Below are positions 1 through 64,000 of a stretch of 64,000 bases of DNA, in pieces. A model generated the notes under the pieces. That model worked only from the letters and a program-made list of their open reading frames with translations, was not told where the DNA came from and made no database searches. How positions within the stretch are numbered: the first letter of the stretch is position 1; every line of letters starts with the position of its first letter. The position numbers and the translations under genes were made by a program. This stretch comes from Planctomycetia bacterium (GTDB lineage: Bacteria > Planctomycetota > Phycisphaerae > Phycisphaerales > SM1A02): positions 1 to 64,000 of the forward strand of contig SYGP01000037.1 of the NCBI GenBank assembly GCA_005799495.1, read 5' to 3'.

Positions 1-482
1 AAGTGCGCATCAAGGTGGTTCGAATCTTCAACACCTACGGTCCCCGCATGCAGCCGTTCGATGGTCGAGTGGTCAGCAACTTCATTCGTCAGGCGATTCG
101 TGGCGAACCGCTGACACTCTACGGCGATGGCATGCAGTCGCGATCGTTCTGCTATGTCGACGATCTCGTGGAGGGACTGATCCGTGCGATGGCAACCGAA
201 GATGACTTCACGGGACCTGTGAATCTCGGCAATCCAGAGGAGTTCACCATCCGTGATTTGGCGGAGCGGGTCGTGAAGGCGGTCGGCGGCTCGGCGCGGA
301 TCGAGCAGGCTCGGCCGCTGCCGCAAGACGATCCGGCACAGCGTTGCCCTGACATCAGTCTGGCGCGGCGAGTCCTTGGTTGGGAACCGCGCGTGAAGCT
401 TGCCGAGGGTCTGCCGAAGACGGTGGAGTGGTTCAAGAGTGTGGACATGACGCAGTTCCGCGCGCCGACGCCGAACTATTGA
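1..482 (+). CDS. UDP-glucuronate decarboxylase (UDP-xylose synthase), C-terminal part
   Basis: This is the C-terminal half of an extended short-chain dehydrogenase/reductase of the UDP-glucuronic acid decarboxylase type, which makes UDP-xylose for surface polysaccharides in the cytoplasm. The frame is open at the left edge, so the gene begins outside the window and the NAD-binding Rossmann part and the Tyr-x-x-x-Lys catalytic pair are not seen. The visible part has [10 protein letters not shown], the substrate-side segment [13 protein letters not shown] and the [10 protein letters not shown] segment typical of UXS/RmlB-like enzymes. A dTDP-glucose dehydratase-like epimerase is the main alternative, but length and C-terminal motifs fit UXS better. 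Confidence 0.85.
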
Positions 483-547
483 GCAGTTCGCGCGAGCGGG
501 ATGAAGGGGGGAGGGGCGCGTGGTGATGCACGCGTGGACCGCGCCGT

Positions 548-790
548 TCAGAGGCGGGTCCAAGTGCTCGAGTTTGGCAGTTTGGCGCAGCTGTCTTGCG
601 GGGCGAAGAACTGCGTGAGACCGCACTTGGCGCACACCACGACATCAAAGGTCGGGCTTGCCCACCATTTCGTCGAAAGTCGAGGAAGGTAGTTCGGCGC
701 ATAGCCGCCGCCCGAGCTGACTTTGGTGGTGTAACGGTCCGTACTGCCGCAGTTTGGACAGGCGTGGGGAATGCTCGGCAGGGTGGCCAT
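548..790 (-). CDS. Small zinc-ribbon protein
   Basis: An 80-residue protein with two Cys-x-x-Cys knuckles (CPNCGS near residue 12 and CAKCGL near residue 53), so it probably folds as a one-zinc ribbon. Between the knuckles lies a Gly/Tyr-rich stretch, and a Phe-Phe-Ala-Pro turn follows. I do not recognise a characterised function; small zinc ribbons of this shape occur as uncharacterised proteins in several phyla. The ATG at 790 is preceded by a TACCCT -10 box 9 bases upstream, which supports this start and suggests a leaderless message. It faces the preceding decarboxylase gene tail to tail. Confidence 0.7.
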   Translation of the reverse strand: MATLPSIPHACPNCGSTDRYTTKVSSGGGYAPNYLPRLSTKWWASPTFDVVVCAKCGLTQFFAPQDSCAKLPNSSTWTRL

Positions 791-799
791 TGGTGTGGA

Positions 800-805
800 A
801 GGGTA
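800..805 (-). promoter_or_regulatory. -10 box (TACCCT), leaderless zinc-ribbon gene
   Basis: On the minus strand TACCCT ends 9 bases before the ATG at 790. A weak TTTTCA lies about 17 bases further upstream. The short distance puts the transcription start at or next to the start codon. Confidence 0.5.
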
Positions 806-935
806 AACGCCGCGCTGGGACTGAAAAGTGGATAGGAAAAACGGGCGGATCTGCGGGGTAGCTCTCGGCGGACGGCTAGCGTCGCCGTGGGGAAAGGGGT
901 CGCAAGAATGACCCTAAAAAAATACGAACAGATCG

Positions 936-964
936 TTGACAGATGCCGATAGGGTCAATACCGT
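936..964 (+). promoter_or_regulatory. Candidate recA promoter (TTGACA / 17 bp / TACCGT)
   Basis: A perfect -35 TTGACA at 936-941 is followed after 17 bases by TACCGT at 959-964. It would give a leader of roughly 80 bases before recA. The -35 overlaps an imperfect inverted repeat, GAAC-N5-GTTG at 926-938, which could be an operator. No match to the classic LexA boxes of E. coli or Bacillus is exact, so SOS control is not shown. Confidence 0.5.
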
Positions 965-1053
965 ACAGATACCAAACGAAGCAAGGATGCTCCCGGTCGA
1001 AGAGTCGCGTGGATTCGAGACCTTGGGCGGAAAACAAGGAGTCAGTGGACAAC

Positions 1054-2340
1054 ATGATCGCAGCAGCACCAAACGGAGTTCAGGGAAACAAGTCGCAGTC
1101 CGGAAGCGCACCGGTGGCGGGACCCGCGGCAGCAAAGTCAGGCACGCCGCGACCCGGTCTTGGCGTGCCCGCGCGCGGCAGTGTGGATACAACTGCAACC
1201 ATGCCAGCCACCACACAATCATCGAGGTCGTCGCAGTCGCCAGCCAGTGCATCAAGCGAAAAGGGGAGCGCGAAGGAGTCAGCCGCTGCCGCCGCGACGC
1301 CTGGAAACGCTGCGAAGATTCGCGCCCTCGAAACCGCAGTCGGTCACATCGAGAAGACCTTCGGCAAGGGCTCGATCATGCGCTTCGTGGGCGACAACCT
1401 TCCGGATATTCAAGGCATCAGTACTGGTGCTCTCAGTCTTGACATCGCACTTGGCGGAAAGGGCCTTCCCAAGGGGCGCATCGTGGAGATCTTCGGCCCG
1501 GAGTCTTCGGGCAAGACAACGCTTGCCTTGACCGTGATCGCGAACGCACAGAAGACTGGAGGAAACGCGGCGTTCATTGATGCCGAGCATGCGCTTGATC
1601 CCTCGTGGGCGAAGCGGCTTGGCGTCAAGCTCGAGGACATGCTCATCTCTCAGCCGGACACCGGCGAGCAAGCGCTTGAGATCTGTGAACTGCTTGTCCG
1701 GTCGAACGCAGTCGATGTGATCGTCGTCGATTCGGTAGCGGCGCTGATCCCACGCGCCGAAATCGAAGGCGAAATGGGTGACAGCCATGTGGGTTTGCAG
1801 GCCCGTCTCATGAGCCAGGCCATGCGCAAGCTGACAGGCGCCATTGCCAAGAGCGATGTGGTCGTGATCTTCATCAACCAGCTGCGGGAAAAGATTGGGG
1901 TGATGTTCGGCAGCCCAGAGACGACAACGGGTGGGCGAGCGCTCAAGTTCTACTCATCGGTGCGTGTGGACATCCGTCGTATCGGTGCGATCAAGGACGG
2001 TGAGCAGAATGTCGGGAATCGGGTTCGTGCGAAGATCGTCAAGAACAAGATTGCCCCACCGTTCCGTGAGGCGGAGTTCGACATCATGTTCTCCGAGGGA
2101 ATCAGCACTTCGGGTGATTTGATTGACATCGCGGTCCTGCACGGCGTGTGCGAAAAGTCGGGCGCATGGTTCAGTTTCGGGCAGGTTCGCCTCGGGCAGG
2201 GGCGTGAAGCTTCGAAGGCGTTCATTCGCGAGAATCCAGATCTCTTTGCGGAGATTCGATCCGCCGTGATCGCGAAATTGGCCAAGGATCCAACCGCGCC
2301 AGTGACTGCCAAGCGTGGCGCGGGCTCCAACGACGACTGA
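1054..2340 (+). CDS. recA: RecA recombinase with long low-complexity N-terminal extension
   Basis: ATP-dependent strand-exchange protein for homologous recombination and SOS activation. The core is canonical: [11 protein letters not shown], Walker [10 protein letters not shown], the FIDAEHALD segment, Walker [14 protein letters not shown], loop L2 [13 protein letters not shown] and [12 protein letters not shown]. About 83 residues rich in Ser, Ala, Thr and Gly precede the core; E. coli RecA has almost none there. No start codon lies close to the core. AAGGAG at 1036-1041 could serve ATG 1054 (12-base spacing, long) or an in-frame GTG at 1045 (3 bases, short); ATG 1201 lacks a ribosome site. 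Identity is certain, the exact start is not. Confidence 0.95.
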
Positions 2341-2447
2341 GCAAATGTCGATCAGGCTGATGTGTGTGCTCGCCGGTATCGGTGCGCACAAGGCGATGCA
2401 TCCTTCGGGATCGTCTCCGTGACGGTCAGTGTCTCGCAGCCGAGGGT

Positions 2448-2481
2448 TCGAACCGAGGTCCGTGTCGAACCGAGGTCCGTG
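2448..2481. repeat. Perfect 17-bp tandem duplication
   Basis: The unit TCGAACCGAGGTCCGTG occurs twice back to back, at 2448-2464 and 2465-2481, with no mismatch. It lies in non-coding DNA after recA. Confidence 0.9.
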
Positions 2482-2534
2482 GTGCGGATGATGCGTCTGG
2501 TGGATCATCGGTTGGAGATCGTGTGTCGGAGGAT

Positions 2535-2564
2535 CACTCGGCGAAAGGGGCCGGTCGCCGAGTG
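2535..2564 (+). terminator. recA: Possible recA transcription terminator hairpin
   Basis: CACTCGGCGA (2535-2544) pairs perfectly with TCGCCGAGTG (2555-2564) across a 10-base loop. No strong T-run follows, so it may be a weak or Rho-assisted terminator, or an mRNA 3' end stabiliser. Confidence 0.4.
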
Positions 2565-2662
2565 GTCCCTTGGAGTGGTCCATTGGGTGCATCCCACGCT
2601 TGGGTACACCCCAAGAAATGCGCCGTGGACACTTGCCTGACACGAGTCATGCGCGTCCTTGC

Positions 2663-2668
2663 TAGACT
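2663..2668 (+). promoter_or_regulatory. -10 box (TAGACT) of tRNA-Leu
   Basis: TAGACT ends 11 bases before the mature tRNA 5' end. The same hexamer stands before hflX and pckA in this window. Confidence 0.5.
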
Positions 2669-2676
2669 TTGGATCC

Positions 2677-2763
<87 letters not shown>

Positions 2764-2778
2764 CTGTTGACGCAAGGA

Positions 2779-2808
2779 CGCGCCGCCGAAAGGCGGCGCG
2801 TTTCATTT
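2779..2808 (+). terminator. Rho-independent terminator after tRNA-Leu
   Basis: A perfect 9-bp GC stem (2779-2787 with 2792-2800) closed by a GAAA tetraloop is followed by TTTCATTT. It ends only 20 bases before the cysteine desulfurase start, so that gene would depend on read-through or a promoter inside this short gap. Confidence 0.85.
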
Positions 2809-2827
2809 GGACATCGACCTCCCGTCC

Positions 2828-4006
2828 ATGATTTATCTCGACAACAACGCAACGACGGCGCCATCGATCGCGGTCATGGAGGCTGTCCGGCGCGCACTTC
2901 AGGAGGGATGGGGCAATCCGTCGAGTGTGCATCCCTTTGGCACCGAGGCGCGTGAGTCCGTCGAGCGTGCACGCAGTCAGGTGGCGCAGGCTATCGGTGC
3001 CTCCCCGCGCGAGGTTGTATTCACCTCTGGCGGAACAGAATCCTGCAATCTGGCAATCCTTGGTTCGCTCGGCCATGAGCCTGGGCGCGATCTCCTGGTC
3101 ACCGCACACACGGAGCACTCGGCAGTTCGGGAGTGCGCGGCGGCCGTCGAAAGCGGGGAGTGGCGTGCAGGATCGGACCGTGGTGAGGTCGCCTGGGTCG
3201 CGCTTGATTCGGAAGGGCGGGTCGATCTCGGACAGCTTTCCCTTCTGCTCGGCAGACGAGCTCGTGAGGTCGCGATCGTTTCACTGATGTGGGCAAACAA
3301 CGAGACGGGCGTGATCCAGCCCGTGGAGCAGATTGCCATGATCTGCCGAGAGCATGGGGTTCGTTTTCATACCGATGCCACGCAGTGCCTCGGTCGGGTG
3401 GAGATGGATGCCGCTCGAATTGGGTGCGATCTGCTCAGTGTGTCTGCGCACAAAGTCCATGGGCCCAAGGGTGTGGGGGCGCTGTTCTGTCGCCGCGGTG
3501 TCTCCATCGTTGGGCAAGTGGTCGGCGGTCCCCAAGAGCGAGGGCGTCGCGGCGGAACGGAGAATGTCGCAGGCATTTGCGGGTTCGGCGCCGCGTGCCA
3601 GGAAGCATCCGAGTGGCTCGCGCGCCCTGATACACCTCCAAAGCAACTCGCGCAGTGGCGAAATGAGTTCGAGTCGGCTGTGGTGGCTGCCGTTCGCGGA
3701 GCCGTCGTGATTGGGGAGCGCGTTCCACGCCTTTGGAACACAAGCCTGATCGCGTTCCCGCGGCTGCAGTCGGAAGCGCTGCTGATCGAACTCGGGCGAC
3801 ACGATGTGGCCGCTTCGGCGGGTGCCGCCTGCTCATCGGGCTTACTCGATCCATCGCCCGTGCTGTTGGCGATGGGACTGGACCGCGAGGTCGCTCACGG
3901 TGCCGTACGGTTCTCGATGTCACGGCTCACGACGCGGCGCGAGATGGATGATGCAGCTGCCCGCGTCGTTCAAGCGGTGCAATCGGTTGCGCGTGCAATG
4001 CCCTGA
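2828..4006 (+). CDS. Cysteine desulfurase (NifS/IscS type)
   Basis: PLP enzyme that takes sulfur from cysteine for iron-sulfur cluster assembly and tRNA thiolation. The start MIYLDNNATT is the classic family N-terminus, so ATG 2828 is preferred over a TTG at 2807 that lies in the terminator tail. Seen in order: GNPSSVH, the TSGGTESCN segment, HTEHSAV with the ring-stacking His, the PLP lysine in SAHKVHGPKG (about K209), and the catalytic cysteine in GAACSSGLL (about C335), here in the short NifS-like (class I) context. At 392 residues it is family length. No iscU or sufB genes lie next to it. Confidence 0.93.
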   Translation: MIYLDNNATTAPSIAVMEAVRRALQEGWGNPSSVHPFGTEARESVERARSQVAQAIGASPREVVFTSGGTESCNLAILGSLGHEPGRDLLVTAHTEHSAVRECAAAVESGEWRAGSDRGEVAWVALDSEGRVDLGQLSLLLGRRAREVAIVSLMWANNETGVIQPVEQIAMICREHGVRFHTDATQCLGRVEMDAARIGCDLLSVSAHKVHGPKGVGALFCRRGVSIVGQVVGGPQERGRRGGTENVAGICGFGAACQEASEWLARPDTPPKQLAQWRNEFESAVVAAVRGAVVIGERVPRLWNTSLIAFPRLQSEALLIELGRHDVAASAGAACSSGLLDPSPVLLAMGLDREVAHGAVRFSMSRLTTRREMDDAAARVVQAVQSVARAMP

Positions 4007-4015
4007 ATCGCCTGA

Positions 4016-5677
4016 TCAGACGCCGCGCGCGGCGCGGTATCGGCCAATGAGCTGTTGGGTGCTGCCATCGTGCGTTGGCTTCGGTGATGGTCCGCTGAGT
4101 TCTGGAATGATCCGCTGCGCGAGAACCTTGCCAAGTTCGACACCCCACTGATCGAAGGAGTTGATGTTCCAGATCGTTCCCTGCACGAAGACCTTGTGCT
4201 CGTAGAGTGCGATGAGACTTCCGAGCATCGCCGGGTCGAGTTTCGGGCACAGCATCGTCGTCGTCGGTCGATTCCCTTCGAACTGTCGGTGAGGCGCGAG
4301 CCACGCCGGACTTCCTTCGGCCTCGACCTCTGCCAGCGTCTTTCCGAATGCCAGCGCTTCAGCCTGCGCGAGGACATTCGCCACGAGCAGGTCCTGATGG
4401 TTGCCGATCGGATTGTGCGAGTTGCAGAACGCGATGAAGTCGCAGGGCACGAGCGGCGTTCCTTGGTGGATCATCTGATAGAACGCATGCTGCCCATTCG
4501 TGCCTGGCTGCCCCCACACGGCAGGGCAGGTCGACCACGACACTCGGCCCCCGTCGAGTGTCACATGCTTGCCGTTGGACTCCATCTCGAGCTGCTGCAG
4601 GTATGAACTGAAACGGTCGAGATACTGGTCGTAGGGAAGCACGGCGAGCGTCTGCGCACCGAGGAAGTTGACGTTCCAGATTCCCACGAGCGCCATGAGG
4701 ACGGGGAGATTCCGTTCCATCGGCGCCGTTCGGAAGTGCTCATCCATCTCGTGAAAGCCGCGAAGCATCTCCTCGAACGCATCCGGTCCGATGGCGAGCA
4801 TGGTGGAGAGACCGATGGCGGAATCCATCGAGTATCGACCGCCACCCCAGTCCCAGAAACCGAACATGTTTGCCGTATCGATGCCGAACGCCCGGACCTT
4901 TTCCGCGTTGGTGGAGACGGCAACGAAGTGCCGGGCGACTGCAGCGGCATCCCCGCCAAGTCCACGCAGCAACCATTCCCGCGCGGTGTGGGCATTCGCC
5001 ATCGTCTCGAGTGTCGTGAAGGTCTTGGAGGAGACGATGAACAAGGTCTGCGCTGGATCGCAGTCGCGCGTCTTCTCGGCGAAATCGGTCGCATCGACGT
5101 TGGACACGAAGCGCACGGAGAGGTCCCGCTGCGTGAAGGGCAAAAGAGCGTCGTACGCCATCGCAGGGCCCAGATCGCTGCCGCCGATGCCGATGTTGAC
5201 CACGGCGCGGATGGGCTTTCCCGTGTGACCCCGCCACGCTCCCGTGCGCACGGCAGAGCTGAATGCGGCCATGCGGCCGAGGACTTCATGCACATCAGGT
5301 ACCACATTGCGACCATCGACGAGGATGGTGGCACCCCGCGGCGCACGAAGAGCGGTGTGCAGCACGGCGCGCTGCTCCGTGATGTTGATCTTCGCGCCGC
5401 TGAACATCTCCTTCGCCCGCTCCGCGACGCCACACGCGTGGGCAAGCGCGAGCAGCGCATCGAACACCGCAGGTGTGATTCGCTGCTTGGAGTAATCCAT
5501 GAAGATCCCGCGCGGACCCTCCACGCTGAACCGCGCCGCGCGGCCCACGTCACCCTTGAACAGATCGCGCAGGTGGAGGGCTCCGTCTGTCTTCGCGAGT
5601 TGCAGAAGAGTCTTCCACTCCGATCGGGCGTCGAGTCGAGGTGCAGTGTGCGCTGAGGACTGTTGCATGGTGCTCAT
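4016..5677 (-). CDS. pgi: Glucose-6-phosphate isomerase
   Basis: Interconverts glucose-6-phosphate and fructose-6-phosphate in glycolysis and gluconeogenesis. It is 553 residues, close to the 549 of E. coli Pgi. Visible signatures are [23 protein letters not shown], the family motif [30 protein letters not shown] and the C-terminal [16 protein letters not shown] 5677 is chosen because a TACATT -10 box ends 7 bases upstream; an in-frame ATG 19 codons further out would lie upstream of the transcript. It is divergent from transaldolase, a pairing that joins glycolysis and the pentose phosphate pathway. Confidence 0.96.
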
Positions 5678-5684
5678 GGAGGCC

Positions 5685-5762
5685 AATGTAGGGGCAAAGT
5701 GGCAGGGAACTTCCGATGGGGGCAACAGACACACGAAAAACCTGCAATGGACGCGCTATGCT
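5685..5762. promoter_or_regulatory. Divergent pgi / tal promoters, both leaderless
   Basis: On the minus strand TACATT (5685-5690) ends 7 bases before the pgi ATG. On the plus strand TATGCT (5757-5762) ends 7 bases before the tal ATG at 5770. Neither has a clear -35. Confidence 0.55.
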
Positions 5763-5769
5763 TTGATGC

Positions 5770-6852
5770 ATGAAGTCCACCGCTCTCCTCAGCATGACTG
5801 GCCAGTCGATTTGGCTCGACAACATCACCCGCAAGTTGCTTGATTCAGGGCAACTGGCCCAGTGGATCCGTGACTCCTCGGTGGTTGGTCTCACGTCAAA
5901 CCCATCGATCTTTGAAAAGGCTGTGACGGGGTCGAGTGATTACGACGCGCAAGTCTGCGCGCTTGCCGCCAAGGGGCTGCCTGCCGAGCAGGTGTTCTTC
6001 GAGTGTGCGATCACGGATCTCACCCGCGCATGCGATCTGTTTCGGGGCGTCCATGAACGCACAGGCGGCATCGATGGCTGGGTGTCCCTCGAAGTGTCGC
6101 CCCTTCTTGCAAACGACACCAAGGCGACTCTCGCGCAGGCGCGCGAGCTGCATGCGAAGGCAGGTCGTCCGAATCTCTACATCAAGGTTCCGGGCACGTC
6201 CGAAGGCATCCCTGCCATCGAGGAGCTGACCTTCGCGGGCATCTCCGTCAACGTCACGCTCTTGTTTTCTTCCAAGCATTGCCAGGCTGCGGCGGATGCA
6301 TACATGCGAGGCCTCGAACGCCGCGCCGCAGCGAAGTTGCCGCTCGGGGTTGTGAGTGGTGTGGCCAGTTTGTTCGTCTCGCGGTGGGATCGCAAGACCG
6401 CGCAGAAACTCCCAGCCAACCTGAAGAACACCGTGGGTGTGGCCGTGTGCCGCCAGTGCTACTCGGACTACTGCGCGCTGTACTCGAGCGATCGGTGGCT
6501 TGCTCTTGAGGCGGCGGGTGCGCGGCCGCAGCGTTTGCTCTTCGCCAGCACGAGCACAAAGGATCCGAGCCTTTCCCCAACGCTGTATGTGCAGTCCCTC
6601 GCTGCTCCGCGCACAGTGAACACGATGCCGGAGGAGACGCTCCTCGCCGTATGCCGCGGCATGGAAGTGCCGACCGTGCTTGCGCCGAGTGATCGTTCCT
6701 GGCAGGCGACGCTCGATGCGGTCACCAAGGCGGGCATCGACCTGGATCGGTGCGCGGGCGAGTTGCAGATGGAAGGCCGCGATGCCTTCAACAAGAGTTG
6801 GACGGACCTGATCGGTGCGATCGAGGGCAAGACCGCAGCACTCGCACGCTGA
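5770..6852 (+). CDS. tal: Transaldolase
   Basis: Moves a dihydroxyacetone unit between sugar phosphates in the non-oxidative pentose phosphate pathway. The protein has LTSNPSIFEKA near the N-terminus, the Schiff-base lysine in LYIKVPGT, and SVNVTLLFS and GVASLFVSRWD segments. At 360 residues it belongs to the longer bacterial subfamily (actinobacterial/cyanobacterial type) rather than the 317-residue E. coli TalB type. ATG 5770 sits 7 bases after the -10 box; an in-frame ATG at 5794 (MTGQSIWLD) is a possible alternative if the message has a short leader. Confidence 0.94.
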   Translation: MKSTALLSMTGQSIWLDNITRKLLDSGQLAQWIRDSSVVGLTSNPSIFEKAVTGSSDYDAQVCALAAKGLPAEQVFFECAITDLTRACDLFRGVHERTGGIDGWVSLEVSPLLANDTKATLAQARELHAKAGRPNLYIKVPGTSEGIPAIEELTFAGISVNVTLLFSSKHCQAAADAYMRGLERRAAAKLPLGVVSGVASLFVSRWDRKTAQKLPANLKNTVGVAVCRQCYSDYCALYSSDRWLALEAAGARPQRLLFASTSTKDPSLSPTLYVQSLAAPRTVNTMPEETLLAVCRGMEVPTVLAPSDRSWQATLDAVTKAGIDLDRCAGELQMEGRDAFNKSWTDLIGAIEGKTAALAR

Positions 6853-6905
6853 GGTGGCGCAGAGCGTTCACATCCAATGGCTCGGCAGCGCTGTTTCCGC
6901 GGCGC

Positions 6906-9212
6906 TCAATTGGTCCACGCTGCAAGCAGCGCGGAGAGATCTGTTCCCGACACGATGCCATCCTGATCGATGTCTGCTGCGATGTTGAAAGTACCCCATG
7001 CGGCGAGCAGGAGCGAGAGGTCGGCGCCGCCGACCGATCCGTTTCGATCGATGTCCGCCCAGTTGTAGGTGCCGCCGCGCGTCCAAGCGGCGGCAGGGAC
7101 AACGGCCTTTGCCACGCCGGGACCTTGCCACGAGGTGATGAGGCCGGCGCCTCCTCCGTTCTCGAAGAACTCGACGCGGATTGCGTGTTTGCCGGCCGCG
7201 AGCGCCATCGTGCCTGACCGCTCCACCATGCCGTGCAGCCCGTCGTTGGACACCACCACCGTATCGCCAATCAGCAGTCGCGAGCCGTCGTCGGAGTTCG
7301 TGAACAGGGTCCAGAATCCGGATGTCGGAATGTTGATCCAGCCGCGGAACACGGCTCCGACTTCATCCGCCCGTCCGCTTGCGCCGAAGTTCCCATTCGT
7401 GCTCGGGATGTTGATGTCAGTCACGATGCCGCCCGCGTACTGCGTCAGCGCCGAGAAATCCGGCAGCACTTGTGGTGCGGCGAGTTGGAAGTAGCTCGCG
7501 ATCACGCCAGGAGCTGAGTTGCCTGGGTTTTCGGGGTAACGCAAGGACTGAACATCGACCGTGACATTGGCCGCGCTGCTCTGCCCACTGGCTTCCACAA
7601 CCGTGTAGGCAAAGGTGATCGAGGAGGAACTGCCGCCCGGAGCAGTGAACCGGACGATGCTGCGCCCATTTGGTCCTGCCCCGGTCACGACAACCGCCGA
7701 CGCGCCACCGGCAGGCTGCGCGACCGAGATGGAAGAAATCCCATCGCAGTTGAGTGCAAGATCGTTCGCGAGCACATCGATGTCGATGACCGATCCCGCC
7801 AGGCATGTTTGGTAGTCCGGAAGCGCGGCGGGCGGCTGGGCGGACGGCGAGAAGTTGCACGCGCCTCCGCCGATGTACGAAGTGATCGAGCCAATGGTCA
7901 CCGGATGAAACCGCAGGTCGACATTCGACATGCCGCCATCGCAGATGTGGCAGTAGCTCATGATGGTGCCCTCATCGTTGTTCGCCGCGGTGCAATCCTG
8001 CGGATCGGATCCACACCCATCCACGGGGGGGGAGTAGTTGTGTGTGTGCGGCGCGCCGTAGTTGTGGCCGAGCTCATGCGCGACCACCATGATGTCCCAG
8101 TTGTCCCAACTGTTGTCGACGAGCGGATAGGGGAACGCCCCGCCGAGATTCGCGGACACGGAGTATGCGTAGCTGCCGCAGCCCGAATTGAGCCATGCGA
8201 CGCCACCGCCGAGACCACGCCCAGAAAGGAAAGTGGCGGAGTCCCGCTGCACGGCTGGCGGCATGGCTTCCCACAGATCGCGGAACTGGTAGAGCTGCGC
8301 ACCTGTGCCGGTTGCATCCCACGGGTCGCCGGCGGTTGGCCAAAGGCGAATCAAGCAAGGGCTTGGGCGAAGTCCAACATCGCGCGAGTAGATGTCCGTG
8401 AGTGCACTGAACAGCGTCGCCACGTAGGCAGCCGCTGCGCCCTGATTGCCGCCAAACAAAAGCAGGAACTCATGGTCGGTTTCCACGGCGATTCGCGATT
8501 GACGACATGTTGCAGATCCAGCGATGCCGCCTTCATCGTTGCCAGCATCTCCGCGTCCTTTGTGACCTGCGTCGCCGCGCTCTTCGGGCGGCAGCAAGGC
8601 CTCGCAGGTCCAGTCTCGGGTCTGCAGCGTGCCTGGAGGAAGCGCGCCGTGGCGAAAGGCAACAAGCGGCCCGTTCTGATCCGCCGCGCCACTGGAAATG
8701 ATCCAGCGTCCTTCCGCCGTGATCACGAAGCCAACGAAGAAACTCTCGTGCCGAGCGATCATGACTCGAGAAGCGGGGTCACCCACGAGCGATCCGCCGA
8801 AACAGGTGAGCGTCGGCAGGGGAAGCGGAACATCGATGATCTGTCCTTCAGCATCGCGCGATCCAGCGACCACGTGGACTCCCTCAAGCGGATTTCGGCG
8901 GTGCAACAGGGCATCGACGGTCTGTCCAGGCGCAATCGGAAGCCCCGTCACCAGGGCATCATCCACCGCGGCGAGTGCCTGCCAGCGGGTTTCATCGACT
9001 TCCAATAGTGCGACAATGCCTTGAAGATGCATCGGAATCACGGCCCGTGCGCCAGACCCCTTCGATTCCACTTCTCCAACGGGCGACTCCAAGCGCACGA
9101 AAGAGCGGATGGGTGTCGGTGGAACGGGATTCGAATGTTGTGCCACGGATGGCGCCGCAAGAAGGATGGCGACGGCGGAAGCCGCGGCGCAGCAAGCATG
9201 TGAATGGAGCAT
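6906..9212 (-). CDS. Secreted M12-like zinc metalloprotease with PA14 and dockerin-like repeats
   Basis: A 768-residue exported protein. A signal peptide (residues about 1-24, ending SVAQ) is followed by a propeptide-like region, then a reprolysin-type peptidase domain with the full zinc motif HELGHNYGAPH (about 379-389) and the Met-turn IMSY. After it come a bacterial Ig-like segment with the VLANDL turn, a PA14-like domain (TLFTNSDDGSRLLI...GKHAIRVEFFENGG), and at the C-terminus two dockerin-like calcium repeats, DIDRNGSVGGADLS and DIDQDGIVSGTDLS. It probably cuts extracellular protein and may be anchored through its C-terminal repeats. ATG 9212 is fixed by a strong promoter 6 bases upstream. 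Confidence 0.9.
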   Translation of the reverse strand: MLHSHACCAAASAVAILLAAPSVAQHSNPVPPTPIRSFVRLESPVGEVESKGSGARAVIPMHLQGIVALLEVDETRWQALAAVDDALVTGLPIAPGQTVDALLHRRNPLEGVHVVAGSRDAEGQIIDVPLPLPTLTCFGGSLVGDPASRVMIARHESFFVGFVITAEGRWIISSGAADQNGPLVAFRHGALPPGTLQTRDWTCEALLPPEERGDAGHKGRGDAGNDEGGIAGSATCRQSRIAVETDHEFLLLFGGNQGAAAAYVATLFSALTDIYSRDVGLRPSPCLIRLWPTAGDPWDATGTGAQLYQFRDLWEAMPPAVQRDSATFLSGRGLGGGVAWLNSGCGSYAYSVSANLGGAFPYPLVDNSWDNWDIMVVAHELGHNYGAPHTHNYSPPVDGCGSDPQDCTAANNDEGTIMSYCHICDGGMSNVDLRFHPVTIGSITSYIGGGACNFSPSAQPPAALPDYQTCLAGSVIDIDVLANDLALNCDGISSISVAQPAGGASAVVVTGAGPNGRSIVRFTAPGGSSSSITFAYTVVEASGQSSAANVTVDVQSLRYPENPGNSAPGVIASYFQLAAPQVLPDFSALTQYAGGIVTDINIPSTNGNFGASGRADEVGAVFRGWINIPTSGFWTLFTNSDDGSRLLIGDTVVVSNDGLHGMVERSGTMALAAGKHAIRVEFFENGGGAGLITSWQGPGVAKAVVPAAAWTRGGTYNWADIDRNGSVGGADLSLLLAAWGTFNIAADIDQDGIVSGTDLSALLAAWTN

Positions 9213-9218
9213 CAGGCA

Positions 9219-9247
9219 ATTAGAGATCAATATGAAGAGCAAGTCAA
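9219..9247 (-). promoter_or_regulatory. Strong sigma-70-like promoter of the metalloprotease (TTGACT / 17 bp / TCTAAT)
   Basis: Minus strand: TTGACT (9242-9247), exactly 17 bases, then TCTAAT (9219-9224), then 6 bases and the ATG at 9212. This is the clearest full promoter among the leaderless starts in the window. Confidence 0.75.
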
Positions 9248-9337
9248 AGCAAACCGCAGAAGTTTCTGCACATACAGCACTCCGTCCGGAGTCGGAGCGC
9301 AGCGGTCCAGCGTTCGCTGCTGCGTTCACTCTGTCCA

Positions 9338-9865
9338 TCAGACACGAAGCGGCCCAAGATTGTGCAGTTTCCGAAGCGCCTGGACTGACGCCCAAGCGCT
9401 CCGATCGCGCGCAGTGAAGCGCACAAGTTGTGTGGCAGTGGACTGCAGGATGGTTGCTGCCGTCTTGCAATCGCCGAGGGCGACATTCCAGGCGTGGAGT
9501 GCCTCGGCCAACATCGATGGAAAGTCTGCGTGCTCTGTGGCGCAGCGGATTCGACCAGCGACACACCGTGAACGCCACAGCGCACTCGTCACCATCGCGC
9601 CTGTCGAGGGCGTGGATCGCACATGGACAGCCAGGGCGATGCGCAGTCGATGGAGTGCGACCGTGCGGTTCTCGCCGAGGCTCCGACGCTCACTCGCCTG
9701 TGCACGAATCCCCGTGGGCATGTGGGTGAGGAAGCACGCGGTCTCCACCTTGTTCCTGTGCTGCCCGCCTGGACCACTGACTCGGCCCGTCCGCACCTCG
9801 CAGGCGGCGAGCAACTCTTCTGGGGGCAGGCACGCTGGATGGTCGATCGACTGCTTTGGTTCCAC
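9338..9865 (-). CDS. Stand-alone GGQ release-factor-like protein
   Basis: A 175-residue protein whose N-terminal half is a class I release factor catalytic domain: SGPGGQHRNKVET carries the Gly-Gly-Gln that enters the peptidyl transferase centre, followed by THMPTGI and SLGENR. It has no codon-recognition domain, so it resembles ArfB/PrfH-type ribosome rescue or repair factors. The C-terminal 75 residues are helical-looking but lack the Lys/Arg-rich tail with which ArfB enters the mRNA channel, so a different ribosome target is possible. The GTG start lies 6 bases after the tsaD stop on the same strand, indicating co-transcription with tsaD. Confidence 0.8.
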   Translation of the reverse strand: MEPKQSIDHPACLPPEELLAACEVRTGRVSGPGGQHRNKVETACFLTHMPTGIRAQASERRSLGENRTVALHRLRIALAVHVRSTPSTGAMVTSALWRSRCVAGRIRCATEHADFPSMLAEALHAWNVALGDCKTAATILQSTATQLVRFTARDRSAWASVQALRKLHNLGPLRV

Positions 9866-9871
9866 GCTTCT

Positions 9872-10897
9872 TCACCCGGTTCGGCGGCGCTCGCCGCGAC
9901 GACCGCGCGCGAGCGATGAGAGTGGTTCTGCAACGGTGTCCCATCCATCGCGGTCGCCTCGTCCCAAGCGCAGCGCACCGGTGGCTGCGATCATCGCCGC
10001 GTTGTCGGTGCAGTAGCGCGGCTCGCTCAGTCGCAGATCGATGCCTCGGATCTCGCATCCTCGTGCCAGTTCGCGCCGCAGAAGCGCGTTCACGGCGACC
10101 CCACCTCCGACAAGCAGTGTGCGTACGCCGAACTCTTCACTCGCGCGCCAAGTGCGGTCGAGGAGTTGATCGACGACGGAAAAGCGGAATGACGCGGCAA
10201 GCGCGTTCGTTTCGTGGGGTGAACGCCGATGCGCGAGTGCGAGCGCTGTCTTGAGGCCGCTGAATGAGAAGTCATGCCCGCGCAGTCGTGTGCGTGGAAG
10301 GGGAATGAGCGAAGGATCGCCTTGCTCCGCAGCGACATCAAGCCGTGCGCCGCCCGGGTAGCCCACCCCGAGGATTGCCGCGGCCTTGTCGAATGCCTCG
10401 CCCGCTGCATCGTCGATGGTCGCGCCGCGCAGGGTGGGTTCGAGTGCAGCGTTCATGGAAAAGAGACTCGTATGCCCGCCGGAAACCACGAGTCCAAGCG
10501 CGGGCCACGCCACGGGCGGGCGATCAAGCAGGCACGCCACGAGGTGGGCGGCGACATGATCCACGCCGACGAATGGTCGTCCGCTGGCCCAGGCGATGGC
10601 CTTTGCCGCACTCGTTCCGACGAGGAGAGAGCCGATCAGTCCAGGTCGTGTTCCACTGGCGATGCCATCGATGGAGTCGAGCGCTTCGCCTGCTTCGCGA
10701 AGTGCAGCGCGCACGACCGGCACGACGCACTCCAAATGTGCGCGGCTGGCGATCTCCGGGACGACCCCTCGGTACTCCTCGTGCAGCGCGTCTTGACTTG
10801 CGGTCACGCAGGAGCGGACATGCAGGGCATCTCCTGCCATCTCCACAACGGCAGCAGATGTTTCGTCACAACTGCTCTCGATGCCAAGCACCTTCAT
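9872..10897 (-). CDS. tsaD: tRNA N6-adenosine threonylcarbamoyltransferase TsaD
   Basis: Transfers threonylcarbamoyl to A37 of ANN-decoding tRNAs together with TsaB and TsaE. The 341-residue protein starts MKVLGIESSCDET and has the metal-binding pair H114 and H118 in VDHVAAHL, the SGGHT loop, and a late C-terminal SEPRYCTDNAAMIA segment. Length matches the family (E. coli 337). ATG 10897 is 9 bases after a TACGCT -10 box. The GGQ protein follows in the same transcript, which groups two translation-fidelity functions. Confidence 0.96.
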   Translation of the reverse strand: MKVLGIESSCDETSAAVVEMAGDALHVRSCVTASQDALHEEYRGVVPEIASRAHLECVVPVVRAALREAGEALDSIDGIASGTRPGLIGSLLVGTSAAKAIAWASGRPFVGVDHVAAHLVACLLDRPPVAWPALGLVVSGGHTSLFSMNAALEPTLRGATIDDAAGEAFDKAAAILGVGYPGGARLDVAAEQGDPSLIPLPRTRLRGHDFSFSGLKTALALAHRRSPHETNALAASFRFSVVDQLLDRTWRASEEFGVRTLLVGGGVAVNALLRRELARGCEIRGIDLRLSEPRYCTDNAAMIAATGALRLGRGDRDGWDTVAEPLSSLARGRRGERRRTG

Positions 10898-10906
10898 CGC
10901 CGGTGG

Positions 10907-10930
10907 AGCGTAGCCCTTGCAGCCTAGACT
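10907..10930. promoter_or_regulatory. Divergent tsaD / hflX promoters in a 40-bp gap
   Basis: Minus-strand TACGCT (10907-10912) ends 9 bases before the tsaD ATG; plus-strand TAGACT (10925-10930) ends 7 bases before the hflX ATG. With only 40 bp between start codons, each -35 region must overlap the other promoter, so the two should compete or be co-regulated. Confidence 0.55.
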
Positions 10931-10937
10931 GCGAGTC

Positions 10938-12350
10938 ATGGAGACAGGACTTCGCGGCGGATCGATCCGAGCAGAGCGGGCAGTGCTCGCTGCAGTGATG
11001 CTCGGCGGATCCGACACGCGCAGTGGCAGCGATGATCCGCTGGCCGAACTCCGTGCGCTTGCCCAGACGGCCGCCGTGGAAACGGTCGGGCAGCTGATTC
11101 AAAACCGCGCAGACATGGATCCGCGGACATGCCTTGGCAAGGGAAAGATCGCCGAACTGAAGGCCATGGTGGAAGAGCTTGGTGCAGGTGTCGTCATCTT
11201 CGATCACGAACTGAGCCCGAGTCAGCTGCGAAACATCGAGGAAGCCGTCTGCCAGAAGGTGATCGATCGGAGCGAATTGATCCTCGACATCTTTGCCAAC
11301 CGCGCGACATCGCGTGCTGCGCAATTGCAGGTGGAGATTGCGCAGCTCGAGTACACCGCGCCGCGGCTGCGTGCGATGTGGTCTCACCTCGGGCAGGTCA
11401 CGGGCGGATCGCCCGTGGGCGTCGGAACACGCGGTCCTGGCGAGCAGCAACTGGAGATTGACCGCCGCCTCGTTTCGCGTCGGATTGTCGCCCTGAAGCG
11501 GGAACTCGCGGAGGTTCAGGCGCGCAAGACCCGAGAGGTGCAGGCGCGCCGGGCGGAGCACTTCACCGTCGGGCTCGTGGGCTATACCAACGCGGGCAAG
11601 AGCACGCTTTTCAATGCGCTCACCGCTGGCGGCGCGTTTGCCAATGACCAACTCTTCGCCACGCTTCAGACACGGACGGAGGCGTGGAACCTGGGCGGTG
11701 GCAATGAAGCGCTCTTGTCGGACACGGTGGGATTCATCCAGCGGCTCCCGCACCACCTTGTTGCCAGCTTCCGCGCGACGCTCGAGGAAACCGTTCATGC
11801 GCATCTGCTGTTGGTAGTGGTGGATGCGGCCGATCCGCGGGCTCCGCAGCAGTTGGATACTGTGCGGACGGTTCTGGGCGAGATTGGAGCCACTGGGCAG
11901 CCGCGCATGGTTGTCCTGAATCAGGTGGACCGCCTCCCTCGGTTCCCCGACGAAGTCGCCTTGCCGGCGTGGTCGACAGCCGAGCCCACCGCCATCGCCG
12001 TGTCTGCGCGGACGGGGTTTGGCTTGGACCGCTTGAAGGAGCGCGTTCGGGAAACGCTGCTCGGACAACTGCAGGAAGTGACCATCCGCCTCCCGCTGCG
12101 CGAGAGCAAGGCCGTCGATTTTCTGGAGTCGCGTACGCAGGTTCTCTCGCGCGACTGGGATGAGGTGCAGTCCATCCTTCGGACGCGGTTGGCGCGCCGA
12201 CACATCGAGCACCTGCTCGCTCGAGGCGTTCGATTCACGGTGGATGGCGAGCCGCCGCACGCGGCGCTTGGGCGGCTCTGGCCGCCTGCTTCGGACGATG
12301 CGCGTGAACGCGTCCCGCCGCACGAGCGACTCTTCGGCATCGGGGAGTGA
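10938..12350 (+). CDS. hflX: GTPase HflX
   Basis: Ribosome-associated GTPase that splits stalled 70S ribosomes. Order of parts: N-terminal nucleotide-binding-like domain with DPRTCLGKGK, a glycine-rich linker GVGTRGPGEQQLE, then the G domain with G1 GYTNAGKSTL, G3 DTVGFIQRLPHHLVASF and G4 NQVD (the usual Lys of NKxD is Gln, a common variation in HflX). About 470 residues; the C-terminal 100 residues extend the E. coli form slightly. ATG 10938 is preferred over an in-frame ATG 7 codons upstream because TAGACT ends 7 bases before it. Confidence 0.94.
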   Translation: METGLRGGSIRAERAVLAAVMLGGSDTRSGSDDPLAELRALAQTAAVETVGQLIQNRADMDPRTCLGKGKIAELKAMVEELGAGVVIFDHELSPSQLRNIEEAVCQKVIDRSELILDIFANRATSRAAQLQVEIAQLEYTAPRLRAMWSHLGQVTGGSPVGVGTRGPGEQQLEIDRRLVSRRIVALKRELAEVQARKTREVQARRAEHFTVGLVGYTNAGKSTLFNALTAGGAFANDQLFATLQTRTEAWNLGGGNEALLSDTVGFIQRLPHHLVASFRATLEETVHAHLLLVVVDAADPRAPQQLDTVRTVLGEIGATGQPRMVVLNQVDRLPRFPDEVALPAWSTAEPTAIAVSARTGFGLDRLKERVRETLLGQLQEVTIRLPLRESKAVDFLESRTQVLSRDWDEVQSILRTRLARRHIEHLLARGVRFTVDGEPPHAALGRLWPPASDDARERVPPHERLFGIGE

Positions 12351-12359
12351 CGGGGGGGC

Positions 12360-13283
12360 TCACTCCACTTCGCTGCAGCGATGAAAAAGTGTGCGGCACA
12401 CGGCACTCCATCCGTGCGAGCCGCCATCGCGAATCCATGCGGCGGATGATGCGCGTGGGGAGTCGGTCGACTGCCATGCGGCGATGCGGCTGGCAAGGTC
12501 GCGCCCCGGCTTCCAGAATCCGTCCGAGGCACGACCGATGGCGATTCGCTCGCCGCGGCGTGGCAGACGATCCCAGCGTTCCACTGGTGTGCCAAGCAGT
12601 GCCTGTGCGAAGAGCCACTCGAGTCGCTCGGCGCCCATCAGCACGATGATGTTCTCGCCCCCCGGCAGAAACTGCGCGCGTGCCTTCCGCATGAGCCGGT
12701 TCATTCTCTCGATGATCTCCGCACGGTCATCGGCGATGCCGACATGAAGGCGAATGAAGCGACCGTCGTGCGCACAGCGCACGCGGCAGCGTCCTTGCAC
12801 TCGTCCATCGCGCCCGAGGACGGAGTGCTCGTCACCGATGCTTGCACGCTTGAGGAAGTCCGCGAAGTTCGCGGAGAGTGCACGCAGTGATGAGGTCGCG
12901 AGACCGCTGCGCCACACGATCTCGACTTCCAGTCGCCGCTCGATACTTTCCAGTGCGTGGATCAAGCGTGGCATGCGCATGGAATGGGCAGCAGGCAGGT
13001 GCTGGTCCTCGATGCTTTTCACATGGAAGTGAAGCAGCACATCGCCCTTGCGAGCAACGAGATCGCACGCGCGTCCGCTGGGCGTTGGCACCTCACTGCC
13101 GACATCGAACCCTGCCTTGATCAGTGTGCGTGCGAGACGCGCTTCGGATGCAAGAGATGCCTGCAACCGCGGATTGCCTGCAGCACGCTCGATTCGGCGC
13201 GCCATGGGGCGCAGCGAGCGGGCTTGGCGCGTGGAAAGCCAGCGAAGGGCTTGCGTGGCATGATCACGAGTGGGGGAGGGCAT
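12360..13283 (-). CDS. Uncharacterised protein with PD-(D/E)XK-like segment
   Basis: A 307-residue soluble protein of unknown function. Residues about 40-80 read E-A-R-L-A-R-T-L-I-K-A-G-F-D-V, then CDLVARKG and LLHFHVKS; the spacing of Glu, Asp and a final Val-Lys recalls the PD-(D/E)XK nuclease fold, with His in place of the middle acidic residue. That is an inference from pattern only. The start at 13283 (MPSPTRDHAT) is chosen because codons upstream lack a family-like look and run towards the neighbouring gene. It ends 9 bases from the hflX stop, tail to tail. Confidence 0.6.
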   Translation of the reverse strand: MPSPTRDHATQALRWLSTRQARSLRPMARRIERAAGNPRLQASLASEARLARTLIKAGFDVGSEVPTPSGRACDLVARKGDVLLHFHVKSIEDQHLPAAHSMRMPRLIHALESIERRLEVEIVWRSGLATSSLRALSANFADFLKRASIGDEHSVLGRDGRVQGRCRVRCAHDGRFIRLHVGIADDRAEIIERMNRLMRKARAQFLPGGENIIVLMGAERLEWLFAQALLGTPVERWDRLPRRGERIAIGRASDGFWKPGRDLASRIAAWQSTDSPRASSAAWIRDGGSHGWSAVCRTLFHRCSEVE

Positions 13284-13381
13284 GGTTATCGCGCCGTCGG
13301 GAGGGATGGGTCGAGGCAAGACTTGCCAAAAAATCTCGGCGTTGCCGAAAGTGACGATCCGTTGCCGCCGATCCACCAGCC

Positions 13382-13927
13382 GTGCAAAGTTCCGCTGCCA
13401 CAACCCATCAGCTTTCCGCGCCTCGCCCGCACGTACGCGTTCCGCGCATTGGCGAACTTCTTGTGGCGCAGGGCGTCCTGCGACAGAGCGAGGTGGATGC
13501 GGTGTTGGAGCGGCAGCAGACCCAGGATCGCCCCTTCGGCGTGCTCTGCGAGGAGATGTTCGGGATCGATCCAACGATCATCGAGGGCGCGTGGACCGAT
13601 CAATACCGAGCGCTTGCACACACGTTTGATGCGGACTTCGCAAGAGTCGACGCCGGCGCCGCGGCGCTCGTCACGGCACGACAGGCATGGCAGTTTCGAT
13701 TCTTCCCGCTGCGATTTGAGCATGGTGCTGTCGTTGCTGCGACCACGCCTGCACACTTGGCTCGTGCGTGCAGGTTCGCCAGCAGCGTGCTGGGGCTGCC
13801 CGCCATTTTCGTCGTCGTGGACTCCCATGAACTCAGCAGCGCACTCGAAACGCACTATCCGATGGACGGGCTCGATGTGCGGACGGTGCAATCGCTGCAC
13901 GGTGTGAATGGCAACACCCGGACTTGA
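13382..13927 (+). CDS. Stand-alone MshEN (GspE N-terminal) domain protein
   Basis: A 181-residue protein. Residues about 20-75 (RIGELLVAQGVLRQSEVDAVL...GVLCEEMFG) match the MshEN/GspE-II N-terminal domain, which in type II secretion and type IV pilus ATPases binds c-di-GMP or partner proteins. No ATPase domain follows, so this is a free-standing version, perhaps a c-di-GMP or secretion-linked adaptor; that role is inferred. The start codon is GTG with no clear ribosome site. Its last 19 bases overlap the tRNA-Phe gene on the other strand. Confidence 0.65.
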   Translation: MQSSAATTHQLSAPRPHVRVPRIGELLVAQGVLRQSEVDAVLERQQTQDRPFGVLCEEMFGIDPTIIEGAWTDQYRALAHTFDADFARVDAGAAALVTARQAWQFRFFPLRFEHGAVVAATTPAHLARACRFASSVLGLPAIFVVVDSHELSSALETHYPMDGLDVRTVQSLHGVNGNTRT

Positions 13928-13981
13928 ACCGGGGACACTCGCATTTTCAATGCGATGCTCTACCAACTGAGCTATGTTGCC
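13909..13981 (-). tRNA. tRNA-Phe (anticodon GAA)
   Basis: Acceptor GGCAACA pairs with TGTTGCC, discriminator A. The anticodon stem TCGCA/TGCGA encloses TTGAAAA, giving anticodon GAA. D-arm AGCTCAGTTGGTAGAGC and T-arm GGTTCAAGTCC are standard. Both ends overlap protein genes: the stop codon of the sigma-like gene lies in its positions 8-10, and the MshEN gene runs into its 3' end from the other strand. CCA is not encoded. Confidence 0.97.
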
Positions 13982-14721
13982 TGCGGCACCCGCGCGGATG
14001 CGGGGGCGTCGTTGGCGAGGGTACGCGGAGCGAGGGCGCTGTCAAGAATCGACACAACCGCCTCTGACTCGAGGGAGAGAACGGGTGCTGCCCTGCGTGG
14101 GACGCTGCGGAGAACTCGCTGATTACCTGAGCTGCCGGGCATCGACAGAGGGATGCCAAGCGGCATGGTCTCCACGCGAGCAAGAACGTGGGCCAGCAGC
14201 CAACGAGCAAGCGTCTGACCGCCACGGAAATCGTGCAGCGACGGTTCGCCTGCGCTGCGCGCAGGCGATGCGGCAGCCTTGCCTTGCGCCACAGAGAGCG
14301 TCGCGGCGCGGAGTTCACGGATGAACCGCTCCACGAGCAGGCGAGCTTGTTGCGGCGAAAGGCGCAGTTCAGCTCCCTCGCAGAGGCTCCGAAGATGTCG
14401 CGTGACCAGTTCGCTCCAGGCAGATTGATCTCCGCGAATGCATGCGCAGGTGAGCGCAACATCTCCAATCCAGAGGTCAACTCGCTCACTCCATGCACAT
14501 GCCGTCGAAACGCGCTCGAGAACTTCATCGAGGGAAACGCTCCACAGGGGGCGTCCAGAACCTGCGGCGAAATAGGCGCGGCGCACCAGTGTTTCGCGAG
14601 CAGCGGGATCATGCGCCACGCGCTGCGTCTGCAAGCGCTTGGACACACGCCGATCTTGGCTTGCCCCAAACTTTGACTTGTTCAACGCAGAGGACCGACC
14701 AGCATCAGTGTGGTGTGGCAT
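13972..14721 (-). CDS. Sigma-factor-region-2-like protein
   Basis: A 249-residue protein. The middle reads like a degenerate ECF sigma region 2: GDQSAWSELVTRHL at about residue 96, then LHDFRGGQTLARWLLAHVLARVE, which resembles the segment before the -10-binding helix. No region 4 helix-turn-helix is seen, so it may be a decayed sigma factor or a protein that only binds RNA polymerase. ATG 14721 has a good ribosome site, AAGGAG followed by ACAG. The stop codon TAG lies inside the tRNA-Phe sequence just downstream, so one transcript could carry both. Confidence 0.55.
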   Translation of the reverse strand: MPHHTDAGRSSALNKSKFGASQDRRVSKRLQTQRVAHDPAARETLVRRAYFAAGSGRPLWSVSLDEVLERVSTACAWSERVDLWIGDVALTCACIRGDQSAWSELVTRHLRSLCEGAELRLSPQQARLLVERFIRELRAATLSVAQGKAAASPARSAGEPSLHDFRGGQTLARWLLAHVLARVETMPLGIPLSMPGSSGNQRVLRSVPRRAAPVLSLESEAVVSILDSALAPRTLANDAPASARVPQAT

Positions 14722-14811
14722 CTGTCTCCTTCGCGAGTCACGTTGGAACCGCGACTTGGTTGGGGGGAAGTCTACGAATCCCACCTCTCTCGTCAACGCG
14801 TTCGCAGTTGT

Positions 14812-15582
14812 TCACAGTCCGAGAAGAGAGCGACGAATATCGGAAGCGACAGGGAAGGATGATCGGAACGACCGAAGTGCATCCATGTCGATGTCAGCCG
14901 AGACCAAGGTGTCTGCCTGCGCACCGATCGATGCGATCTCGTTCCCGACATGATCGAGAATGACGGAACCTCCGCTGTAAGCGATGGTTGGCTCGCTTCC
15001 GGTGCGGTTGCACGCCACGACTGCCGCCTGATTCTCGAGCGCACGCGCAATCAACATGGCACGCTTCTGGTGCAGTCGTGCGGACGGCCAGCATGCGGAG
15101 AAGGTGAACAGCTCGGCACCAGCAAGAAGCGCGTGCCGGAACAGCTCGGGGAAGCGCAGGTCGTAGCAGATTGCTGGGGCGATGCGTACGCCGCCGCAGT
15201 CGATGACGACCGGACTGTTCCCCGGCGCGTAGGCGCGTTGTTCGCCGCCGGGGGAGAACAGGAACACCTTGCTGTAGCAGCCGATTTCCTCGCCAGAAGG
15301 GGCAAACACCGTGGCAGTATTGGCGGTGCCGCCACCGACCTTCCGCGCAATGCCAGCTTGCAGGAAGATCCCATGATCCTTGGCAAGTTGCCCCATCCAA
15401 GCCGCGGAATCGGGCGCCGCCGCAATATCGGCGCGCATGGTGAACCCCGTTTCGCACAGTTCGGGCAGGACCACGAGATCGCCCCTTTCGGGGCGCTGTG
15501 CCTCGAGCGCGGCGCGGATCGCTGCCCGGTTCTCGCGGATGCGTTCCCACTGGGGATTGGTTTGCAACGCGTGAAACCGCAT
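14812..15582 (-). CDS. Carbon-nitrogen hydrolase (nitrilase superfamily, omega-amidase-like)
   Basis: A 256-residue amidase of the nitrilase superfamily. The catalytic triad is complete: E41 in LPELCETGF, K105 in CYSKVFLF, and C139 in APAICYDLRFPEL. The pattern ICYDLRFPE is typical of omega-amidase/YafV-like members that hydrolyse 2-oxoglutaramate or similar small amides; the true substrate is not shown. It begins 14 bases after tRNA-His on the same strand, so it may share that transcript. Confidence 0.9.
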   Translation of the reverse strand: MRFHALQTNPQWERIRENRAAIRAALEAQRPERGDLVVLPELCETGFTMRADIAAAPDSAAWMGQLAKDHGIFLQAGIARKVGGGTANTATVFAPSGEEIGCYSKVFLFSPGGEQRAYAPGNSPVVIDCGGVRIAPAICYDLRFPELFRHALLAGAELFTFSACWPSARLHQKRAMLIARALENQAAVVACNRTGSEPTIAYSGGSVILDHVGNEIASIGAQADTLVSADIDMDALRSFRSSFPVASDIRRSLLGL

Positions 15583-15596
15583 GGTTTATCGGAGAG

Positions 15597-15670
15597 GGCG
15601 ACCGACGGGACTTGAACCCGCGACATCCAGGATCACAACCCGGCGCTCTACCGACTGAGCTACGGCCGCC
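15597..15670 (-). tRNA. tRNA-His (anticodon GTG)
   Basis: Acceptor GCGGCCG pairs with CGGTCGC (one G-U). Anticodon loop TTGTGAT in stem CCGGG/CCTGG gives GTG. The extra G at position -1 and discriminator C73, the identity pair for histidyl-tRNA synthetase, are both encoded; coordinates include G-1. Confidence 0.96.
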
Positions 15671-15681
15671 ATGGAAAGCGC

Positions 15682-15687
15682 AGGATA
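15682..15687 (-). promoter_or_regulatory. -10 box (TATCCT) of tRNA-His
   Basis: TATCCT on the minus strand ends 11 bases before G-1 of tRNA-His, the same spacing seen for tRNA-Leu. Confidence 0.5.
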
Positions 15688-15737
15688 GTAGGGAGTTGCA
15701 ACGGACCCTGCAAAGGGAATCGATCGGTCATTCGTGA

Positions 15738-15743
15738 TAGACT
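15738..15743 (+). promoter_or_regulatory. -10 box (TAGACT) of pckA
   Basis: TAGACT lies 28 bases before the pckA ATG, giving a leader of about 20 bases. A weak GGGAAA precedes the start codon. Confidence 0.4.
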
Positions 15744-15771
15744 TCTCGCCCTCCCCACTGGGAAATCTTCC

Positions 15772-17367
15772 ATGACCACACTGACTGCCCATTCATCGTC
15801 GATGCGCCATTCCTTCGGCTCCGCACAAATCCTCAGCAATGTGCCGACCGCCGAACTGATCGAGCATGCGCTCGCGCGCGGGGAGGGGCGGTTGGCAGCG
15901 AACGGCGCGCTTGCCTGCGATACGGGCGACCGAACCGGACGAAGCCCCAACGACAAGTTCCTCGAGGATTCGGCAGGGATTCACGGTGACATCGACTGGG
16001 GCAAGGTGAATCAGCCGATGAGCCCCGAGCATTTTGACGCTCTCGAGCGATTGGTGCTGACGACCCTCGGTCGTCGGGAGAAGCTGTACCGATTTGACGG
16101 CTACGCGGGTGCGGATCCCGATTTCCGCCTGAAGGTCTCGGTGTTCACCGAGGAAGCATGGCACAGCCTCTTTGCCAAGACGCTCTTCATCAACGCCGAG
16201 AGTGCAGACCTGAAGCATTGGCGTCAGGACTGGACGATCATCAATGCGGGAAGTCTGCGGCTCGATGATCCGGCGAAGTACGGAGCGAAGGGGCCCGTCT
16301 GCATCGCACAAAGTCTTGAAAAGCGGACCGTGCTCATCGTGGGAACGCGCTACGCCGGCGAGATGAAGAAGTCCATCTTCTATGCGATGAACTTCGACCT
16401 GCCACCCATGAAGGTCTTCCCGATGCACTGCTCGTGCAATGTGGACCGCAAGGATCCGCAAAATGTTGCCCTGTTCTTCGGGCTTTCGGGAACCGGAAAG
16501 ACAACCCTTTCAGCCGATCCGAACCGCGACCTCGTTGGTGATGACGAGCATGGTTGGAGCGACAAGGGCGTGTTCAACATGGAGGGTGGGTGCTACGCCA
16601 AGTGCATCAAGCTCTCGCGAGAGGGCGAGCCAGAGATCTGGGACGCGATCCGGTTTGGCAGCGTGCTGGAGAACACCACCATCGATCCCGTGACGCGCAT
16701 CCCCGATTACGACAGTGCGGCACGCACGGAGAACACGCGTGTCACCTACCCCGTGTCATTCATCCGCAACGCGCGGATTCCGAGCGTTGCGGGGCATCCG
16801 AAGAATGTGATCTTCCTCACCGCCGATGCCTTTGGCGTGCTGCCTCCCGTTTCCAAACTCACCGCGGAGCAGGCGATGTACTACTTCCTCAACGGCTACA
16901 CCTCGAAGCTCGCGGGGACGGAGGCGGGCGTCACCGAGCCGCAGCCGAACTTCTCCGCGTGCTTTGGCGGTCCATTCATGCCGCGCCCGCCGATGCGATA
17001 CGCGGAGATGCTCCGCGACCGAATCGCGAAGCACGGATCGGATGTCTGGCTGCTGAACACGGGCTGGACGGGCGGTCCCTACGGCGTCGGATCACGGTTC
17101 AAGCTCGCCTACACGCGCGCATTCGTCAACGCCATCCTGGGCGGCTCCCTGCGCAGCGCATCCTTCCGCAAGGATCCGATCTTCGGTCTGGCAATTCCAT
17201 CGCAGGTGAGCGGCGTGCCCTCCGAGGTGCTCGATCCCCGAAACACATGGGCGGACAAGGCCGCGTACGACGCGAAGGCGCGGGACCTGGCCGCTCGCTT
17301 CCGAGCGAACGATTCCAAGTTCGCCGTGACGCCCGAAGTTCGCGCTGCGGGTCCGATCATCTCGTGA
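15772..17367 (+). CDS. pckA: Phosphoenolpyruvate carboxykinase (ATP)
   Basis: Converts oxaloacetate and ATP to phosphoenolpyruvate, the entry step of gluconeogenesis. At 531 residues it has the ATP-type length. Seen: RTGRSPNDKF near the N-terminus, the kinase-1a P-loop GLSGTGKTTLSADP, the kinase-2 metal motif LVGDDEHGWS, and NTGWTGGPYGVGSR with the adenine-side residues. It is the first gene of a tight row with ilvA (8-base gap) and nadE. Confidence 0.97.
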   Translation: MTTLTAHSSSMRHSFGSAQILSNVPTAELIEHALARGEGRLAANGALACDTGDRTGRSPNDKFLEDSAGIHGDIDWGKVNQPMSPEHFDALERLVLTTLGRREKLYRFDGYAGADPDFRLKVSVFTEEAWHSLFAKTLFINAESADLKHWRQDWTIINAGSLRLDDPAKYGAKGPVCIAQSLEKRTVLIVGTRYAGEMKKSIFYAMNFDLPPMKVFPMHCSCNVDRKDPQNVALFFGLSGTGKTTLSADPNRDLVGDDEHGWSDKGVFNMEGGCYAKCIKLSREGEPEIWDAIRFGSVLENTTIDPVTRIPDYDSAARTENTRVTYPVSFIRNARIPSVAGHPKNVIFLTADAFGVLPPVSKLTAEQAMYYFLNGYTSKLAGTEAGVTEPQPNFSACFGGPFMPRPPMRYAEMLRDRIAKHGSDVWLLNTGWTGGPYGVGSRFKLAYTRAFVNAILGGSLRSASFRKDPIFGLAIPSQVSGVPSEVLDPRNTWADKAAYDAKARDLAARFRANDSKFAVTPEVRAAGPIIS

Positions 17368-17375
17368 GCGGAGCC

Positions 17376-18635
17376 ATGGCAGTCGCCTCCACGCCGCTGC
17401 CCACTGCACAGGATGTTCTCGATGCCGCTCGCAGCATCTCGGGTGGCGTTGTTCGCACGCCCTGTCTCCCCAGCATCGCGTTGTCGCAGATGCTCGGCGC
17501 TGAAGTCTGGTGCAAACTGGACTTGATGCAGGCGACAGGTTCCTTCAAGGAACGCGGCGCTCGTCACGCGCTCCTGTCGCTCGGAGCAGCGCAGCGCAAA
17601 CGTGGCGTCATATCGGCGAGCGCAGGCAATCACGCGCTGGCGCTGGCGTTCCACGGCAAGGCTCTCGGCGTGCCAGTGACGGTCGTCATGCCGCGCTTCG
17701 CTCCCCTGGTCAAGCAGGTGCGCTGCCAACAGTACGGAGCACGCGTCTTGCTGCATGGCGACCACATCGCCGATGCGCGCGACCATGCGGATGTGGTCGC
17801 TGCCGCGGATGGACTTGCCTACGTCAACGGGTTCAACGATGCAGCGATCATCGCGGGCGCCGGGACATGCGCACTCGAGGCGGTCGAGCAGGTCCAGAAT
17901 CTCGATGCCATCGTCACGCCCGTCGGCGGCGGCGGACTGGTGGCAGGCATCGTGCTCGCTGCCGCAGCTGTGCGGCCGACGCTTCGCATCATCGGTGTGG
18001 AGTCGGGTCGCTGCGCAAGCATGAGTGCTGCGCTTCGCGCAGGGAAGCCTGTTCGCGTCTCTGCGGAGCCGTCGCTGGCGGATGGTTTGGGCGTTCCGGA
18101 GGTCGGTGCCACGGCACTGGAAATCGTTCGTGGGCGGCTGGAGTCGGTGTGTACGGTGGGTGAGGATTCCATCACGCGCGCGATTCTCCGGTTGCTCGAG
18201 AGTGAGCGGGTGGTTGCAGAGGGTGCCGCGGCAACGCCGGTCGCTGCAATGCTCGAGGGACAGCTCGAAAGCCTGCGGGGCCGACGGGTGTGCATGATGC
18301 TGTGTGGCGGCAACATCGACCCGACGGTGTTGGCGCGCGTCATCGAGCATGGACTCGCTCTCGATGGGCGCATCATCCAGTTCCTCGCTGTCATTCGCGA
18401 CAGACCGGGCGGCCTGGCGGAACTTGCATCTGCGATTGCCTCGACCGGTGCGAGCGTGAAGCAGGTCTCGCATGAACGAGCGTTCGGCGACGACGATGTT
18501 TCGCGCGTGCATGTGCTGTGTCAAATCGAGGTGCGGGGAGCGGACCACACGGAAGAGGTCTTCGGGGCACTTCGGGCGCGCGGCATTGATGTCCTCGCGA
18601 GAGGAAGTCTCCGTCAGATTGCGAATCCCGCGTGA
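17376..18635 (+). CDS. ilvA: Threonine ammonia-lyase with C-terminal ACT domain
   Basis: PLP enzyme that deaminates threonine to 2-oxobutanoate for isoleucine synthesis. The PLP lysine is K58 in TGSFKERGARH; SASAGNHAL and the glycine-rich phosphate loop VGGGGLVAG follow. Residues about 340-415 form an ACT-type domain (LAVIRDRPGGLAEL...), as in the 400-residue TdcB/IlvA2 forms that sense ligand through one ACT domain. ATG 17376 is 8 bases after pckA with GAGCGGAG upstream. The pairing with pckA and nadE is not a known pathway unit. Confidence 0.93.
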   Translation: MAVASTPLPTAQDVLDAARSISGGVVRTPCLPSIALSQMLGAEVWCKLDLMQATGSFKERGARHALLSLGAAQRKRGVISASAGNHALALAFHGKALGVPVTVVMPRFAPLVKQVRCQQYGARVLLHGDHIADARDHADVVAAADGLAYVNGFNDAAIIAGAGTCALEAVEQVQNLDAIVTPVGGGGLVAGIVLAAAAVRPTLRIIGVESGRCASMSAALRAGKPVRVSAEPSLADGLGVPEVGATALEIVRGRLESVCTVGEDSITRAILRLLESERVVAEGAAATPVAAMLEGQLESLRGRRVCMMLCGGNIDPTVLARVIEHGLALDGRIIQFLAVIRDRPGGLAELASAIASTGASVKQVSHERAFGDDDVSRVHVLCQIEVRGADHTEEVFGALRARGIDVLARGSLRQIANPA

Positions 18636-20299
18636 TGCGCCTCGCGCTCCTGTCCCTCGATTCCATCGTCGGTGATCTCGCTGGCAACGCGGCGCGGATT
18701 CGGGCGGCCGCTGAACCGATCGCGCGCGAGGGCGTTCCACTGATCGCCACCCCTGAACTGTCTCTGCTGGGCTATCCGCCGCGCGATCTGCTGCTGCGCA
18801 CGGGGCTGATCGAGCGCTGCATCGAGGCGACACGAGCGCTTGCGGTGGATTTGGCGCGCGGAGGAGCGGGGGAGAGTGCAGTCATCGTGGGTACCCCGTG
18901 GCCGTGCGAATCGGGCGCTGGGATCAGCAACGCGTGTGTGGTGTTGCGTCGCGGTGCAGTGGAATGCGTGTATCGCAAGCGGCTGCTGCCACAGTACGAC
19001 GTGTTTGACGAAGCGCGTTACTTCGCGGCGGGCCACCAGCCCCTATGCATCGATGTGATGGGGCAGCGGGTCGGGCTGCTGTTGTGCGAGGATCTGTGGC
19101 GAGGCGAGGATGTCGGCGAGGGCACATACTTCGGTGATCCAGTGGGTGACAGTGTCGGCGAGGGCGCGCACCTGCTGGTGGCGATGAGCGCATCGCCGTT
19201 CTTTGCGGGCAAGCATGTGCAGCGTCTGCGTGTGCTCCACGCTGCAGCCCAACGTGTGGGGCGTCCGATTGCGATGGTGAATGCGACGGGCGCCAACGAC
19301 GACTTCATCTTCGATGGTGGCTCGTGCGTGCTGCACCCCGATGGTCGTGGAGCGTTCACGCAGCCCTTCGGTGATGATCAGCTTCGGACGGCGCTCGATG
19401 TGCGCGAGCAAGCACCAGCCGCGGCTGCCGAGGCGGATGAACTTGCTCGTGCGGTGGTAGCGGGGATTCGCGGCTATGTGCGCAAGACTGGCCATCGAGG
19501 AGTCCTGCTCGGTCTCTCGGGAGGCATTGACAGCGCTCTGCTCGCCGCGCTCGCCGTGGCGGCGCTTGGATCGGATGCCGTGCGCGGCGTTTCGATGCCG
19601 AGCCAGTATTCATCCGAGGGGTCTCGCAGCGACGCGATCGATACGGCCAAGCGACTTGGGATGCGATCGCCCGATCTCCTGCCAATCCACGATCTTCATG
19701 TTCTCGCGCGACAACACCTCGGCGCACACTGCGATCTCTCCGGGCTGACCGATGAGAATCTTCAAAGTCGCTTGCGGGGCATCACCCTGATGACGCTCTC
19801 CAATGCGACGGGTGCGCTGGTGTTGTCGACGGGGAACAAGAGCGAACTGGCCGTCGGCTACGCCACGCTGTACGGAGACATGGTCGGCGGACTGGCACCG
19901 CTGGGTGATCTGACGAAGCGTCAGGTGTACGCGATCGCGAGGCGAGTCAATGAGTGCCCTCAAGTCATCGGGTTGTCGACCGCGCCGATCCCGCCCTCGA
20001 GCATCGAGAAACCACCCTCGGCCGAACTCCGCCCTGGGCAAGTCGATCAGGATTCCCTTCCACCCTACGACACGCTTGATGCGATTGTGGAGGGTTGGGT
20101 GGACGAGGAGCGAACGGTCGAGGAGATCGCCACGCGGAACGCTCTCGATCTTTCGGTTGTTCGTCGATGGACGCGTGCCATCGATGCCGCGCAGTACAAG
20201 CGCTTCCAGGCCCCGCTGATCCTGAAGGTCAGCGCACGAGCGTTCGGCCCCGGGCGGCGGATGCCACTCGCCATGCGCTGGACTCCGGACGCGCGCTGA
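18635..20299 (+). CDS. nadE: Glutamine-dependent NAD+ synthetase
   Basis: Last step of NAD+ synthesis. The N-terminal half (to about residue 265) is a nitrilase-fold glutaminase with Glu in TPELSLLGYPPRD, Lys in YRKRLLPQYDVF and Cys in LLLCEDLW. The C-terminal half is the ATP-pyrophosphatase synthetase with the P-loop LGLSGGIDSALLAAL and TGNKSELAVGYATLYGD. The ATG overlaps the ilvA stop by one base (TGATG), indicating translational coupling. The 3' 71 bases overlap the metallophosphoesterase gene on the other strand. Confidence 0.96.
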   Translation: MRLALLSLDSIVGDLAGNAARIRAAAEPIAREGVPLIATPELSLLGYPPRDLLLRTGLIERCIEATRALAVDLARGGAGESAVIVGTPWPCESGAGISNACVVLRRGAVECVYRKRLLPQYDVFDEARYFAAGHQPLCIDVMGQRVGLLLCEDLWRGEDVGEGTYFGDPVGDSVGEGAHLLVAMSASPFFAGKHVQRLRVLHAAAQRVGRPIAMVNATGANDDFIFDGGSCVLHPDGRGAFTQPFGDDQLRTALDVREQAPAAAAEADELARAVVAGIRGYVRKTGHRGVLLGLSGGIDSALLAALAVAALGSDAVRGVSMPSQYSSEGSRSDAIDTAKRLGMRSPDLLPIHDLHVLARQHLGAHCDLSGLTDENLQSRLRGITLMTLSNATGALVLSTGNKSELAVGYATLYGDMVGGLAPLGDLTKRQVYAIARRVNECPQVIGLSTAPIPPSSIEKPPSAELRPGQVDQDSLPPYDTLDAIVEGWVDEERTVEEIATRNALDLSVVRRWTRAIDAAQYKRFQAPLILKVSARAFGPGRRMPLAMRWTPDAR

Positions 20300-21008
20300 C
20301 TCGCCGCCGGAAGTTGAACAGCCGCGGCTGCTCGCTCGGCACCACGAGGAAGGTGGCTGTCCGCAGGCAGTACGCGGTGAGCGCACCGCCGTACACACAG
20401 CCCGTGTCGATTGCCACCACGGAAGGGCGCCCCGATTCCCGCATCAGCATGAGTGGTTGAGTCAGAGGTCGATGACCAACGATCAGGAGACCATCCGTAC
20501 CGTCGTAATCCCACCACCAGTCCGCTTCCCCGTCCGCAGCCTTGATCGTCATGCGAACGCGCGGCGGCGTTCGATCAAAGCCGCGCGAAGGATCGATGCC
20601 GGCGTGGACTGCCGTCCACTGGTAGGGCAATCGCCCGCGTACGGAGTTGTTCCGCATCGCCTCGCGCAGCAGGGACTGCGCCTCATCGAGCAGGTCTGCA
20701 TCCGCAAGCACATCGACCATCTCGCCGAGTCGCGGCGGCAGATCGCGAGTGTCGGCGTCAGGACCTGCACGTCGGATGGCAGCGAGAGCACGCGGCTCGT
20801 GGTTGCCGCAGACAAGATCGATGCGCCAACCAGCGCGTCGGCGCGCAACGATTTCTTCGACGACCAGGTCTGGTCGCGGTCCCTTGGTGAGCAGATCGCC
20901 AAGCAAGACGATGCGTGGTGTTTCATCACGGCGCGCGAGGCGACGAAACATCGCTCGCAGCTCCACACCGCATCCATGCACATCTCCCACGACAACCGTG
21001 TCGCGCAT
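20229..21008 (-). CDS. Metallophosphoesterase (ApaH/PrpE/PPP-type)
   Basis: A 259-residue calcineurin-like phosphoesterase with the family metal motifs in order: GDVHGCG (residues about 8-14), LLGDLLTKGP and CGNHEPRAL, then VGHRPLTQP and a late DTGCVYGGALTAY, where the usual His/Asp ligand pair of PPP enzymes sits. Members of this group act as protein phosphatases or hydrolyse diadenosine tetraphosphate; the substrate cannot be told. ATG 21008 is 6 bases after TATGGT. The tail overlaps nadE by 71 bases, an unusually long antisense overlap. Confidence 0.9.
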   Translation of the reverse strand: MRDTVVVGDVHGCGVELRAMFRRLARRDETPRIVLLGDLLTKGPRPDLVVEEIVARRRAGWRIDLVCGNHEPRALAAIRRAGPDADTRDLPPRLGEMVDVLADADLLDEAQSLLREAMRNNSVRGRLPYQWTAVHAGIDPSRGFDRTPPRVRMTIKAADGEADWWWDYDGTDGLLIVGHRPLTQPLMLMRESGRPSVVAIDTGCVYGGALTAYCLRTATFLVVPSEQPRLFNFRRRVSARPESSAWRVASAARGRTLVR

Positions 21009-21013
21009 CGCTC

Positions 21014-21022
21014 TACCATACT
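21014..21022. promoter_or_regulatory. Bidirectional -10 region between metallophosphoesterase and mutL
   Basis: Only 20 bp separate the two start codons. Minus-strand TATGGT (21015-21020) ends 6 bases before the phosphoesterase ATG; plus-strand CATACT (21017-21022) ends 6 bases before the mutL ATG. The two -10 boxes overlap on opposite strands. Confidence 0.55.
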
Positions 21023-21028
21023 CCCGAT

Positions 21029-22837
21029 ATGCCCATCCGCATACTTCCTCCCGACATTGTTCAGCAGATTGCGGCTGGGGAAGTCGTGGAACGACCCGCG
21101 AGCGTCGTGAAGGAGCTGATGGAGAACGCGCTCGACGCTGGGGCGACACATGTGACGGTTCGAATCCGCGGTGGGGGTCGGGAGTCCATCGAGGTTGTCG
21201 ACGATGGTTGCGGCATCGACCCGTGCGAACTGCCGCTTGCGATTGCAGCCCATGCCACGAGCAAGATCGCTGCCACCAGCGACTTGGATGCCCTCCGTAC
21301 TTTCGGATTTCGAGGCGAGGCGCTCGCAGCCATCGCGGGGGTTTCCCATGTGCGCATCCGCTCGAGGCGTCTGGGCAGCGCCGATGCGGCGATGCTCGAG
21401 AGCCGCTTTGGGCAGGTGGAACCCGTGCGTCCCGCGGCGGGCGCGGCTGGCACGGCGATCGAAGTTCTTGGATTGTTCGGCAATGTGCCTGCCCGCCGGA
21501 AGTTCCTCAAGAGTGATCCTGCCGAGGCGGCACGCGTGACGGAAGTGGTGACGAACGCAGCGCTTGCGCATCCTTCGGTGGGATTCACACTCGAAAGTTC
21601 GGGGCGCGAGGTGTTCGCGCTCGAGCCCATGGCCGATCTCTTCGCGCGAGCGCTCGCGGTCTTCCCCGATGTCCTCGGCTCGGAGCCACTGCCCATCGCG
21701 AGTGACGCGGAGTTCGATGGAGTCTGCGCACGGGTGGTCGGGCTTGCGTGTCGCCCCGAGCGACTTCGGTCGGTCAGTCGAACGCAGCGCATCTTTGTGA
21801 ACGGTCGTCCGATCACCGATCGTTCGATGCAGCACGCGGTGCGGGAGGCGTACCGAGGACGCGCTGCACCCAACCTGCAGCCCACATTCGTGCTGTTCAT
21901 CGAGATCGATCCTCACGGGGTCGACGTGAATGTCCATCCCCAGAAGACAGAAGTGCGCTGGCGACATGCTGCGCAGATGCACCGCATGATCCACCACGCC
22001 GTCGTGGATGCACTTGAGGCGCATGTGGGTACCGCGCAGGGAGGCACGCTGCTCGGCGCGTCTCGACCCCATCTCGATCGTGCGCCGATGCAATCCGCCG
22101 ACATGCCATGGGCTTCACGGGCTCTGGGTGAACCAGTCTTCACAGCCGCCATTCGTGAGCGTGGGAGCACAGGATCACCCCGCAGTGCCTCGGGCACGAT
22201 GGAGTCGCCGCCTCCCGAGCACCTCCTGCAGGCGCCCGCACCGTGCGTGGATGTGCTGCTTGTGGACGACACATGGATCGTGCACGCGAGCGAAGATGGC
22301 ATCGTCATCACGGATCAGCATGCGCTGCATGAGCGGGTGATGTTTGCCGATCTTCGACGGCGCATCGCCGCAGGCACGATGATGCAGCAGCGATTCCTTG
22401 TTCCTTTGCCCGTGGCCGTACCGCCCGAGGCCATTGCCACACTTGAGTCACTCACGCCGCTCTTGCAGCGGCTCGGCATCGAGGCGAGTCCGGCGGGCCC
22501 GCGTTCGATCGCGATCCATGCGTTCCCCGTGTTTCTGCTCGAGCGCCGTGTCGATGCAGTTGCGTTCATGGCGCACATGCTTGCGGACGAGGCGCTCGCA
22601 CGCGGCGTGGAGGCGGGACAGATCCATCACGCGCAGGAGGCGGCGCTCGCGGATGTGCTTGACATGATGGCATGCAAGGCGGCGGTCAAGGCAGGTGACC
22701 GCCTGAGCCGCGAGGAGGCGGCGCGGTTGATTGCGGATGGCGCGATCACGGATCGTGGGACGCACTGTCCGCATGGGCGACCAACATCCGTTTGCATTCC
22801 GCTTGGAGACATCGAGCGGCGATTCGGCCGCCGCTGA
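21029..22837 (+). CDS. mutL: DNA mismatch repair protein MutL
   Basis: GHKL ATPase that links MutS to strand removal. The N-terminal domain is canonical: QIAAGEVVERPASVVKEL, NALDAGAT and the GFRGEAL lid. A Pro/Ser-rich linker spans about residues 370-410. In the C-terminal domain, DQHALHER, ACKAA, CPHGRP and the final F-x-R (RRFGRR) of endonuclease-type MutLs are present, but the second Glu of DQHA-x2-E-x4-E is Ala (ERVMFA). Nicking activity is therefore uncertain. No mutS lies in the window. Confidence 0.95.
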   Translation: MPIRILPPDIVQQIAAGEVVERPASVVKELMENALDAGATHVTVRIRGGGRESIEVVDDGCGIDPCELPLAIAAHATSKIAATSDLDALRTFGFRGEALAAIAGVSHVRIRSRRLGSADAAMLESRFGQVEPVRPAAGAAGTAIEVLGLFGNVPARRKFLKSDPAEAARVTEVVTNAALAHPSVGFTLESSGREVFALEPMADLFARALAVFPDVLGSEPLPIASDAEFDGVCARVVGLACRPERLRSVSRTQRIFVNGRPITDRSMQHAVREAYRGRAAPNLQPTFVLFIEIDPHGVDVNVHPQKTEVRWRHAAQMHRMIHHAVVDALEAHVGTAQGGTLLGASRPHLDRAPMQSADMPWASRALGEPVFTAAIRERGSTGSPRSASGTMESPPPEHLLQAPAPCVDVLLVDDTWIVHASEDGIVITDQHALHERVMFADLRRRIAAGTMMQQRFLVPLPVAVPPEAIATLESLTPLLQRLGIEASPAGPRSIAIHAFPVFLLERRVDAVAFMAHMLADEALARGVEAGQIHHAQEAALADVLDMMACKAAVKAGDRLSREEAARLIADGAITDRGTHCPHGRPTSVCIPLGDIERRFGRR

Positions 22838-22886
22838 GGCTCGTCCGCACGCGGGGTCGGACTGCGCGAAACCGCCGTCGAGAGGA

Positions 22887-23141
22887 TCACAGGCCGTGCT
22901 GCGGCGAGCAGGGGGGAAGGGGCGAGGTGAACACAACCGTTCGCGACCCAAGCATCTGCTGGATGTACGGCTCACAGAGTCCGCACCGTTCTGCGCATCC
23001 AAACGCGTTGCGGAGTTGCGCCACGTCGGCAGCGCCGTGGGTGTCGGCGAAGACGCGCATCTGCGCGAAGGTCACTTGGACGCAAACACAGCGGTCGATT
23101 CGCAGCGTGTGCGATGGGGAAACAGTGCTGCAGTCGTTCAT
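22887..23141 (-). CDS. Small BFD-like [2Fe-2S]-binding protein
   Basis: About 84 residues with CVCVQVTFAQMRVF and, after about 25 residues, CAERCGLCEPYIQQML. The four-cysteine pattern C-x-C...C-x-x-C plus the CEPY turn resembles the bacterioferritin-associated ferredoxin (BFD-like) fold that holds a [2Fe-2S] cluster. Third and last gene of the riboswitch-led operon: its ATG lies 4 bases after the pseudopilin stop (an earlier ATG at 23159 overlaps that gene). A redox role is likely; its link to cobalamin is inferred from position only. Confidence 0.75.
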   Translation of the reverse strand: MNDCSTVSPSHTLRIDRCVCVQVTFAQMRVFADTHGAADVAQLRNAFGCAERCGLCEPYIQQMLGSRTVVFTSPLPPCSPQHGL

Positions 23142-23145
23142 CGGT

Positions 23146-23937
23146 TCATCTCGGGTCATAGGCAGCGTTGTTGTGGCTCAGAAATCCGTTGCGCGGCCAA
23201 CCCAGAGGCTGTGCGAGCAGCGATGCGCCCGATGCGGCGAGCGCGTGCTGGCCTTCGCACGGCGCGCACACGGATGAGGTGTGCCCATCGAGCCAGGCAA
23301 CATTGGTGCAGCCCTGATGGCGAAATGCCTGCGCACCCGCATAGACCACCCCAAGATCCATCTCCACCAGTGCCTCGGGCGCTCGCATGAACTTGTTCGT
23401 TCCACCGCTCCAGCCGCCGTCGCCAAAGAGAGCGGTCTGCGATGGTCGAAGATGTGCGTTCGCGGGTATGCCAAGGCGGGCACTGCGCCACCCGCTTCGG
23501 AGGACTCCATCGTCGCCCACGGATGGATACGCGCCCTCGGCTCCGATGTAGGAAGTGTTGTAGTTGAAGCCCGTGCACGGAGCATCGTCCGTCGCAGTGG
23601 GCAGTGCGCAGCATGGACACTGCCGCATGGCATAGGGAGTGTCGGTGAACAGACTCAGTGGTCCAGGATGGAGTGCACCCGCACCATGAGCGAAGTCCCA
23701 GGCAGTGGTACGAACGCCGGACGCGGTCTGCTCGTGAAGGATTGCGGCAGGAAAGGTGCCGCGGTAGATGGTGGAGTAGGCAATGGCTGCGCCGGCGAAC
23801 TGACGCAAGCGAACTGCGCACTCCACGCCTCGTCCGCTTTCACGAACTCCGCCGACCACGGGAACGAGGAGGGATGCAAGAAGCACCAGTGTTCCAATGG
23901 TCACAAGCGATTCCACGAGTGTGAAGGCGCGACGCAT
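23146..23937 (-). CDS. Prepilin-type protein with DG motif (planctomycete pseudopilin)
   Basis: A 263-residue protein starting MRRAFTLVESLVTIGTLV, the type IV prepilin cleavage and methylation signal with F+1 and E+5 followed by a hydrophobic helix. The body ends with NVAWLDGHTSSV, the His-x9-Asp-Gly-type signature of the large planctomycete pseudopilin families (DUF1559-like). These are thought to be handled by a type II secretion-like or pilus-like machine. The ATG overlaps the stop of the upstream dockerin gene (TGATG), so its translation is coupled to a B12-controlled message. Confidence 0.85.
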   Translation of the reverse strand: MRRAFTLVESLVTIGTLVLLASLLVPVVGGVRESGRGVECAVRLRQFAGAAIAYSTIYRGTFPAAILHEQTASGVRTTAWDFAHGAGALHPGPLSLFTDTPYAMRQCPCCALPTATDDAPCTGFNYNTSYIGAEGAYPSVGDDGVLRSGWRSARLGIPANAHLRPSQTALFGDGGWSGGTNKFMRAPEALVEMDLGVVYAGAQAFRHQGCTNVAWLDGHTSSVCAPCEGQHALAASGASLLAQPLGWPRNGFLSHNNAAYDPR

Positions 23938-24869
23938 CACGTGGAACCCCATGCCGCGAGCAACAGCGACAGATCGCTGCCGCCGACGATGCCGTCACCG
24001 TTCAGGTCTGCCGACGGCATGCTGCTGCCAAAGGAAGACAGCAGGATCGACAGATCGCTGCCGCCGACGATCCCATCCGCGTTCAAGTCGGCAGACCGCG
24101 CGCGCGGCAACGCGCGAGCAACAGCATCGATCTCCACATTGGGATGAAAGCCGCTCGGCACCACGATGCGCACGGCCACAGCGCTCGCGAGCCCGACGCT
24201 TGCGAGATCAATGCCTGTTCCGCCTGCACTGCCCGCGTACACCTCCACCAATTGCTCGTAGGACATCCCTTGGAGATCCGCCAACGTGAGCAATGGATCG
24301 ATGGGAAGATGGGGATCCGATCGAACCTGGCCGGCGGTCGGCGAGTAGGGCCCCACATCGGTGAACCCCATGGTGGGGAAGAGTCCATCCGCGACGACGC
24401 CGGGCACCGTGATCCACTGCACTCCGTCTGAACTGACTTGCACGCTTCCGCCGTCTGCCGCGAGTCCCGCGCACACACCAGTCGGCCACTCACCGTCGGT
24501 GAAGAACGAGTTGCCAAAGACAATGAAGTCGATTCCGAAGGGATTGTTGGCGTCATCCAAGATGGGCGGTTGGAACGCCAGCGTGAGGCTTCCACCCGCA
24601 CCAATCGAGACAATCTCGGATGTGCCGAACGGGGGCACGAATGGCGTGACGGCTCCCGGAGAAATGCCCTCGCCAGTGAACGCCTCCGGAGCGCCGAGTG
24701 CGGCAGCTGGATTGGTGAAACCGTTCGCGGGGTTCGTTCCAGGAACATAGGAAACGACGGTGGAAGCGAAGTCGTCCGATCGAGCGCGCGAAGCACTCGT
24801 GAGAACGCAGACAAAAGCCAATGCTTGAAAGCACGCCATCGCTGCGCGGTCCTGCGCAAAGTTGAACAT
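23937..24869 (-). CDS. Secreted dockerin-repeat surface protein under cobalamin riboswitch control
   Basis: A 310-residue exported protein. The N-terminus MFNFAQDRAAMACFQALAF... holds a signal peptide (cleavage near SRARS); an alternative start at 24839 (MACFQALAF) gives a shorter one. The domain begins VVSYVPGTNPANGFTNPAAALG, and then carries DFIVFGNSFF and VSSDGVQWITV, an all-beta pattern seen in uncharacterised cell-surface proteins. Two dockerin-like repeats close the protein (ADLNADGIVGGSDLS, ADLNGDGIVGGSDLS, LLLAAWG). First gene after the riboswitch, so probably made when B12 is scarce; a role in B12 capture is inferred, not shown. Confidence 0.8.
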   Translation of the reverse strand: MFNFAQDRAAMACFQALAFVCVLTSASRARSDDFASTVVSYVPGTNPANGFTNPAAALGAPEAFTGEGISPGAVTPFVPPFGTSEIVSIGAGGSLTLAFQPPILDDANNPFGIDFIVFGNSFFTDGEWPTGVCAGLAADGGSVQVSSDGVQWITVPGVVADGLFPTMGFTDVGPYSPTAGQVRSDPHLPIDPLLTLADLQGMSYEQLVEVYAGSAGGTGIDLASVGLASAVAVRIVVPSGFHPNVEIDAVARALPRARSADLNADGIVGGSDLSILLSSFGSSMPSADLNGDGIVGGSDLSLLLAAWGST

Positions 24870-24934
24870 GGGGATTGTGAAACGCCTGGCCGAGCACCGT
24901 GACCCCTGAACAGAACGCGAGGGGGCGGCACAAC

Positions 24935-25115
24935 ACTGCAGGCAGGTCTTCCGACTTCGGGCACTCGAGCCTGCCTTCCCGGATTCCGCACATGCGGCTC
25001 CAGTGGCTTCTCTGGCTCGGGCATCAGACCTCATCGGTCTCACCCGTTACGGCGGCGCGTCCGCGGCGGATTTTCACCGCCTTCCCTCGCATGCACGAAT
25101 CGGGCCAGCCGACGC
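24935..25115 (-). promoter_or_regulatory. Cobalamin (B12) riboswitch
   Basis: Read on the minus strand the region contains the conserved aptamer blocks in order: GAGGGAAGGCGGTGAAAATC with the following CCGCCGC, the GCCACTG box, a second GGGAAGG, and the closing GAAGTCGGAAGACCTGCC. This is the cobalamin (AdoCbl-type) layout. The aptamer ends about 65 bases before the ATG at 24869; between them CCCCT and AGGGG can pair and may form part of the expression platform. A TACTCT -10 candidate lies at 25162-25167. Outer limits are approximate. Confidence 0.92.
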
Positions 25116-25161
25116 ATGCATACGCCTCGGCTCACGAGTGCCGAGGATCAAGCACGGCGAA

Positions 25162-25167
25162 AGAGTA
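25162..25167 (-). promoter_or_regulatory. Candidate -10 box (TACTCT) for the riboswitch transcript
   Basis: TACTCT on the minus strand lies about 50 bases upstream of the first conserved aptamer block. No good -35 is seen. Confidence 0.35.
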
Positions 25168-25323
25168 CACGCGTCGGAACCATCCGTCGTTCGTTGCGGG
25201 AACCCGCTCTTTCCGCTACTTTTATGGCTTCCCCACAGCGGAGGGTTGTTCGTCCGCTCGGTCGCTGGACCCGTTTCGTGAACAGACCGCAGGGTCTGTG
25301 CCCCTTGAGAGGAACTTTCGATC

Positions 25324-27708
25324 GTGCAAGACCTCATCCGCAGTTCACTCCTGACCGCCTGTCTGCTTGCCGCGTTTCATCTCGGCACGGCATCCTCCAC
25401 ATGGGCGGACGACCCGACCCCACCCGAACCCTCCGGCGAACCAACCGAGGAACCAACGGGTGAGCCCCAGGAAGACCCGATGGCGGAAAAGGGCGATGCT
25501 TCTGGAGGAGGAACGGACACAGGCAGCAGTGATGGCACGGACGCGACTCCGACCGATTCTCCGTCTGGTTCTGGCGGAGCACCACTCAATCTCTCGGATC
25601 CAGCCGAAGCCGCGACGGCGCAGCAGGCCCACGCGCTCGATATGGCGCTGCACTACCTCCTGATCGGCAACGCGACGATGGCGGCGACGGCGTTCCAGGA
25701 GCTCTTCGATTCTGGCATCACGGACGAGCAGATCGTGCGGCTGGTGGACGAGCGAGGCATCGCAGACAAGGTGGAGCGATCGATCACCCGCGGACGAGGC
25801 ATGGAGGGAACGAGTGCGCTGGTGGTGGAGTTCGAGACCCGTCTGCGGCAGGGCGCCCGCGCGACCAGTCGCAACGCGTTGCGGATCGAAGAGTCGGTCG
25901 CCGCGCTCAGTGGTTCGATGCGGCAACAGATGATGGCACGCACGCGCCTCATTTCGGCTGGCCCCTTTGCAGTTCCTGCACTGCTGAAGGCGCTTTCCGA
26001 TGGCAACAATGCCAAGATCTCCAACGCAGCTCGCGCCGTGCTCGTCGATCTGAAGCGGCTCGCAGTCGATCCGCTGTGTGCTGCGCTGCCGTCCGTCGAT
26101 CCGTCGACGCAGCGGAAGATCTGCGAGATTCTCGGCGAGATCGGTTACCCCAGTGCGCAGCCTTTCCTGCTCGATCTCGCGAGCAGGGCGGAGACATCTG
26201 CGGATGTGAGAAGCGCTGCGCTGCGCGCCTACGCTCGTCTCGGTGGGACGAGTCAGGATGTGTCGAGTCAGTACACCGCGCTCGCGCGACGGTACTTCGA
26301 TCAGGTTCCAAGTCTGATTCCGTTTCCATCCGACTCGGGCAACGTGATCTGGTCGCACGATGCGGCAGTTGGACTGGTCGGAACAAGTATTCCGACGCCT
26401 GTGTACTGCGAGACCATGGCGGTGTTGCTGTCGCGCAGTGCACTGCGGATCGATCCCAATTCGTCCATGGCGTTGGCGGTGTTCATTGCCGCTGACCTGC
26501 GGCGGTCGGTTCTCATGCGCCTGATGAACATGGATGCAAGTGAGGAGGAGGACGCGCTGCGGGCAGAGCTCCTGAAGCCTCGTTTTTCTCCCGAACTGCT
26601 TGCGACTGCGGCTGGGTCCACCGCGGGGCAGATGGCGCTTGGCATGGCACTCGATGCCAGTGATGTGCTGCTCGTCCGCGAGTGTCTTCGTGTGATTGCA
26701 TGGAACAGCGGTGCGTCCTCGCTTGTCAGCCCTTCCAAGGGGCGTTCGCCTGTCGTGGAGTGCCTTGCGTATGCCGATCGTCGCGTTCGCTTTGATGCAG
26801 CGCTCGTGCTTGCGCGCTCTCTGCCTCAGGTTCAGTTCCCGCAGGACAGTTCCGTCGTGCCGACCCTGACATCCATGCTGCGATCGAATGGCATGACGGG
26901 TGCCGTGATCGCCACGACCGAGGAGGATCGGCAGTCGCTCGGTGCCCGGCTGGTCGAGGTGGGCATATCCAATGCGGTGACTGGAAGTTCGATCGGAGAG
27001 ATTGAATCGCGACTTTCGCAGGGGCAGTCCATCGATGTGCTCGTCGTCCAGGGAGCAACCGCTGCCGTGCAGGACATCGTCCGTTCGGCTCGTTTGGCCC
27101 GATCGACCGCCACTGCACCCGTGGTCGTCATCGCCAACGGGCAGGATGCGACTGTGTTGTCACAGCAGTACGAAAGCGATCCTCGCGTCGCGGTCTTTCT
27201 CTCATCGGCCACCGATGATCAGCTGCGCCGCGCCATCGAGGCAGCCTCGGGCGCTGCTGGCGGGCTGGCGCTGTCGGTCGAGGAGATGCAGCAGTACAGC
27301 GGACAGGCACTGGCGGCGCTGCGAGTGATCGCGGAGTCCGCTTCTCCGGTGTTCGACATCCGCGATGCCGAGAGTGCACTTGCGCAGGGGCTGAGTCAGG
27401 GCGAGTCGGGCAGCGACATCGCTGGAATGGCGATGGTGTTGGCATGGATTCCGACGGATTCCGCACAGCGCGCGCTGGCGGACGGCGCACTCGCGGCGAC
27501 GGGTGAAATGCAGATCGTTCTGCTCGATGCGGTTGCCGCAAGTGCGCGCAAGTACGGCAATCAACTTTCGCAAAGCCAGATTGCCGCATTGAAGGCGCTG
27601 TTGCGTTCCGATGACTCGGCGGTGGCCACGGCGGCTGCTCACGCTTTCGGTGCGCTCGGGCTGCCCGCCTCGGATGTCGTTCAATTGATCGTCGATCCTC
27701 GAGGATGA
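25324..27708 (+). CDS. Large secreted HEAT-repeat protein
   Basis: A 794-residue exported protein. A signal peptide (residues about 1-28, ending STWAD) is followed by a long Pro/Glu/Gly/Ser-rich linker to about residue 88, then an alpha-helical solenoid. HEAT-like units are clear around residues 215-300 (GPFAVPALLKAL, AVDPLCAALPSV, GEIGYPSAQPFLLDLA) and at the C-terminus (LRSDDSAVATAAAHAFGALG). Periplasmic HEAT proteins of this kind are scaffolds; partners are unknown. GTG start with AGAGGAA about 9 bases upstream. It is divergent from the riboswitch operon. Confidence 0.75.
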   Translation: MQDLIRSSLLTACLLAAFHLGTASSTWADDPTPPEPSGEPTEEPTGEPQEDPMAEKGDASGGGTDTGSSDGTDATPTDSPSGSGGAPLNLSDPAEAATAQQAHALDMALHYLLIGNATMAATAFQELFDSGITDEQIVRLVDERGIADKVERSITRGRGMEGTSALVVEFETRLRQGARATSRNALRIEESVAALSGSMRQQMMARTRLISAGPFAVPALLKALSDGNNAKISNAARAVLVDLKRLAVDPLCAALPSVDPSTQRKICEILGEIGYPSAQPFLLDLASRAETSADVRSAALRAYARLGGTSQDVSSQYTALARRYFDQVPSLIPFPSDSGNVIWSHDAAVGLVGTSIPTPVYCETMAVLLSRSALRIDPNSSMALAVFIAADLRRSVLMRLMNMDASEEEDALRAELLKPRFSPELLATAAGSTAGQMALGMALDASDVLLVRECLRVIAWNSGASSLVSPSKGRSPVVECLAYADRRVRFDAALVLARSLPQVQFPQDSSVVPTLTSMLRSNGMTGAVIATTEEDRQSLGARLVEVGISNAVTGSSIGEIESRLSQGQSIDVLVVQGATAAVQDIVRSARLARSTATAPVVVIANGQDATVLSQQYESDPRVAVFLSSATDDQLRRAIEAASGAAGGLALSVEEMQQYSGQALAALRVIAESASPVFDIRDAESALAQGLSQGESGSDIAGMAMVLAWIPTDSAQRALADGALAATGEMQIVLLDAVAASARKYGNQLSQSQIAALKALLRSDDSAVATAAAHAFGALGLPASDVVQLIVDPRG

Positions 27709-27757
27709 TCGGGCGGCGAAGGACTCGGCAGCGACACTGCCCGCCACCTGCCGCGCT

Positions 27758-27763
27758 ACACTC
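27758..27763 (+). promoter_or_regulatory. -10 box (TACACT) of tRNA-Thr
   Basis: TACACT ends 14 bases before the mature tRNA-Thr 5' end. Confidence 0.45.
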
Positions 27764-27777
27764 TCGCGCCTCCATCG

Positions 27778-27848
27778 CCACCCTAGCTCAGTGGTAGAGC
27801 AATGCTTTCGTAAAGCATAGGTCGTGGGTTCGAATCCCATGGGTGGCT
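27778..27848 (+). tRNA. tRNA-Thr (anticodon CGT)
   Basis: Acceptor GCCACCC pairs fully with GGGTGGC; discriminator T. The anticodon stem ATGCT/AGCAT holds TTCGTAA, giving CGT. D-arm AGCTCAGTGGTAGAGC and T-arm GGGTTCGAATCCC are standard. CCA is not encoded. Confidence 0.97.
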
Positions 27849-27898
27849 TTCCTGCACGTCCGCCGGCGTGCGCCAGCGTGCGCCGTGGCCGAGTGCGT

Positions 27899-29068
27899 TC
27901 AGGCGCGATCAATGCCCGAACGGGAGAGCACCGTCTCGAGTGCCTGGCAAACCTGCCGAACATCGCGCTCCTGCATGGAAGTGAACATCGGGAGCGTGAT
28001 CATCCGATCCCCGATGGACTCGGCCGCGGGGCAATCACCGACACTCGTGCCGAAGTGCTGCCGAACATGCGGCAGCAGATGTGCGGGCGGATAATGGTTG
28101 GCAGCTCCAATGTCATGTCGATGCAGTCCGTCGATGACTGCATCGCGATCCTCCCGCCCAAAGCGATCCGACAGCCGAACCCAGAAAAGCGGCCAGCACA
28201 CCTGCGCATTCTCGCCCACCGTTGGCAGGAGCAGGTCAGGATGTCCGGCAAGCGCACGCGTATAGAGCGCCGCGATCTCGGCTCGCGAGGCGCGGATGCT
28301 CTCGAGCCGGCGCAGTTGGCTCGCGGCGAGCGCGGCGAGCGGCTCCGCCAGACGGGCATCGAAACCGATGCCCGTGAAACTCATGATCATGCCAAGATCC
28401 GGAGACTGATCGGGGAAACTGCGCCGATCGTCTCGCCCTTGGTTGCGAAGGGACCGACAAGCAGCGGCCAACCGATCATCGTGCGTCACGATGGCGCCGC
28501 CCTCGCCCGCGCAGATCGTGCGGTTTGGTCCGAATCCAAACACGCTCAGACGGCCGAATCGCCCGACATTATCCGTTCCGATTGTGGATCCAAGGCCCTC
28601 GGAACCATGCTCAAGCATCGGAAGCTCCGTCCGTGAGCAGAGGGCGATGAGCTCGGGCAGTCCGCACGGATTGCCGAGGACGGGGATGCCGACCACTGCC
28701 TTCGTTGCGCTCGTGATTGCACGCTCGGCTCCCTCCACGCTCATGCAGAGCGTTCGCGGATCGCAGTCGACAAACACGGGCGCTGCGCCGACGGCAATGA
28801 CTGCATTGACACTCGAGGGATATGAAAACGCCGGCACAAGCACCTCGTCGCCGCGACCCACGCCGAGCGCTCGGAGGGCGATCTCAAGTCCGCTCGATGC
28901 GCTCGAGACGCCGATGGCGAATGTCCGTTGCGTCACTTCGCCAAGCACCGCCTCGAACTCCAGCAAGGCGCGCCCCATCGTCAGCCGCGCACCCGTCAGC
29001 GTCGCAAGAACGGCTTGGCGATCGTCGTCGGTCAGGTCGGGCTTGCTGAGTGGGATTTCAAGTTTCAT
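27899..29068 (-). CDS. DegT/DnrJ/EryC1-family protein lacking the PLP lysine
   Basis: A 389-residue protein with the fold and motifs of sugar aminotransferases: IPLSKPDLTDDD, LTMGRALLEFE, the AFSYPSSVNAV loop and AGEGGAIVT. Two key residues differ. The Asp that holds the PLP ring nitrogen (usually EDAAQ) is His154 (LEHGSEGLG), and the Schiff-base Lys (usually PNKxxxxGEGG) is Arg183 (GPNRTICAGEGG); I checked both codons. It is therefore unlikely to be a normal aminotransferase and may be a sugar-binding regulator or a changed enzyme. The ATG overlaps the stop of the upstream HEAT gene (ATGA). Confidence 0.85.
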   Translation of the reverse strand: MKLEIPLSKPDLTDDDRQAVLATLTGARLTMGRALLEFEAVLGEVTQRTFAIGVSSASSGLEIALRALGVGRGDEVLVPAFSYPSSVNAVIAVGAAPVFVDCDPRTLCMSVEGAERAITSATKAVVGIPVLGNPCGLPELIALCSRTELPMLEHGSEGLGSTIGTDNVGRFGRLSVFGFGPNRTICAGEGGAIVTHDDRLAAACRSLRNQGRDDRRSFPDQSPDLGMIMSFTGIGFDARLAEPLAALAASQLRRLESIRASRAEIAALYTRALAGHPDLLLPTVGENAQVCWPLFWVRLSDRFGREDRDAVIDGLHRHDIGAANHYPPAHLLPHVRQHFGTSVGDCPAAESIGDRMITLPMFTSMQERDVRQVCQALETVLSRSGIDRA

Positions 29069-30588
29069 GGCGAACGCATCTGCTCGAGCGCAGTCTCCTG
29101 CTTGCCGCTGCCCTTGACAAAGAGCCATGCCGCCTGGACGAGCAGGCTTTGATCGAGATCGCCGCCGCCAGCAGCCACGATGCCCAAGTCGCTTCGAATC
29201 GGTGGCGTCAACTCGACGCGGCCGCGAGCGATCGCGAGCAGCGCCAGTGCATCACCGCGGCGGGTCAATTGCCCTCGCACCTTTTCGGCGACATCCGCCG
29301 CTTCAGGTGAACTGGCATTGCAGAGTGCCAACAGAAGCAACTCCTGCACCTGATGCTCACCATCTGCGCGGCGGATCAACGGCTCGAGGAGAGCAGGGTT
29401 GCTCGCCGCCAGTCGGGTGGCTGCATCGAGCACGACCGGCGAGAGTGCCATGGCATTCGCAGGCGCTCCGAGGAATGCATCGATCAAGTGTTTCCAGACG
29501 CGAGTCGCTTGCGGCAGCGGCAGCGATGCAGCGCGTCGAATTGCCCACTCGGCGCTGGTCTTGTTCGCACGGTCGATGACCACCTCAAGTGCCGATGCCA
29601 TGGCATCGGAATCACCGCCAGCACTGGCATCGATCGCATCGGCAATGGCATCGACAAGGGGTTCGCCGTTGCGCAGCTTCGCACCCAGACCAGGTTCGCA
29701 CGCTGCTTCGTGCGCCAACAGTTGCAGTCCTGCTCTCAGCAGCAGGGACTGCGACCGCTCCTTTTCCACGAAGGTGCCCCACATACGCGCACCCAACTTC
29801 GGTTCGAGAGCCAGCGCGGTGGCGTTCACCATCATCAGTGTTGCCGCGTTGATGTGTGGCTTCCGAGCAAGCTCCCCAAGACCACGAACGGAGGTCTTCA
29901 GGCGGTACAGCAGTGCAACGCGCGCCAATTCCTGCAGCGTTGCGTTCTGTACATCGTCACTCCGACCAGACCACCGCGCGACAAAGGCTTGCCACGCGGA
30001 CTCATCACCCGACTCCATCAAGAGAAGGGATGCCAGTCCCGCGATGTCATCCGCAGGATCCGCGCAGACTGGACGCACCATGCTCGCGGGGAATGGCTGT
30101 CCTTGTCGATGCAGTTCGCCGCAGATGACCAGCGCATCCACGGGGGATACATTCGGTTCATCGAGCAGCGCACGAAGGTTCTTCGGCTTGATCAACTCGA
30201 AGCCGATCGCGGCGCGGATGGCTGTGGACCGATCCTCGGCATTGGGCAGGGCCAGTACGAGATCGACATCCACATCCCTCTCCTTCGACAACTCGGCCAG
30301 CCCCAGAATGCCATCGATCCGTGAGCGCCAGTCTGAAGACTTGAGCAGCGACTCATAGAACGGGGCAAGCGTTGGATCCTCCAGCGCCCGAAGTGCAACG
30401 ATCAGCGTGTGATGGTCTCCTCGTGGCGTGGGGAGTGAACATCGCTTGAGCGTTGAAATGGCGCCTTCGACATGATCGGTGCGCCCGTACTGTGCCGCAG
30501 CAGGCTTGGCTGCGATGCACAGCGCCGTGGTCAGCGCGGCGCAGACCAAGACACGACTTACTCCACCTTGGAGAATCGCAGCCACCAT
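29065..30588 (-). CDS. Secreted helical-repeat (HEAT-like) protein
   Basis: A 507-residue exported protein with an N-terminal signal peptide (cleavage near AKPAAAQ). The rest is Leu/Ala-rich and reads as stacked helix pairs, for example SRIDGILGLAELS, STAIRAAIGFELI and DDIAGLASLLLM, consistent with HEAT/ARM solenoids. I recognise no enzyme motif. It has its own leaderless promoter (TACACT, 8 bases before ATG) and is coupled by a 4-base overlap to the DegT-like gene, an odd pairing of an exported and a cytoplasmic protein. Confidence 0.7.
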   Translation of the reverse strand: MVAAILQGGVSRVLVCAALTTALCIAAKPAAAQYGRTDHVEGAISTLKRCSLPTPRGDHHTLIVALRALEDPTLAPFYESLLKSSDWRSRIDGILGLAELSKERDVDVDLVLALPNAEDRSTAIRAAIGFELIKPKNLRALLDEPNVSPVDALVICGELHRQGQPFPASMVRPVCADPADDIAGLASLLLMESGDESAWQAFVARWSGRSDDVQNATLQELARVALLYRLKTSVRGLGELARKPHINAATLMMVNATALALEPKLGARMWGTFVEKERSQSLLLRAGLQLLAHEAACEPGLGAKLRNGEPLVDAIADAIDASAGGDSDAMASALEVVIDRANKTSAEWAIRRAASLPLPQATRVWKHLIDAFLGAPANAMALSPVVLDAATRLAASNPALLEPLIRRADGEHQVQELLLLALCNASSPEAADVAEKVRGQLTRRGDALALLAIARGRVELTPPIRSDLGIVAAGGGDLDQSLLVQAAWLFVKGSGKQETALEQMRSP

Positions 30589-30596
30589 GCGCTGCG

Positions 30597-30602
30597 AGTG
30601 TA
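30597..30602 (-). promoter_or_regulatory. -10 box (TACACT), leaderless HEAT-like gene
   Basis: Minus-strand TACACT ends 8 bases before the ATG at 30588; TGACGC lies about 18 bases upstream of it as a weak -35. Confidence 0.5.
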
Positions 30603-30623
30603 TCGGTCAGGATTCGCTTCGCG

Positions 30624-32102
30624 TCAGCTGCGCCCACTCAGAATGCTGCGGCGGGTGCGTTCCACAAGCGAGTCTGCGCCGATCCGCTGCCCAGCCACAT
30701 CCACCTGTTCGCGCTGCTCCACGGACGCGCGGAACTTTGTGGAGGCTGCGTGCACCGCAGAGTGGCTCGAACGCCCCAGCGCAGTGGCGATCTCTGGAAA
30801 CGAACAGGTCGTCAGTTCGCGTGCCAGGAGTGCGGCGAGTCCACGCGCCGTGGCAACCCGACGATGACGACCAGCGCCGAGCAGTTCGGATGTCTCGAGT
30901 CCAGTCTCTGCACACACCGCGGTAACAATCTCCGAAAGCCGAACGGGGCGACCGCTCCGCAAGGGTTCTGCATGTCCAAGTGCCCGTGCCACAAGCACAT
31001 GCCCGTTCTCCGGGGTCCATCCGAGAGATGCTTGGTGGGCGCACACCGTCAAAACCGCTCCCTCAAGTTCACGGATGCTCGTGCCAGATCGGTCCACCAG
31101 GGTCTCCAGAGCCGCCGGAACCAGATCGACTCCTCGCGTCATCAGCCGACGCTTGGCAAGTGCGATCCGACCAGTTCGGTCGAGAGGCTCCACCTGCACC
31201 ACCAGTCCTGCCAGGAAACGACTGATCAGGGCTGGGCTGCACCGCGCGATTGCCCGCGGGTGCGCATCGGAAGCGAGCACCACTCGACCGCCGCCTGCAG
31301 CGATCGCATCGAGCGTGTGCAGGCACTCGGACTGGGTCGCATTCTTGTTGCCGAGGAAGTGCACATCGTCGATCACCAGAAGGTCATGTCTTCGCTGCCG
31401 GCGGCGAATCGACTCGATGGAACCGTCGCGGATGGCTGCGATGAACTCATTGGTGAACTGCTCGCCCGTGATGCAACGGATGCGCGCGCCCGGCGTGCAC
31501 TCGGTGAAGCGCCGGCACAGCGCCTCACACAGGTGAGTCTTGCCAACGCCGCACGCGCCATGCAAGAAGAGCATCTGCGGCGCACCCGCCGCGCGTTCCG
31601 CCATCCGGACGGCACTGTCGAACGCCATGCGATTGCCGCCGCAGACCAAGAACTCATCGAAACGCTTCCACGCAGATCGCTGCGCCAGCGGATGGGGTTG
31701 AGCCATCGGTCGGCCCTTCGATGAACGGGTGCCGACGGGCTTGGCCGTTGGGTCTGTCAGGCGCAGTGAGAGCGAATCGGTCGTCGACGCATCCGCTGCC
31801 GCGGGAGAGGTCGCCACCACTGTGCGCACGGCAGCGACAGAGATGTCGATGACTGCGTCAGTGCCGAGGACTTCATCCGCGGCGGCGCGCAAGTGTCCGT
31901 GAAAGTGACGCTCGATCCACTCTGCTGCGAATCGACTGGACGCGTGGACGCAGAGCCGACGCTCGGTGGCAACAAGAGTGGCGTTGTCGACAAGCCACAG
32001 GCCGTGCCGCGCGGGTCCGACGCGGCGGATCAGCTCCTCGTGAAGCCGACGAGTTTTGCCGCTGCCAAGGTGCGCAGCGGGTTGGAGGGGCATTTGGATC
32101 AT
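30624..32102 (-). CDS. dnaA: DnaA-family replication initiator with altered DNA-binding signature
   Basis: A 492-residue AAA+ protein with the four DnaA parts. Domain I ends FAAEWIERHFHGHL; domain II is a Ser/Thr/Ala linker to about residue 135; domain III has Walker A HGACGVGKTHL, Walker B LLVIDDVHFL and sensor I VVLASDAHP. Domain IV has ARGLAALLAREL and EIATALG. The signature helix normally reads GRDHTTVxHA; here it is GRSSHSAVHA, so the Asp and His that touch the DnaA box are both Ser. This may be the main DnaA with changed specificity or a paralogue. Start is ATG 32102 or 32093; neither has a ribosome site. Confidence 0.88.
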   Translation of the reverse strand: MIQMPLQPAAHLGSGKTRRLHEELIRRVGPARHGLWLVDNATLVATERRLCVHASSRFAAEWIERHFHGHLRAAADEVLGTDAVIDISVAAVRTVVATSPAAADASTTDSLSLRLTDPTAKPVGTRSSKGRPMAQPHPLAQRSAWKRFDEFLVCGGNRMAFDSAVRMAERAAGAPQMLFLHGACGVGKTHLCEALCRRFTECTPGARIRCITGEQFTNEFIAAIRDGSIESIRRRQRRHDLLVIDDVHFLGNKNATQSECLHTLDAIAAGGGRVVLASDAHPRAIARCSPALISRFLAGLVVQVEPLDRTGRIALAKRRLMTRGVDLVPAALETLVDRSGTSIRELEGAVLTVCAHQASLGWTPENGHVLVARALGHAEPLRSGRPVRLSEIVTAVCAETGLETSELLGAGRHRRVATARGLAALLARELTTCSFPEIATALGRSSHSAVHAASTKFRASVEQREQVDVAGQRIGADSLVERTRRSILSGRS

Positions 32103-32458
32103 TGTGGGGGGCGGGAGGATTCGCAAGACCGAAGGACAGCGCGCTGCACAGACGCGAGCAGTTCTGCACGAGACCAAAGTGGGCAATCGGATCCGTCCGC
32201 GAAAGTCGTGGGGAGGCGGGGGGGCGTTTGCTCTCGGATGCGGTCCGCAAGCGAGACGCCCACCTGCCTTCAGCCCAACGAACGCACCTCGATCCTTGAG
32301 GCACGAAGGGCGAAAACTATCCCGCTTGTCAGCTTTGGCAAGCCGCCTCGGGCCGTGTTCAGTTCCTGTTTCCCATGTGCCGCTCTGGACGGGATATGCG
32401 ACTTCGCGTCATTTTTTCCGCGGCGTGGGTGCAGAGTTGTCCACGACTTGTGGAAAAC
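32103..32458. other. Intergenic region upstream of dnaA
   Basis: This 356-bp gap between dnaA and the GNAT gene contains no convincing gene. It has an A/T-rich patch (ATTTTTTCC at 32411-32419) and an inverted pair of DnaA-box-like sequences at 32434-32460. Confidence 0.5.
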
Positions 32459-32460
32459 TC
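32434..32460. promoter_or_regulatory. Inverted pair of DnaA-box-like sequences
   Basis: GAGTTGTCCAC (32434-32444) and GTGGAAAACTC (32450-32460) form an inverted repeat with one mismatch and a 5-base centre. The right arm holds TTTTCCACA on the minus strand (32449-32457), a match to the TTWTNCACA DnaA box; the left arm holds TTGTCCACG. It could be a dnaA autoregulatory site, part of a replication origin, or a terminator of the GNAT gene. Confidence 0.5.
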
Positions 32461-33391
32461 AGGAAGGCGACTCGCTGGCTGGCGCCACTCGGCAGACAAA
32501 CGCCGCGCGCCGCAGTCGCGGGGCGAATCCCCGTGATGCGTACAGCCTCATGGCAGGCGTGTTGCACTCATCGCAGGCAAGTGCGACGGGGCCTCGCGGG
32601 TCGTTCTTCAGCAGCGAGAGTGCATGATCGAGAAGGACGCGACCGAGACCGATGCCACGCGCCCGCGGAATCAAGCCGAAGTACACAAGTTCCATGCAGC
32701 GCGACGATGGGATCTCGCTGATGAAGCAAGCGCCGACCAATTCGCTTCGCCACTCGAGCAGGAGCCACAAGCGCGAGTCGAGCACGCCAGTGGCCAGGTG
32801 GCCATCCAGGATGTCTCGCGTGCGCCGCATCTCTGCGAGTCCCGGGCAGTCGAGCGAATCGACATATGTCTGCGACAACAGCGACTCCAGCGTGTCGCGC
32901 TCTCTTCCATCCCATGGGCGAATGCAAATCTCGGCGTGCGCGGGTGGCAGCGGGCGGCTCTCGCGCGCCGCTGGTCGCTCGAGATACGCAAGCGTCGCGA
33001 TGCGATGCATGCCACCCGACTCCAACGCGGCCAGATCGTCCTTGGCGAGCGGTTCCACGAGAGCCTGCACCACCGCGGCGTCCATCCGCGGCGCAGTCAA
33101 GATGGCTTCCCGCACAAGCAGCGCTCCGCGCGAGCGATCTGTCGTGCCGCGCAGGGGCGAAAGCGTCAACAGTGCCGTACGCCCGGGTGCCCGCGAGAGA
33201 ACCGCGGCATGCTGCAAACGCCCCTTGTCATCGCGCAGAGCAAGCACCGCTTCACGCGAAGGATCGCGAGAGCGGTCTAGAACGCGCTGCGCACGCATGC
33301 GCGAGCCGCCAAAGGCGAGCATGATCGCCTCATCTCGGAGCGCATCCGAGACCTCGTGCACTTGCTGATCAGCTGGTGGGAGCCGTCCCAT
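32459..33391 (-). CDS. GNAT-family N-acetyltransferase
   Basis: A 310-residue protein. Its C-terminal half is a GNAT domain: ICIRPWDGRERDTLESLL (beta-1/helix-1), the LVYFGLIPRARGIGLGRVLL segment with the acetyl-CoA pyrophosphate loop R/Q-x-x-G-x-G/A, and CDECNTPAMRLYASRGF. The N-terminal half may be a degenerate second GNAT domain, as in mycothiol-synthase-like proteins. Substrate unknown. ATG 33391 is 6 bases after TACGCT. Confidence 0.82.
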   Translation of the reverse strand: MGRLPPADQQVHEVSDALRDEAIMLAFGGSRMRAQRVLDRSRDPSREAVLALRDDKGRLQHAAVLSRAPGRTALLTLSPLRGTTDRSRGALLVREAILTAPRMDAAVVQALVEPLAKDDLAALESGGMHRIATLAYLERPAARESRPLPPAHAEICIRPWDGRERDTLESLLSQTYVDSLDCPGLAEMRRTRDILDGHLATGVLDSRLWLLLEWRSELVGACFISEIPSSRCMELVYFGLIPRARGIGLGRVLLDHALSLLKNDPRGPVALACDECNTPAMRLYASRGFAPRLRRAAFVCRVAPASESPS

Positions 33392-33397
33392 GATGTG

Positions 33398-33424
33398 AGC
33401 GTATAGGCTGCCAGCCGTTACACT
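33398..33424. promoter_or_regulatory. Divergent leaderless promoters (GNAT gene / secreted unknown)
   Basis: Minus-strand TACGCT (33398-33403) ends 6 bases before the GNAT ATG; plus-strand TACACT (33419-33424) ends 9 bases before the ATG at 33434. The start codons are 42 bp apart. Confidence 0.5.
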
Positions 33425-33433
33425 TCACGACGC

Positions 33434-34129
33434 ATGCGACGGAAGTCTCTCACCACCATCTTGGTTCCTGGACTGCTCTGTGTCACAGCGGCAAGCATGC
33501 TGGCTGCGGCTCGTCAGGATTCGGGCCCGATTGGCGCACCGAAGGCGCCGCCGCCAGCGGTACCGCAGCCCGCCGTGCCGCTGCCCACGGAGCGCGATCG
33601 GACGCTCTCGCCAGAAGCGGCTCCAGGGCAGTGGCAACTGGATTTCACTCCAGGCGATCTTCGCGTCTATACCGATCCGCAGACGAATCAACACTTTTGG
33701 TACTTCACCTACAAGGTCGTCAACCGCACGGGGCAGGACCGGTGGTGGGCGCCGAAGTTCGAACTCCTCGAGGATCACGGCAAGGTGCGCCGCTCGGGAC
33801 AGAATGTCGATCCCATCATCATGAAGCGTGTCGAAGCGCTCATCGGCAATCGCCTGATTGCGGATCAGTATCAGGTCCTTGGCGAGATCAAGCAGGGGGA
33901 AGAGCACGCGAAGGAAGGATTTGTGGTGTGGAGTGAGGACGATCTTCGCGCAACCGAACTGCACCTGTTCGTTCGCGGCATGTCGAGTGAGATGCAGAAG
34001 GTCCAAACCAAGGAGGGTGAAGTGATGATGTACAAGACCCTCAAGCTTGATTATCGGGTGGCTGGGGACGCCGCGGATCGTGGGGGAGAGCCCGTTCCGT
34101 GCGAACAGCGCGAATGGGTGCTGCGCTGA
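33434..34129 (+). CDS. Secreted protein of unknown function
   Basis: A 231-residue protein with a signal peptide or lipid-free export signal (MRRKSLTTILVPGLLCVTAASMLAAARQ) and a Pro-rich stretch (KAPPPAVPQPAVPLP). The folded part contains HFWYFTYKVVNRTGQDRWW, an immunoglobulin-like beta pattern often found in planctomycete exported proteins. I do not recognise a function. It lies upstream of rpmA and obg but has its own promoter. Confidence 0.65.
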   Translation: MRRKSLTTILVPGLLCVTAASMLAAARQDSGPIGAPKAPPPAVPQPAVPLPTERDRTLSPEAAPGQWQLDFTPGDLRVYTDPQTNQHFWYFTYKVVNRTGQDRWWAPKFELLEDHGKVRRSGQNVDPIIMKRVEALIGNRLIADQYQVLGEIKQGEEHAKEGFVVWSEDDLRATELHLFVRGMSSEMQKVQTKEGEVMMYKTLKLDYRVAGDAADRGGEPVPCEQREWVLR

Positions 34130-34145
34130 ACACCGTCCAAAGCGC

Positions 34146-34174
34146 TTGATCGACCCGCCAAGCTCCGCTATCCT
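34146..34174 (+). promoter_or_regulatory. rpmA promoter (TTGATC / 17 bp / TATCCT)
   Basis: TTGATC at 34146-34151, 17 bases, TATCCT at 34169-34174. The leader of about 38 bases carries GGAG (34206-34209) 9 bases before the rpmA ATG, so this gene uses a conventional leader. Confidence 0.7.
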
Positions 34175-34218
34175 GTGGAGCTCGATCGGAAAACAGAACC
34201 CACTCGGAGTCACCTGCT

Positions 34219-34491
34219 ATGGCACACAAAAAGGGACAAGGTTCAACCCAGAACGGCCGCGACTCGAATCCGCAGTACCGCGGCATCAAGCTCTATGGTG
34301 GGCAGATCGCACGCGCAGGCTGTGTGCTTGTGAGCCAATGCGGCACCAAGTGGCGTCCGGGGTTCATGGTCCATCAGGGTCGCGACTACACGCTGACCGC
34401 CCTCGTGGACGGCACGGTGCGATTCCGAGGTCGATGCGTGGATGTGATCCCGCTCGATCCATCCACGCCGCGTCTCGCCATCGATCGTTGA
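34219..34491 (+). CDS. rpmA: 50S ribosomal protein bL27
   Basis: A 90-residue ribosomal protein beginning [18 protein letters not shown], the conserved tail that reaches the peptidyl transferase centre; there is no N-terminal cleavage extension of the Firmicutes kind. [10 protein letters not shown] and GCGTKW-like residues (QCGTKWRPG) follow. The usual partner rplU is not upstream, while obg follows, keeping half of the common rplU-rpmA-obg order. Confidence 0.96.
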
Positions 34492-34615
34492 TCACGGTCG
34501 TTCAGAGCGGGGCTCCCCAGTGTGGGGGTTGTCCTCCGTCCGCGCCCGTCGCGCCCTCGGCGCGCCCGTCCTGGTGCCCTGACTGAGTTGTTGATCGGAT
34601 CGCGCCTTCGTCATC

Positions 34616-35665
34616 ATGTTTGTTGATTCCGCAATCATCACCGTGCGCTCCGGTCGCGGGGGGACGGGCTCTCGCCATCTGCTGCGCATGAAAGGGAACG
34701 CCAAGGGTGGTCCGGATGGCGGCGATGGTGGAAAGGGTGGCGATGTCGTTGTTCGAGGCAATCCGCATCTCGACACACTGGTGCAGTTTGCCTATCAGCC
34801 CCATTGGATTGCAAGCGACGGCGAACCGGGCTCGCGAAAGAACTGCAATGGCAAGGAGGGTGTGGACCGCGTGATCGAGTTGCCCCTTGGATCACGCGTG
34901 TTTGATGCGCAGTCGGGCGAGCTGGTGGCCGACATCACCGAGGCGGATCAGTCCGTGGTCGTGGCCCCGGGCGGTGTGGGTGGCAAGGGCAATGTGCACT
35001 TCAAGAGCGCAGTTCACCAGACACCGTTGGAGACTTCACCCGCTGGCGAGCCGACGGAGCGAGTCCTTCGCATCGAACTGTTGCTGATTGCGGATGTGGG
35101 CTTTGTCGGGCTGCCCAATGCCGGGAAGAGCACGATGCTGAAGTCCACCACGCGCGCGCATCCCAAAGTGGCGGACTATCCCTTCACGACGCTCTCGCCC
35201 CAGCTCGGCATCGCCGAACTGCCAGGTGAGCGACGATTGGTGCTGGCGGACCTTCCGGGACTGATCGAAGGAGCATCGCAGGGCGCGGGGCTTGGACATG
35301 ACTTTCTGCGCCATGTCGAGCGAACGCGAGTCCTGTTGCACGTGGTCGACATTGCACCCGTCGATGGGTCGGACCCCCTCGAGAATCACCGCATGATCCG
35401 CCGCGAACTTGCCGAGTTCAGCGAAGGGCTGGCGCGCAAGCGCGAGATCGTGGTGCTCAACAAGGTGGACTTGATCGCGGACGAGGATCGTGCAAGTGTC
35501 GTGGACGCAGTCCTGCAGCGGTTCAAGCGCGACCGCGGTGTCACGCCCTTGGTGGCAAGCGGTGCCACGGGAGGCGGCGTTCGCGATGTGCTGGAAAACG
35601 TCTGGAGTGCCGTCCAGCAAGCGCGCGGTGCGGAGCCCGTCACTCCTCGTCGAATCGGCGGTTGA
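34616..35665 (+). CDS. obg: GTPase Obg
   Basis: Ribosome-assembly GTPase of 349 residues. The glycine-rich Obg fold comes first (GRGGTGSRHLLRMKGNAKGGPDGGDGG region), then the G domain with G1 GLPNAGKSTM, switch DYPFTTLSPQLG, G3 DLPGLIEGASQGAGLG and G4 NKVD. A C-terminal OCT domain is absent, as in shorter Obg proteins. The last 26 bases overlap the HPr gene on the other strand. Confidence 0.96.
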   Translation: MFVDSAIITVRSGRGGTGSRHLLRMKGNAKGGPDGGDGGKGGDVVVRGNPHLDTLVQFAYQPHWIASDGEPGSRKNCNGKEGVDRVIELPLGSRVFDAQSGELVADITEADQSVVVAPGGVGGKGNVHFKSAVHQTPLETSPAGEPTERVLRIELLLIADVGFVGLPNAGKSTMLKSTTRAHPKVADYPFTTLSPQLGIAELPGERRLVLADLPGLIEGASQGAGLGHDFLRHVERTRVLLHVVDIAPVDGSDPLENHRMIRRELAEFSEGLARKREIVVLNKVDLIADEDRASVVDAVLQRFKRDRGVTPLVASGATGGGVRDVLENVWSAVQQARGAEPVTPRRIGG

Positions 35666-35912
35666 TCAGATCAAGCAGCGCGTCGAGTGCAGCTTGCTCA
35701 TCGTTGCCCATGCACTCGACTTCGATGCGCGAGCCGCAGGTCGCTGCCAGGAGCAGCATCTGCATGATGCTCTTGCCATCGACCCATTCGGCGGCATCGC
35801 AGCGGCGAACCCGCACCCCGGAGGTGAATGCATTGGCACATTGCACGAAGGTCATCGCTGGCCGCGCGTGGAGCCCGAGCGAGTTGCTGATGGTGACCTG
35901 ACCTTTGGTCAC
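35640..35912 (-). CDS. HPr-family phosphocarrier
   Basis: A 90-residue HPr protein. H15 in SLGLHARPAM is the phosphate-carrying histidine; S48 in VDGKSIMQMLLLA is at the HPr-kinase site. It is the last gene of hpf-ptsN-HPr, so it probably feeds the regulatory (nitrogen-type) PTS rather than sugar import; no enzyme I, HPr kinase or sugar permease is in the window. The ATG overlaps the ptsN stop by 4 bases (ATGA). Confidence 0.93.
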   Translation of the reverse strand: MTKGQVTISNSLGLHARPAMTFVQCANAFTSGVRVRRCDAAEWVDGKSIMQMLLLAATCGSRIEVECMGNDEQAALDALLDLINRRFDEE

Positions 35913-36391
35913 GCCGAGTCCGCGTTGGCGGCTCCGTCGGTCTCGTCCAGAAGAGTCAGGACATCATCGCGATTCCGAGCCTGGCGAAGAAATCGCCGGA
36001 ATGTCTCCTGGCTGAGAGCCCCGAAGATCGTTTCCATCGCCGAAAGGTGCAACTCGGGATGATCCTTCGGACTCAGCATGAAGATGATCGAGTGAACGGG
36101 TTGGCGATCGAGCGAACTGAAGTCCACGCCCGCCTGGGAAACGCCCAAGGCAGCGACTGGCTTGGTCACGAGGTTCGTCTTGGTGTGGGGAACGGCAACC
36201 CCATGGCCGAACCCTGTGGAGCCCCGCTTTTCACGCGCGAGCGCCTCCTTCAACAGCAGCGCGCGCGACTCTCCATGGACGGCGCCACACGCGATCAACT
36301 GGTCCAGCAGCTCGCCGATGGCGTGGTCACGCTTGGTTGACTCCAGCCCCGGAACGATCGCATCCTTCACGACGATGTCCCGCAAGTTCAT
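35909..36391 (-). CDS. ptsN: PTS IIA-type regulatory protein (PtsN-like)
   Basis: A 160-residue EIIA of the mannitol/fructose/Ntr group. The phosphorylated histidine is H69 in GFGHGVAVPHTKT. No IIB or IIC domain is attached, so it is regulatory. Placement between hpf and HPr matches the rpoN-hpf-ptsN order of Proteobacteria, minus rpoN. ATG 36391 begins MNLRDIVVKDAIV, the expected domain start; the next gene upstream ends 31 bases away. Confidence 0.9.
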   Translation of the reverse strand: MNLRDIVVKDAIVPGLESTKRDHAIGELLDQLIACGAVHGESRALLLKEALAREKRGSTGFGHGVAVPHTKTNLVTKPVAALGVSQAGVDFSSLDRQPVHSIIFMLSPKDHPELHLSAMETIFGALSQETFRRFLRQARNRDDVLTLLDETDGAANADSA

Positions 36392-36422
36392 GCGGCGCAG
36401 ATCATACTGCGATTGCCGAGAG

Positions 36423-36719
36423 TCAGCGGTGGTGGTGGCGAACGCGGTCCTTGTAGTGCGAGAGTTGGCGCACGCTGCGGTCCACGGCCAGATCGACGCA
36501 TGCATACAGATCGCGGTGCAGGTAGTTGCAGACGAAGTCCCGGTGATGTTCGACATCGGAGCGGATTTCCACATGGAACCCTCGCGGGGCCCGCTCGATC
36601 GTGACGGCGAGTTGCTGAAGCCCGCTGAAGAAGCGTGGCAACTTGCTGACTTTCGAGCGGATGTACTTGCTGATGGCCTCGCTCAGTTCCATGTGCTTTG
36701 CGCTGATCGTGATGAGCAT
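36423..36719 (-). CDS. hpf: Short ribosome hibernation promoting factor
   Basis: A 98-residue HPF/YfiA-type protein that binds the 30S decoding site in idle cells. The N-terminus MLITISAKHMELSEAI and the central FHVEIRSDVEHHRDFVCN match the beta-alpha-beta fold; the length is that of short HPF without the dimerisation tail. ATG 36719 has a good ribosome site, AAGGAG 6 bases upstream. First gene of a three-gene operon with ptsN and HPr. Confidence 0.93.
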   Translation of the reverse strand: MLITISAKHMELSEAISKYIRSKVSKLPRFFSGLQQLAVTIERAPRGFHVEIRSDVEHHRDFVCNYLHRDLYACVDLAVDRSVRQLSHYKDRVRHHHR

Positions 36720-36766
36720 GATGGTCTCCTTTCGTGCGGCTCAGATCGTTGCGTCGATATCGGAAA

Positions 36767-38302
36767 CTACGGTGTTACGGTTCGACCTGCCGCAAGGTTC
36801 ACGACAATCGTGCCATTCACAACCCCGCGGCGGAAACGAATCTCGACATTTTCCCCCGATTGTCGCCCTGCCAGCGCCATCAGGTAGTCCCCCACGGACC
36901 GAATCTCCTCGCCATCGATGGCCAGGAGGAAATCGCCGCGACGGAGCCCCGCACGCTGCGCAGGGCTGCCTGCGGCAAGCGAATCAATGCGAACTCCCTC
37001 GGGTCGGTTGGCCAGCGTTGTTCCGAGGACTCCCTCGCCGCCCTCGATGGTTCCATCCTGCCGGCCGCGTTGCAGCACCCAGTCCCGCCACTGTGCCTCG
37101 ATCGCCGCGAGGGGAGTCCGCATGACGCGCTCGAGGGCGCGCAGACCGCTCGGATCTTCCGCGTAGCCGGCGGTGTATTCGCGGTACCAAGTCGCCAGTT
37201 GCCCTTGATGGGCAAGGAACGCCAGCATGGACCGAGCCTGCGCGTAGTTCCAGCGTGCATCCTTCATGAACTCCCCGCCGCTCAATGCGATGAACTCACG
37301 CCAAGGGGTGTGTACACCTTTCTTCACACGGTCGAAGGTCTCTGCGGTGCGGTGGTTGGGCAGAATCACGATTCCCCCAGCCGCCCCGACGGTCCAATCT
37401 TCCAGGAGTGTCCCGAAGCCCTCCAGAATCCAGATTGGGTGACTCTGCCCGAGCCGCTGCATGTGGCCGCGGTGCAGCAGGTGCGTGAACTCGTGCCGAA
37501 GAATCGCGCCCGTGGAGCAGGCGAGCAGTTGGCGCAGGTGATGCTGATAGATGCCGCCTTGACGAGGATCCTCGAAGATCTGTTTGGCGTCGTCGGGTGC
37601 GATCAGCACGAGGAGCACCGTGTCTGGCTGGCGATCGCCGAAGAAGTTTCCCGTCAGTTGCTTCGACAGGATTTCGAGTGCAGTGCGGGTTCGCCTCACG
37701 GCATCCGGCTCCAGTGCCGACGCGATCAGCAACCCCATCGGTTTGTCTTCATCGATCCGGTATCGACCGCCGCCGAAGCGCCGCATCCACTCTGCCAGGG
37801 ATGAGCGCGCGATGGAATCGCCCAGCGTGGCGAGCCCGTCGGCCTCGTGTTGCCCCTCGGCTGGTGGTGGGGGCGGCGCGTTGGCACGAAGTTCCTTCCG
37901 CAATTCCTGCACGCGCTGCCACCCATCATGCGCACGCAACCGCGCAAGATCGGGATGGTCATCCAATGCACGCTCATCCACCCACCCCGCCCGCAGCGCC
38001 CGCAGCGCGAACGCCACGCTCGAGCGCCCATCGCCCAGCAACGCACTCGCGCGGCACGCATCGAACAGCACCTGAGGATCATCCGAGTTCGCCTCGAGAT
38101 AGCGCTCCGCCAGTTGGAGCGCTTCCTGCACGCGCCCCTGCGTGATCCATCTCGGGAACTGCCGGTCGTAGTCCGTGCGGGTGATCTCGCGCGGTCGTGC
38201 CGATGTCGCGATAGGAGCGTCAGCATCTGGAAGCGGCGGCAACGGCGGATCCTGAAGCAGGCAGACTGCTGCAAGGATGGAGAGTGCAGCCGAACCCATC
38301 AC
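36767..38302 (-). CDS. Exported TPR / zinc peptidase-like / PDZ protein
   Basis: A 511-residue protein. A short hydrophobic N-terminus (signal peptide) is followed by TPR-like helices (LQLAERYLEANSDD, VLFDACRASALLG), a gluzincin-like core with HEFTHLLHRGH and, 25 residues on, WILEGFGTLLEDW that supplies a third Glu ligand, and a C-terminal PDZ domain (GVRIDSLAAGSPAQRAGLRRGD). The layout suggests a periplasmic peptidase or a peptidase-derived binding protein. The start is GTG 38302 or ATG 38299; TAGCAT ends 6 and 9 bases before them. Confidence 0.8.
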   Translation of the reverse strand: MMGSAALSILAAVCLLQDPPLPPLPDADAPIATSARPREITRTDYDRQFPRWITQGRVQEALQLAERYLEANSDDPQVLFDACRASALLGDGRSSVAFALRALRAGWVDERALDDHPDLARLRAHDGWQRVQELRKELRANAPPPPPAEGQHEADGLATLGDSIARSSLAEWMRRFGGGRYRIDEDKPMGLLIASALEPDAVRRTRTALEILSKQLTGNFFGDRQPDTVLLVLIAPDDAKQIFEDPRQGGIYQHHLRQLLACSTGAILRHEFTHLLHRGHMQRLGQSHPIWILEGFGTLLEDWTVGAAGGIVILPNHRTAETFDRVKKGVHTPWREFIALSGGEFMKDARWNYAQARSMLAFLAHQGQLATWYREYTAGYAEDPSGLRALERVMRTPLAAIEAQWRDWVLQRGRQDGTIEGGEGVLGTTLANRPEGVRIDSLAAGSPAQRAGLRRGDFLLAIDGEEIRSVGDYLMALAGRQSGENVEIRFRRGVVNGTIVVNLAAGRTVTP

Positions 38303-38308
38303 CGCGCC

Positions 38309-38314
38309 ATGCTA
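38309..38314 (-). promoter_or_regulatory. -10 box (TAGCAT), leaderless TPR/PDZ gene
   Basis: Minus-strand TAGCAT, 6 bases before GTG 38302 and 9 before ATG 38299. Confidence 0.45.
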
Positions 38315-38336
38315 GACCCCACAGGCGCGCCGTCTC

Positions 38337-38930
38337 TCACGCATGAGGATGCTGCCGCAATGCCCAGAGGCGTATCGCTTCGCAGAACGCGGCCGACTCC
38401 TCCTGCTGCACGCGAGCGGCGAGGGTCTGAGGCGTGTCGGAGTCGAGCACGGGAACGCGCCGCTGAACGATCGTGGCACCGTGGTCATACTGATCGTCGA
38501 CGATATGGACGGTGCATCCCGACTCCCGAGCGCCGCTGCGGAGGACCGCCGCATGCACCTGATCGCCGAACATTCCCTTCCCACCGAACGCCGGGAGCAG
38601 GGCAGGGTGGATGTTCAGCGTCCGTCCGCTCCACGGGCCGAGTCGGAAGTGGCGCAGGTATCCAGCGAGGAGAACGAGTTCCGCGCCGACGCCTTGGAGC
38701 GCTGCATCGATCGCATCGCTCGATGCATCGCCCGCTGGCAGGGGCAGGATGATGGGCTCGACTCCCACGGCGCGGCAGCGTTCCACTGCCGGAATGTCTG
38801 CACGATGCGCAAGGACGGCGAGCACTGCGGCAGGTATCTCGCCAGCGCGCGATGCACGAATCAGGTTCAGGGCATTCGTGCCGCCTCCCGAAACGAGGAT
38901 GGCAGCCCTCCAGACGCGCGGCAGATTCAT
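38337..38930 (-). CDS. purN: Phosphoribosylglycinamide formyltransferase
   Basis: Adds a formyl group from 10-formyl-tetrahydrofolate in step three of purine synthesis. The 197-residue protein has ILVSGGGTNALNLI, LLAGYLRHF, the catalytic NIHPALLPAF, and HIVDDQYDHGATIVQ with the essential Asp. Start ATG 38930 overlaps the thioesterase stop by one base (TGATG). Confidence 0.93.
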   Translation of the reverse strand: MNLPRVWRAAILVSGGGTNALNLIRASRAGEIPAAVLAVLAHRADIPAVERCRAVGVEPIILPLPAGDASSDAIDAALQGVGAELVLLAGYLRHFRLGPWSGRTLNIHPALLPAFGGKGMFGDQVHAAVLRSGARESGCTVHIVDDQYDHGATIVQRRVPVLDSDTPQTLAARVQQEESAAFCEAIRLWALRQHPHA

Positions 38931-39343
38931 CAGCGTGGGATCAGTCCGTCTTCGGGCCCGAGTGTCGCGGGCGAGGAGAAGGGGATGGGGCGGTGCTGGC
39001 GATCGATGGCGACCATCTTGACCGTTGCCACGGTCACGCGCGCGGATTCACCAGTTGTATAGCGTTCGGCTTCGACGACGACGCGAACGGAGACGGATGT
39101 GCGGCCCGTCGTGGCGGTGCATGCACGGAGCGTGACCATCTCGCCGACATAGACCGGGGCCACGAACTCGATGCGCTCGACCATGACGGTGACCCAACGG
39201 TGCAGCCCGAGTGTGCGCGCATGCACATAGGCAGCCTGATCGATGTAACTCATGATGACGCCGCCGAACACCGTACCGGAGTGATTCGTGTCCCGCGGCA
39301 TCGTGATGACACGGAGGACGATTTCGCCGTCAGGATGCTGCAT
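38930..39343 (-). CDS. Acyl-CoA thioesterase (hotdog fold, YciA/BFIT-like)
   Basis: A 137-residue single-hotdog thioesterase: MPRDTNHSGTVFGGVIMSYIDQAAYVHA holds the Asn and the helix Asp used in YciA/acyl-CoA thioesterase catalysis, followed by VTVMVERIEFVAPVYVGE. It lies between uvrA and purN. TAGGAT ends 8 bases before its ATG and shares its first three bases with the uvrA stop codon, so it may have its own promoter. Confidence 0.88.
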   Translation of the reverse strand: MQHPDGEIVLRVITMPRDTNHSGTVFGGVIMSYIDQAAYVHARTLGLHRWVTVMVERIEFVAPVYVGEMVTLRACTATTGRTSVSVRVVVEAERYTTGESARVTVATVKMVAIDRQHRPIPFSSPATLGPEDGLIPR

Positions 39344-39354
39344 GGCGTGCGATC

Positions 39355-42345
<2,991 letters not shown>

Positions 42346-42445
42346 GAGGGAGGGGGGGGTGAGGAGCGTTCCGTTGAAAAATTGCAGGTGGAAGTGGTCT
42401 GACCGCTCGATCGCGTTATCGTATGCAGATCAAATGTGCATCCGT

Positions 42446-42461
42446 CGACCAAGTTTGGTCG
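42446..42461. promoter_or_regulatory. Operator-like palindrome
   Basis: CGACCAA and TTGGTCG form a perfect 7-bp inverted repeat around GT. It lies about 100 bases upstream of uvrA and 28 bases upstream of the small plus-strand gene, so it could control either. Confidence 0.4.
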
Positions 42462-42488
42462 AATCGCATGGCACGAAGGAAGTGAAGC

Positions 42489-42674
42489 GTGCCAACCCCA
42501 TCATCTCCATCCCGTGGCACATCCGTTTCGACGCTCGATCGTCCGAGCGCCTCCGCCAATCCAGCCAAGTTGGATCAGCGGCGTTCACTCCCGAACGCCA
42601 TGGGGACGGCGGTGGTTGATCTCGATGCTGAAGTTCGCCGCCGCGTGCAGCGCATCCGACTTCGGGCAAACTGA
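42489..42674 (+). CDS. Possible small protein, unknown
   Basis: A 61-residue frame with GTG start and AAGGA 8 bases upstream. The N-terminal half is Ser/Pro-rich; the C-terminal half (VVDLDAEVRRRVQRIRLRAN) would form a charged helix. No known family is recognised. The good ribosome site and the palindrome upstream are the only support. Confidence 0.35.
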   Translation: MPTPSSPSRGTSVSTLDRPSASANPAKLDQRRSLPNAMGTAVVDLDAEVRRRVQRIRLRAN

Positions 42675-42798
42675 TCCAAGGCGGTCTCGAGTACTTGGGG
42701 GACAACCGACGAGTGTCGGGGGCAAGGATCGTGGCCTTGGCTGCGTGGTTGCACTCTTTTCGAGTCTTGGTCTGTCGTTGCAGCAGGGTTCTACGACT

Positions 42799-44907
42799 TC
42801 ACTCTTTCGGCTTTGCCTTCCGGCGCTTGCTTCTGCGTGGTCGAGTCCCAGGTGCACCAGGCTTCGCGGAGCGTGCGGTTCGTGGGTCGTCGTCGAAGGC
42901 GTTCTGGTCGATGAGGTCCTCGGGTAACGACCGCACCCGCGCAAGTTCGTCGCGCAGTCGGGCTGCGCGTTCAAACTCGAGCTCTTGGGCCGCTGTGACC
43001 ATCTCTTCCTCGAGTGCCGCCACCAACTCGCCTTTCGGGACCATCGCGCGATCACGGCGCGGAGCATTCGCGCGGCGGTCTGCGGCCACTTGATCCTCCA
43101 GCGCGCGCCGATTCTCCTTGACGATCGTCTGCGGCACGATCCCATGCTCGGCGTTGTGTGCAAGCTGCTTGGTGCGGCGGCGAGTCACCTCATCCATCGC
43201 TCGCTGCATCTCTGGAGTGACCCGCTCGGCATACAGGATGCACTTGGACTCCGCGTTGCGCGCGGCGCGTCCCATCGTCTGAATGAGACTCGCCTCACTT
43301 CGGAGGAATCCCTGACGGTCCGCATCGAGAATCGCCACCAGCGCCACCTCGGGCAGATCAAGTCCTTCGCGCAGGAGGTTGACCCCCACCAACACATCGA
43401 ATGCGCCGTCTCGAAGATCCCGGAGAATCTCGAGTCGCTCGAGTGTTTCAATGTCGCTGTGCAGATACCGCACGCGAATGCCCTTGTCGTGCAGGAAGTT
43501 GGTCAGTTCCTCGCACAGTCGTTTGGTGAGCGCGGTCACCAGGATGCGCTGCCCCTTGCCGATGACGGGACGAATCTCCTCCAGCAGGTCGGGGATCTGT
43601 CCCCGCGCATCGCGAACCGTGACGGGCGGATCGAGAAGTCCCGTGGGACGAATCACCTGCTCGACGACGACGCCCTCCGATCGCCCCAACTCGTATGCGG
43701 ATGGTGTTGCACTCACGAAGATCGTCTGTGGCACGATCGACTCCCACTCGGTGAATGTGAGCGGGCGGTTGTCGAGAGCGCTCGGGAGACGGAATCCATG
43801 CTCAATGAGCGTCTCCTTGCGGCGGCGATCGCCGAAGTACATGCCGCGAACTTGCGGCACGGTGACATGGCTTTCGTCCACGAACAGGAGCCAATCGTTC
43901 GGATCTCGCCCTGGAATGTGCCGGAAGTAGTCGAGCAGACAGAAGCTCCGCGTGCCCCGTCCGCGTCCTTCCATGTGCGCGGAATAGTTCTCGATGCCGG
44001 GACACACTCCCGTCTCGCGCAGCAGTTCGAGATCCCACCTCGTCCGACCGAGCAGCCGCTGCGCTTCCAGCAACTTGCCCTGTTCTTGCAGCGCGCGCAC
44101 CTGCGCCTCCATCTCGCCGCGGATCGACTCGACCGCGCGGAGCAATTGGTCTTCCGGCATCATGTAGTGCACCGCGGGCGACACGAAGACGCGCTCCTCG
44201 TCGCTCAATACCTCTCCCGTCAGCGAATCGAACCGCTCGATTCGCTCGACCACATCGCCGAAAAACTCAAAGCGAATGGCGAACTGCTCGGTGGCGGGCC
44301 ACACATCCACGCATTCACCTCGAACGCGAAAGCAGCCGCGCTCGGGGGCAACATCGTTGCGCTTGTACTGCATGGCATGGAGCGAAGTCAGGAATCCGCG
44401 GCGACTCAGCGGTTGCCCACGAACGACGAGTGCCGTTCGATTGGCATACTCGTCGGGCGATCCGAGACCGTAGATGCAGGACACGCTCGCGACCACGATG
44501 GTGTCTGGTCGATGCAGGAGGTTGCTCGTCGCTGCCAGTCGAAGACGGTCCAGATCGGCATTTCGCGATGCATCCTTTTCGATGTAGATGTCCCGCTGCG
44601 GGATGTCTGCCTCGGGTTGGTAGTAGTCGTAATACGACACGAAGTAAGAGACGGCATTCGAGGGGAAGAGCGCCTTGATCTCCTCGTACAACTGCGCGGC
44701 GAGCGTCTTGTTGTGGCTCATGATGAGCGCCGGCTTCTGACAGGTCGCGATCACGCTCGCCATCGTGAAGGTCTTTCCAGTCCCCGTCGCGCCCAGCAGC
44801 GTTTGGTGCGATCGACCTGCGCGGACTCCCTCGACCAACTGTGCGATGGCGCGCGGTTGATCACCCGCAGCCTGAAACGGGGATTGCAGGGCGAAAGCGT
44901 GGTCCAT
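42799..44907 (-). CDS. uvrB: Excinuclease ABC subunit B
   Basis: Helicase-like subunit that verifies damage and loads UvrC. The 702-residue protein has Walker A LLGATGTGKTFT, the beta-hairpin region YYDYYQPEADIPQRDIYIEKD, Walker B FVDESHVT, LREGLDLPEVAL and QTMGRAARN, then a C-terminal UVR motif (LEEEMVTAAQELEFERAARLRDEL) followed by a Lys/Arg-rich tail. Confidence 0.97.
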   Translation of the reverse strand: MDHAFALQSPFQAAGDQPRAIAQLVEGVRAGRSHQTLLGATGTGKTFTMASVIATCQKPALIMSHNKTLAAQLYEEIKALFPSNAVSYFVSYYDYYQPEADIPQRDIYIEKDASRNADLDRLRLAATSNLLHRPDTIVVASVSCIYGLGSPDEYANRTALVVRGQPLSRRGFLTSLHAMQYKRNDVAPERGCFRVRGECVDVWPATEQFAIRFEFFGDVVERIERFDSLTGEVLSDEERVFVSPAVHYMMPEDQLLRAVESIRGEMEAQVRALQEQGKLLEAQRLLGRTRWDLELLRETGVCPGIENYSAHMEGRGRGTRSFCLLDYFRHIPGRDPNDWLLFVDESHVTVPQVRGMYFGDRRRKETLIEHGFRLPSALDNRPLTFTEWESIVPQTIFVSATPSAYELGRSEGVVVEQVIRPTGLLDPPVTVRDARGQIPDLLEEIRPVIGKGQRILVTALTKRLCEELTNFLHDKGIRVRYLHSDIETLERLEILRDLRDGAFDVLVGVNLLREGLDLPEVALVAILDADRQGFLRSEASLIQTMGRAARNAESKCILYAERVTPEMQRAMDEVTRRRTKQLAHNAEHGIVPQTIVKENRRALEDQVAADRRANAPRRDRAMVPKGELVAALEEEMVTAAQELEFERAARLRDELARVRSLPEDLIDQNAFDDDPRTARSAKPGAPGTRPRRSKRRKAKPKE

Positions 44908-44936
44908 ACTCGCAGAGCAACTCGTGCCGAGAGAGG

Positions 44937-47585
44937 TTAGGCCGCTGTGGGCTGTTCCCCACGATGAATCCGACGACGGCCCCCGAGCCCTGCGCCAGCA
45001 CTGAGCAGTTCACGCGGCTCATGCTGCAGCAGGCGACGCACCGAGGGCAGTGCCGCCAGCAGTGACACGGCACAGACTGCGCACAACGCAGCCGAAATCA
45101 CCAGCGGCTGAACCTCGAAGGACAGTTCCATACCCGCCATATCGCGGTACGAACGGACGCCCATCCACGACAGATGCAGTCCGAACAAGGTTCCAACGAT
45201 GCCCGCTGCGACTCCCACGAGAAGGCTTTCGCCGAGCACCAGTCCGCGCAGCGTGCCGCGTCCGGCCCCGACCGCCTGCAGGACGCCGAGTTCTCGCGCG
45301 CGCGTGGCAACGCCGGCGGCAATCACGCCAGCGGCGGCAAGCGATGCCAGCGCCATCGCCAAGACGGCGACAAGCGAACTGACCGTCATCATGAGGCCCC
45401 CGATGCGCACGATCTCGCGGCGGATTCCCCTTCCGCTGGCAAACACGGCGCCAGGCGCGGCAGCTTCCACTGCTTCCGCGAGGCGCGTCTCGTCTGCATC
45501 CTGCGCGTCCTCGCCCATTTCGATCTGCACGAGGTACGCCTCGCGCGTTCCAAAGCAACGCTGGACAGCCGCAAAGTCCATGAAGACGCAACTCACCGCA
45601 TGCTCCATGTACAGGCTTCGTATCCCGAAGAACTGCGTGGCAACATCGAGGCCAGCGGCGCCCACGACACCCACCACTTCAAACGAGTGGCTCGACTCGG
45701 CCGCGCCGAGTTGCACGCGGTCGCCCACCGTCACGCCGCGTGCGAGCAGGAACTCCTTGGCGACCAACACCGCGTCGCCATCCCGCAGTCGTTGCGCCGC
45801 GCGTCCGGGATCGCCCGCTGTCCAGTCCAGCCGATTCATCGCCAGGAACGGCTGAGAATCGAATCCGATGCACACGACATTCGGCGAGGAGAGACCCTCG
45901 AGGCCGATCACCTGCTCGCCGAGCACGCGCACAGGCAGGTAGCCGACGGCCGCCGAAGAACGCACGCCGGGCAGCAGCCGAATGCGTTCCACTTCGTCAG
46001 CGTTGAACCCACTCGTCTTGAACGCAAAGGCATCGCCGAATCGGACTCGTTCGGAAATGTCGGAGAGAATCGCAGCGCCGTTGGACCATGTACTCACCAG
46101 GATGGCGACGCCCACCATCAGCGCGCCTGCCACGAGTCCGAATCGCCATGGTGTGGCAGCCAGCGATCCCGCCAACAGACCGCGAGGCACTCCGAGGATG
46201 CGTTCGAGCGGTGGGGCGCACAGGCGTGCGAGCGCCCGCAGGATCGGCACGGCGAGCACGAACCAGCCGACATGCAGCAGCGGCAGTCCAACCAGGATGT
46301 AGCACCAGAAACGCGAGTCGCGGTCGGGCACGAGCAGCAGCAGCAGTTGGGCGAGGATGCATACAGCTCCGACGAACGCCGCAGCGACAATGCCGCGCGG
46401 TGATGCCGCACGCGCGTGAACGGCCAGAGCTTCGAGCGGCGAGACGCGTGACGCCTTCCAGGCCGGGAAGAGAGCGCCGCCCACTCCAGCTGCAGTCGAA
46501 CCGGCGACGGCGAGCGCGATGCCAGTCCAGGAAAGTGCGACCCCCGCGGGCAGGAGTGCCGAATACCACCAGACGGCGATGGCGGTCAGCGCGACTCCCA
46601 CGGGAACGCCGATCGCACCACTCGCGAGGCAGAGCATGCCGCCAGCCGTGACTTGGCCGAGGAACAACTGTGCGCGGGTCGCGCCGATGCAGCGTGCAAT
46701 GGCGAAGAGGCGCTGCTGCTCGGCCAGCGCGGTCGTCATCGCTGTGGTCACGATGAACGAACAGCAAAGGAATGCAAGCATCGTGGCGACGGCGATGGCG
46801 ATCCTGCCGCCGGCAGCGGGGCGGTCCAGTCCACTCGATGACAACTCGGTCGGTTCCAGTTTCAGCGGTGAATCGAACGTGGCCGCGTGCGCCTCCATCC
46901 ACGCAGATGGGTTGACACCCTCCTCGAGCACGATCGAGACAAGGTCGACCTCACCCTCACTTTGCACCACATCAGCGAGTACGCGGCGGGAGAGATGCCC
47001 GAGTGGACGCTGCAGTGCACCCAAGGCGGGGCGATCGCGGATGCCGCTGACTTGGAGGACGATGGGCGCGCCGAAATGCACGACTTCCAGCTGGGTGCCC
47101 ACGGTGGCTCCGAGCGCTCGGGCAGCGAGTGCGTCGATGCCGATTTCCGCGTCGCTTGCGGGTGCGCGACCTTCTGCGTACTTGATCTGATCGAAGACCA
47201 CTTCGGTTTCCAGATCCGCGCCACGGCATTGCAGGGTTGCGCGCCGCACGCGGCCGAGCGCATCGGTGCCACCGTCTGCGCGCCGCACCGAGATGGCTCC
47301 TCCGATTCGCCCTGATACAGCCTGCACGTGGGGAAGTTCGCGCGCACGATCGAGCGCGTCGACGCTGAATGCCGCGCCATGCTCATGCACCACGCGTACG
47401 TCCGCTTCGCCGATCAGCGAGCGCATGCGCGCATCGATGTTCGCGAGCGCGGTTTCCAGTGCGCAACTGATGGCAACCACCAGCGTGGAAGCCAGCAGGA
47501 CCGACAAGCCGCAGAGCAGGGTGCGGCTAGGCCGACCGAGCAAGCTCAGTCGAGCGATGTGCCAGCTGGGAGGGATCGATGCCAT
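44937..47585 (-). CDS. ABC transporter permease, double FtsX domain
   Basis: An 882-residue membrane protein. One TM helix at the N-terminus (LLCGLSVLLASTLVVAIS) precedes a large periplasmic domain (MacB core-like), three TMs around residues 290-420, further helices near 440-510, a second periplasmic domain, and three C-terminal TMs. This is the FtsX-MacB_PCD layout duplicated, as in LolC/E-like or large peptide exporters. It starts inside the 3' end of the ATPase gene (59-base overlap); MASIPPSWH is chosen because a longer start lacks hydrophobic logic. Probably exports or extracts lipoprotein or peptide. Confidence 0.85.
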   Translation of the reverse strand: MASIPPSWHIARLSLLGRPSRTLLCGLSVLLASTLVVAISCALETALANIDARMRSLIGEADVRVVHEHGAAFSVDALDRARELPHVQAVSGRIGGAISVRRADGGTDALGRVRRATLQCRGADLETEVVFDQIKYAEGRAPASDAEIGIDALAARALGATVGTQLEVVHFGAPIVLQVSGIRDRPALGALQRPLGHLSRRVLADVVQSEGEVDLVSIVLEEGVNPSAWMEAHAATFDSPLKLEPTELSSSGLDRPAAGGRIAIAVATMLAFLCCSFIVTTAMTTALAEQQRLFAIARCIGATRAQLFLGQVTAGGMLCLASGAIGVPVGVALTAIAVWWYSALLPAGVALSWTGIALAVAGSTAAGVGGALFPAWKASRVSPLEALAVHARAASPRGIVAAAFVGAVCILAQLLLLLVPDRDSRFWCYILVGLPLLHVGWFVLAVPILRALARLCAPPLERILGVPRGLLAGSLAATPWRFGLVAGALMVGVAILVSTWSNGAAILSDISERVRFGDAFAFKTSGFNADEVERIRLLPGVRSSAAVGYLPVRVLGEQVIGLEGLSSPNVVCIGFDSQPFLAMNRLDWTAGDPGRAAQRLRDGDAVLVAKEFLLARGVTVGDRVQLGAAESSHSFEVVGVVGAAGLDVATQFFGIRSLYMEHAVSCVFMDFAAVQRCFGTREAYLVQIEMGEDAQDADETRLAEAVEAAAPGAVFASGRGIRREIVRIGGLMMTVSSLVAVLAMALASLAAAGVIAAGVATRARELGVLQAVGAGRGTLRGLVLGESLLVGVAAGIVGTLFGLHLSWMGVRSYRDMAGMELSFEVQPLVISAALCAVCAVSLLAALPSVRRLLQHEPRELLSAGAGLGGRRRIHRGEQPTAA

Positions 47586-48300
47586 GACTTTCCAGACTTC
47601 CAGCCACGCGTCCGTCGTGGAGGATGAACGTGCGACGACAATGCGATGCGGCAACAGGTTCGTGCGTGACCATCAGCACGGTCAGTCCTCGGCGGTCCGC
47701 GGTGTCCTCGAGCAGCCTCCACAGTGCAGCGCTCGTGGTGGAATCGAGGCTGCCGGTCGGTTCGTCGGCGAGCACCACGGGCGGATCAAGCAGGAGCGCG
47801 CGTGCACTCGCCACGCGCTGCTGTTCACCGCCGGACAACGTGTCCGGTCGATGCATGCTGCGGTCCGCGAGACCCAGCTCACCGAGCAGTGCGCGCGCAC
47901 GCTCGCGAAGGTCGCGTTCATGCATGCCATCGAGCAGCCCCGGCAGCATCACATTGCCGAGCGCATCGAGCGTCGGGATCAGGTTGAACTGCTGGAAGAT
48001 GATGCCGATGCCACGGCGGCGATAGCGCACAAGATCCGCTTCGCTCAGCGAGTGAACGGCAGTCCCGCCGACGACGATCTCTCCACGCTCGGGGCGGTCC
48101 AGGCCTGCAAGCAAGTGCAACAGGGTGCTCTTGCCGCTGCCGGATCGGCCCATCACCGCGTAGAACCCCGGAGCTTCGATGGTGAGGTCGGCGCCGCGCA
48201 GCGCGTTCACTGCTCGCCCACCACGAGCAGCGGGGGCGTAACTCTTCTCCACGCCGCGAACCGAGATGCGAGGGTCAGGTGACGGGGTGCTTGGCGTCAT
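47527..48300 (-). CDS. ABC transporter ATP-binding protein (LolD/MacB type)
   Basis: A 257-residue ATPase with Walker A GRSGSGKSTLLHLLAGLD, the Q-loop FQQFNLIPTL, signature LSGGEQQRVASARALL, Walker B VLADEPTGSLD and the H-loop VTHEP. The FQQFNL pattern is typical of LolD/MacB/FtsE relatives that pair with FtsX-type permeases such as the downstream gene. Its start overlaps the gcvH end by 26 bases. Confidence 0.92.
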   Translation of the reverse strand: MTPSTPSPDPRISVRGVEKSYAPAARGGRAVNALRGADLTIEAPGFYAVMGRSGSGKSTLLHLLAGLDRPERGEIVVGGTAVHSLSEADLVRYRRRGIGIIFQQFNLIPTLDALGNVMLPGLLDGMHERDLRERARALLGELGLADRSMHRPDTLSGGEQQRVASARALLLDPPVVLADEPTGSLDSTTSAALWRLLEDTADRRGLTVLMVTHEPVAASHCRRTFILHDGRVAGSLESHGIDPSQLAHRSTELARSA

Positions 48301-48658
48301 AGGTGGTCGAGTCCATCAGCGCCGCAAGACCGCTGGTGTCAGCTGCGCGCAGACGAACGAGCCAGCCCTTGCCGAAGGGATCGGAATTCACCAGCGAAGG
48401 ATCCTTCGTGACCGCGTCATTGATCGCTGTGATGGTTCCGCCGACCGCACTGTAGACATCGCTCGTCGTCTTGACGCTCTCCACCTCTCCCACCGGACTG
48501 CCCGCCGCCACCGTCGTGCCGACACCTTTCAACTGCACGAAAGTGACATCCGTGAGTTCGTTCGCCGCAAACTGCGTGATCCCAACGACCACTTCATCGC
48601 CCTCCGTGCGGAACCATTCGTGCGAGTCGGTGAAACGGCAGGTGGATGGACTTGGCAT
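48275..48658 (-). CDS. gcvH: Glycine cleavage system H protein
   Basis: A 127-residue lipoyl carrier. The lipoylated lysine is K63 in EVESVKTTSDVYS; VGITQFAANELTDVTFVQL and the C-terminal KGWLVRLR are conserved. The P, T and L proteins are not in the window. It is the first gene of a run with the ABC ATPase and permease, which has no clear link to glycine cleavage. Confidence 0.95.
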   Translation of the reverse strand: MPSPSTCRFTDSHEWFRTEGDEVVVGITQFAANELTDVTFVQLKGVGTTVAAGSPVGEVESVKTTSDVYSAVGGTITAINDAVTKDPSLVNSDPFGKGWLVRLRAADTSGLAALMDSTTYDAKHPVT

Positions 48659-48712
48659 TCGTGTGTTTCTCGTGAGCAGGCTTCGGGAAAGCAGGGAATG
48701 GTAGCCGCCTGC

Positions 48713-48718
48713 TATCCT
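48713..48718 (+). promoter_or_regulatory. -10 box (TATCCT) before the TIM-barrel-cmk-plsC-cca operon
   Basis: TATCCT lies 21 bases before the ATG at 48740, giving a short leader with no clear ribosome site. It is the likely promoter of the four-gene operon. Confidence 0.4.
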
Positions 48719-48739
48719 CGCGTGTCGGGTCGCCACCAC

Positions 48740-49531
48740 ATGGGTTCCGAGATCCATATCTCGCTCTCCGCCTCCTGCCTCCTGCAGCCATTGCCGAGGC
48801 AGCAGTCGCCCATCGCGCTGCTGGATGTGCCGCGCTATGTGGCGGAGGAGCTGGAGGTGCGTGGGATCCAGATTCCTGTTCAGATGATCCGGCAACAAAC
48901 GCCGCAGACGCTCGAACGCCTCCGCGATGAAGCAGATCGCGCACAGTGCCCGTGCCTCGTGCTGTACCGAGATGAGCCGCTCGATTTCGTGGCGGATGGT
49001 GAAAAGTCTGCGCAGGTCCTGCGCGAGATGGGCAAGCGGGCACGTCTGCTTGGCTGTGCCGAAGTTGCCGTTCGGGTCGCGAACATCGCCACGGCCTCTG
49101 CGCAGATCGCACCGCTCATGAAGGCTGCGCTCGATGGACTCCAGCGCTTCGAGGTGAATCTGCTGATTCGTCCCTCCGAAGATCCGTGCGACCAGCCGGA
49201 CGCGGTGATCGACTTGGTTCGCAAGATCGGCGGCTTCCATATTGGTGCGATGCCATCCTTCGCGAACGCGGGTGCGACGGGCGATGCGCAGCAGTCCTTG
49301 CGCAAGCTCATCCCCTATTCACTTGCCGTGGAAGCCACGGTGACATCCTTGAGCAAGGCGGGTGTGCCGGAGGATGAGTCGTTCGATGCGCACATCGACA
49401 TGCTCGTGCAACTCGGATTCTCGAACAAGTTGTCGATCGATTGGCGCGGCGGCGGCAATTGGGCGCAGGCAGTGCAGGGTGTTCGCGCACACATGATGAA
49501 GAAGTTGGGGCAAGGGGATCCGGTGACATGA
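48740..49531 (+). CDS. TIM-barrel protein (sugar phosphate isomerase/epimerase-like)
   Basis: A 263-residue protein with alternating beta-strand and helix segments: CPCLVLYRDEP, CAEVAVRVANIA, FEVNLLIRPSE, GFHIGAMPSFANAG, IPYSLAVEATV and KLSIDWRGGGNW. The order resembles the xylose-isomerase-like TIM barrel, although the usual His/Glu metal ligands are not all evident, so catalysis is uncertain. It heads an operon and its stop overlaps the cmk start (ATGA). Confidence 0.6.
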   Translation: MGSEIHISLSASCLLQPLPRQQSPIALLDVPRYVAEELEVRGIQIPVQMIRQQTPQTLERLRDEADRAQCPCLVLYRDEPLDFVADGEKSAQVLREMGKRARLLGCAEVAVRVANIATASAQIAPLMKAALDGLQRFEVNLLIRPSEDPCDQPDAVIDLVRKIGGFHIGAMPSFANAGATGDAQQSLRKLIPYSLAVEATVTSLSKAGVPEDESFDAHIDMLVQLGFSNKLSIDWRGGGNWAQAVQGVRAHMMKKLGQGDPVT

Positions 49532-50238
49532 GCCGCTCGCTCATCGTGACGATCGATGGCCCGGCGGGAACGGGGAAGTCATCCGCAGCGGCCATGCTCG
49601 CCGAGCGACTGGGGTTCGACATGCTTGATACGGGCGCGATGTACCGAGCCGTCGCGCTTCTTGCGATCGAGGCGGGGATACTGCCGTCGGACGGCGCGCT
49701 CATCGCAGCCGCCATGGATCGATCGACACTCCAAGTGGACTTCTCCGTCCAACCTCCGATCATTCGGCTCGATGGAAGAGATGTGCACCTGCGGATTCGA
49801 GATCATGATGTCACCAGGATTGTTTCGCAGGTGGCCTCGCACCGCGATGTCCGCCATCGCATGGTGGAAGCGCAGCGACAAGTCGCGTGGACCCATGCGA
49901 AGTTGGTGACGGAGGGGCGTGATCAGGGAACCGTCGTGTTTCCAGACGCAGTCGTTCACATTTGGCTCGATGCGCGTCCGGAAGTCCGGGCCCACCGACG
50001 CGCCGAAGAACTCCGCGCTCAGGGAATCGACGTGGATGATGCGGCGGTCCTCCGCGATATCGTGACACGCGATGCGTCCGATCGCGGGCGCGCGGAGGGT
50101 CCGCTGCGTCAGCCCGCAGGAGCGCATGTGGTCGATACAAGCGATCTTTCATTTGCGCAGGTTGTCGATGGTCTCGAAGCGATCGTCCGCGAGCGCCTCG
50201 CCGCCGCCAACGTCGGGTGCGGTGGTGTATCGGCGTGA
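49528..50238 (+). CDS. cmk: Cytidylate kinase
   Basis: Phosphorylates CMP and dCMP. The 236-residue protein has the P-loop TIDGPAGTGKSSAA, LDTGAMYRA and the signature TEGRDQGTVVFPDA, with Gln where most have Ile. The start MSRSLIVTIDG at 49528 overlaps the previous stop by 4 bases, and its own stop overlaps the plsC start, as expected in the common cmk-plsC arrangement. Confidence 0.94.
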   Translation: MSRSLIVTIDGPAGTGKSSAAAMLAERLGFDMLDTGAMYRAVALLAIEAGILPSDGALIAAAMDRSTLQVDFSVQPPIIRLDGRDVHLRIRDHDVTRIVSQVASHRDVRHRMVEAQRQVAWTHAKLVTEGRDQGTVVFPDAVVHIWLDARPEVRAHRRAEELRAQGIDVDDAAVLRDIVTRDASDRGRAEGPLRQPAGAHVVDTSDLSFAQVVDGLEAIVRERLAAANVGCGGVSA

Positions 50239-50966
50239 GGAACTCGTTTGACCATCGTCGTCGACGCCCTGGCTACGGGCTGCTGCGCACGGCGGTTTGG
50301 GATGCAAGCGCACAGGTCTGCCAGTCCGTGTTGTCATGGCGGTATCGCTTCCGCGTCGAGGGCGCGCATCTGGTTCCGCGCACGGGACCTCTGATCTTCA
50401 TCGGGAACCATCAGTCCTACCTGGATCCCATGATTCACTGCCTCGCGGTCGCGGATCGAGCTCCCCGGCCGATGGCCAAGGGGGAACTCTTCCGAAATCC
50501 TGCCTTTGGCGCCGTACTCCGCGCCGTGGGCACCATCCCGATCCGTCCGGAGCGCGGGAATCGTGACGCGTTTCGGGCGGCACTGGGGGAACTGGAGGCG
50601 GGGCGCACGGTCATGATCTATCCCGAGGGTGGGCGATCGATCGACGGATCGGTGCAGCCATTTCAACGCGGGGTCGAATTGCTTGCGCGCAAGTCGGGGG
50701 CGACGATCGTTCCCATGGGGATCGACGGCGCATACGACGTGTGGTCGCCGCATGCACCGCTTCCGAAGTGGAGCGGGCGCATTTGGGCAACCGTCGGTGC
50801 GCCCATCGGCCCTGAGCAGCAGGCGATCCTTTTCCGCGACGTGGACGCTGGACTCGAGGAACTTCGCGCATGCATCCGGAGACTCATGCTTCGCTGTCGC
50901 GCGCAGCTTCGCGCTCGGTCCGACGGCGCGTTCCCAGCGCGTGGAGCGGCTGATCATGGCAACTGA
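50235..50966 (+). CDS. plsC: 1-acyl-sn-glycerol-3-phosphate acyltransferase
   Basis: Makes phosphatidic acid at the inner face of the membrane. The HX4D motif is H59-Q-S-Y-L-D64 in GNHQSYLDP, followed by the glycerol-phosphate site MIYPEGGRS and IVPMGIDG. At 243 residues it is typical of PlsC. GTG 50235 overlaps the cmk stop by 4 bases (GTGA). Confidence 0.91.
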   Translation: MRNSFDHRRRRPGYGLLRTAVWDASAQVCQSVLSWRYRFRVEGAHLVPRTGPLIFIGNHQSYLDPMIHCLAVADRAPRPMAKGELFRNPAFGAVLRAVGTIPIRPERGNRDAFRAALGELEAGRTVMIYPEGGRSIDGSVQPFQRGVELLARKSGATIVPMGIDGAYDVWSPHAPLPKWSGRIWATVGAPIGPEQQAILFRDVDAGLEELRACIRRLMLRCRAQLRARSDGAFPARGAADHGN

Positions 50967-52212
50967 TCCGTCGCCGCGCGGCTCCCAGCAGGCGCCGACG
51001 ATCGCTCCCCGTGCGGCTGCGCTTGCGATCGCTCGATTGCTGCGAGGGAAGGGACATGTGGCGTATCTGGCGGGGGGATGCGTTCGCGATGAACTGCTCG
51101 GTCTCGAGCCAGCTGACTATGACCTTGCAACGGATGCGATTCCAGAGCAGATTCAAGAGGTGTTCCCAAAGGCTCGAGGGGTTGGGGAGTCCTTTGGCGT
51201 GATGCTTGTTCGGTTTCAAGGACGCACCGTGGAGGTGGCGACCTTTCGCTCCGATGGTCCGTATCACGATGGACGTCGCCCGAGTGAGGTGCAATACGCA
51301 ACTGCGAGGGAAGACGCACAGCGCAGGGACTTCACGATCAATGGGCTGTTTCGCGATACCGAGTCAGGCGATGTCGTGGACTTCGTTGGCGGTCAATCGG
51401 ACCTTGCCAATCGGACTCTGCGGGCCATTGGTGATCCACACGACCGAATCCGCGAAGATCGATTGCGTTCCCTTCGAGCGGTGCGGTTTGCCGCGCGATT
51501 CTCGCTTGAGGTGGATGCACGGACGCAGGCCGCGATCGAGGCGACCGCTTCCGAGCTGCGGGGCGTCAGCCGCGAGCGAGTGGGTGGCGAGTTGCGTCGC
51601 ATGCTCGCCCATCCGACCCGTCACCGCGCCATCACGTTGCTCGAACAGTGGCGGCTCGATGCATCGACGCTTGGGGAGGCGCATTCTGCGGGCGAACTGC
51701 CGCGGGTTGCAGCGCTCCCGGCGGATGCGTCTTTCGCAGCGACGCTCGCCGCATGGAGCTTGGACCGAGCCCAACGGAACGCCGCGTCTGGCGTGGAGCA
51801 TTGGTCGGAGGTGGTCAATCTCTCGTCGCGTGAGCGCGCGGACCTGCTGGAGATCCGCCGAATCGTTGGTGTCATCGCAGCGGAGTGGCGCACACTCTCG
51901 AAGGCAGCTCGCAAGCGGCTCGCATCCTCGCCGTGCTTCCCTCCAGCCCTGGATGTTCACGCTGGTTGCGATCTCCGTCACTCACGGAGCGTGCGGAGCG
52001 AGGTGGATGCACTCGCTCAGGAAGTTGGCGGGATTGCGCCCATGCCCTTCGTGCGCGGTGACGATCTTGTTCAGATGGGGTTCGTTCCCGGGCCCGCGTT
52101 CAAGCGGGTGCTGGATGGGGTTTACGACCTGCAACTCGAGGGGAAGGTGATCGACCCCGCAGAAGCCCTTGTGCAAGCGCGCGCGATGTTGCGGAGCCTC
52201 GACGGAATCTGA
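50956..52212 (+). CDS. CCA tRNA nucleotidyltransferase / poly(A) polymerase family
   Basis: A 418-residue class II nucleotidyltransferase with YLAGGCVRDELLG, the metal Asp pair in YDLATDA, QRRDFTINGLF and EDRLRSLRAVRFAARF. A C-terminal helical arm follows. The four tRNA genes in this window lack an encoded CCA end, so the cell needs a CCA-adding enzyme; the family also includes A-adding and poly(A) enzymes that cannot be told apart here. It starts 11 bases before the end of plsC. Confidence 0.9.
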   Translation: MATDPSPRGSQQAPTIAPRAAALAIARLLRGKGHVAYLAGGCVRDELLGLEPADYDLATDAIPEQIQEVFPKARGVGESFGVMLVRFQGRTVEVATFRSDGPYHDGRRPSEVQYATAREDAQRRDFTINGLFRDTESGDVVDFVGGQSDLANRTLRAIGDPHDRIREDRLRSLRAVRFAARFSLEVDARTQAAIEATASELRGVSRERVGGELRRMLAHPTRHRAITLLEQWRLDASTLGEAHSAGELPRVAALPADASFAATLAAWSLDRAQRNAASGVEHWSEVVNLSSRERADLLEIRRIVGVIAAEWRTLSKAARKRLASSPCFPPALDVHAGCDLRHSRSVRSEVDALAQEVGGIAPMPFVRGDDLVQMGFVPGPAFKRVLDGVYDLQLEGKVIDPAEALVQARAMLRSLDGI

Positions 52213-52280
52213 GGACGCCGAGAGTGGTGGGTCGGGAGGCGTGTCCACGAGAATGCCCTCGAATTCCCGTTCGCCCCGTA

Positions 52281-52286
52281 TATGAT
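52281..52286 (+). promoter_or_regulatory. -10 box (TATGAT), leaderless ClpP-fold gene
   Basis: TATGAT, extended to TATATGAT, ends 6 bases before the ATG at 52293. Confidence 0.55.
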
Positions 52287-52292
52287 TCGGCG

Positions 52293-53597
52293 ATGCGAAC
52301 CCTCTTCGTGCTTTCGTTGACCTGTGCGATTGCGCTCACGGCTGTGCCCGATGCTTTTTCGCAAGGTGCACCCGCGGGGACGCCGAGTGGGAAGCAGTCC
52401 AAGCCTGCCGCCAAGCCGCCGACAACGAAGCCGCCGACGCCGACGACGAAGGCGCCCCCGGCAGGCAAGGCTGCCGCCGCTCCCAAGAAGCCCACCGTGA
52501 CTGCGGATCCGGCTGAGAAGCCGAAGCGGGTGTATGTGGTTCCCATGGGTGTTCGTGGCAAGGGAGTGTTTGGGCTTGACATCCATGCGCAGCCCTATGG
52601 TGCCGTCGTGAAGGACATCGACGAAAAGAAGCCGGATGTGGTGGTCTTCATCCTGGATTCGGCAGATCTCGATTCGGTTCGCTACCTCGGCGATGACCCG
52701 CGCAAGTTCGGCATGTTCGATGATGACTCGATGCGCGCGCTGTCGCGAGATCTGCATGAGGTCGTGGACAGAAATGGCTGTGATGCAGTGATGATCATCC
52801 GCGATGCGGTGGGCTACTCAGCCCTGCTTGGGCTGAACTGGTCCAACATGTACATGACGGAGTCCGCGCGACTCGCAGGGCTCTCACGGATCAAGGAGCG
52901 CACCGAAGTTGAAGATCCCGAGGTGAAGGCAAAGTTCCGAGAGGCGTTCGTGGGAATCTGCAACGGTTTCCTCATCGCGGGCGGCTACAACCCATCGATC
53001 GGACTTGCCATGATGCGCGATGACAAGATGCTGAGTGCAACATTCAAGGGACGCGAAATCGTGTGGACGGAGGACGCGTCGGGCACATGGGTCGTGGATG
53101 GCAGCCCCGAACGCATCACGGCAAACTTCAATGCTGAACTTGCGGAAGAACTGGGAGTGTCCGATGGCACGGTTTCCGATGATCCGGCCACCATGATCGA
53201 CGACATGATGTACCAGCGCGGTTATCGATCGTTTGAGCGCATCCCAGAGGACGGCGCGGTGATCGTGAATGAGTACATCGAGGGGTGGCGAAAGGCCCTC
53301 GCGGACATTGTGGAGGCGTACCCCAAGTATGAGGAGGCGCTCGGCGATGCCACGGGCGCGAACGAGAAGAAGTTCGTTCAGAAGGCCAAGAGCATTCTCG
53401 AGTCCGTGTTGGCGAAGTTGAAGAAGTACCCTGCGATTGAGATGAAATTGCGTCAGGAGTTTGGGATCACCAAATTGGAGATCGAGACGGAAATTCTTCG
53501 CCTGCAGGAGCGCCTCCGCGGATTGAACAAGTCAGGCACGGCGCCCGCGAGCGGAGGGCGTCAAAGGGGAGGCGGCGGTATCGGCGCCGGATCATGA
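52293..53597 (+). CDS. Secreted ClpP-fold protein without catalytic serine
   Basis: A 434-residue exported protein: signal peptide (to about AFSQ), a Lys/Pro/Thr-rich linker to residue 75, a domain starting RVYVVPMGVRGKGVFGLDI, and a charged helical tail rich in Lys and Arg ending in a Gly-rich stretch. The domain aligns without gaps to the next gene at CDAVMIIRDAVGYSALLGLN against HRLVAWIEKAISGGAFTALW; the nucleophile Ser there is Gly174 here, and the NSNGG oxyanion strand is DSADL. It looks like a pseudo-protease partner of the next protein. Confidence 0.7.
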   Translation: MRTLFVLSLTCAIALTAVPDAFSQGAPAGTPSGKQSKPAAKPPTTKPPTPTTKAPPAGKAAAAPKKPTVTADPAEKPKRVYVVPMGVRGKGVFGLDIHAQPYGAVVKDIDEKKPDVVVFILDSADLDSVRYLGDDPRKFGMFDDDSMRALSRDLHEVVDRNGCDAVMIIRDAVGYSALLGLNWSNMYMTESARLAGLSRIKERTEVEDPEVKAKFREAFVGICNGFLIAGGYNPSIGLAMMRDDKMLSATFKGREIVWTEDASGTWVVDGSPERITANFNAELAEELGVSDGTVSDDPATMIDDMMYQRGYRSFERIPEDGAVIVNEYIEGWRKALADIVEAYPKYEEALGDATGANEKKFVQKAKSILESVLAKLKKYPAIEMKLRQEFGITKLEIETEILRLQERLRGLNKSGTAPASGGRQRGGGGIGAGS

Positions 53598-53664
53598 GGT
53601 TTGGACCCGCTCCGACGAAAATGACTGCAGCGATTTGTCCGCACTTGCACGAATGAGGCACGAG

Positions 53665-54882
53665 ATGACTTCCACCAATCAAGACATGAATCCAATGAAG
53701 CGATGGAGTTCGATGGATCGACCGTTTCCGTGTGTGTGGCAGGGGATGCGAGCGCTTGCCTGCGCTTTGGTTGTTCTTGGAGCGCCCGTAGACGCTTCTC
53801 CTGATACGGGTGCGCAGCAGACATCCGCTTCGTTCTCGCAGGGCACCAAGCCAACGGCACCGTCCCGATCGTCGGGCAAGCAATCGACTGCCCCGGCAAA
53901 GGCTGCACCTGGGAACGGTGCCGACAAGGATGCGGCGACCGATGCCAAGAGGCATGTCTTCATGCTGCCGCTCGATGGCATGGTGGGAATCGGCCTTCGG
54001 CATGACGAGATGGAAAAGGTCGAGCAGGTTGCCGACAAGATCGGCCCGGGCCAGGTGATCATCCTTCGCATCAACTCCAACGGTGGCCTCGTGATCGAAG
54101 GAGACATGATTGCCGAGTCGCTGACCCGTATCAAGCAGAAGCATCGGTTGGTCGCCTGGATCGAGAAGGCCATCTCGGGTGGTGCCTTCACGGCACTCTG
54201 GTGCGACGAGATGTATTTCATGCCCGAGGCTGCGCTCGGGTCGATCACCATGCTGACGGGACGAACCGAGGTTTCCGCAGTTCGCGAGGAGTGGAAGGAG
54301 CGTGTGGCGGAAGCCTGTGCCGGCGGAGGTCGTGATCCACTGATCGGGCCAGCGATGGTGCACTCCGAGGTTGAGTTGTCTTACGAGAAGACCCCGGATG
54401 GGAAGGTCACCTTCTACCCGGATGTCAAGCACACCTATGTGCTCAGCCGCAGCAATGAGAACCTGGACTTCAACGCGCAGAATGCGGAGCACTGTGGGTT
54501 CTCGGATGGCACCGCAAAGACGGACGCGGAGCTGTACAAACTTCTTGGGGTCGATGATGGCGAGAAGTACATCATCAGCGATGCGGGCAAGAAGATCGCC
54601 GCGGAATGGCAAAAGCTGATCAAGGACTGCAAGGACAAAGTTCCACTCCTGCTGCGCAAGCGCGACATCGAGGGGACAAGCGAGGGTGGGGTGGCGCAGT
54701 TGCAGGCGCGCATCAAGAACAACCAAGCCATCATCGACTGGTTCAAGAAGTGCAGGCCCGAGATGGTGTATGAGTTGGGTGTTGGCGATCAGGCGATTGA
54801 GAGCCTGAAAGAAGAGAACGAGGAATTGCGCAAGCAGGTCAAGGAACTGCAAGCCGCTCCACGCGAGAACCGCGGAAACTGA
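53665..54882 (+). CDS. Secreted ClpP-fold (SppA/NfeD-like) putative serine protease
   Basis: A 405-residue exported protein. A long N-region precedes the hydrophobic signal core (RALACALVVLGAP), then a Ser/Pro/Lys linker. The domain has ILRINSNGGLVIEGDMIAES, the oxyanion strand of ClpP-like proteases, and KAISGGAFTALWCDEMYFMP with S171 as probable nucleophile, as in NfeD/SppA membrane proteases. A coiled coil with SLKEENEELRKQVKELQ ends the protein. ATG 53665 is preceded by GAGG 6 bases upstream; other in-frame ATGs exist. It is the paralogue of the gene before it. Confidence 0.75.
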   Translation: MTSTNQDMNPMKRWSSMDRPFPCVWQGMRALACALVVLGAPVDASPDTGAQQTSASFSQGTKPTAPSRSSGKQSTAPAKAAPGNGADKDAATDAKRHVFMLPLDGMVGIGLRHDEMEKVEQVADKIGPGQVIILRINSNGGLVIEGDMIAESLTRIKQKHRLVAWIEKAISGGAFTALWCDEMYFMPEAALGSITMLTGRTEVSAVREEWKERVAEACAGGGRDPLIGPAMVHSEVELSYEKTPDGKVTFYPDVKHTYVLSRSNENLDFNAQNAEHCGFSDGTAKTDAELYKLLGVDDGEKYIISDAGKKIAAEWQKLIKDCKDKVPLLLRKRDIEGTSEGGVAQLQARIKNNQAIIDWFKKCRPEMVYELGVGDQAIESLKEENEELRKQVKELQAAPRENRGN

Positions 54883-54885
54883 CTT

Positions 54886-54921
54886 CGGCGAGCCTGTCGG
54901 CGAGCCCGTCGGCCAGCCTGG
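54886..54921. repeat. Degenerate 12-bp tandem repeat
   Basis: Three imperfect copies of CGGCGAGCCTGT fill the gap between two convergent stop codons. Confidence 0.6.
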
Positions 54922-55962
54922 TCAGGCGACCTCGCGCCGCTGAAAGAGCGCTGTCGCGATTGCGAGAGCAGCCGTCGTGACGGCGGCGCCGTATGCGACG
55001 ACTCGCCAGAGATAATCGGATGGGATCGCAACGCCTTGATTGATGGCGTCGACCACCCAGAACACTTGAAAGTTCGGTACGCATGCATACGCGGCTTCGT
55101 TGAGCCACAGGAGAGCGCGGTCGGTGTCGAGCCAGTCGAGGTTCGCCGCTTGGCGCACCTCGAGTACCTCCTTCAGGCGGGTGATGTTCCTGGCAAAGAG
55201 CCAGTCCGACAGGAGGCCCAGCAGCAGCAGGGCGAGCGTCACGCCAATGGTGAGGATTTGCCCCAGTCGGGTGCTTGCGGCCACGGCGATTGCCGCCAGG
55301 ACCGTGAGCGATGTGCCCATCAACAGGAGCGCCACCAGAAGTTCAGGACGGAACTTCTTGCTTGGTGAGATGGACTGCCAGGACGGATCGAAGAAGAGTG
55401 CACCGATGTAGGCAAGGGCCATCAGTGGAACTCCGACGACGCACACGACCGCGGGAAACGACGACCCGTAGAAGTAGTTGCACCAGGTCGCGATGGCAAC
55501 GGTGCCAAGGAGCGCGAGGGCACCGAACGCGAGTGCTGGAAGATGCCATGGCGTCGCTGCCGTTTGCATCACGCCGTGCACCTCGACGAGCAGAAACGAG
55601 AGCGCTGGCAGGGCCGTGGCGGAGAGGAGCGCGAGCGTGACGCCCAGAAACTTTCCGAGCACGAAGATCCATCGGGGAACAGGCTTCGAAACGACGAGCA
55701 GCAGCGTTCGGCTTTGCACCTCCTGATGCACGACAGCCGTTGCAAGGAATGCAGCCAGGATCGCGCCCGACATGAAAACCGTCGACAGTCCAAGGTCCAC
55801 ATACATCCGCTGATCGTCCATCAGGGTGAAAGCTGACAGCGGGTTGCTCACGAGAACCAGCAGCGTTGCCGAAGCGATGATGACAAGGCAGACGGGCTGG
55901 CGAACACACTCGAGGAATGTGTTTCGAAGAATTGCAAGGACCTGTTCGACGAAGCCGATCAT
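54922..55962 (-). CDS. ABC-2 type transporter permease
   Basis: A 346-residue membrane protein with about six TM helices (VCLVIIASATLLVLVS, AILAAFLATAVV, TLALLSATALPALSFLL, GALALLGTVAIATW, AVVCVVGVPLMALAYIGAL, ILTIGVTLALLLLGLL). The loop VVSKPVPRWIFVLGKFLG matches VLTKPVSRLQFLSGKWLG in the large permease at 61776, so the two are paralogues. It is divergent from the SPFH/ABC cluster and probably belongs to the same transporter. ATG 55962 begins MIGFVEQVLAIL. Confidence 0.85.
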   Translation of the reverse strand: MIGFVEQVLAILRNTFLECVRQPVCLVIIASATLLVLVSNPLSAFTLMDDQRMYVDLGLSTVFMSGAILAAFLATAVVHQEVQSRTLLLVVSKPVPRWIFVLGKFLGVTLALLSATALPALSFLLVEVHGVMQTAATPWHLPALAFGALALLGTVAIATWCNYFYGSSFPAVVCVVGVPLMALAYIGALFFDPSWQSISPSKKFRPELLVALLLMGTSLTVLAAIAVAASTRLGQILTIGVTLALLLLGLLSDWLFARNITRLKEVLEVRQAANLDWLDTDRALLWLNEAAYACVPNFQVFWVVDAINQGVAIPSDYLWRVVAYGAAVTTAALAIATALFQRREVA

Positions 55963-56055
55963 GAAGGGTTTGGTGTGTCCAATGGTACGGGGGTGAGAGT
56001 GATCGGGTCGGAGCCGACAGCCCTCGAACCTCGAACCGTCCTCGTTGATTCGGCG

Positions 56056-56061
56056 TACAGT
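56056..56061 (+). promoter_or_regulatory. -10 box (TACAGT) of the SPFH/ABC cluster
   Basis: TACAGT ends 9 bases before the ATG at 56071. It is the only promoter I see for a cluster that runs at least 7.9 kb. Confidence 0.5.
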
Positions 56062-56070
56062 AGAACCCAC

Positions 56071-58173
56071 ATGGTCCGAGATCAGTTCGTGTATCAGCAG
56101 GCCACCCGAGTGTGCGGCATCGGGTTCGGTATTCAGTTGGTGCTTGGGACGTTTCTCGCGATCTTCGGACGGGTTTCGGGCGATTCAGCAATCACGCTCG
56201 CCTCCTTCTATGTGCTGATCGGCATGCTGCCGTGGCTGTCCCTGATCGTGCTCTTTCACCAGCACTCGCTCGAGCGTCTGGAGGCGCTCGAGAACGAGGA
56301 ACTGGAGCAGCTTCGCGCTTCTGGCCGGAGCGTTTTTGAGGGGGGGCGTGAGCAGAGTGATGTCGCGTCGCGGCGGCTGGCATCGATGCACCGTTGGCTG
56401 ATGCCGTCGGTGAGTGGGGTAGTCGCGGTTGCGCTCGGGACGTTGAGCTATCTGACGATCGACTGGCTCGGGCGTTTGGATGATGCCACGGCAACCGCAA
56501 ACCCGTTCGGGGTTGGTTCGAACCTCGGCTGGCAGTTGGCGCTGTGCACGGCAATCGCGCTTGGAACCTTCATCTTTTCGCGTTTCGTTGCGGGCATGTC
56601 GCAGCAGACAGCGTGGGCGAATCTTCGCGGCGGTGCGGGCACGAGCGTGGGCAACGCTCTGGTCCTGCTTGCCATCGCCGTGGGAATCGTCTTCGAGGTC
56701 TTCCGAAAGCCCAATGTGTTGGAGGCAGTGGCGTATGGAGTTGCGGTCTTCGCCGCGATCATCGCGGCAGAAATCCTGCTCAACCTGATTCTCAATGTCT
56801 ATCGCCCGCGCCGCCGCGAGGACGCGCCGCGACCCGCTTTCGACTCCAAGCTGCTTGGACTTGCTGCCGCCCCGGATTCGATCGTCCGGAGCATCAACGA
56901 GGCCGTGAACTATCAGTTCGGATTCGACATCACGAGTTCGTGGGGATACCAACTCCTTCTTCGAAGCATGGTGCGTTTGTCCGCCTTGGCGGCAGTCGTG
57001 TTGTTGCTGACCTCCATCGTGGTGGTGGTGCAGCCAGGCGAACAGGCGGTTCGACTGCGAGGCGGTCGAATCGTTGGTGATGTTGCCTCTGGAACGCTTC
57101 TGTTCAAGTGGCCTTGGCCCCTGGAGTCGGTGGAACGCTTCGATGTTGGTCAGGTTCGGTCGGTCGTGCTTGGACCTGCTCTTCTGAAAAATGAAAAGGT
57201 GAACGCCTGGGTGATTGAAGGCGAGCCCGACCCCAACCGACCCGGATTCGTCGTGCTTGCGAGCGGAACGGGGAACCGCTCGAGCGGTGCACCCGCGGTG
57301 GATTCGGATGGATCGCCCTTGGCGGCGCAGTTTGCGTTGATCGATGCCGACCTCGTCCTGAACTATCGAATCCGCGATGGTGCTCTGCTTGACTTCCTTG
57401 GATTTTCCTCGGATGCGCGCAGTCGCCGAACGCCGCTCGACATGCGTGAGCGCGCCTTGAAGGCGCTCGCACTCCGGGAGGTCACCCAACTGTTTGCAAC
57501 GCTCAGCGCAGACGAAGTGCTCTCGCCGCAAGGTGATTCGTTGGTCCGCCGTCTGAAGGAGCGCATCCAGCGCGCCTTCGATGCAGCGAGAAGCGGAGTC
57601 GAGGTTGTGGGCATCCAGATTCCCGTGCTGCGACCGCCCGCGGGCGAGCCATCGGGGCGCTTCGAGGATCTGTCGATCGACCTGCAGAATGCCCGAAAGG
57701 TCGTCGATGAAGCAAATCGACTCGTCAATACCACGATGTCGGCCCTGGCGGGATCGCCCGAGCAGGCGCGGAAGATCGTCGAGGCGATTGACACACTCCG
57801 CACGATCGAGCGCCAGTCGGGGAAGGATTCCGCGACGTCGCGCTCCAAGCGTGCGGAGATCGAGGCCATGATCATCGACTCGCGCGGTCAGGCGGCGAGC
57901 GTCATTTCGATCGCGCAGGCCCGGCGTTGGGACATGCTCATGCGTGCGAGGGCGACAGCGAGCGAAGTGCTTGGGCAGGCTCCTTCGTACCGGGCGGCGC
58001 CGTCGCTCTACCGCGAGCGTGCGATCATGGCGGTTCTCTCTCGTGCCCTCGCGGAGGCTCGAGTGAAGTATGTGCTGGCTGTCGACCCGATGCGCGTCGA
58101 CATCGATGTGCAGATGGAGCAGCCGGAGTCGGGACTCAATCTCGGTGACTATCTGGAGAAGCAGGACAAATGA
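56071..58173 (+). CDS. Large SPFH (HflK-like) protein with multi-TM N-terminus
   Basis: A 700-residue protein. Residues 1-260 carry about six TM helices (IQLVLGTFLAIFG, FYVLIGMLPWLSLIVLF, and others), then a further TM (LAAVVLLLTSIVVVV) leads into an SPFH domain starting QPGEQAVRLRGGRIVG. The C-terminal part has the helical RTIERQSGKD and VISIAQARRWDML stretches. HflK normally has one TM; the extra membrane domain is unusual. The SPFH domain makes ring- or cage-like membrane assemblies. First gene of a six-gene run; stop overlaps the next start. Confidence 0.8.
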   Translation: MVRDQFVYQQATRVCGIGFGIQLVLGTFLAIFGRVSGDSAITLASFYVLIGMLPWLSLIVLFHQHSLERLEALENEELEQLRASGRSVFEGGREQSDVASRRLASMHRWLMPSVSGVVAVALGTLSYLTIDWLGRLDDATATANPFGVGSNLGWQLALCTAIALGTFIFSRFVAGMSQQTAWANLRGGAGTSVGNALVLLAIAVGIVFEVFRKPNVLEAVAYGVAVFAAIIAAEILLNLILNVYRPRRREDAPRPAFDSKLLGLAAAPDSIVRSINEAVNYQFGFDITSSWGYQLLLRSMVRLSALAAVVLLLTSIVVVVQPGEQAVRLRGGRIVGDVASGTLLFKWPWPLESVERFDVGQVRSVVLGPALLKNEKVNAWVIEGEPDPNRPGFVVLASGTGNRSSGAPAVDSDGSPLAAQFALIDADLVLNYRIRDGALLDFLGFSSDARSRRTPLDMRERALKALALREVTQLFATLSADEVLSPQGDSLVRRLKERIQRAFDAARSGVEVVGIQIPVLRPPAGEPSGRFEDLSIDLQNARKVVDEANRLVNTTMSALAGSPEQARKIVEAIDTLRTIERQSGKDSATSRSKRAEIEAMIIDSRGQAASVISIAQARRWDMLMRARATASEVLGQAPSYRAAPSLYRERAIMAVLSRALAEARVKYVLAVDPMRVDIDVQMEQPESGLNLGDYLEKQDK

Positions 58174-59111
58174 TGCGAAAGATTCCAGTCGTTGTTGCGG
58201 CAGTGATCGTTGCAGTGCTCGTTCTCTTCAGCACCACTTACACGGTCAACTTCCATGAGATCGCCGTGCTGACTCGCTTCGGGAAGCCGGCGGGGGTGGA
58301 GCGCGCGGCGGGGCTGCATCTCAAGGCGCCTCTGTTCATTGATCAGGTGACCAAGCTCGATGTTCGACTGCAGTTCATCGAGAGTCCCCTGGAGACCGTT
58401 CTCACCAAGGATGGACAGCAAGTCCTTGTGCAGGCATATCTGCTGTGGCGTGTGCAGGAGACGGGCGACGCACCATTGCAGTTCTTCATTTCACATGGAA
58501 CCCTCGACGCCGCAGGCAAGGAACTTGGAGTGCAATTGCAGGGTGCGGTCCGCGCGGTCGGCGGGTACACCTTTGCAGAGCTCATCGGGCAGTCGAGTCG
58601 CATCGGCGAAGCGGAGGCATCGATCCTCGCTGACATGAAGGCCACGCGCTTGCCCGGCATCGAAGCGGTCAGTGTGGGCATCTCGCAGGTGGTGTTGCCG
58701 CCGAAGACCTCCGTGGCTGTCCTTCGGCGAATGGCTGCCGTTCAGGAGACGCTCGCGAATCTGGAGGAGTCCAAGGGAAACTCGGAAGCGGAGGCCATCA
58801 AGAGTCAGGCAGCCAGTTCGGCAGACACGATTCGAAACTTCGCTTCGCAGTGGGCTGCGGAGATTGAGGCACTGGGGAACGAAGAGTCCACGCGTTACTA
58901 CCAGCTCATGAAGCAAGAGGCGGACCTTGCAATCTTCCTCGCGTGGCTCGACACGCTCAAGGGTTCGCTCTCTGGCAGCACGACTTTCGTGACGGATCTC
59001 AATCGAGCGCCGTTCCATCTGCTCGATCTCCAGGAAGCTGGAAGCGCTGCGGGGATTCCGCAGCCGCGCGAACCCTATCTCGTTCAGCCCAAGGGCAAGG
59101 AGCAGCGCTGA
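58170..59111 (+). CDS. SPFH (HflC-like) protein
   Basis: A 313-residue protein with one N-terminal TM (KIPVVVAAVIVAVLVLFS) and an SPFH domain beginning VNFHEIAVLTRFGKPAG, followed by VLTKDGQQVLVQAYLLWRV, as in HflC. The C-terminal helix (KSQAASSADTIRNFASQWAAEIEAL) matches the coiled arm. HflC pairs with HflK in a cage around FtsH; no ftsH is in the window. ATG 58170 overlaps the previous stop by 4 bases; an immediate second ATG is possible. Confidence 0.85.
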   Translation: MMRKIPVVVAAVIVAVLVLFSTTYTVNFHEIAVLTRFGKPAGVERAAGLHLKAPLFIDQVTKLDVRLQFIESPLETVLTKDGQQVLVQAYLLWRVQETGDAPLQFFISHGTLDAAGKELGVQLQGAVRAVGGYTFAELIGQSSRIGEAEASILADMKATRLPGIEAVSVGISQVVLPPKTSVAVLRRMAAVQETLANLEESKGNSEAEAIKSQAASSADTIRNFASQWAAEIEALGNEESTRYYQLMKQEADLAIFLAWLDTLKGSLSGSTTFVTDLNRAPFHLLDLQEAGSAAGIPQPREPYLVQPKGKEQR

Positions 59112-59112
59112 C

Positions 59113-60540
59113 ATGGCGGTCGATCCCATCGACGAGCCAGAGTCGCCCGAGGAGGCGCACCGTGCCCAGCGCGCGAGCAAGCGTGCCACGCTCCAGGTTG
59201 CCGATGTGGCGAGTGAACGCGCGAGCCTGCGGGCTGCAATGGATCCCGCCAACCAGAGCCTTGGCGAGGCGCTCCGGCTGTCGTACCGGGTTCTTCAGAT
59301 CGCGATGACGGGTCTGGTCGTGACCTTTCTCTTTTCGGGATTCCAGTCGGTTCCCGAGGGCGTGACGGGAATCCGCACCGTGTTTGGTCGGGTGGTGGGG
59401 TCCGGCGACGGGCAGGTGGTCACTCCCGGGCTGCAGCCGTTTTGGCCAACGCCCATCGGAGAGTTCATCACGCTGTCGCAGCGGCAGACTTTCGAGGTGC
59501 GCGAGTCCTTCTGGCCGCAGCGAGCGCTAAAGGATGTGACGATGGAAGCTGCGACGGATGCGGCGAGTGCCGATGAGCCGATCCGTGCCGGGCGTGATGG
59601 TTCGTTGCTCACGGCGGATGGCGATCTTGCCCATGCACAGTTCTCGGTGGAGTGGACCGTGGTGGATCCTGTCGCCATGCTGCGGCTGATCGATCCTGAT
59701 CGCGCGGCCGCTCTGATGCGAGCGGTGCTCCGCCGCGCCGCCGTTTCCACGGTGGCCGAGATGACCCTGCCAGAGTTCCTCGAACAGCGGGAACCACCTG
59801 GGCTGGCGATTCGGCAACGGATGCAGGCGACGCTTCGCGGCATGGACGCGGGCATCGAAGTGGTATCGGTCACCATACTCGAGCGGACCGCTCCTTTTGC
59901 CGTGCGTGGCGCACTGCGCCGTGTGCAGACAGCGCGCGAGGAGATGAAGACAGTGGTGGAGCGCGCGCGCCAAGATGCCAACACACAGTTGGTGGGGGTT
60001 GCTGGTCCGCGGTTCGCCGAGGTACTCGACATGATCCACGAGTACGAGACGCTGCTGACCAAAGGTGAGGTGGCTGAGTCTGACGCGCTCCTTCGGAGCA
60101 TTGGCCAACGATTCGAGCAATCCGATATTGGTGGCGAGGCTGCGCGCATCATCGCGCAAGCACGATCGAAGCAGTCATCCGTGAATGCTGCGCTCGCGCA
60201 GGAAGCGCGGCGGGTGGAGAGTCTGGCGGTGACCTTCCGCGAAAACCCGCGTCAGTTGATACAGCAGTTGTGGCTTGATGCCGTACGGCAGGTGGTCAAC
60301 CAAGATGAGGTGGAAGTGTTCTCGGTACCAGACAACCTTGGGCGCTATGTACTGCGCGTGAGGAGTTCTCCAGACACCATGCAGACCCGGCGTGATGCGG
60401 AGCTGGAGCGGAAGAAGGCTGCGGCTGCCGCGATCGGAGCGGACCTTCCTTCGTTCCAACTCGGGTCGCGGCTGATCACTCCAGATGCGCCTGGGCGGCG
60501 CCTCGACAAGTCCGGCGGCAAGGCGTTCGGGAAGGACTGA
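59113..60540 (+). CDS. Third SPFH (HflK-like) protein
   Basis: A 475-residue protein with a 60-residue charged cytoplasmic N-terminus, one TM (IAMTGLVVTFLFSGF) and an SPFH domain starting VPEGVTGIRTVFGRVVG, with FWPQRALKDVTMEA and a basic C-terminus (RRLDKSGGKAFGKD). It resembles HflK more than HflC. Three different SPFH proteins in a row are not the normal hflKC pair. One base separates it from the preceding stop. Confidence 0.82.
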   Translation: MAVDPIDEPESPEEAHRAQRASKRATLQVADVASERASLRAAMDPANQSLGEALRLSYRVLQIAMTGLVVTFLFSGFQSVPEGVTGIRTVFGRVVGSGDGQVVTPGLQPFWPTPIGEFITLSQRQTFEVRESFWPQRALKDVTMEAATDAASADEPIRAGRDGSLLTADGDLAHAQFSVEWTVVDPVAMLRLIDPDRAAALMRAVLRRAAVSTVAEMTLPEFLEQREPPGLAIRQRMQATLRGMDAGIEVVSVTILERTAPFAVRGALRRVQTAREEMKTVVERARQDANTQLVGVAGPRFAEVLDMIHEYETLLTKGEVAESDALLRSIGQRFEQSDIGGEAARIIAQARSKQSSVNAALAQEARRVESLAVTFRENPRQLIQQLWLDAVRQVVNQDEVEVFSVPDNLGRYVLRVRSSPDTMQTRRDAELERKKAAAAAIGADLPSFQLGSRLITPDAPGRRLDKSGGKAFGKD

Positions 60541-60552
60541 CGGGAACCCCCC

Positions 60553-61779
60553 ATGAATCCACGCAGTGAAGGAAGCGCTCCGCCGGTGGTCGAGGCGGAA
60601 GGACTGGTCAAGACATTCTCCGACTTCTGGTTGCGTGCGAAAGCGCGCGCCGTGGACGGGGTGACTTTCGAGATTCGCGCTCACGAGATCTTTGGTCTGC
60701 TCGGTCCCAACGGATCTGGCAAGAGCACGACCATCAAGATGATTCTTGGGTTGCTGCGGAAGTCGAAGGGCAGGCTCAGCGTGTTTGGGCGTGAACCGTC
60801 CGATGTCGCCGTCAAGGCTCGGATCGGCTATCTGCCGGAAGAAACGTACATGTATCGCTTCCTCAATCCGAGGGAGACGCTCGATTACTTCGGCAAGCTG
60901 TTCGGGCTGCCGCGCGCGACCCGTCGTCGACGAACCGATGAGCTGCTCGAGATGGTGGGGCTCGAAGGGGCCGCGCATCGTGCCGTAGGAGAGTTCTCGA
61001 AGGGGATGGCACGTCGCCTTGGGATTGCGCAGGCGCTCATCAATGACCCGGAGTTCCTGATTCTCGATGAACCCACTTCAGGACTCGACCCGATCGGCAC
61101 GCGGCAGGTGAAGGACCTTCTGCTCGACCTGCGGCGCAAGGGAAAGACAGTGCTGCTGTCATCGCATTTGCTTGCCGATGTGGAAGATGTCTGTGATCGC
61201 ATGGTCATCCTGTACGGGGGAAAGATCCGCGCATCTGGAACCGCCGATGAACTGCTTCGCGACACGAAGCACACCACGCTGCATTTGCCGAGGTTGGATG
61301 CAGCGGCGATTGCGAAGGTGGATGCTGCCATTCGGCGTGAGGTGGGTATCGCGGTGGACCGTGTGGAGTCGCCGCGGCAGCGTCTCGAGGATCTCTTCCT
61401 GCAGATCGTCGATGCTGCTCGCGCCGAGCAGGTGGAGACAAGTGGTGCGATGCGGGGTGGTCCGACGGCGGCGTTCCTTGGAGGGAGCGATGACCAGCAG
61501 TCGGGTGCATTGATCGCTGACCTTGAGCGTGCAGCACGGGAGTCCACTCGGGCAGCACAGGTTGCTGCGCCTGCGCCCGCTCCGAATGTGCCTTCGGGAG
61601 ACACGATTGCCGAGTTGCAGCGGTCGGACGGAACGCGCTCGGCGAAGCCAGCGAGCGCGCCTGCTGCACGAGCAGTACCCGATGCTGTCGACAAGTCGGT
61701 GATCGATGGACTGCTCGGAGACAGCGTCAAACAAGGGCAGGACCGAGGAGCGGATGAACCGGGAGCACGATCGAAGTGA
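60553..61779 (+). CDS. ABC transporter ATP-binding protein with C-terminal extension
   Basis: A 408-residue ATPase of the ABC-2 exporter type. Walker A LLGPNGSGKSTTIKM, Q-loop YLPEET, signature FSKGMARRLGIAQ (Lys-Gly-Met in place of Gly-Gly-Gln, as in other drug or polysaccharide exporters), Walker B FLILDEPTSGLDP and H-loop SSHLL. After residue 300 comes about 110 residues of low-complexity sequence (Ala/Pro/Ser/Asp-rich) with no domain match. Its stop overlaps the permease GTG start (GTGA). Confidence 0.9.
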   Translation: MNPRSEGSAPPVVEAEGLVKTFSDFWLRAKARAVDGVTFEIRAHEIFGLLGPNGSGKSTTIKMILGLLRKSKGRLSVFGREPSDVAVKARIGYLPEETYMYRFLNPRETLDYFGKLFGLPRATRRRRTDELLEMVGLEGAAHRAVGEFSKGMARRLGIAQALINDPEFLILDEPTSGLDPIGTRQVKDLLLDLRRKGKTVLLSSHLLADVEDVCDRMVILYGGKIRASGTADELLRDTKHTTLHLPRLDAAAIAKVDAAIRREVGIAVDRVESPRQRLEDLFLQIVDAARAEQVETSGAMRGGPTAAFLGGSDDQQSGALIADLERAARESTRAAQVAAPAPAPNVPSGDTIAELQRSDGTRSAKPASAPAARAVPDAVDKSVIDGLLGDSVKQGQDRGADEPGARSK

Positions 61780-63812
61780 GCTGGATTGGAAGTGCTCTCG
61801 AGCGATTTGGCCTCTGGCAGGAACGCTTCAGCAGTCGCGTTCTCCTCACGGTGGTCGCCATGCTGCTGGTGAGCGGTGCCGTGGTTCCGCTCTGGTGGTC
61901 GTCGCTGCAGCACGCGCAGCTTGTCCGTGAGATTGCGGGTGTTCTTCGCGAGGCAAACCTCCAGGAGCGCAACGCTGCGGCGGTCAACCTTGTCGACCGT
62001 GGCAAGGTGCAAGTGAACGGTCGTGAGGTGGGAAGCCCACGCGTCCAAGCGGTTGCACAAGGGATGTTCAACGAGCGTGGAACGGTTGACGAGATTCCGG
62101 CGTTTGCGTCGTTCATCGGTGCCGTGGAGGCGCCACGTTGGGCACCGCCACAAGTGGTGGAGCAGCCGATGCTGGTGGGCGGCATCGGGATCGGAATCGT
62201 GGCACTCGCCGTGCTGGCAATCTGGCTTGGACTCGCGTTGCCGCTCGTGGGCATCACGGTGGTCACCGTGCCCATCACGGCGGGTTGCTATTTCTTCGGA
62301 CAGATGCAGTTGTTCATCGCGTTCTCGGGGATCGGGATCCTGCTCGTGTTGTTCCTGGTGGCGACACAGTTGGCGCTTCGGATGCTGTCTCCTGCGGGTG
62401 CGATCACGGGTGTTGCCCACACGCTGCTGCTCGAAGCAACTCGGCAGAGAATCTCGCTCGCATGCATCGGTGGTCTGTTGGTGCTGCTTCCGCTGCTCCC
62501 TCTGTTCATCTCGAGTCGTGATCCGCTGCGATACCAGGTTCAAACATTCATCGCGCGCGGCACCGGATCGGTCTTTCTTGTCGCTGCATTTCTGACGCTG
62601 CTGCTCGCGTGCGCCACTGTTGCGTTTGAGATCCGTGATCGGCAGATTTGGAGCGTGCTCACGAAGCCCGTCTCGCGCTTGCAGTTTCTTTCTGGAAAAT
62701 GGCTGGGGCTTGCTGTGTTGGACGCCCTGATCCTGTCTGTCGCGGGTACCGCAGTGCTTGTGCAGGTTTCACTGCTGAGTGCGCGTCCAGCAGGAAGCGT
62801 GGAGGACGCTGCGGCGCTCCAGAGTCAGGTTCTGGTGGCCCGCGCCTCCGAGCGCCCTGTCTACAAGGGCATGGATCCGATTGAACTTCGAGACGCGGTG
62901 AACCGCGAAATCGAAAATGACTCGGTGCTGCGCGGCGAGATCGAGGCGGGCGCAAAGTCCGAGGCAGATGTGGTGCGCCAGCTGCGCGTGCAGAAGATCA
63001 CGGAGTTCTCGACGGCCCAGCGCACCATTGCCGCGGGCGCTTCGCGGAGTTATTCCTTTTCCGGACTGCTCGAGGCACGGAAGGCGGGGATCGCGCCGAT
63101 GCTGAGGTACTCCTTTCACAGCGGACCGGACAGTTCGCACCAGGTGTATCCCGTGTCGTTTCTGTTCGGTGACTTGCCACCCCAACTCGTCGAGTATGTC
63201 CCTGTTCAACGCAACGTCATCCCTGTCCCTGCGGAGGCGATCGCCGAGGATGGAACGCTGCGAGTGACCATCGTGAACGGCGCCATGATGGAGGGGGGGC
63301 GGATCATGCCAGCGCCTTGGTCGATGAACTTCGATGCCGACGGACTCGAAGTCCTGCACCGGGTCGGTGGCTTCGGGGGGAACTTTCTGCGTGCCATGCT
63401 GGTGGACTGGGGAAAATTGCTCTTCATTGCGGCGCTTGGTGTGAGCGCCGCAGGAGTCCTCTCGTTCCCCGTTGCAGTGCTCGTGGCAATGACCATCTTC
63501 ATTGTCGGCTCCATCTCTCCCTTCCTGGAGATTGCCGTCGATCAGTTCGCAGTGCCGATCGATGCACCGTGGTTCATGCAGGTCTTCGAGGCCTTCATCC
63601 GTGGGGTCGTGGGAAGCGTCCAGTGGTTGCTCGCGCCATTCGCTTCCGTAGGGAGTTCAACCGATCTCGTGGACGGACGCTTGATCCCGTGGGGCTCGGT
63701 GGGCCGTGCAGTGGGTCTGATCGGTTTGCTCTGGAGCGCCCTGGCGTTCGCCGTGGGCGGATGGGCGTTTTCGCGCAAGGAGATAGCCATTTACAGCGGG
63801 GGCGAGGGCTGA
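61776..63812 (+). CDS. Large ABC-2 type transporter permease
   Basis: A 678-residue membrane protein. TM helices lie near residues 25-42, 130-175 (three), 185-205, 235-260, 270-300 and 320-345, then a soluble periplasmic region of about 220 residues (from LLSARPAG to HRVGGFGG), and four more TMs at the C-terminus (LLFIAALGVSAAGVLSF, LVAMTIFIVGSISPF, FEAFIRGVVGSVQWLLA region, AVGLIGLLWSALAFAVGGW). It shares the KPVSRLQFLSGKWLG motif with the permease at 54922. GTG start overlaps the ATPase stop. Confidence 0.85.
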   Translation: MSWIGSALERFGLWQERFSSRVLLTVVAMLLVSGAVVPLWWSSLQHAQLVREIAGVLREANLQERNAAAVNLVDRGKVQVNGREVGSPRVQAVAQGMFNERGTVDEIPAFASFIGAVEAPRWAPPQVVEQPMLVGGIGIGIVALAVLAIWLGLALPLVGITVVTVPITAGCYFFGQMQLFIAFSGIGILLVLFLVATQLALRMLSPAGAITGVAHTLLLEATRQRISLACIGGLLVLLPLLPLFISSRDPLRYQVQTFIARGTGSVFLVAAFLTLLLACATVAFEIRDRQIWSVLTKPVSRLQFLSGKWLGLAVLDALILSVAGTAVLVQVSLLSARPAGSVEDAAALQSQVLVARASERPVYKGMDPIELRDAVNREIENDSVLRGEIEAGAKSEADVVRQLRVQKITEFSTAQRTIAAGASRSYSFSGLLEARKAGIAPMLRYSFHSGPDSSHQVYPVSFLFGDLPPQLVEYVPVQRNVIPVPAEAIAEDGTLRVTIVNGAMMEGGRIMPAPWSMNFDADGLEVLHRVGGFGGNFLRAMLVDWGKLLFIAALGVSAAGVLSFPVAVLVAMTIFIVGSISPFLEIAVDQFAVPIDAPWFMQVFEAFIRGVVGSVQWLLAPFASVGSSTDLVDGRLIPWGSVGRAVGLIGLLWSALAFAVGGWAFSRKEIAIYSGGEG

Positions 63813-63813
63813 A

Positions 63814-64000
63814 GTGCGCGATCGCTTGATGCAACTCGCCTGCGTCGTGATCGCGGTGGTCGCGCTGTTCGGTGGTTCGCGCCTGCTGCCGGAGATACTT
63901 CGGATCAGCGACGAGAAGGCCTTGCGCTATACGGATGTGTCCGTGGAGGGCGCGCCACCGATTGTGGCGATCGGCACGGCCATCGGTGCGCTCCGCGGAC
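63814..64000 (+). CDS. Membrane or secreted protein, cut by the window edge
   Basis: A frame opening with GTG at 63814, one base after the permease stop, runs to the right edge without a stop. The 62 visible residues start MRDRLMQLACVVIAVVALFGGSRL, a signal anchor or signal peptide, then PEILRISDEKALRYTD and EGAPPIVAIGTAIGALRG. It continues the SPFH/ABC cluster; function unknown. Confidence 0.7.
   Translation, partial: MRDRLMQLACVVIAVVALFGGSRLLPEILRISDEKALRYTDVSVEGAPPIVAIGTAIGALRG

Follow-up and report, generated by a model that had tools for sequence, protein, structure and literature searches.

A conserved cobalamin riboswitch operon of Phycisphaerales encodes a short BtuH-superfamily protein and its own pseudopilin, and probably serves vitamin B12 capture at the cell surface

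Which function is served by a cobalamin riboswitch when the genes behind it encode a secreted protein, a pseudopilin and a small [2Fe-2S] protein? This question is raised by a locus of the window (the whole stretch of 64,000 nucleotides that was analysed), which contains the following features.

24924..25124, minus strand: class I cobalamin riboswitch aptamer (RF00174), covariance-model match
23937..24869, minus strand: P1, secreted protein of the BtuH superfamily; core at residues 32-256, dockerin-like repeats at residues 260-307
23146..23937, minus strand: P2, operon-specific pseudopilin; prepilin motif RRAFTLVES, H-X9-DG, DUF1559-like
22887..23141, minus strand: P3, BFD-like [2Fe-2S] protein; C-x-C-x31-C-x2-C
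20915..22837, plus strand: mutL-like gene (long open reading frame, assigned from the frame and its spacing); convergent, marks the operon end and lies outside the system

The initial annotation had proposed a cobalamin aptamer on the minus strand, followed by three coupled genes ending at mutL. The aptamer was recovered with a covariance model: RF00174 of Rfam matches 24924-25124 (minus strand) over its full length with 65.3 bits (E 7.2e-14), and this score above the gathering score of 31.5 places the element in the family. Its B12 box reads GAAGCCACTG. The gene coordinates also hold, as the overlap of P1 and P2 is exactly the TGATG at 23939-23935 and the gap between P2 and P3 is exactly 4 bases. 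P1 starts with the ATG at 24869 or at 24839 and ends at 23937. The two dockerin-like repeats of P1, the prepilin start and DG motif of P2 and the four BFD cysteines of P3 were all found again. The mutL neighbour recurs as a cluster (c2) in 26 loci. Cobalamin riboswitches in general switch genes off when B12 is plentiful, and the operon is most likely turned off by its riboswitch under the same circumstances. For the expression platform, the leader was scanned for terminators and for folding, which gave no clear terminator and no unusually stable fold.

P1 and the riboswitch were both searched in 201 genomes of the order Phycisphaerales. The riboswitch is present in 188 of them, mostly as one copy per genome. 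Among the strong riboswitches listed in the genomes with P1 (listed matches down to E 5.7e-13), 74 of 79 precede P1 on its own strand at a distance of 49-349 nt (median 176 nt), and the aptamer precedes P1 in 17 of the 20 closest loci. Gene content was scored in 61 P1 loci: P2 follows P1 in all of them, over several families, but P3 was found in 30 and is missing in 31. The three-gene order after cobalamin aptamers is thus kept across the order, with P3 as its variable member, and the operon is conserved through Phycisphaerales. P2 is the most constant partner of P1. In one family (f2), a PQQ-type beta-propeller is inserted in the operon between P1 and P2.

Twenty further regions around other riboswitches of the order were read, of which 19 were scored for a pseudopilin, and 15 of these 19 B12-riboswitch loci contain one. 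Some display the order riboswitch, YVTN-like propeller, BtuH-like protein, pseudopilin and BFD. A propeller, a BtuH-like protein and a pseudopilin are combined in L191, L194, L195 and L203, some of them with BFD, and related gene orders occur in L192, L193, L196, L202 and L204. In L197, L201 and L205 a secreted protein of the "WGYRWDG" type precedes the pseudopilin. The gene order of the window's operon is repeated throughout Phycisphaerales, so the arrangement is far beyond chance. A riboswitch that serves P1 only, with unrelated genes behind it, would agree with the variability of P3; it is contradicted by this conservation, by the presence of P2 behind P1 at every locus scored, by the TGATG coupling and by the pseudopilins behind other binders, and we consider it hardly credible. 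Two other arrangements were observed in the order. At L190 (G064:C161), a cobalamin riboswitch precedes a ribonucleotide reductase operon, which is the classical arrangement of a B12-independent isoenzyme. At L091 (G085:C89), one open frame that ends at P1 combines a P1 domain with a beta-propeller of the PEP-CTERM kind, which recalls the BtuG-BtuH fusion of BtuG1 in B. theta.

No Pfam family covers the core of P1, neither in P1 nor in 31 homologs with E up to 1, and a P1 profile searched against the PDB sequences gave no real match, so a comparison of folds was needed. An AF2 model of the core built from 58 homologs reached a pLDDT of 96.5, against 32 for the single sequence. With Foldseek, only one PDB structure matched this model below 1e-3, namely 8blw_B (BtuG1 with its BtuH domain; E 2.1e-6). 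VIA-align ranked 7biz (BtuH2 with B12) first, with Z 13.2 and 2.5 A over 139 residues, followed by 8blw (Z 12.9), PAPP-A (9.9) and then lectin modules. The relationship was also detected between sequences, with those of 7biz and 8blw themselves as the reference: hhalign of the P1 profile with the two BtuH sequences gave E 8.4e-6. Longer planctomycete proteins are intermediates that match BtuH2 at 3e-24 and P1 at 7e-16; because these E-values refer to small sets, bit scores are the safer measure, and a single profile of the intermediates gives 104 bits for P1, 115 for 8blw and 86 for 7biz. The fold matches, the hhalign comparison and the intermediates linking both sides make the homology between P1 and the C-terminal domain of BtuH secure, and P1 can be placed in the BtuH superfamily. 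The C-terminal part of P1 (residues 260-307) displays a GC-type pair of dockerin-like repeats, with 18.7 bits in Pfam and 27.0 bits for NF041540 in NCBIfam, both just under the cut-off. As a separate observation, the P1 core (24114-24773 of the window, minus strand) matches weakly the lipoprotein family LIC_13355 of Leptospira (best E 0.001); this match is repeated in 9 of 31 P1 homologs, and the family is perhaps another distant relative of BtuH.

Eight residues of BtuH2 touch B12 (PMC8941943). With the BtuH2 numbering checked on the sequence, Asn399 is the sole contact kept in the P1 proteins (51 of 51) and the other seven are not kept; in P1, the segments with His476, Tyr510, Trp511 and Trp577 are either absent or reduced in length. 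Judged by its B12-contact residues, P1 falls outside BtuH proper and, because these contacts are lost, it was classed as a short homologue within the superfamily. Since only one of the eight contacts is kept, B12 binding by the short form is a putative property, and P1 may bind B12 in another way or not at all. The BtuH-type fold could have been re-used in a B12-regulated adhesin or sugar binder that attaches the cells to B12 producers when B12 is low. The loss of most contacts agrees with such a role, as do the galactose-binding-like jelly roll, which is common to the CBM32 lectins, and the dockerin tail, since such tails are common on polysaccharide-acting proteins. However, the two best PDB matches of P1 are B12 binders that score well over the lectins, and the longer orthologues, which occupy the same operon slot beside BtuG-like propellers, are the only ones to keep Gln333 (in PAPGQF), along with Asn399. 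We therefore regard the adhesin as quite unlikely. The cell-surface B12 capture put forward in the initial annotation is now well supported by the BtuH homology, the conserved gene order and the propeller of the sister families, and within it the binding of B12 by P1 stays presumptive. That interpretation stands in part; the relation to BtuH, the second B12-regulated secreted protein described below and the conservation were absent from it.

The host is represented by a planctomycete assembly of 2.36 Mb that is 97.8% complete, and the relatives that bear a name are MAGs of Phycisphaerales and of other planctomycetes, with lakes as a frequent source. This genome encodes MetH (TIGR02082, 1214 bits), and also a MeaB-like GTPase to which a mutase B12 domain is fused. 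The tetrapyrrole methylase family (TP_methylase) has zero members in the host genome, whereas the same search was positive in 14 of 14 control genomes; the host thus makes no corrin ring by known routes. Even an RsmI-like member of this family is lacking in the host genome, and to our knowledge such a member occurs nearly everywhere. The only TonB plug protein of the host is of the TIGR01782 type, and no BtuB-type receptor is recognisable in the genome at its 97.8% completeness (16.7 bits with the TonB-B12 model, for a cut-off of 600). From MetH and the mutase, the lack of the methylase and the type of the plug, it follows that the host needs B12, cannot make corrin and has no recognisable BtuB. 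One FecCD permease is encoded, together with an ATPase and a protein that may be the binding component, and the models cannot separate B12 transport from siderophore transport. In 55 of the 81 genomes of the family a TonB plug search gave no match, though divergent plugs could escape this search.

P2 combines the prepilin start RRAFTLVES with the H-X9-DG motif HQGCTNVAWLDG, which place it among the type IV pilin-like H-X9-DG pseudopilins (DUF1559 group); an orthologue passes PF07963 (25.8 bits), and the P2 of the window is itself under the curated cut-offs. Pilins at the loci were counted with profiles. A profile built from the B12-operon pilins of other families gives 128.9 bits for the P2 of the window and at most 77 bits for the other prepilins that it recovers from the same genome, which assigns P2 to a B12-operon subfamily. 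In the pilin tree, which has long branches, the pilins of the B12 operons group together (3 label changes, compared with 9.6 when shuffled, 0 of 500 shuffles as low); a single origin is a possibility beyond this clustering and is not proven.

The display of P1 on pseudopilus-like structures, already suggested in the initial annotation, is a putative role that would be consistent with a pseudopilin so firmly tied to the operon. It is attractive to give P2 a part in the passage of B12 across the outer membrane, because P2 is the most constant partner of P1 and most of these genomes are devoid of TonB receptors. In its strongest form, a B12-regulated pseudopilus would replace BtuB: P2 fibres would carry P1-cobalamin and, by retraction or shuttling, bring it across the outer membrane to a transporter of the BtuCDF type. 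This strongest form, which assumes that cobalamin (about 1.36 kDa) is too large for general porins, we consider unlikely. Alternatively, P2 could serve only the export of P1, as a minor pseudopilin of type II secretion outside uptake, with P1 still capturing cobamides. The standard prepilin start would fit, as would the six T2SSE/PilB/PilT-type ATPases and about 15 other prepilins of the window's genome, and at L186, L187 and L189 the riboswitch drives a secreted protein without a pilin. On the other hand, P2 belongs to an operon-specific subfamily and is not a general export pilin. Moreover, L200 (G031:C1:3218403-3221000 and on) contains a pair of cobalamin riboswitches at a distance of 2 kb: one is followed by a pseudopilin without an intervening secreted binder, the other by a BtuB-like TonB receptor with ExbB. 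Export alone is possible for P2 but doubtful.

The cysteine motif C-x-C-x31-C-x2-C of P3 is present in 33 of 34 homologs. P3 scores 22.1 bits against PF04324 (cut-off 26), which two orthologues pass with 27.0 and 30.7 bits. P3 had also been proposed as a redox partner for cobalt reduction; nothing beyond the [2Fe-2S] motif speaks for this, and about half of the loci lack P3. A redox role of P3 is thus conjectural. At L085 and L205:2868-3902 (reverse strand), in two distant genomes, a thioredoxin reductase gene stands after the pilin, at the place where other loci have the BFD-like protein, and this may be chance.

A second secreted protein lies behind a B12 riboswitch elsewhere in the host genome (G000).

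Host contig C43:36078-36243, plus strand: AdoCbl-type riboswitch, from covariance models
Host contig C43:36260-36808, plus strand: unannotated secreted protein of 183 amino acids with a C-terminal sorting-type tail, directly after the riboswitch

The riboswitch matches RF00174 weakly (24.8 bits) and the AdoCbl model with 48.4 bits, for a gathering score of 50. The same pair of riboswitch and protein is seen at L184:3261-3812 and L212. Orthologues of the 183-residue protein were detected in 48 of the 81 genomes of the family; a cobalamin-class aptamer lies right upstream in 17 of the best 20 orthologues. In other families, proteins that may be distantly related to it are encoded in one operon with P1 or P2. 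A PDB profile search with this second secreted family gave no meaningful match.

In B. theta, BtuH is a surface B12 trap (PMC8941943, PMC10404256) and a BtuH domain is part of BtuG1 as a fusion (PMC10404256). P1 resembles BtuH of Bacteroides thetaiotaomicron (BT1488, BT1956; PDB 7biz; H domain of BtuG1, 8blw) in fold, in detectable homology and in riboswitch control, and like BtuH it would be exported for B12 scavenging. Contrary to BtuH, P1 is shorter, contains no PKD domains, ends in a dockerin-like or PEP-CTERM tail and is not a lipoprotein, and the planctomycete operon contains a pseudopilin instead of BtuB or BtuCDF. BtuH is found with BtuG in B. theta, and several planctomycete loci likewise encode a beta-propeller beside a BtuH-like protein. 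Sister families thus have a propeller in the same riboswitch operon, in contrast to the operon of the window; the PDB profile of this operon propeller matches the surface-layer propeller 1l0q, and its likeness to BtuG (a YncE-type beta-propeller) is one of fold type and operon place. The proteins DUF4465/BtuJ (PDB 9FCT, 9I2L, 9HMU) are also secreted jelly-roll B12 binders, and one tested member comes from the Phycisphaerae, from Mucisphaera calidilacus (PMC13398666). This identity is not supported for P1, as neither P1 nor 31 homologs match DUF4465 in Pfam with E up to 1; the BtuJ structures (augmented jelly roll) are not among the 50 structural matches of P1 listed, an absence that carries no weight by itself.

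Taken as a whole, we consider it probable that the locus belongs to a riboswitch-repressed regulon for surface B12 capture, a planctomycete counterpart of BtuG/BtuH of Bacteroides with a dedicated pseudopilin. When B12 is scarce, the repression by the riboswitch would be lifted and the operon turned on. P1, an exported jelly-roll protein of the BtuH type that is probably held at the surface via its dockerin-like tail, would capture cobamides. The dedicated P2 most likely helps to display the captured vitamin or to deliver it across the outer membrane. P3 would be made alongside and may be a redox helper. A BtuCDF-like ABC transporter encoded elsewhere in the genome would complete the import for MetH and the methylmalonyl-CoA mutase-type enzyme.

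The B12 riboswitch, the fold of BtuH and the capture of B12 at the surface have been described before. In the open literature, to which the search was confined, no paper turned up that links a cobalamin riboswitch to a pilin in such a sense, or BtuH to planctomycetes. As far as this literature shows, it is new that the system occurs throughout Phycisphaerales, that BtuH has a short form ending in a dockerin or PEP-CTERM tail, that a pseudopilin is a fixed member of the operon and that a second family of secreted proteins exists.

The analysis suggests a way of scavenging B12 that relies on surface proteins, and possibly on pili, where the BtuB pore would normally be used. It would extend BtuH-type surface capture from gut Bacteroidetes to an order of mostly aquatic planctomycetes, where the genome of the window cannot make corrins and most of the family has no recognisable TonB receptor. 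Two types of B12 riboswitch drive secreted protein families that are without annotation. Planctomycetes bind dextran on pili-like fibres, and the route of its uptake is uncharacterised (Boedeker et al. 2017, PMC5394234). Such fibre-linked capture of nutrients at the surface is also proposed here, with a vitamin and not a macromolecule as the cargo, and P2 would be the putative link between the two. If P2 fibres did carry the vitamin inwards, this would represent a pilus-driven route of vitamin uptake and a substrate-specific role for a member of the large planctomycete group of H-X9-DG pseudopilins. A concrete gene set with a built-in B12 switch gives a handle on the unexplained fibre-linked uptake of planctomycetes.
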